A DNA stretch of 21,679 nucleotides from a virus, in the IMG/VR virus record IMGVR_UViG_3300027736_000280, positions 1 through 21,679 of that record. The stretch is one strand, 5' to 3'. Positions 1-21,679 of the stretch are shown here, piece after piece (positions within the stretch are counted from its first letter, which is position 1; every line of letters starts with the position of its first letter). The position numbers were made by a program, and so were the translations under genes. The notes below the pieces were generated by a model. It ran no database searches, was not told where the DNA came from, and saw only the letters and a program-made list of their open reading frames with translations.

Positions 1-3000
1 AATTAGTAGATAGACCAATTCCGGGTAAAACACTATTAGCAGAATTATATGTAACATAATTAGCACCATCGAATTTTACTACGTCTTCTCCAGTTATCCA
101 TATATCTCCGTCGCCATCCCAAGCAATTCCCGTAGGTAAAAATGCTACAGGAGAGTATTCAGGAATTTTATAAAATGTTGATTTAATATTTTGAGGTCCT
201 GGATTAGTACTTAAATCTGGAGATATAGGATTGCCATTATCATAAAACCTATTTGGTAATTCTGAAAATCCCCTAACAATGTAATCGAATCTTTTTATAT
301 TCTCATCGATTGAATCATTAAGTTGATCTGCAGCTTCGGAAAGATCTAGATAACTATTAACTGGTGAATCTATTTCGCCAAATACAATACCCGTAGAATC
401 ATCAGTAACTTTCACTCTGTCTCCATACTGTAAAGAGTATAAATCAAATCCGCCTAACCAATCATTATGGTAATCGTACATATCCCAAGTGTGAGCATAT
501 GCTTTTTGAAATTCAAAATCTTCAAATGTATCCCACGATAATCTTTTAGTACCCCAATATTTCATTATAGAATTTGGAATGGTATTAAAATCATATGAAA
601 GATATTCTTCTCTCTGATTTAATCCTCCAGAGAAAGAAGTCACTGTTGGTGTTGCTATTATTGATCCTGTAGTTTGTAAGATTAACGATTTGCCATTAAA
701 TATATCTCCTGAATCATTAGGAGCCTGTATAGTGAAAGTCTTATAACCAGAAACATTAGAATCTACTAAATTTATCACTTTACATTTTGGAGTTACTAAT
801 GAAAGGTTTATTGAGGAATATATCAAACTACAAGTGGAGTTTAAATCCCCTATGAAATTACAATCTGCAATAACTATTGAATCCACTATCACTTTTATAC
901 TACCAGATCCATAAGAATAGCCTCCTGTAATAGCAGAAGTAATTATCTGTGGAATTTGATAAGCGTTAGCTCCTGTTACCACTATCGGAAATTGTCCATA
1001 AGGAGCTCCTGCCGAATCGTAAATCCATACAGTATCTCCTGTTGTATATCCATGAGGAGTTGTGGTAGTAACTACAGCTAAGCCATATCCAGAGACAGCA
1101 AATGGAAAGACATTACTAACTATAGGATTACTAACTATATTTGTTATGTTGATTTGAATTATCGAAACATCAAAAGTTGATGTGGCTTTTACCTCTGGTA
1201 ATTTAGTTAATATTTCACATGTTTGTCCTTCACTAAAATTATTAGAATAATCTGGATATTTTTGTATAAAATCCGAAATATTTAATATCTTATTTGTATT
1301 CTCCACTGGGAATATCCATTGAGAAGGATAGCTTTCCCATTTCAAAGGAACATTATTCCAATCATAAACTTCAGATTCTCTAAATCTTGTAAGTGTATTA
1401 AGTTCTATTTGTCTCTTATCGACTTTTATTACACTTCTTTTTATTCCTAAAGAAATTGAATTTAAAGTGTCCCAAACTCTACATTTAACATTGTAATTAC
1501 CATCATAAGGTAAGAAATGCACTAGTGTTTCTAATTCTGGTAATTTTCCTCTAATTTGAAAGTAATAAGGTCTACTATCTTCTTTGTATATTGTCCATTC
1601 TATTTCATAGAAATCTAAATAAGGCAATCTATCCCAAGAATAGAATCCCCCAGATTGTACAAAATTCTCATAGTATTCAAAAGTGTATGCACTAAATCCT
1701 ATATTTGTAGGAGTGACATTCCAGTTAGCATAAGTTCCTGTGCCTCTAGTATAAACTACCTGTACAAATAGATTACCAGTAACTGTATTATAATCTCCAG
1801 CACTAACATATCCTAAGTATAAATTTCCAGGAGAATCTATAGATTCAATTCTCACAAATAATGTCTCGGGTAATGTGGTATCAAACCAATCTTTACCTGT
1901 ACCTATATTTATATTTATACCATTAGGTAATGAAGGATCCAGTATTAAAGAAGTTGTACTGTTAACAATCTGTAATTGTCCCCCTGGATTATTAGCGGTA
2001 GTTGAATTATAGTCTGCAACTTCTAAAGGTGTTGTAGTAATGGTGGTATCTAAAGATCTCCAGCTTACCCCTGTTTCATCCCAAGAAAGATTGAATGTAT
2101 TATTTTTTATTATTACAGGACATCCTGCAGGAAGCACATAATCAGATCCATCGGAGAACAACTTATATCCAGAAGGATTGTAATCGCCATCACCTAAAAA
2201 TTTAGGCATTTCTCCATTATCCATATCTTGATAGTAACTATCAACTGCAGTCTTTAATAAAGGAATAGCCGATATAGGATATTCTTGAAATGAAGAATAA
2301 GGATCCACAGTATTACCATAATAACTTATTCCTAGCTCTGCTCCATTTACAGCAGGGTATAATATACCAGATTGATTAGGTTTAGTGTAAAATACTCTTA
2401 AATCCTCAATATAACCTTCTTTAGGAAATACAGTAAAGTCCACTTGTATACCCGTCTTTACTTCAGAAACATCTAGTACGTCTGTCCAACCTCTTGTTTT
2501 ATAGATATTGAAATATACGCCCTCACCAGTTATATCAACAATTCTAGCATTAAGTGGTAAATAATCTCTCTTTAATCTTTCTTTTAATCCAAATAATTTA
2601 ATTAAAACCTCTTCGGGACTAAAAGCAAAAGAATCTTCTACAATTGGATACCCATATTGATCCTCGTCTTGCCCTTCTACTACACGATTAATATCGTAAA
2701 AAAGTCCAAATAGTGAAGTCTTCTTGTAAGATTTAGTTGGAAATATTTCTTCGAATTGTTTTTTTAATCCAAAAGTACCATCCTTTCTTTTTCCGTAAAC
2801 CTCTACTTGTTTAAATTTACCTTGATTTTCATCTTTTAATAAGCTACTTATAAGTTCCAAAGAACTTTCTCCTTGCATATTAGGTTTAGCAAGTTGATTT
2901 AATATATTATTATTCTGTTGTAAAGGAGTTAATGTATCAGCTGTATCAGTCTTTATATTAAGCCAATATTCTTTAATCCTTAAATCATAATAACCAAAGA

Positions 3001-3763
3001 ATTTAATCGCATTAAAAAGCGATTTATAAGATCCTAAGTAAGGAAATATACTCTCTCCCTCTAATAATAGCTCTTTTCTTTTCTTATTGATTATTTCATA
3101 GTCGGGCAACGGTTCTTTAATATCACCATCTCTAACTATGAATGCGTCAGATTGGCTAAATTCTCTACCAAAGTTTCCGAGCATAACAGCCAATCTGCTA
3201 TCTTCACCTTCAACTTCACCATGAAAACCAACTTTTAAAATAGTAACAGGATTATTAGGATCTGTATAATCTTCAAATATTAATGTGCGATCGTATATTC
3301 CTTCACTATCAGAATTAAGAGCAATATTAATTTGCATAGAAGATGAAGTGATATCGGATGTTATAACTATACCTCCAGGAGATGATATAGTGTCACCAGA
3401 TACTAATTCCGGGTAAAACTCTACACTAGTAGCTTTAACTAACACAGGAGCATCTAAAACAGTATCTACACCAAGTTCGTAAGTGTAAATTGTAGAAGAT
3501 ACGTCCGTTGTTCCGTCATAGTCAGATTCCCATCTTGTTCTCCATAAAGGAGATCCAGGACTTGTTAATTCTGCATGAGGATATCCATATTTTATATCAG
3601 AAGAAAGATCTAAGAATTTTTCTATTATAAATATGTTCTCTACTTCAAAAAGTTTTTCTGAAACAATAGGGAAAAGAACCGCTCCTTCCCAATAATTCCC
3701 ATTCCATTGAAAATTATATTGATCCCCTTTTTTATTAAAAAATAAAAGATTTTGAGTTGTCAT
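1..3763 (-). CDS. Large baseplate wedge/tail protein, probable gp7-like (partial, 3' end beyond window)
   Basis: Reading from the ATG at 3763, the frame stays open for 1254 codons and runs off the window, so the C-terminus is missing. It starts one base after the stop of the 81-residue gene (TAG-G-ATG). The N-terminus opens MTTQNLLFFNKKGDQYNF and is rich in beta-strand and aromatic residues. An Ig/PKD-like stretch with YDGNYNVKCRVWDT lies near residues 708-787. The last part, about residues 1201-1234 (positions ~60-160), has TGIAWDGDGDIWITG followed by VVKFDGANYVTY, which resembles one blade of a two-component-regulator beta-propeller. In T4 the wedge genes run 25, 6, 7, and here a very large protein follows gp25- and gp6-like genes, so a gp7-like wedge role is the best inference. 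A host-recognition or fibre-like protein is the alternative. The gp7 assignment rests on position and size rather than on a recognised domain. Confidence 0.6.
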   Translation of the reverse strand, partial: MTTQNLLFFNKKGDQYNFQWNGNYWEGAVLFPIVSEKLFEVENIFIIEKFLDLSSDIKYGYPHAELTSPGSPLWRTRWESDYDGTTDVSSTIYTYELGVDTVLDAPVLVKATSVEFYPELVSGDTISSPGGIVITSDITSSSMQINIALNSDSEGIYDRTLIFEDYTDPNNPVTILKVGFHGEVEGEDSRLAVMLGNFGREFSQSDAFIVRDGDIKEPLPDYEIINKKRKELLLEGESIFPYLGSYKSLFNAIKFFGYYDLRIKEYWLNIKTDTADTLTPLQQNNNILNQLAKPNMQGESSLELISSLLKDENQGKFKQVEVYGKRKDGTFGLKKQFEEIFPTKSYKKTSLFGLFYDINRVVEGQDEDQYGYPIVEDSFAFSPEEVLIKLFGLKERLKRDYLPLNARIVDITGEGVYFNIYKTRGWTDVLDVSEVKTGIQVDFTVFPKEGYIEDLRVFYTKPNQSGILYPAVNGAELGISYYGNTVDPYSSFQEYPISAIPLLKTAVDSYYQDMDNGEMPKFLGDGDYNPSGYKLFSDGSDYVLPAGCPVIIKNNTFNLSWDETGVSWRSLDTTITTTPLEVADYNSTTANNPGGQLQIVNSTTSLILDPSLPNGININIGTGKDWFDTTLPETLFVRIESIDSPGNLYLGYVSAGDYNTVTGNLFVQVVYTRGTGTYANWNVTPTNIGFSAYTFEYYENFVQSGGFYSWDRLPYLDFYEIEWTIYKEDSRPYYFQIRGKLPELETLVHFLPYDGNYNVKCRVWDTLNSISLGIKRSVIKVDKRQIELNTLTRFRESEVYDWNNVPLKWESYPSQWIFPVENTNKILNISDFIQKYPDYSNNFSEGQTCEILTKLPEVKATSTFDVSIIQINITNIVSNPIVSNVFPFAVSGYGLAVVTTTTPHGYTTGDTVWIYDSAGAPYGQFPIVVTGANAYQIPQIITSAITGGYSYGSGSIKVIVDSIVIADCNFIGDLNSTCSLIYSSINLSLVTPKCKVINLVDSNVSGYKTFTIQAPNDSGDIFNGKSLILQTTGSIIATPTVTSFSGGLNQREEYLSYDFNTIPNSIMKYWGTKRLSWDTFEDFEFQKAYAHTWDMYDYHNDWLGGFDLYSLQYGDRVKVTDDSTGIVFGEIDSPVNSYLDLSEAADQLNDSIDENIKRFDYIVRGFSELPNRFYDNGNPISPDLSTNPGPQNIKSTFYKIPEYSPVAFLPTGIAWDGDGDIWITGEDVVKFDGANYVTYNSANSVLPGIGLSTN

Positions 3764-3764
3764 C

Positions 3765-4010
3765 CTATCTTACGTACTTGTTATTTTTGGGAACTGTATA
3801 ATTAATATAGTTCTTTATGTATTTAGTGCTTTCAAATAATTGATAAACAACCCTCTCTATGCTTGCTAATATATCAACTCTGTTTGAGTCTCCGTTTATT
3901 ACCTGATTAGAAAGAGTCTTTTCGAATATCTTACCCTCGTAATCAAATCCTTTATTAGATCTATCATCATTTTGTGATTCTATAAATTCGTACCAACTCT
4001 GCTTGTCCAT
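3765..4010 (-). CDS. Small protein of unknown function between the gp6-like and gp7-like wedge genes
   Basis: This is an 81-residue protein that I do not recognise. It is acidic at the N-terminus (MDKQSWYEFIESQNDD) and basic at the C-terminus, with a likely helix around residues 43-68 (VDILASIERVVYQLFESTKY). It has no signal peptide or membrane segment. Its ATG follows the gp6-like stop by one base (TAA-T-ATG), and its own TAG precedes the next ATG by one base, so it is locked into the wedge operon. A weak Shine-Dalgarno-like AGGAAA lies about 5 bases upstream of the start, one of the few in this window. In T4 genes 6 and 7 are adjacent with nothing comparable between them. A small wedge or assembly accessory protein is plausible but unproven. 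Confidence 0.75.
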   Translation of the reverse strand: MDKQSWYEFIESQNDDRSNKGFDYEGKIFEKTLSNQVINGDSNRVDILASIERVVYQLFESTKYIKNYINYTVPKNNKYVR

Positions 4011-4011
4011 A

Positions 4012-5709
4012 TTAGTTTCCTGTATTTAGTGAGCTTTTTAATATATTATTTACCTTAGTGTTATAAGTTACTGGTACAATAGATCTAACATCTATATTAA
4101 CAGAAGATAGATTGTCCATACCAGCTCCATAGTCATAATAAATACCATTTCTATCTTCCCATCCTCCGGATATAACAACAATTTCATCTTTACCTATAAC
4201 AATATCACCAAATTCATCAAATCCAATATTCGGAGAATTTGGGCTTTGTAATTTAGCTAATTCATTAGCCTCACCTACAAAGTAAAGAGAAACTGAATCC
4301 ACTCCAGAAATAGACTCTATTGCTGCAATTAAATCAGATCTAGGTATCTTATCTCTTCTTCTTATATTAAGAAAATAATCGCTTAAAATACTAGTTATTT
4401 GGTTTTTTATTGTGGAAGGATCATTACCTTCAAATATAGTTAAAGCAATATTTACCACATATTTAATAAGTACAGGGTCTAATATTTTTACCACAGTAGT
4501 AACTATTTTTTGCCCGCTCTCATCTAACAACTGATAAATTCTATCTCTTTGAGCATTAGTTAATTTGAATCTAGAAGGAGAAATATCAAAATATGTTTCA
4601 TTACTTTTTAGTGTTAATTGAATATCGGGTACAAGAATTAAATAGATAATATTATCATCATCTAAGTATTGATCATCAAAAGTAGTAAAGGCTTCTATGA
4701 TTGAAAACTGTCCAAATTTTTCAAAGAATGTTATATAATTTGTGGGGTTTGCTAAAACAAAACTCCTAGATGTTTTAGGTGCAAGAAGTCTTGTTAAATC
4801 TATAGACTCTTGACTAGCACCTAATTGTGGAGAGATTGTACAGGCAACTTGTAGAACTTCACTCAGTGTTACACTTCTACCAAATATATCTGTTCCGTCA
4901 GAATCAAATTTAAAAAGAGCTTGAGATGAATCATCTACTAATAAATTACCACCTGCTCCAGCACACTCTAAATAATCAACTTCTATTATAGAACCAACTG
5001 GTGGAGGAAATCCAAAATCGACTGTACCGAAGAAAATGTCTATACCTGATATTAAAGAACTTTTTACAATATAACCCCTTGCATTTCTTGGTATATCATA
5101 TAACGAATCATATTTCTTCCACGTGTTACCGTTTACCCTAACAGCAACTTCAAAATTTTCTATTCCTGATGTACCTCGAGCCGATATGTTAAAGCTTTCT
5201 AATTTTCTTCCCGATCCTGTATATTGATTAGTATTTAATGTTCCTTCTATTACAGAAGCCACTAAAGTTGATGTGTTATCAAGATTTAGTCTAACATATT
5301 CTTGTCCTAATTTAAGAAGGTATGTTTTACCATTGTTTACACATTTTACTTGTGCATTATTAGGTATAAGAATAGCTCCACCCCCAATTTCTTCTAAACC
5401 TTTACCGTTCCATTTTATTATAATCTCACCCTTTGCTGCTATTGCTCTTGTTGGGTTGTGTCCTGCTAATGTTGCCAATCCGTATATAGACGATTCGCGT
5501 GTTGCTGTGTTTATATTAAGCTCAGTGATAGAATCCTCAATAAAGAATAAAATAAATTGAGATAGGTTATCTAATACAAATATTATCTGCCCCCAAACAG
5601 AAGCAACAGTAAATAGTTGCTCAGACATACCATATCTTGCCTGTATTAAATCAAAAGTCTGTGATAATAAATCTGATATTTTTGCTTTGTTTTTATCTAA
5701 TAAATCCAT
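4012..5709 (-). CDS. Baseplate wedge protein, gp6 / baseplate J-like
   Basis: This 565-residue protein is a contractile-tail baseplate wedge subunit, related in layout to T4 gp6 and P2/Mu gpJ, which join into the ring around the hub. Near residues 65-95 is the family's N-terminal pattern: ATRESSIYGLATLAGHNP followed by AxxAxGxI. The C-terminal third has the typical J-like module: a VNIALTIFEG strand, a long helix with IKNQITSILSDYF, then PRSDLIAAIESISGVDSV. The length fits gp6-type proteins (T4 gp6 is about 660). The start overlaps the stop-N-start junction TAA-T-ATG with the gp25-like gene just upstream, the same gp25-gp6 pairing found in T4-type, P2-type and type VI secretion clusters. The leader is AT-rich with no Shine-Dalgarno sequence. 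Confidence 0.85.
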   Translation of the reverse strand: MDLLDKNKAKISDLLSQTFDLIQARYGMSEQLFTVASVWGQIIFVLDNLSQFILFFIEDSITELNINTATRESSIYGLATLAGHNPTRAIAAKGEIIIKWNGKGLEEIGGGAILIPNNAQVKCVNNGKTYLLKLGQEYVRLNLDNTSTLVASVIEGTLNTNQYTGSGRKLESFNISARGTSGIENFEVAVRVNGNTWKKYDSLYDIPRNARGYIVKSSLISGIDIFFGTVDFGFPPPVGSIIEVDYLECAGAGGNLLVDDSSQALFKFDSDGTDIFGRSVTLSEVLQVACTISPQLGASQESIDLTRLLAPKTSRSFVLANPTNYITFFEKFGQFSIIEAFTTFDDQYLDDDNIIYLILVPDIQLTLKSNETYFDISPSRFKLTNAQRDRIYQLLDESGQKIVTTVVKILDPVLIKYVVNIALTIFEGNDPSTIKNQITSILSDYFLNIRRRDKIPRSDLIAAIESISGVDSVSLYFVGEANELAKLQSPNSPNIGFDEFGDIVIGKDEIVVISGGWEDRNGIYYDYGAGMDNLSSVNIDVRSIVPVTYNTKVNNILKSSLNTGN

Positions 5710-5710
5710 A

Positions 5711-6082
5711 TTATATTATTTTAATTCCCAGTATAGGGTTACCTTTTATAGCAAAATCAATAACACATGAATCTCTAGTTTCTCCTTTAAAGAATCCCAC
5801 AGTAAAATTCACATTAAATTTACTTGATGCTAAAGGCACATATGTTATTAAATGTAGTCTTATTGCTCTTTCTAAAGTGACTTGATCCACATTAAAATTG
5901 AATAATAAACCTTCAAGATCTATACCAAAATAAGGATCTCCAAGAACTTCTCCAGGTGTAGTTAACATACACTGCTTAATCATACCGATTAATATTTCTA
6001 CTTCATCGTCAGTATGTAATAATCCTTCTTTGTATCTAGGATCATCCGGGGTTCTAGGATAAATTTCTGAGAATCTTGCCAT
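5711..6082 (-). CDS. Baseplate wedge protein, gp25-like
   Basis: This 123-residue protein has the size of T4 gp25 (132) and its type VI homologue TssE, which nucleate the tail sheath at the baseplate wedge. The family signature is visible: a helix with VEILIGMIKQCMLTTPGE followed by DPYFGIDLEGLLF, then a helix (TLERAIRLHLITYV) and paired beta-strands with FNVNFTVGFF near the C-terminus. The usual EPR-type turn is replaced by PGE here. It is directly followed, one base later, by the gp6-like gene. A 127-base gap lies upstream, one of the larger non-coding gaps in the cluster, so a promoter or mRNA 5' end may lie there. The start has no Shine-Dalgarno sequence. Confidence 0.85.
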   Translation of the reverse strand: MARFSEIYPRTPDDPRYKEGLLHTDDEVEILIGMIKQCMLTTPGEVLGDPYFGIDLEGLLFNFNVDQVTLERAIRLHLITYVPLASSKFNVNFTVGFFKGETRDSCVIDFAIKGNPILGIKII

Positions 6083-6209
6083 CTTAGTTCTATATATTCA
6101 AAGAAATATATCTGTAATATTTTTATGACAATTTCTTATATAATTATAGATAGGTAAATTAAAATAAATCCGTTATTAATTTAGAGTAAATCCAAAACCT
6201 ATTAATATT
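6083..6209 (-). promoter_or_regulatory. AT-rich leader/possible promoter region upstream of the gp25-like gene
   Basis: This 127-base gap is very AT-rich and contains no supportable reading frame. On the minus strand, just before the gp25-like ATG, it reads TTTCTTT then GAATATATAG (complement of 6090-6099), ending 7 bases before the start. The same ten bases, also preceded by TTTCTTT, stand before the 475-residue gene at 8438-8447. The placement is too close to the ATG for a -10 box serving a leadered transcript, so a 5'-UTR or translation element is as likely as a promoter. No strong terminator hairpin was seen after the 259-residue gene. Confidence 0.3.
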
Positions 6210-6989
6210 TCAATTCCACTGAAGGAAATAACTAGGGGTGTTTTCGTCTTTGATCATCTGAATAATCTCAGCTTTTTCTGTTGTTCCTGCTGTTTGAATG
6301 TTAGCGTAGTTAACTCTAACACCACCTGGGAGGTTATATTCAAATGTCCCTAATAACCTACCAATGTTAATTTTAGCTTCGGCAAGACAGAATCTTACGA
6401 ATAATTCATCGTCATAAAGACTCTCTTCAGGTATAGCTATACAAGCTTTAACTCCCACATCAGTACCAGAAAATAATGTGGTAGAACTTCCAGAATCAGT
6501 TGCGCCATTCCTATTAGGATCCCTACCAAGTATTGTTAATTTTTTAGTGTTCTTATTGTAATTATAAGCATAGCTCTCTAGTAAATATGCTTTAGCTAAA
6601 TCAAAGAATGAATAAAGAACAGTACGGTAAACCAAGTTATCCCCTGCAAATGGAGATAGCATAAGCTCTGATCCTAATAATTTAGAATCTCCAAAATCTT
6701 TATCTGGTGTACCGGTAAGACCTGAACCGTTAACTTCTCTAACATCATATACAGATACCACACAAGATGGCAATTGTATTTGTCTAGTAGCTCTAAAAGA
6801 GGGATTAGAAAATAGATCTTTACCTAGTACAAATATTCTATCTTCTACTGCATACTGGTAATTATCATAAAAATAAGCCCTAGCTCTTTTTATAATTCTT
6901 TTTATTTCTTGGTCATTTAAGTTATAAGGCAATGCACAAGAATGAGATATATCATCTCTAATTTCCTGAATTAAGTCTGCTTCAGTCAT
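6210..6989 (-). CDS. Probable neck/tail-completion-type structural protein
   Basis: This 259-residue protein cannot be assigned to a named family with certainty. It has an N-terminal helical part (DLIQEIRDDI, then DQEIKRIIKRARAYFYDNY), a beta-rich middle, and a C-terminal part with AEAKINIGRLLGTFEYNLPGG followed by VNYANIQTAGTTEK and a helix. The arrangement of a helical start, a Leu/Ala-rich helix, a LPGG-like turn and a short terminal helix is one I associate with phage neck, connector or tail-terminator proteins, but this is inference from pattern only. It lies between the amidoligase-like gene (17 bases away) and the wedge cluster. Its leader reads CCAATTAAAATG and has no Shine-Dalgarno sequence. 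It has no signal peptide or membrane segment. Confidence 0.7.
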   Translation of the reverse strand: MTEADLIQEIRDDISHSCALPYNLNDQEIKRIIKRARAYFYDNYQYAVEDRIFVLGKDLFSNPSFRATRQIQLPSCVVSVYDVREVNGSGLTGTPDKDFGDSKLLGSELMLSPFAGDNLVYRTVLYSFFDLAKAYLLESYAYNYNKNTKKLTILGRDPNRNGATDSGSSTTLFSGTDVGVKACIAIPEESLYDDELFVRFCLAEAKINIGRLLGTFEYNLPGGVRVNYANIQTAGTTEKAEIIQMIKDENTPSYFLQWN

Positions 6990-7006
6990 TTTAATTGGTT
7001 ATTTAA

Positions 7007-8434
7007 TTATAAGCTAGTCCCAGGAATTCCTGAGGGCTTACTATTATTGTTACTAAATCTAACAGGTTTAGACAATGCTTCCCCGTCATTTCTATCAGGA
7101 AATCCTTTCTTTTTAGAACTCCCTTTCATTTTTTTATCGTCTTCTGCATCTTTAACTATTTCAGTCTCCGGAGAAATTGTAGCAAGTTTTCCAATATACC
7201 CAGATCTAATTATTCCCCCAAATACTTCACAGTTTATTTCTTTCTCTTTGTTATCAATGTAAGTTTCGTGTACTACATTACTAAACATAATATCTGAATA
7301 CATTACCTTAGATCGTTTAATTTCGTTATTAGTAATTAGATCACAATCTTCGATAGCACAATCGTTAAGATCACACGAAAACAACCTACAGTTCAATATA
7401 TTTCCTGCAATTTCACTATTAAGAATATCATAATCTTTAAGTAAATAAGCTCTTGTAGTTTTTACATCCTTCAATTGAAATTTACCTAATGAACTATCAT
7501 AATTAATAACACCCTCTTTAATACCATTCTCTACAATAATATCATAAAGAATTTCCCTAATAGTCAGGAAAAATGTTCTAACTATTTGTGGATCGGATCT
7601 AAGATCTACCATTATATTTAAATGTGGATAATTCTTTTGAAAAGATTCAGGATCTATAAATGTCGAAGAACTTCTGTAGATCTCTGATAAGAACATTTTA
7701 AGAACTTTTAAATCGTTATCTGTGAATGAATTATTAAACTTAAGGGTCTGTATAGTATATGTTATTACATAATCTAATATTTCTTTTATACTTGAGTATC
7801 TCTTCTGATAATCTTTACCCCCTAAATATCTCACTTCAAAATATCCATCAGATAATTTAGTGAAATTTATACCCATATTTTTTTCTACGGGTACTTCAAA
7901 AAGATTCTTATCGATAAATGAAATATTTGAAGGATCTACAAATTTATTAGCAGGTAATATTCTTTTTATAGATTTAGCATACAAAGAACCCGCTCTTTCT
8001 GGGAATCTTTTATAGATAACATTCTCGTCAAATCCTAAAATGAACTTAAGAGGATTTATTTGAGACACAGGAGGAACCTCAGGGAATATAGATGTATCGA
8101 TGCTTATTCCGAATTGGAATGCACATTTCTTATCTGTATATCCATACATATCAATCCACCTAAGAGTCTTTATAAGTATTGCTATCGCCTCAAAATAAGG
8201 AAGAGGTCCAGTTATTAATTCGGTCATCTTAGATCCTCCTGAGTAATCTGGTTCCAATTTAAAAATATCTTTGGTGGGTTTAAAACCTGAATGATACTTA
8301 TTAAATAGAAGAATTTTTTTACCTAAAGTTTTCCCTAGTGAATCTACTATTTCGTTTCTATTTAAGTTACTAAAAAACTCAAATTCAAAACCGCATTGGG
8401 CAGAGTATAAAAAATCTCTTGTGCTAATATCCAT
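7007..8434 (-). CDS. Amidoligase-like protein with C-terminal pentapeptide-type beta-helix
   Basis: The N-terminal third of this 475-residue protein resembles the glutamine-synthetase-fold amidoligase family, whose members join amines to carboxylates using ATP. Matching elements in order are CGFEFEF at residues 14-20 (paired acidic residues E17 and E19), EPDYSGGSKMTELITGP at 61-77 (in place of the family's D-S...G-E-L-V-T-P motif), and CAFQFGISID at 104-113 (in place of C-G-x-H-x-H). The last element lacks the usual His residues, so activity is uncertain. The middle part is not recognised. Residues about 345-430 carry short pentapeptide-like turns such as NCRLFSCDLNDCAIEDCDLI and look like a small beta-helix. 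A basic, Gly/Ser-rich tail follows. The gene sits in a tail operon just downstream of metK and has phage-like composition. It could modify a virion protein or host wall peptide, or be a catalytically dead structural protein. Confidence 0.5.
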   Translation of the reverse strand: MDISTRDFLYSAQCGFEFEFFSNLNRNEIVDSLGKTLGKKILLFNKYHSGFKPTKDIFKLEPDYSGGSKMTELITGPLPYFEAIAILIKTLRWIDMYGYTDKKCAFQFGISIDTSIFPEVPPVSQINPLKFILGFDENVIYKRFPERAGSLYAKSIKRILPANKFVDPSNISFIDKNLFEVPVEKNMGINFTKLSDGYFEVRYLGGKDYQKRYSSIKEILDYVITYTIQTLKFNNSFTDNDLKVLKMFLSEIYRSSSTFIDPESFQKNYPHLNIMVDLRSDPQIVRTFFLTIREILYDIIVENGIKEGVINYDSSLGKFQLKDVKTTRAYLLKDYDILNSEIAGNILNCRLFSCDLNDCAIEDCDLITNNEIKRSKVMYSDIMFSNVVHETYIDNKEKEINCEVFGGIIRSGYIGKLATISPETEIVKDAEDDKKMKGSSKKKGFPDRNDGEALSKPVRFSNNNSKPSGIPGTSL

Positions 8435-8682
8435 ATCCTATATATTCGTAAAAGAAAAGATAAACTCTTTTAGCTTTTTATATCTTTATTTCCCATTTGA
8501 ATTATTCATTACGAATGATAATAAACCACTATAGGCAATCACAAAAAAGAGTTTTATTTGTAAAAATGAATGAATTGTCAAAGGCGAACCATACTATGAA
8601 TGCAGACTTGGCATCATCAATTTCTCTGCAATCAATCCTTCGGAGAAAATGCAACATCGTCTTTAAAACAACGAAGTTCCAA
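8435..8682. other. 248-base gap downstream of metK, partly host-like in composition
   Basis: The gap has two parts. Bases 8435-~8500, next to the amidoligase-like gene, are AT-rich and hold GAATATATAG (complement of 8438-8447) three bases before that gene's ATG. Bases ~8520-8682, next to metK, have more balanced composition like metK itself. There the minus strand has a stop-free frame of about 50 codons, shifted relative to metK, including MLHFLRRIDCREIDDAKSAF. The plus strand is also open. I recognise neither. A 9-bp imperfect hairpin (8501-8522, loop ACG, one bulged T) lies at the boundary but lacks a U-run on either side, so it is not a convincing terminator. The host-like part was probably brought in with metK. 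Confidence 0.5.
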
Positions 8683-9945
8683 TTACTTAATTCCGAACCA
8701 CTTTTTATAGCTGTTCGAAGTCTCTGTCGTTTCCTCCCAAGGAAATAAATTCACCTTCATAACCTTCGGTTTTTGACCGTTCGGCATTTTGAACGTCTTC
8801 GTTACTGTCTTAGGCGTTCTTCCCATGTGACCGAAACTAGCCGTTTCCTTGTAGATAGGCGTGCGTAGGTTGAAACGCGTTTCAATCTCGTAAGGAGTCA
8901 TTCCGACGTTCTTCGAAATTAAACCTGCGATCTGACCGTCGTTCATTGCAACGAGAGCGGTTCCGTATGTATTCACATAAAAACCTACTGGCTTAGCAAC
9001 TCCAATGGCATAAGCCACTTGAACCAACACTTCGTCACATACTCCAGCCGCAACCAAGTTCTTCGAAATATGTCGCATGGCATAGGCTGCACTGCGGTCT
9101 ACTTTACTCGGATCTTTTCCGCTGAATGCCCCACCACCGTGAGCACCTTTTCCACCATAGGTATCTACAATAATCTTTCTTCCAGTTAATCCAGTGTCTC
9201 CATGAGGACCACCGATTACAAACTTCCCAGTTGGATTAACGTGCAACGCATACTTCCCATCAAACAACTTCTGAATGCGCTTAGGCTGCTTCTTCATAAC
9301 ACGAGGAATTAAGATGGTACGAACATCTTCCTTAATCTGCGCCAACATCTTCGCTTCTTTATCGAAATCATCGTGCTGTGTACTCACTACAATCGCCGAA
9401 ATACCCATTGGCTTGTGATCTTCTGAATACTCAACAGTTACTTGGCTCTTGGCATCTGGACGCAAATATTTCATTTGCTTTCCTTCTCTGCGAATAGCAG
9501 ACAACTCACGCAACAACGAATGCGCCAACTCCAACGGAAGCGGCATATAATTGTCGGTCTCGTTCGTTGCGTATCCGAACATCATTCCTTGGTCACCAGC
9601 ACCTTGATCTTTCTTGTTCTTCTTGTCAACACCTTGATTAATATCGGCAGACTGCTCATGAATGGCAGACAAAATTCCGCAAGACTTCGCTTCGAACATA
9701 TACTCACTCTTCGTGTATCCAATATCTGCGATAGTTCCTCGAATAATCTCTTGTAAATCAACATAAGCTGTCGATTTCACTTCTCCCGCAACAACAACTT
9801 GTCCTGTTGTTACCAAGGTTTCACAAGCCACCTTCGACTCGGGGTCTTGCGCTAAAAACGCATCAATTAATGCATCTGAAATTTGATCGGCTACTTTATC
9901 TGGGTGCCCTTCAGACACAGACTCTGATGTGAAAAAATATGACAT
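8683..9945 (-). CDS. metK: S-adenosylmethionine synthetase (methionine adenosyltransferase), complete
   Basis: MetK makes S-adenosylmethionine from methionine and ATP, releasing phosphate and pyrophosphate, as a cytoplasmic homotetramer. This 420-residue copy is intact: GHPDK at 13-17 (H14, D16, K17 as in E. coli), GAGDQG at 115-120, DAKSQ at 164-168, [13 protein letters not shown] at 245-257 and [19 protein letters not shown] at 270-288. The stretch [18 protein letters not shown] and the length (E. coli has 384) point to the Bacteroidota type. The gene differs sharply from its neighbours: GC is visibly higher, Leu is often TTG and Arg CGN, while flanking genes prefer TTA and AGA. The last 15 residues ([15 protein letters not shown]) look unlike the common ending. 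The leader GTAGATATG lacks a Shine-Dalgarno sequence. Recent capture from a host is the best explanation; a chimeric assembly must be excluded. In a phage it could supply S-adenosylmethionine for methylation or polyamine synthesis. Confidence 0.95.
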
Positions 9946-10084
9946 ATCTACTTATTTATTTTTCTATTAATTTGAATTCAACGACTCACTCCACTTGGTT
10001 ATTACTGGCGGTGTGAAATCTTTATTAGGTACTTGTTCGGGGTCATGTAAAACTCTAATTCCAAAACTCTATTAAATATTAATA
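9946..10084 (-). promoter_or_regulatory. Leader region of metK, including co-acquired upstream sequence
   Basis: This is the 139-base gap between the S1-domain gene and metK. The part next to the S1-domain stop is AT-rich and phage-like. The central part (9967-10068) has a stop-free frame described separately. The last ~20 bases before the metK ATG on the minus strand are A-rich (AGAAAAATAAATAAGTAGAT) with no Shine-Dalgarno sequence, as expected for a Bacteroidota leader. I see no convincing Bacteroidota promoter (TTG...TAnnTTTG) and no terminator hairpin, so metK is probably read from the surrounding phage operon. Confidence 0.35.
9967..10068 (-). pseudogene. Headless 33-codon reading frame, probable C-terminal remnant of the donor gene upstream of metK
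   Basis: On the minus strand the frame between an in-frame TAG (10071-10069) and a TAA (9969-9967) reads 33 codons ending with DPEQVPNKDFTPPVITKW then SESLNSN. There is no start codon in this frame (no ATG, GTG or TTG giving a sensible start), yet the peptide is charged, Pro-containing and low-bias, like the end of a real protein. GC and codon use resemble metK rather than the phage genes. The likely explanation is that the DNA captured with metK began inside the gene upstream of metK in the donor. I do not recognise the protein. Chance openness over 33 codons is possible. Confidence 0.35.
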
Positions 10085-11194
10085 TTAAATCTCAGCCAAT
10101 TGTATTTTAAGAGTAGCTGTGTCTACACTAGAGATTGAGCAATTAACAAACTGGCCAACCTCATATTCTTTAATATCTTTTACTAATTTTTCTTTTTCAA
10201 TAAGTCCGGATAATCCATTTTCAATTTTAACGAACACACCGAATGTCTTTAATTTAGTAATTTCTGCTTTGTATGTTTTTAATTCAGTATTTTCTCCTAA
10301 AACTTCAGAGGAAGAATCCTTTAAATTTTGAACATTCTTTAACTTATCATTCGGTTCTAAAATAGAAAGACCGATTCTTTGCGGATTTTTAATATCTACA
10401 ACATAAAATTCAACCAAATCACCAGTTTGTAATAATTCTAATTTTGTTCTGTTATTCTCGACAATTGAAATAATACCTGTATAAATTTCTTCCCATTCAA
10501 CAAAAACATTATTTCCAGAAACTCCAGTAACTTTGCCTTCATATTTTTTAGAGAATGAAAGATTTTTTACTTCTGTATTAATAATCTTTTTAAGGTATTT
10601 TTTAAACGATACAACAAAAATATCTCTCCTTTGGTCGTATATTTCTACCATAACAGTCAGATCTTTGCCAACATAATCAGCAAAATTCATAATTCTATTA
10701 GCAGCAGCTAAACTACCAGGTAAGAAGCATTCAATCCCCGAAAGATCCACTATGAATCCTCCATTACAAACATTTTTAACCTTCACTTTAAATGCGCAGT
10801 CTTCTTCCTTAATAGATCTGTGTAATTCTATTTTTAAAGCTTTCTCATATCCAGCGGAAACAGATCCATTAAATGATCCTGAGGCATCCTTATGAATAAC
10901 CACATCGAGAACCTGTCCTGGAGTAATCTCTATAGCAGGATAGCCAAGCTTTCTCATATGCTTTTCTTCCTTCTTTGTATCAATTATGATTGTCTGTCCG
11001 AATGCGGTTTCTCCTAGTGCTACCCCTCTTTCGCTATCATATCCCGTAACTACAATTCTTTCAGAAGTATTTTCTTGTAAATCTTTACCTGACATCTTTG
11101 CGTCTGTCTCAGGGAAAGTTTCAGAATAAAGATTTTTCAATCTTTCTCTTTCATTTGCTTCATATTCAAAGCAGCTAAAATTTTTATTTTTCAT
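10085..11194 (-). CDS. S1-domain RNA-binding protein, bS1-like
   Basis: This 369-residue protein consists mostly of S1-type OB-fold domains. The best copy is residues 134-199, with KVKVKNVCNGGFIVDLSG and the ribosomal-S1-like ECFLPGS motif followed by a helix and a VEIYDQRRDIFVVSFK strand. A second copy spans about 216-279 (YEGKVTGVSGNNVFVEW, ending IGLSIL). A third spans 307-369 (KAEITKLKTFGVFVKIENG, then GLIEKEKL). Residues ~45-115 may be a diverged first copy. Host bS1 has six domains, so this is a shorter version with a helical, acidic N-terminal extension. Host bS1 binds A/U-rich leaders and brings mRNA to the 30S subunit. A phage copy could favour phage mRNAs, most of which lack Shine-Dalgarno sites here. 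Composition is phage-like, so it has been in the phage longer than metK. A role as a general RNA chaperone or ribonuclease regulator is also possible. Confidence 0.85.
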   Translation of the reverse strand: MKNKNFSCFEYEANERERLKNLYSETFPETDAKMSGKDLQENTSERIVVTGYDSERGVALGETAFGQTIIIDTKKEEKHMRKLGYPAIEITPGQVLDVVIHKDASGSFNGSVSAGYEKALKIELHRSIKEEDCAFKVKVKNVCNGGFIVDLSGIECFLPGSLAAANRIMNFADYVGKDLTVMVEIYDQRRDIFVVSFKKYLKKIINTEVKNLSFSKKYEGKVTGVSGNNVFVEWEEIYTGIISIVENNRTKLELLQTGDLVEFYVVDIKNPQRIGLSILEPNDKLKNVQNLKDSSSEVLGENTELKTYKAEITKLKTFGVFVKIENGLSGLIEKEKLVKDIKEYEVGQFVNCSISSVDTATLKIQLAEI

Positions 11195-11250
11195 TTTATT
11201 TAGAGTTTGTATTTATTTTAGTATTAAGAGTAGATAAAATTTCCAAGTTT
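11195..11250 (-). promoter_or_regulatory. Leader of the S1-domain gene
   Basis: This 56-base gap separates the giant virion gene from the S1-domain gene. The minus strand is A/T-rich with two similar A-tracts (AAAATAAATAC and CTCTAAATAAA just before the ATG) and no Shine-Dalgarno sequence. A-rich leaders are preferred by ribosomal S1, so this gene's own mRNA would be a natural target of its product. I see no clear promoter box or terminator hairpin. Confidence 0.3.
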
Positions 11251-14200
11251 TTAATATTTTTTTATGTTTAATGCTTTTTTGAGCTCTGATGGAAATTCTG
11301 GTATAGGGTATATTGGATCCGCTGATCCTAAAAAGAACTTAAATAGTCCAGATACATCAGCAGCGCTTCTTAAAAATTCATCCAAGTAAATAACATAATA
11401 AACATTTTTAAGACTCATTCTTCTCCATACTGGATGATCGTCAGACATAGCTATTGGATTTAGTAAATTCACTACACTTCTTCCAATAAGTACTGTTAAA
11501 GGCCAAGGAATTTTATTTAATATACTAGCAGATAACTCTATTGCAGGAAGTGTTATTATATCACCTAAAGGAGTCTTAGGTAAAGATTTATAATACTTCC
11601 AAAAATTATTAAAAACTATTCTAGCAGCAGGAGGTGCACCAAAACCTATTAGTGCTTGTTCTATCATGTCAGTAGGTCTTGCCAAAGGAAATGTCGGAGT
11701 TTTAATAACATTTAAAAATTTAGGTATGTCGGGAGAATCTGGGTTAAATAAATCTCTAACCATATTCCTAGTTATCTTCTGAATATCAGAAGGATTCATA
11801 TTTATAAATTTAGGGGATAGAGGATCATTTATTTCGGGTATCATTTTTTCCAATAGACCATTATCCATTAATTTAATTATTGATTCTTTCATAAATGATT
11901 TAATCAACTTACCTGGTATGGTTACCTGAATCATTCCCCCTAATCCAGGAGTCTGTGAAATCTGATCTTGTTTAAGGGGGAATACTGTGGGAAGTTCAAA
12001 TGCAGCAACAGCATTACCAAATCCACCATTTAAAGATTCCAAACAACATAAAGGTCCTTCCGGGTGTGGGAATTTAGAAATTAGTGGTTCTTCTTTATCT
12101 AAGGGTCTTTCCGAATCAAAAGGTCCTCTTTTACTTAATCCCAGCTTTTTAGCTACTAGTTTTTTAAGATCCTTAACTCTTATAACTAATAAAGGAGTTT
12201 CCCCATTATACCTTACATATTTTGCAAAGTCCTCAGGTTTATATTGAGTCTTTGACATTCCTTCCATCAGTCTAAGATAAATAGCTTCTATTATTGGGTT
12301 TTTTACATTTATGAACTTTAATGCCTTAGGTGCAGAATTTGTTATTTTTATAGGAGGGAATAAAAAATTTCCCTGATAACCACAGTCATCTATTATAGAG
12401 AAAGCACCCTTTCTCATTTTTTTAATCACTGAAAATTTATTACCTCTTAATATTATATTAGTAATAATTAAGGAGACACCTTTTATTTCTTTAACTAGCT
12501 CAGAAAACTCATCCTCATTCATTAATCTAGGGTCTTTCTCTATTCTAAGAAATATCTTATTAACATTGGAAACTTCTAGATTTTCTAAGAAATATTTCGG
12601 GGGACAAATTATCTTCATTAACTTTAAGATCTCCCTCATTTCATCTTTAAAATTTATATAATCTGAGCAATGAGTAGGTATAAAGCTTGCTCGCATCTCT
12701 TTTAGTATTCTTAAAGACTTAATAATACCCGGAATGTCTATCTTTAATTTATCCTTGTCCTTAGGAAAATAAATAGATTTAGGATTAGGTATACCTTTAT
12801 CAATATATTCATTAATTACTTTTTTAAGTACATTCTTTCTCTCCCTAATTAATCCTTTTAATTTTTCATTGTCTTCTTCGAAATTAGGGGCAGGAAGATC
12901 TATAAGAGCATATTTTTTATCATAATCTCTCTTTTTTTCCCTAATTGCTTCTTTTAAACCCCTCTCCATTCCTTGTAAATCTCTTAAAGCCTGTATATTA
13001 CCGGGAGGAGGCACACTATCAAAAATCTTAGTTAAATTTCCTTGTATATCCCCTAAAACCCTAGTAGCTGAATCCAGATTATCTAATCCAAATCCAGGTA
13101 AAGGAATTAACTTGTCAGGAATACCAAAGCTAAGAGCTTGTTTAATTTTTTCTAATGAATCTTTTATTTGTGGATCGGATTTTCTTGGTATAAATCTAGG
13201 TCCTCTTATTCCAGTAAGAAATAAAGAGTTACCAAAAATAAATTCCTTTATATAAACTAGAGGTGTAGGCATAAATCCGCCTATTAGGGGAATGAATATA
13301 ACAATTATACCTAAATTAAATGGCAAAGGAATAAGTATAGGTGGTATAGTTGTCCATATCATAGGTAACGGAATTCTTATATAAGGAAGTCCGTCTACTG
13401 GATTAGCAAAAGGTATAGGAATAAATGCAGGAGGTAAATATCCTACAGGCCAATATTTCAATCCCAATCTAACACTAGGACCAGCTGCCAAGAAATACTT
13501 AGGATCTTCAATAGGAGGTAATCCGTTAGGATAAGGAAGCAAGCCGACTTTTGTTAAATCTTTACAGAATTGCTTCCACCAGCATTTTTGATACATCGTA
13601 GGGCAATCTGAACTTGGTCCAGCAGAAGTTAAATAATTTTCAGAATTAAAATCAGTACCAGCAGGTCCACAGCATTTAGGTGGGCAGTTTTCTGGATCAT
13701 TCCCATTTCCTTGTCCATCTCCTCCTGAGCATTTAACATCAGAGAAAGATTTACTCAAATTCTTCGGACTTAAAGATCCTTCTATCTCAGCTCTTTTTTG
13801 TGCTACATATAATATAATGTCTTGAATTTGTTCGTATTTTTGTTTAACATCGAAATAGTTTTCGAATATCCTAACTCCTATAGCATCACTAGTCGGCAAT
13901 GTCTTACCCAAGCCTTCACCTGCTTTTCTGGCTTCATTTTTTAATGCTACCATTGCAGGATCAATATATCTTGTTTTATTCTCCTTGTATTTACTGTCCC
14001 ATTTATCTTTAAATTTTCCCCAAAAATCAGTAAAAGTTTTATTTGGGTCACCGTCTTTCGTAAAACTAGAAGGTCTAGTTTTTGCAGGATCTCTAGAATC
14101 GTTATCTCCTCTTTCTCCAGCTGTAAAAAATAACCAAGGAGAAGCAGATTTTTCTATAAGTTGCCCGTATAAAATACCTCTATCATCAACTATTTTTTTA

Positions 14201-16422
14201 ATTATTGCTGATTTGCTATCATCTTTTTTTATGATAGTCTCAATAAAATCATAAAAATTAGCAATATCAGGTTCTACTGTTTTAATGTTATTTATTTTTA
14301 TGAATTTATAGCTTTTTAAATAAGAAGGAGATGTATTAGCTAATAATCCTCCATTACCTGCATATTCGTTACCAATCTTTATTTTCTTTATATCAGGCTC
14401 AGAAACTTTGCTCATAGGCTTAGTCACTTTATTTTTAAAAGATATGGGTGCTGGTTTTTCTACTATCTCATACGGAAGCGGACGCCCATAATCTGTCATA
14501 AAAGAAAGCTCAAATTGTAATTCTCCTAAGCTGTTATTAAATTCTACTTTTTTAAATCTCACAGAGAATTCTTTTAATTTTTCCAAAAATTCATATCCAT
14601 AAGAATCATAAGTATTAACAGATATTCCATTAACCAAAGCACTTTTAAAAACCCTTTCAGCTGTATTGTCTGTTCCACTTGAACCTGAGCTACCACTAGT
14701 TCCTGAAGAACCTGAAGTACCACTTGAGCCTGATGATCCGCTAGAACCTGATGTTTCTGTAGCTACTGAACTGCCAGACGTGAATCCACTCTCGAGATCA
14801 TTATATGTTACATTTCTACCTAGTCTATTTTTTAAAGTGACAAGGTCAGCATCTCTTAAAGAAACCTTCTGATCTCTATCATTTATTAAATTAGATATAA
14901 ATCCTTTCTCTATTAATATAACTCTTATTGACTCTACATTTTTTTGAAAATCACTAACACCTTCAGAAACTGGCCATGATTGTGTTGTTGTATTATAACG
15001 TATAGGTGATTTATTAGCCTGTATTTGATAGTTAAATAGATTAGTTAATTCTATAGTATTTAATTCGGTATCAAGTCCACTTAAAAGAAAAATATCCTCA
15101 GTAAATATGTCGTTCTCTTGAATCAAATTTTTCTTGTCCGTATCATTTTTTTGTTTCTGATCAGTGATCTCTTTATCAATTTCTTTTATGCTATCATTAT
15201 ATGTTAATATCCTAATTGCAAGATCAAGATTACTAGGACCACCTCCTGGATTTACGGGGATTCTATTTCTCCAGTTTTCTGATAATGCCTTTTGATACTC
15301 ATATATTATTTCGTAGTGATAAAATATTTCTTCTAAACTTCTTTCAATAAGATTCCATCTAGCTAATAGTTTGCTATCGTCTTCAATCTTTTTGGATTTT
15401 TTTAATGCTGAATCTATACAAGCATCTATTGCATCCACATCAACTTGATTACCTACCGGATCTAATTCATCTCCGTTAGCATCTGAAAAATCATATTCCG
15501 GAGGATCACAAAAATCTTCAGTTAAGTTGTTAAATGTATCCACTGTTACTATAGGATCTCCTGTAATAGGATCTTCAGGAACACCAGGTAAACAATCATC
15601 ATCTAATATAGGGTCATCACCATCAGGAAAGAAATTTGAATCATAGTCATCTAATCTTTCTGATCTTTCTGATCTAATATTTTCACCAAGACCTTCAAAA
15701 TCACAAGGCTTTGAATTCTTATATTGTTTATCTAGTACACTATTAATCTTATCTAAAGCTTCCTTTTTAGTTTGTTTTTCACTTCCTATTTTAACATGTA
15801 CTACTTTTTTACCAGACATTATAAATTCCAAAGGAATTTTAAATCCAAGCACATTCATTTCTCTTTTCTTTCTAGCTCCTGAATTAGAAGGTTTACCTAA
15901 CAATAAAGGATCCATATTATCAAAAATTTTCTCATTAGCAATTTCTAAAAAATTAGGATTTTTTGCCTCAAGAAATTTAATAATACCTGAAGAAGGTATT
16001 TTGTATTGGTATTTAAAAGATTTAGTATTAGTTACAGTTACTCCAAGATCTTTCTCTGTTATTGCAGAATTATTTTTAAATTCGTCAGAAGATATTAATT
16101 CTTTATATAATTTTGGTTTTTCTTTTTTTAAAGATTCGAGTAATATAACACTGTACAAATCATCACCTTCATAATTACAAGCCAATTTCTCTATCATTTT
16201 CATAGAAATAGGAGGCTTCTGTGGTTCTAAGCTTGCTAATATATTCTCTACCTCTTTCTGATTTTTTTCAAGTTCCTTATTGAATCCCTCCTCCGATTGT
16301 AAATCATCATAAGGTAAATTTGATACTTTCCCGTCAGTTATTATATTGATTATTTCATCAGAGCTAACTGTTGTAAAATCCTTACTAAGGAGCTTATCTA
16401 TTCTTTTTTCTATACTTGCCAT
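11251..16422 (-). CDS. Giant virion protein of unknown function (1723 residues)
   Basis: I do not recognise the family. The N-terminal ~350 residues are helical and then acidic (around 255-330, rich in Asp with several Cys). A coiled-coil-like region follows near 350-460. Residues 558-584 are nine perfect SG[S/T] triplets, a flexible linker. Residues 898-953 contain seven Cys, including CPPKCC. Residues ~965-1080 are unusually rich in Pro, Ile and Phe, with IPLPFNLGIIVIFIPLIGGF near the middle, a possible membrane-inserting segment. The C-terminal 600 residues mix helices and Pro-rich turns. It starts one base after the spike gene stop and has one of the few good Shine-Dalgarno sequences here (GGGAGG, 5 bases before ATG, encoded within the end of the spike gene). 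Position after hub and spike suggests a baseplate/tail part. A tape-measure or ejected protein is possible because of the hydrophobic block, but gene order does not show it. Confidence 0.85.
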   Translation of the reverse strand: MASIEKRIDKLLSKDFTTVSSDEIINIITDGKVSNLPYDDLQSEEGFNKELEKNQKEVENILASLEPQKPPISMKMIEKLACNYEGDDLYSVILLESLKKEKPKLYKELISSDEFKNNSAITEKDLGVTVTNTKSFKYQYKIPSSGIIKFLEAKNPNFLEIANEKIFDNMDPLLLGKPSNSGARKKREMNVLGFKIPLEFIMSGKKVVHVKIGSEKQTKKEALDKINSVLDKQYKNSKPCDFEGLGENIRSERSERLDDYDSNFFPDGDDPILDDDCLPGVPEDPITGDPIVTVDTFNNLTEDFCDPPEYDFSDANGDELDPVGNQVDVDAIDACIDSALKKSKKIEDDSKLLARWNLIERSLEEIFYHYEIIYEYQKALSENWRNRIPVNPGGGPSNLDLAIRILTYNDSIKEIDKEITDQKQKNDTDKKNLIQENDIFTEDIFLLSGLDTELNTIELTNLFNYQIQANKSPIRYNTTTQSWPVSEGVSDFQKNVESIRVILIEKGFISNLINDRDQKVSLRDADLVTLKNRLGRNVTYNDLESGFTSGSSVATETSGSSGSSGSSGTSGSSGTSGSSGSSGTDNTAERVFKSALVNGISVNTYDSYGYEFLEKLKEFSVRFKKVEFNNSLGELQFELSFMTDYGRPLPYEIVEKPAPISFKNKVTKPMSKVSEPDIKKIKIGNEYAGNGGLLANTSPSYLKSYKFIKINNIKTVEPDIANFYDFIETIIKKDDSKSAIIKKIVDDRGILYGQLIEKSASPWLFFTAGERGDNDSRDPAKTRPSSFTKDGDPNKTFTDFWGKFKDKWDSKYKENKTRYIDPAMVALKNEARKAGEGLGKTLPTSDAIGVRIFENYFDVKQKYEQIQDIILYVAQKRAEIEGSLSPKNLSKSFSDVKCSGGDGQGNGNDPENCPPKCCGPAGTDFNSENYLTSAGPSSDCPTMYQKCWWKQFCKDLTKVGLLPYPNGLPPIEDPKYFLAAGPSVRLGLKYWPVGYLPPAFIPIPFANPVDGLPYIRIPLPMIWTTIPPILIPLPFNLGIIVIFIPLIGGFMPTPLVYIKEFIFGNSLFLTGIRGPRFIPRKSDPQIKDSLEKIKQALSFGIPDKLIPLPGFGLDNLDSATRVLGDIQGNLTKIFDSVPPPGNIQALRDLQGMERGLKEAIREKKRDYDKKYALIDLPAPNFEEDNEKLKGLIRERKNVLKKVINEYIDKGIPNPKSIYFPKDKDKLKIDIPGIIKSLRILKEMRASFIPTHCSDYINFKDEMREILKLMKIICPPKYFLENLEVSNVNKIFLRIEKDPRLMNEDEFSELVKEIKGVSLIITNIILRGNKFSVIKKMRKGAFSIIDDCGYQGNFLFPPIKITNSAPKALKFINVKNPIIEAIYLRLMEGMSKTQYKPEDFAKYVRYNGETPLLVIRVKDLKKLVAKKLGLSKRGPFDSERPLDKEEPLISKFPHPEGPLCCLESLNGGFGNAVAAFELPTVFPLKQDQISQTPGLGGMIQVTIPGKLIKSFMKESIIKLMDNGLLEKMIPEINDPLSPKFINMNPSDIQKITRNMVRDLFNPDSPDIPKFLNVIKTPTFPLARPTDMIEQALIGFGAPPAARIVFNNFWKYYKSLPKTPLGDIITLPAIELSASILNKIPWPLTVLIGRSVVNLLNPIAMSDDHPVWRRMSLKNVYYVIYLDEFLRSAADVSGLFKFFLGSADPIYPIPEFPSELKKALNIKKY
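14671..14751 (-). repeat. Nine tandem SG[S/T] triplets (Gly-Ser linker) in the giant virion protein
   Basis: The 81 bases encode residues 558-584 of the 1723-residue protein as nine consecutive triplets: SGS three times, SGT, SGS, SGT, SGS twice, SGT. At the DNA level the copies vary at synonymous positions (TCA/AGT/TCT/AGC for Ser), so the tract is not a simple microsatellite and seems to be kept at the protein level. It separates the helical N-terminal third from the rest and probably acts as a flexible tether. Confidence 0.9.
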
Positions 16423-16423
16423 A

Positions 16424-17362
16424 TTATCCTCCCGTAGCTCCTGTAAGGTTTATTCCATTTGGTCCAGTTATTCCATTAGGTCCGGTCAATCCAGTAACTC
16501 CTAATATCCCAGTAGGTCCAGTATTAGGTAATGATACAGGAGTATTATTCTGTGCTGGCGTAGTAGGAAGATCTGGTGTATTTTCTCTGGTAACCCTTAC
16601 TGTTTGACTTGTTGCTAATTGCTCAAAGCTAGATGCTAGTGTTGAATTAACACCAGGTGTAGCTGGCATTTTACTGTCTACTGATATAGCTAATTTTTTT
16701 AAGAAGTCCCAAAGAGGTTCTGCACATACAGCAGAAAAAACAGGAGAGTGTCCGAGATTAGTTGTTTTACCATCCATCCAAACCTCTTCAGAAGAATGTT
16801 TAATTCTAGTAACCGCAGTATTCTCTATCTCTTGATCTGCATATTTAGTTATTTTACCACCTTTTAATTCTATTGAAGCTGTATCATCTGCGTGAGTTAT
16901 TAGTATAGAATTGTCATTCCTTATTATAATTTTAGAATCTTTTAAATCTATTACAAGACCTTTCTCTACAGTATAGTACATTTTTAATCTTTCTATACCA
17001 TCGTATATAAGAGAATGAGCACCATCATAACTAACTCTTATCTCGTCTATTAAATCGGGTGATAATTCCTGTACTGCTTTATATTCTGGACTATAATAGT
17101 TACCATTATTAAATTGCACATGAACTACTGAACCTAACTTAGGAACAGATATTCTACCAGATCCTCCGCCTAATCCGTAGCTCATCTCAAATCTTTGATG
17201 CGACCAAGGTAGATCCACATCTTCTATTTGATCAAATAGTCCAAAAACACGTATCTTTGCTCTTCCTCTAAATTCTGGATCTTTATTATCAACCACAACA
17301 CCCAAATAATGGGTTATCTCCGTATTTGGTCTTTCTAATTTTTCTCTATTAACTAAGCTCAT
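16424..17362 (-). CDS. Baseplate spike protein, gp5/VgrG-like OB fold, with collagen-like tail
   Basis: This 312-residue protein is the likely central spike on the hub. Residues 19-100 match the gp5/VgrG OB-fold module: YLGVVVDNKDPEFRGRAKIRV, then LPWSH, the Gly-rich GLGGGSG turn, VPKLGSVVHVQFNNG and the short terminal strands. Residues ~105-205 are beta-strand-rich with a repeating Ile/Lys/Asp pattern and could form the triple-stranded stem. At 212-230 CAEPLWDFLKKLAISVDSK forms a likely helix. Residues 282-306 are Gly-X-Y triplets of collagen type. T4 gp5 carries a lysozyme domain after the OB fold; none is visible here (the length leaves no room), so wall cutting must be done elsewhere. It lies two genes after the gp27-like hub, as expected for a hub-spike pair. 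No Shine-Dalgarno sequence is present. Confidence 0.8.
   Translation of the reverse strand: MSLVNREKLERPNTEITHYLGVVVDNKDPEFRGRAKIRVFGLFDQIEDVDLPWSHQRFEMSYGLGGGSGRISVPKLGSVVHVQFNNGNYYSPEYKAVQELSPDLIDEIRVSYDGAHSLIYDGIERLKMYYTVEKGLVIDLKDSKIIIRNDNSILITHADDTASIELKGGKITKYADQEIENTAVTRIKHSSEEVWMDGKTTNLGHSPVFSAVCAEPLWDFLKKLAISVDSKMPATPGVNSTLASSFEQLATSQTVRVTRENTPDLPTTPAQNNTPVSLPNTGPTGILGVTGLTGPNGITGPNGINLTGATGG
16427..16519 (-). repeat. Collagen-like Gly-X-Y triplets at the C-terminus of the spike protein
   Basis: Residues 282-306 read GPT GIL GVT GLT GPN GIT GPN GIN, followed by LTGATGG after a one-step break. Eight uninterrupted triplets with Pro or Ile at X and often Thr or Asn at Y resemble phage and bacterial collagen-like segments, which trimerise without hydroxyproline. 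A trimeric gp5-like spike would suit such a tail. The tract is short, so it may be a flexible or trimer-locking tail rather than a long rod. Confidence 0.8.
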
Positions 17363-17384
17363 ATAAAATTATAGTTAATTTTGA

Positions 17385-19775
17385 TTAGGAGTTTTCGGAA
17401 TTATTAGATTTAGTATAAGTCCTTCCTAAATTAATTTGAGGCTGCGCGGGAATATCTTTATATTCATCCGTCCTAATAGATTCATAATTTCTTCCTTTGC
17501 CTCCTAAATCAGGTCCTGGTACATTTTTATAAACATCACCCATACTATCATTAAATTCTTTAATTGAATCTTTATATTCCCTGTCATTTACTTTAGGGTA
17601 TTTATTATCCGCATCTGGGTATACTTTAATAAAATTAGGAGCAAGTCCTATTTCAGCCTCTGGGTATTCGTTACCTCCTGCTTGTGAATATTGTCTATCA
17701 GGTGCTCCTAGATCCGATCCTGGCACATTAGAATAGACATCGCCCACCGGTTCATCATAAACCCTACCCATCACACCTAAATCGCTGCCAGGGACATTAG
17801 AATACTCGTCTCCTCCTGCTTGTGGATATTGTCTATCAGGTGCTCCTAAATCTGCACCCGGAACAGTGGAATAGGTATCTCCAGAAGGTATTGGATAAAT
17901 TCTTTCAGGAACACCAGAATCTTTTCCGGGTACATTATTATACTCATCTGATTCATTTTTTTTATATTGCCTATCAGGTACACCTAAATCTGTACCAGGC
18001 ACTGTGGGATAAGCATCACCTTCAGGGACTGGATAAACTCTTCCAGGAACACCCGAATCTGCCCCGGGTACATTTTTATACTCATCCGTATCATTTGAAG
18101 GATATTGTCTATCTGGTCCTCCTAAATCTGAACCAGGTACATCAGGATAAACGTCCCCTGATAAAGTACCTGGGGGATTAGTACTACCGCCTAAAGCATT
18201 TCCTAAATTTTCGTTATTCTGTGAGGAAGTTCCAGTATAAGCATCTTCTTTAATAGTGGGATATTGTCTTTGTCCTGGCCCTCCTAGACCTTGTCCTTGC
18301 GGGGTATTATCTTTAATAGGATTAGGTATTCCATTATTCTTAAGATCGTTAAATGTATTAGCTACAGAAAATCCACTTCTTAAAGATGCACCAGCATTCA
18401 TACCACCTAGTCCATAAATATTACCTAGTAAAGCATTTTCTAATTTAGAAACACCTATATTCTTAAGATCTGCAACAGTATTAGTTATAAAATTGGAAGC
18501 CATCTCTTTAAAAAACTCAGCAGGATCATTTTCGTCCATAACAAGATCTGATATTCCTTGAGTTCCTACGTAATCGTATTCTCTGTATCCTGTCGTTAAA
18601 GATCCCCATGTGTCATTAATAACCATTTGTTTGACGTTATCATTCTTTCCAATAATATCGGCTAATTGATTGAATTGTATTTTATAATCCTTAACCCTGC
18701 CGACATGTATTTTAAATTTATTAGTCACTGCTGAACCTCCTTTATTATCTATAGTCCCATATGATGGATAGCTATCATCAAAATCAAATTCACATTGATC
18801 AAATTGATAAATAAAAGCATACGGACCTAACTCGTCAGTGCCTAAGGTATTATTTTCAGGGGGAGCTTTTTCTGTGTTTGTACTTTTTTGATTAAGTCCA
18901 GATATTTTATCTAAAAATCCTGTTTGTGAATTAAAACTATCTAAAGCATTAGCAGCTTTTGCAACAGAAGGTATAGAGAATGGATTTAGTACATCATTAA
19001 TTCCATAACTTAATTGTATATTTCTAATCTCCGTTATAACCAGCCACATTCTAAATTTTCTAAGATTCTCAGGAAGCATTGATCTTTGATATTTATAATC
19101 ATAAATAGCTTTTCTGTAAAGTTCGGAAAGAGCAAACATTCTCATATCAATAGATTCTAAACAATCTATTGTTAAAGTACCCATTCTTTGAGGTTTACCT
19201 GCTGCTTTATGTACGTTTTTTATATCAGATTTTAATAATTGATCTAATCCAGATATATTTTGAAAGTAATATGGACTATTTTTGTTTATATAAAGAAATC
19301 CATTTCTGAATGCGTTAAGCATATCTTTTCTTTGCGTGGATCTTTGAAATAAATATTCTTGAGCACCCATATAAGCAAATTGTTCTTGTGGATCAAAAGC
19401 ACCATAATTTTCTAGCATTCCATTAATTTGGAATTTTGATCCATAAAAGAAACTGGAACCGCCAGTTACAAAAGAAGGATCCGTTGGCTGTTCCCTATAA
19501 TCACCTGTTGCACCTGTTGAACCTTCAACACCTGTAGCTTTAGCTGGATTTTTATAAGGGCTAAATAATGGAGATGGTGCTAAAAATGTCTCCGGATCTA
19601 TCTGATTAGAAATACCCTCATCAAAGATAAATCTAAAATGTAAATATGTAGGGTCTTCTTTTTTTCCGTGCTTAGAGGTGGAAATCCCTTTTAGAAATTT
19701 TTCCCTTTGATAATCTATTTTTCTATTTAAAGATTTTTTTACCTCGTCACCAAAATCACCAAAAAAATCTGCCAT
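17385..19775 (-). CDS. Tail-tube/baseplate-associated protein with eleven C-terminal 23-residue repeats
   Basis: This 796-residue protein lies between the hub and spike genes. Residues 1-110 include a short Gly-X-Y-like stretch (GVEGSTGATG). Residues ~199-255 (IDCLESIDMRMFALSELYRK, LRKFRMWLVITEIRNI) and ~316-375 (LGPYAFIYQFDQCEFDFDDS, then FKIHVGRVKDYKIQFNQL) have the feel of tail-tube or tube-initiator proteins of the T4 gp48/gp54 type, an inference from pattern and context only. Residues 420-540 are low-complexity, Gly/Asn/Pro-rich. Residues 540-791 form eleven repeats, described separately. The gene follows the hub gene by 14 bases and precedes the spike gene by 22. Its leader is TTTTTAAAAAATG with no Shine-Dalgarno sequence. 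The repeats make a structural display or tether role likely for the C-terminal third. Confidence 0.75.
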   Translation of the reverse strand: MADFFGDFGDEVKKSLNRKIDYQREKFLKGISTSKHGKKEDPTYLHFRFIFDEGISNQIDPETFLAPSPLFSPYKNPAKATGVEGSTGATGDYREQPTDPSFVTGGSSFFYGSKFQINGMLENYGAFDPQEQFAYMGAQEYLFQRSTQRKDMLNAFRNGFLYINKNSPYYFQNISGLDQLLKSDIKNVHKAAGKPQRMGTLTIDCLESIDMRMFALSELYRKAIYDYKYQRSMLPENLRKFRMWLVITEIRNIQLSYGINDVLNPFSIPSVAKAANALDSFNSQTGFLDKISGLNQKSTNTEKAPPENNTLGTDELGPYAFIYQFDQCEFDFDDSYPSYGTIDNKGGSAVTNKFKIHVGRVKDYKIQFNQLADIIGKNDNVKQMVINDTWGSLTTGYREYDYVGTQGISDLVMDENDPAEFFKEMASNFITNTVADLKNIGVSKLENALLGNIYGLGGMNAGASLRSGFSVANTFNDLKNNGIPNPIKDNTPQGQGLGGPGQRQYPTIKEDAYTGTSSQNNENLGNALGGSTNPPGTLSGDVYPDVPGSDLGGPDRQYPSNDTDEYKNVPGADSGVPGRVYPVPEGDAYPTVPGTDLGVPDRQYKKNESDEYNNVPGKDSGVPERIYPIPSGDTYSTVPGADLGAPDRQYPQAGGDEYSNVPGSDLGVMGRVYDEPVGDVYSNVPGSDLGAPDRQYSQAGGNEYPEAEIGLAPNFIKVYPDADNKYPKVNDREYKDSIKEFNDSMGDVYKNVPGPDLGGKGRNYESIRTDEYKDIPAQPQINLGRTYTKSNNSENS
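17400..18158 (-). repeat. Eleven tandem 23-residue (69-base) repeats, alternating in two types
   Basis: Residues 540-791 of the 796-residue protein divide into eleven units of 23 residues (one of 22). The consensus is D-x-Y-x-x-V-P-G-x-D, then L/S-G-x-P-x-R-x-Y-P and four variable residues. Units 1, 3, 5 and 7 are one type (start GD, contain DLG and DRQY). Units 2, 4 and 6 are mostly another (start TDEY, SDEY or GDEY; contain DSGVP and GRVY or ERIY). This implies duplication of 46-residue pairs. Units 8 and 9 are decayed (they keep the Y and K/R positions), while unit 10 is again close to consensus and unit 11 is partial. A further half-unit (LGGPGQRQYP) lies upstream near residue 495. Base identity between units is high but not perfect. 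Confidence 0.9.
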
Positions 19776-19789
19776 TTTTTAAAAATTAT

Positions 19790-21403
19790 TTATCCAGCAA
19801 ATATGCTGCTTTTTATTTTGCCAACTTCTTGTTGTAATATAGTAGATGAATTTTTAACTAAATCATTAAATTGTGCATCATCAACTTTAGTATCTAATGT
19901 CTTAGGATCTGAAATAATCCCAGGATTTAAAGTCCATTGTTTTTTACCAAGAATCATATTTTGATATATCCCATCAATAGGATTAAACTCTAAATTAAAA
20001 CCAAGAACAACATAATTACCAGAAAGAAATACGTTAGGTACTCTTTTATCACCATCAGGTGCTACAGAAGCTTTTTTTCCTCCTGGACCCATTGCAGAAT
20101 CTGAAGAAGCTGTAGTACTTCCCTCACTCATAATAATTACAGGGAATGTTTGACCCCTATATAAAAAAGGAGTCCATGCTCTATTTCTCACTTTTAATAG
20201 AGTCTTGTAACTATCATTTCTATTAAGTATATTTTGTATAGATGCTTGTTGAAAATTTTCGTGAACATTATCAAAGTACATCGTACCTATATAAGTTTTC
20301 TTTTCCTCGTCCTTATATACATCCTCACCTAATCTTCCTTTATTTAAAGTGTCTCTTGAACTTAAATCCTTATTAGTTACAGATTCTATAGAATATTCAA
20401 CGAACTTATTTTTAGGCTTATCTGATTTTAATTTATCATCGTAGAATTGAATCTTTTGAAAATAGCCTAGATCCTTATTAATAGCTCCAGAGTTTTGTTC
20501 CAAAGCAATATCTTTAATAAAAAGTGGGGACTTCTCAAATTGTGTTGAATTTGTAAGAATAATAGGAAATTCAACTTCCGCAGGTTCTGCACCACCACTT
20601 AAATCACCTATTGAATCCACACCATAAGCCATTCTCATTGTGTCAATTTTAGAATTCTGTTCGTCAAATTGTTTTTTAAGATTTACTAGATTTATATTAT
20701 AATATTGATCTATCCAACAATCAAAATAATCATCCTCTCCTAACCAAGCACCATTAACTATATTTTTTATAAAAGATTCATAATCAAGATTAGGGGAAAG
20801 CCAATTCATTGAATCCTTCATCTTTACTTCGTTAGAAGCATATCCTAGACCAAGATCTTCCGCTATTTTTATTAATGCGTCTGTACTTGTTCCTCTAATA
20901 TTCTTACATATATGTTTATAAAGTTTTGGTATTCTCACTTCAGCCATTATTGTGAACGAAAGAAATTTACCAGTCGATGGTTCATTTGTGTTATACGGTC
21001 CATTATTAAAAGGAGATATCACCTCGTTTATAATAAAATCCATTCTAATAGGTTTAAATAATTCACCAAACGGCCTTATATATAAAGAAACTATATCCCC
21101 ATCTTTGGGATAGGCAGTGAAAAGAAATCTCTCATCTATTGTTTCAAATCTAAATAAAAGTGTGGGTTTAAACCCAGTCAGATCAAGATTAAAATATTTA
21201 ATACCTGTAATAGTAGCACTATTGATTCTTACCAAAGGCTCAGCTAATCCAGTATATTTTTTTTGTATATTTCCAGATTTTTTGTCATTTTCTGATATAT
21301 CTCCATCTTGTGAAGATGTGTCAACTATTCCTAATTCGTCCAATAATATAGTGGGATCTCTATATTGTAATATAGCTTTCCTTAAATTAAATTCTACTGC
21401 CAT
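19790..21403 (-). CDS. Baseplate hub protein, gp27/gpD-like
   Basis: This 537-residue protein resembles the gp27/gpD hub fold that forms the trimeric ring on which the spike sits. Visible elements are PLVRINSATITGIKYFNLDL (about residue 57), YPKDGDIVSLYI (~98-110), a helix-turn with TSTDALIKIAEDLGLGY (~172), a WLSPNLDYESFIKNIV helix (~200), and WIDQYYNINLVNL (~230-243). The last, a Trp-Ile-Asp strand followed by an aromatic and Asn-rich strand, is very typical of hub proteins in T4-like phages. The C-terminal half (NRAWTPFLYRGQTFPVIIM, GNYVVLGFNLEFNP) is beta-rich. It is longer than T4 gp27 (391). The start follows tandem TAA-TAA stops of the previous gene by zero bases, so translation is probably coupled. 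Confidence is high for a hub role and moderate for gp27 rather than a related hub protein. Confidence 0.75.
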   Translation of the reverse strand: MAVEFNLRKAILQYRDPTILLDELGIVDTSSQDGDISENDKKSGNIQKKYTGLAEPLVRINSATITGIKYFNLDLTGFKPTLLFRFETIDERFLFTAYPKDGDIVSLYIRPFGELFKPIRMDFIINEVISPFNNGPYNTNEPSTGKFLSFTIMAEVRIPKLYKHICKNIRGTSTDALIKIAEDLGLGYASNEVKMKDSMNWLSPNLDYESFIKNIVNGAWLGEDDYFDCWIDQYYNINLVNLKKQFDEQNSKIDTMRMAYGVDSIGDLSGGAEPAEVEFPIILTNSTQFEKSPLFIKDIALEQNSGAINKDLGYFQKIQFYDDKLKSDKPKNKFVEYSIESVTNKDLSSRDTLNKGRLGEDVYKDEEKKTYIGTMYFDNVHENFQQASIQNILNRNDSYKTLLKVRNRAWTPFLYRGQTFPVIIMSEGSTTASSDSAMGPGGKKASVAPDGDKRVPNVFLSGNYVVLGFNLEFNPIDGIYQNMILGKKQWTLNPGIISDPKTLDTKVDDAQFNDLVKNSSTILQQEVGKIKSSIFAG

Positions 21404-21406
21404 TTA

Positions 21407-21679
21407 TTATCTTTTAAAAATATTCTTCTGTGCAAGCTTAGACTTTATATCAGTAATAGAAACATTCTTTTTTGTCTTAGTTCTACAAGTTCCTATATCA
21501 GGTCCAAATATTAATCTTCCGCCCTCAACTAATATTTGTTGTTCCCCTTCTTTTAACATATTAGGAGGAAGAGGGGTTTCTGTTAAATTTGATATATTTT
21601 TTGAATTCAAATATTCAAGTCTTTCTTGACTGACCTGTGATATTTTTTCCTGTAATTCTTTTCTAAATGATTTAGCTTT
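21407..21679 (-). CDS. C-terminal end of an unassigned virion/tail protein (partial, 5' end beyond window)
   Basis: The frame is open to the window edge and ends with two TAA codons, giving the last 90 residues. A TTG near 21610 could look like a start, but the frame continues upstream without a stop and with a charged helix (RKELQEKISQVSQERLEYL), so the gene most likely begins outside the window. The rest reads LPPNMLKEGEQQILVEGGRL and ends basic (KKNVSITDIKSKLAQKNIFKR). I do not recognise it. Its position, immediately before the hub gene with zero bases between the second stop and the hub ATG, makes a tail or baseplate assembly protein likely. Confidence 0.65.
   Translation of the reverse strand, partial: KAKSFRKELQEKISQVSQERLEYLNSKNISNLTETPLPPNMLKEGEQQILVEGGRLIFGPDIGTCRTKTKKNVSITDIKSKLAQKNIFKR

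Follow-up and report, generated by a model that had tools for sequence, protein, structure and literature searches.

The window analysed here is the whole of a 21,679-base IMG/VR record and is by all appearances a piece of a larger phage genome. Its long genes lie on the minus strand and include those of baseplate, tail, and head-tail adaptor proteins. The baseplate-wedge protein has matches in 31 named phage records. Its amino acid identity is 39% with an uncultured 462-kb phage, 34–35% with Lak phages of Prevotella, and below 30% with phages of Flavobacterium, Tenacibaculum, and Sphingomonas. Uncultured phages of 635–735 kb also match, and Chryseobacterium phages are among the 31 records. 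These matches point to a large myovirus as the carrier, probably one infecting Bacteroidota and a distant relative of Lak and other huge phages. No known RNA family reached its gathering score in the window.

A metK gene with non-phage DNA on both sides lies between a gene with an S1 RNA-binding domain and a gene of unassigned function that encodes 475 amino acids (Table 1). The original prediction had placed metK inside a tail operon. Phage virion genes are indeed present in the window, but the exact site is intergenic: it falls in a terminator between the S1-domain gene and the 475-aa gene.

Table 1. Features of the metK insert and of the phage DNA around it (window coordinates)
Feature	Position	Strand	Basis
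475-aa phage gene of unknown function, downstream phage flank	7007..8434	-	Protein search of viral contigs
Loop, 3' arm, and T-tract of the phage terminator; relative to L094, a G>A in the arm and one T missing	8543..8563	-	Comparison with L094
Inserted Bacteroidota-like DNA, 1,483 bp	8564..10046	-	blastn alignments with empty-site relatives break at exactly these bases in 5/5 site-sharing contigs (three distinct phages)
Downstream part of the insert, 37% GC, without detected terminator	8564..8682	-	Fold z +1.46; no genome match reaches it
metK, predicted S-adenosylmethionine synthetase, 420 aa, intact	8683..9945	-	Pfam PF00438/PF02772/PF02773; E 8e-126 to solved MetK chains, signature blocks kept
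Upstream part of the insert, 34% GC; contains an open frame of 25 codons, a length at chance level	9946..10046	-	Genome matches reach at most ~40 bp into it
5' arm of the phage terminator hairpin, 1.5 kb away from the 3' arm	10047..10056	-	Comparison with the empty site, fold, hairpin alignment
S1 RNA-binding-domain gene, 369 aa, upstream phage flank	10085..11194	-	Domain match; gene 95–99% identical in 5 empty-site contigs

The product of metK (1,263 bp, stop codon included) is, judged by its domains, a full-length S-adenosylmethionine synthetase (MetK), which agrees with the earlier description of the gene as intact. The N-terminal, central, and C-terminal S-AdoMet_synt domains score 149.6, 146, and 191.6 bits, each above its cut-off, and solved MetK chains align over residues 3–384. 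Two signature blocks, one of them GAGDQG..., are kept in the alignment with a solved chain; we take them to be the ATP-binding and phosphate-loop signatures of MetK. The leader before the start codon is A-rich and by eye has no obvious Shine-Dalgarno sequence, which the phage leaders compared with it lack as well.

The borders of the insert were determined from relatives that have an empty site. The nearest one, contig L094, carries no metK. It is 99.4% identical to the window over 908 bp on one side of the insert and over the first 1,558 bp on the other, and its identity falls to 98.5% over 3,772 bp. The alignment breaks between window positions 10047 and 8563 identically in L094, L082, L083, L106, and L107. 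The last four also have the empty site and are 92–94% identical to the window. L082, L083, and L107 are mutually 99.99% identical and L106 is about 99% like these three, so the five contigs represent three distinct phages. No phage base was lost or duplicated at the insertion, and the insert consists of 101 bp, metK, and 119 bp. An island had been predicted at 8520–10068, with host-like flanks of about 120 bases upstream and about 160 bases downstream. The island and its foreign flanks on both sides stand, with the bounds moved to 8564–10046 and the flanks shortened to 101 bp and 119 bp.

We surveyed the site in viral contigs found by searches with both flanking proteins. Both genes are held by 82 loci, which belong to 59 distinct contigs (hand-counted by contig name; 23 of them were fetched twice, and some are near-copies of one phage), and metK is present at the junction in none of the 59. 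The gap between the two genes, extrapolated from alignment ends, is 168–170 bp in five contigs, 77–112 bp in 11, and 4–13 bp in 43, versus 1,650 bp in the window. Nor was metK detected in any of 23 related records of up to 153 kb that were searched whole and overlap with the 59, while the same search recovers it in the window's own record as a control. These records are fragments, so the absence of metK there is not absolute. The original prediction had proposed looking for the same junctions in related phages; by exact patterns no second viral contig has either of them, and the relatives carry the empty site instead.

A single record with unique junctions could also result from an assembly or library chimera, i.e., from a bacterial metK fragment falsely joined where a hairpin disrupted sequencing or assembly. 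Both procedures are known to have difficulty with hairpins. Neither junction occurs in any other viral contig (the search used exact patterns and near records may be omitted from it), and the right junction has two small differences from L094 no more than 20 bases away. On the other hand, the two joins meet at a single phage position where every phage base is present exactly once, and inspection by eye shows no overlap of assembler length between insert ends and phage flanks. Except for known small indels, the backbone to the left and right of the insert is collinear with the relatives. That two false joins arose independently at the same base is unlikely, and we consider the whole explanation improbable.

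Composition sets the gene apart from its surroundings, as had been predicted from its higher GC and its different Leu and Arg codons. The GC3 of metK is 0.43, versus 0.16–0.22 in ten other genes longer than 120 codons and 0.33 in one gene of 82 codons. TTG makes up 0.57 of its Leu codons (at most 0.15 in other window genes) and CGN 0.79 of its Arg codons (at most 0.10). The RSCU distance to the phage genes is 1.86 for metK versus 0.43–1.24 for nine other large genes. Other metK genes are nearer to it, the closest at 1.29, and the 20 nearest include 13 from genomes and seven from viral contigs. The codon use of metK is thus foreign to the phage. The GC content of the insert flanks is also raised, to 34% upstream and 37% downstream versus 18% and 23% in the adjoining phage gaps. 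GC alone, however, is not a unique mark of the island: it reaches 0.44 at 17.7–18.3 kb, in a repeat-rich part of a 796-aa gene.

The upstream flank had also been described as preserving a headless reading frame. The frame carries no weight, since an open frame of 25 codons before the stop in the 101-bp flank is also found in 1387 of 4000 shuffles of the flank. The best peptide likeness near a genomic metK (locus L228, E 0.061) was equalled by two of 40 shuffled peptides and does not lie in an adjacent gene; we set it aside. Neither this frame nor the downstream frames gave any convincing gene remnant in 80 genome loci and 12 loci of the careful tree described below. Upstream open frames occur at 84 of 117 loci, and their best scores, attained by 1–2% of shuffles, are those expected from 84 tries.

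Building a MetK tree with Bacteroidota sequences was another of the proposed checks. In a quick tree with 80 viral and 80 genome rows, the window MetK falls among the genome rows with weak support (89). In a quick tree of 90 rows it groups with the genome sequence G782 at 95, and a starred split (97) separates 71 genome rows and the window from 12 viral rows. A careful tree of 63 rows included eight of the 80 viral loci, 32 of the 80 genome loci, and 22 loci from later searches; its bootstrap had not fully settled, and G782 was entered twice. There the window MetK and 22 rows, all from Bacteroidota genomes, make up a starred clade of 23 (98/95). G782 is its sister (98/91), and all eight viral rows lie elsewhere. 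By these trees the window MetK is nested within cellular Bacteroidota MetK, apart from the eight viral rows included, and does not sit in a phage-only clade; its end branch is long (0.55).

The donor of the insert was searched for in 15 chosen genomes, the family of genome G027 (87 genomes), a phylum sample (395), an order sample (291), two further families (19 genomes, all already drawn, and 295), and plasmids; these sets overlap, and the donor was found in none of them. The best full-length MetK match has 78% amino acid identity. Partial matches, which cover the conserved N-terminal part, reach 80% over 300 residues and 85% over 118, and the best long DNA match of the insert is 73% over about 1 kb. 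In 132 genome loci, all matches are confined to insert positions 63–1316 of 1,483 and thus cover about 40 bases of the upstream flank at most and nothing of the downstream one. One Bacteroidota genome (G1018) has eight MetK matches, which could be multiple copies or fragments. The source would be an unsampled lineage of Bacteroidota, or metK resided elsewhere before it entered the phage. A long end branch is odd for a fresh copy of a typical host gene, and an unsampled donor would also explain it.

The second of these options, in which metK came through another phage, a plasmid, or a mobile element and evolved there before entry, would account for the branch length, and 364 viral-contig stretches do encode a relative of MetK. 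Yet the eight viral rows stay outside the starred clade of the window in the careful tree, the 90-row tree parts 12 viral rows from the window, and even the tree with 80 viral rows groups the window with genome rows, if weakly. No plasmid or phage record closer than the chromosomal metK genes was found, and the GC3 of the gene is far from that of the host phage. We therefore see little probability in such a route. Cargo of a transposon or insertion sequence was rejected as well: there is no duplicated phage base, hence no target-site duplication, no transposase-like frame was seen in the insert, and the inverted arms around it belong to the phage terminator.

The empty site of L094 reads AGAGTTTTAC-TTACAA-GTAAAACTCT, followed by T's. 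This hairpin folds at -11.7 kcal/mol (z -3.4; none of 200 shuffles is as low). All 16 contigs with a gap of at least 77 bp have a hairpin followed by a T-rich tail. When the nine distinct hairpin sequences were cut out and aligned, all ten stem pairs were kept (100% of 90 cells), versus at most 62% in slid controls. Four pairs are changed on both sides, a count that one of 500 shuffles attains, while the six further pair types in the alignment are not above the shuffles (6.8). Because of the stable hairpin, the T-tract, and the compensatory changes we take the empty site to be a real intrinsic terminator conserved in the clade.

The insert lies at the 5' edge of the terminator loop, between the 5' arm and the loop, so in the window the two arms are 1.5 kb apart. 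No perfect hairpin of the empty-site size is left in the window, and the two terminator remnants fold no better than shuffled sequence. The downstream part of the insert forms no terminator-like fold (Table 1). No promoter of the insert's own was found by a sigma-70-type scan, which may not suit Bacteroidota; to our knowledge they do not use sigma-70 promoters in standard form. The 4–13 bp gap in 43 contigs has no room for a hairpin, so the clade probably tolerates read-through from the S1 gene.

Near the right junction the window differs from L094 by a G>A at 8557 and by the lack of one T at 8545. One reading is that the junction actually lies up to about 12 bases deeper in the 3' arm, the donor having supplied those bases and a short similarity having guided the join. 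The single G>A, seven bases from the junction, fits this reading, which also requires that six bases match the phage loop by chance. It is simpler to assume a substitution in an arm that is no longer constrained, so we prefer decay of the arm over donor-supplied bases and hold the shifted junction to be unlikely.

How often an insertion would hit such a place by chance was estimated from G001, a relative of 148,938 bp. It has nine perfect hairpins (stem of at least 10, loop of 3–8), six of them outside called ORFs, and 9.1% of its DNA is free of ORFs. By this arithmetic a random intergenic point falls inside the central six bases of such a hairpin about 0.3% of the time. The link between hairpin and insertion nevertheless comes from a single event assessed in hindsight. 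A general rule of insertion at hairpins was rejected: three other indels in the relatives, of seven or so visible, were examined, and none is in a perfect hairpin (one is a 401-aa gene with an 11-bp end repeat).

We consider it likely that the insert is a true and very recent capture of a host metK fragment, end-joined at a broken palindrome and transcribed by read-through from the S1 gene. The predicted recent capture is borne out by the 99.4%-identical empty site, the absence of metK from all related contigs tested, its non-phage codon use, and its place within cellular Bacteroidota in the tree. A large myovirus of Bacteroidota would have taken up a 1.5-kb fragment of a Bacteroidota chromosome with a complete metK. 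The AT-rich palindrome may have been opened by a hairpin nuclease of the SbcCD kind or by replication stress, and a fragment of degraded host DNA could then have been ligated into the break without homology. According to a passage in the literature, SbcCD cleaves hairpins 5' of the loop (PMC6265447), and the insert occupies this position. A polynucleotide kinase match is present in G001. Among eight related records, all of them fragments, two have an ATP-dependent DNA ligase domain and one an AAA_23 ATPase, the family to which SbcC/Rad50 belong; the closest relatives G001 and G016 match neither. A broader version holds that terminator palindromes serve these phages as capture sites, where a hairpin nuclease and a phage ligase produce breaks that take up degraded host DNA, the insert being instantly expressed because the terminator that would have silenced it is destroyed. 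We regard this generalization as very doubtful.

With the terminator split, transcription of the S1 gene would run on into metK, whose A-rich leader may be translatable as it stands, and MetK would supply S-adenosylmethionine late in infection, with methylation and polyamines as candidate uses. A role in DNA methylation was set aside: the PF01555 methylase was found in none of nine relatives, PF13489 gave matches in five of the nine, all below the cut-off, and a single Methyltransf_24 protein is among the families listed for G001. The G001 survey covered 143 ORFs of our own calling, 141 of them in split scans and some with PHROGs only, so that the families are the up to 25 listed and a methylase may have been missed. 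G001 (L293–L300), a related fragment of 149 kb, has a Gp23 capsid match and many sugar and amino-acid genes, including GDP-mannose dehydratase, DAHP and 3-dehydroquinate synthases, asparagine synthase, and a RimK-like ligase.

The insertion may instead be real and metK a neutral or mildly harmful passenger, without useful expression and destined to be lost. The gene is absent from every relative tested, no methylase demand is seen in them, a putative phage promoter motif is not present in the insert, and the capture is a single observation. Against this, metK is intact with its signature blocks conserved, and read-through is expected now that the terminator is split. Metabolic genes are abundant in a related phage, and unrelated phages have acquired metK repeatedly. 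We think a passenger somewhat less probable than not.

Phage-borne MetK had been called uncommon. It is less rare than that, since 135 of 50,697 phage records have a MetK match, some of which are probably the host gene beside a prophage. Passages on viromes of Lake Baikal, a karst lake, and groundwater name metK or S-adenosylmethionine synthetase among viral metabolic genes (PMC9611531, PMC8226683, PMC10980836). Prophages of H. pylori, as a passage on them states, often integrate beside the host metK (PMC11321410). The metK genes in Helicobacter phage records are in this light probably host genes beside the integration site, and we did not count them as phage genes; these records are a trap in counting phage metK.

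The insert resembles several known systems in part. Phage-borne metK genes (PHROG 1569; Streptococcus Javan phages, Faecalibacterium phage FP_Brigit, freshwater viromes) likewise place a complete MetK in a tailed phage. However, viral MetK rows in the trees form clades of their own, whereas the window MetK is of host type, has non-phage flanks, and has a near-identical empty site. Morons are single added genes between conserved phage genes, with their own promoter and terminator. In the insert, too, a single foreign gene that differs in composition stands between conserved phage genes, but no promoter or terminator of its own was detected (by the sigma-70-type scan only for promoters), and it broke a phage terminator instead. 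Free-standing homing endonuclease genes of T4-like phages, as described in part of one source (PMC2988022), are also intergenic and affect the transcription of their neighbors. Unlike them, the insert has no endonuclease, its gene is metabolic, and nothing was seen to mobilize it. HNH endonuclease matches are present in a relative (four of 143 ORFs).

Phage-borne metK is thus already known, and what is unusual here is how fresh the capture is and that it splits a terminator so precisely. A literature search at the level of titles and passages, which is no proof of absence, found no title that deals with cargo taken up in the loop of a phage terminator. Host genes are numerous in phages, but their capture can seldom be seen as it happened because flanks and junctions wear away quickly; in the present case the insert, the unoccupied site of a phage 99.4% identical, and the exact joins are all readable. 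If the interpretation is true, a promoterless host gene would be expressed at once by landing in a terminator and thus abolishing it, which is a concrete and testable route.

Some further features were noted in the window and its relatives. The operon has a second variable gap at window positions 6183–6209, which lacks the 401-aa and 117-aa genes of the relatives. Both genes are present at this gap in L082 (11510–13119), and the 117-aa gene alone in L117 (10230–10646). The 401-aa gene of L082 has an 11-bp repeat at both ends; it may be a DUF7487 match and a homing endonuclease, which is a guess. The motif GAATATATA occurs at window positions 8439–8447 and 6091–6099, just 5' of two phage start codons, and also ahead of the 475-aa gene in several relatives. 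It is possibly a late-promoter motif, with a count in the window that is not above chance. Finally, alignments with relatives break at window positions 14674–14767, in a Ser/Gly-rich repeat of a 1,723-aa protein, which marks a variable repeat.
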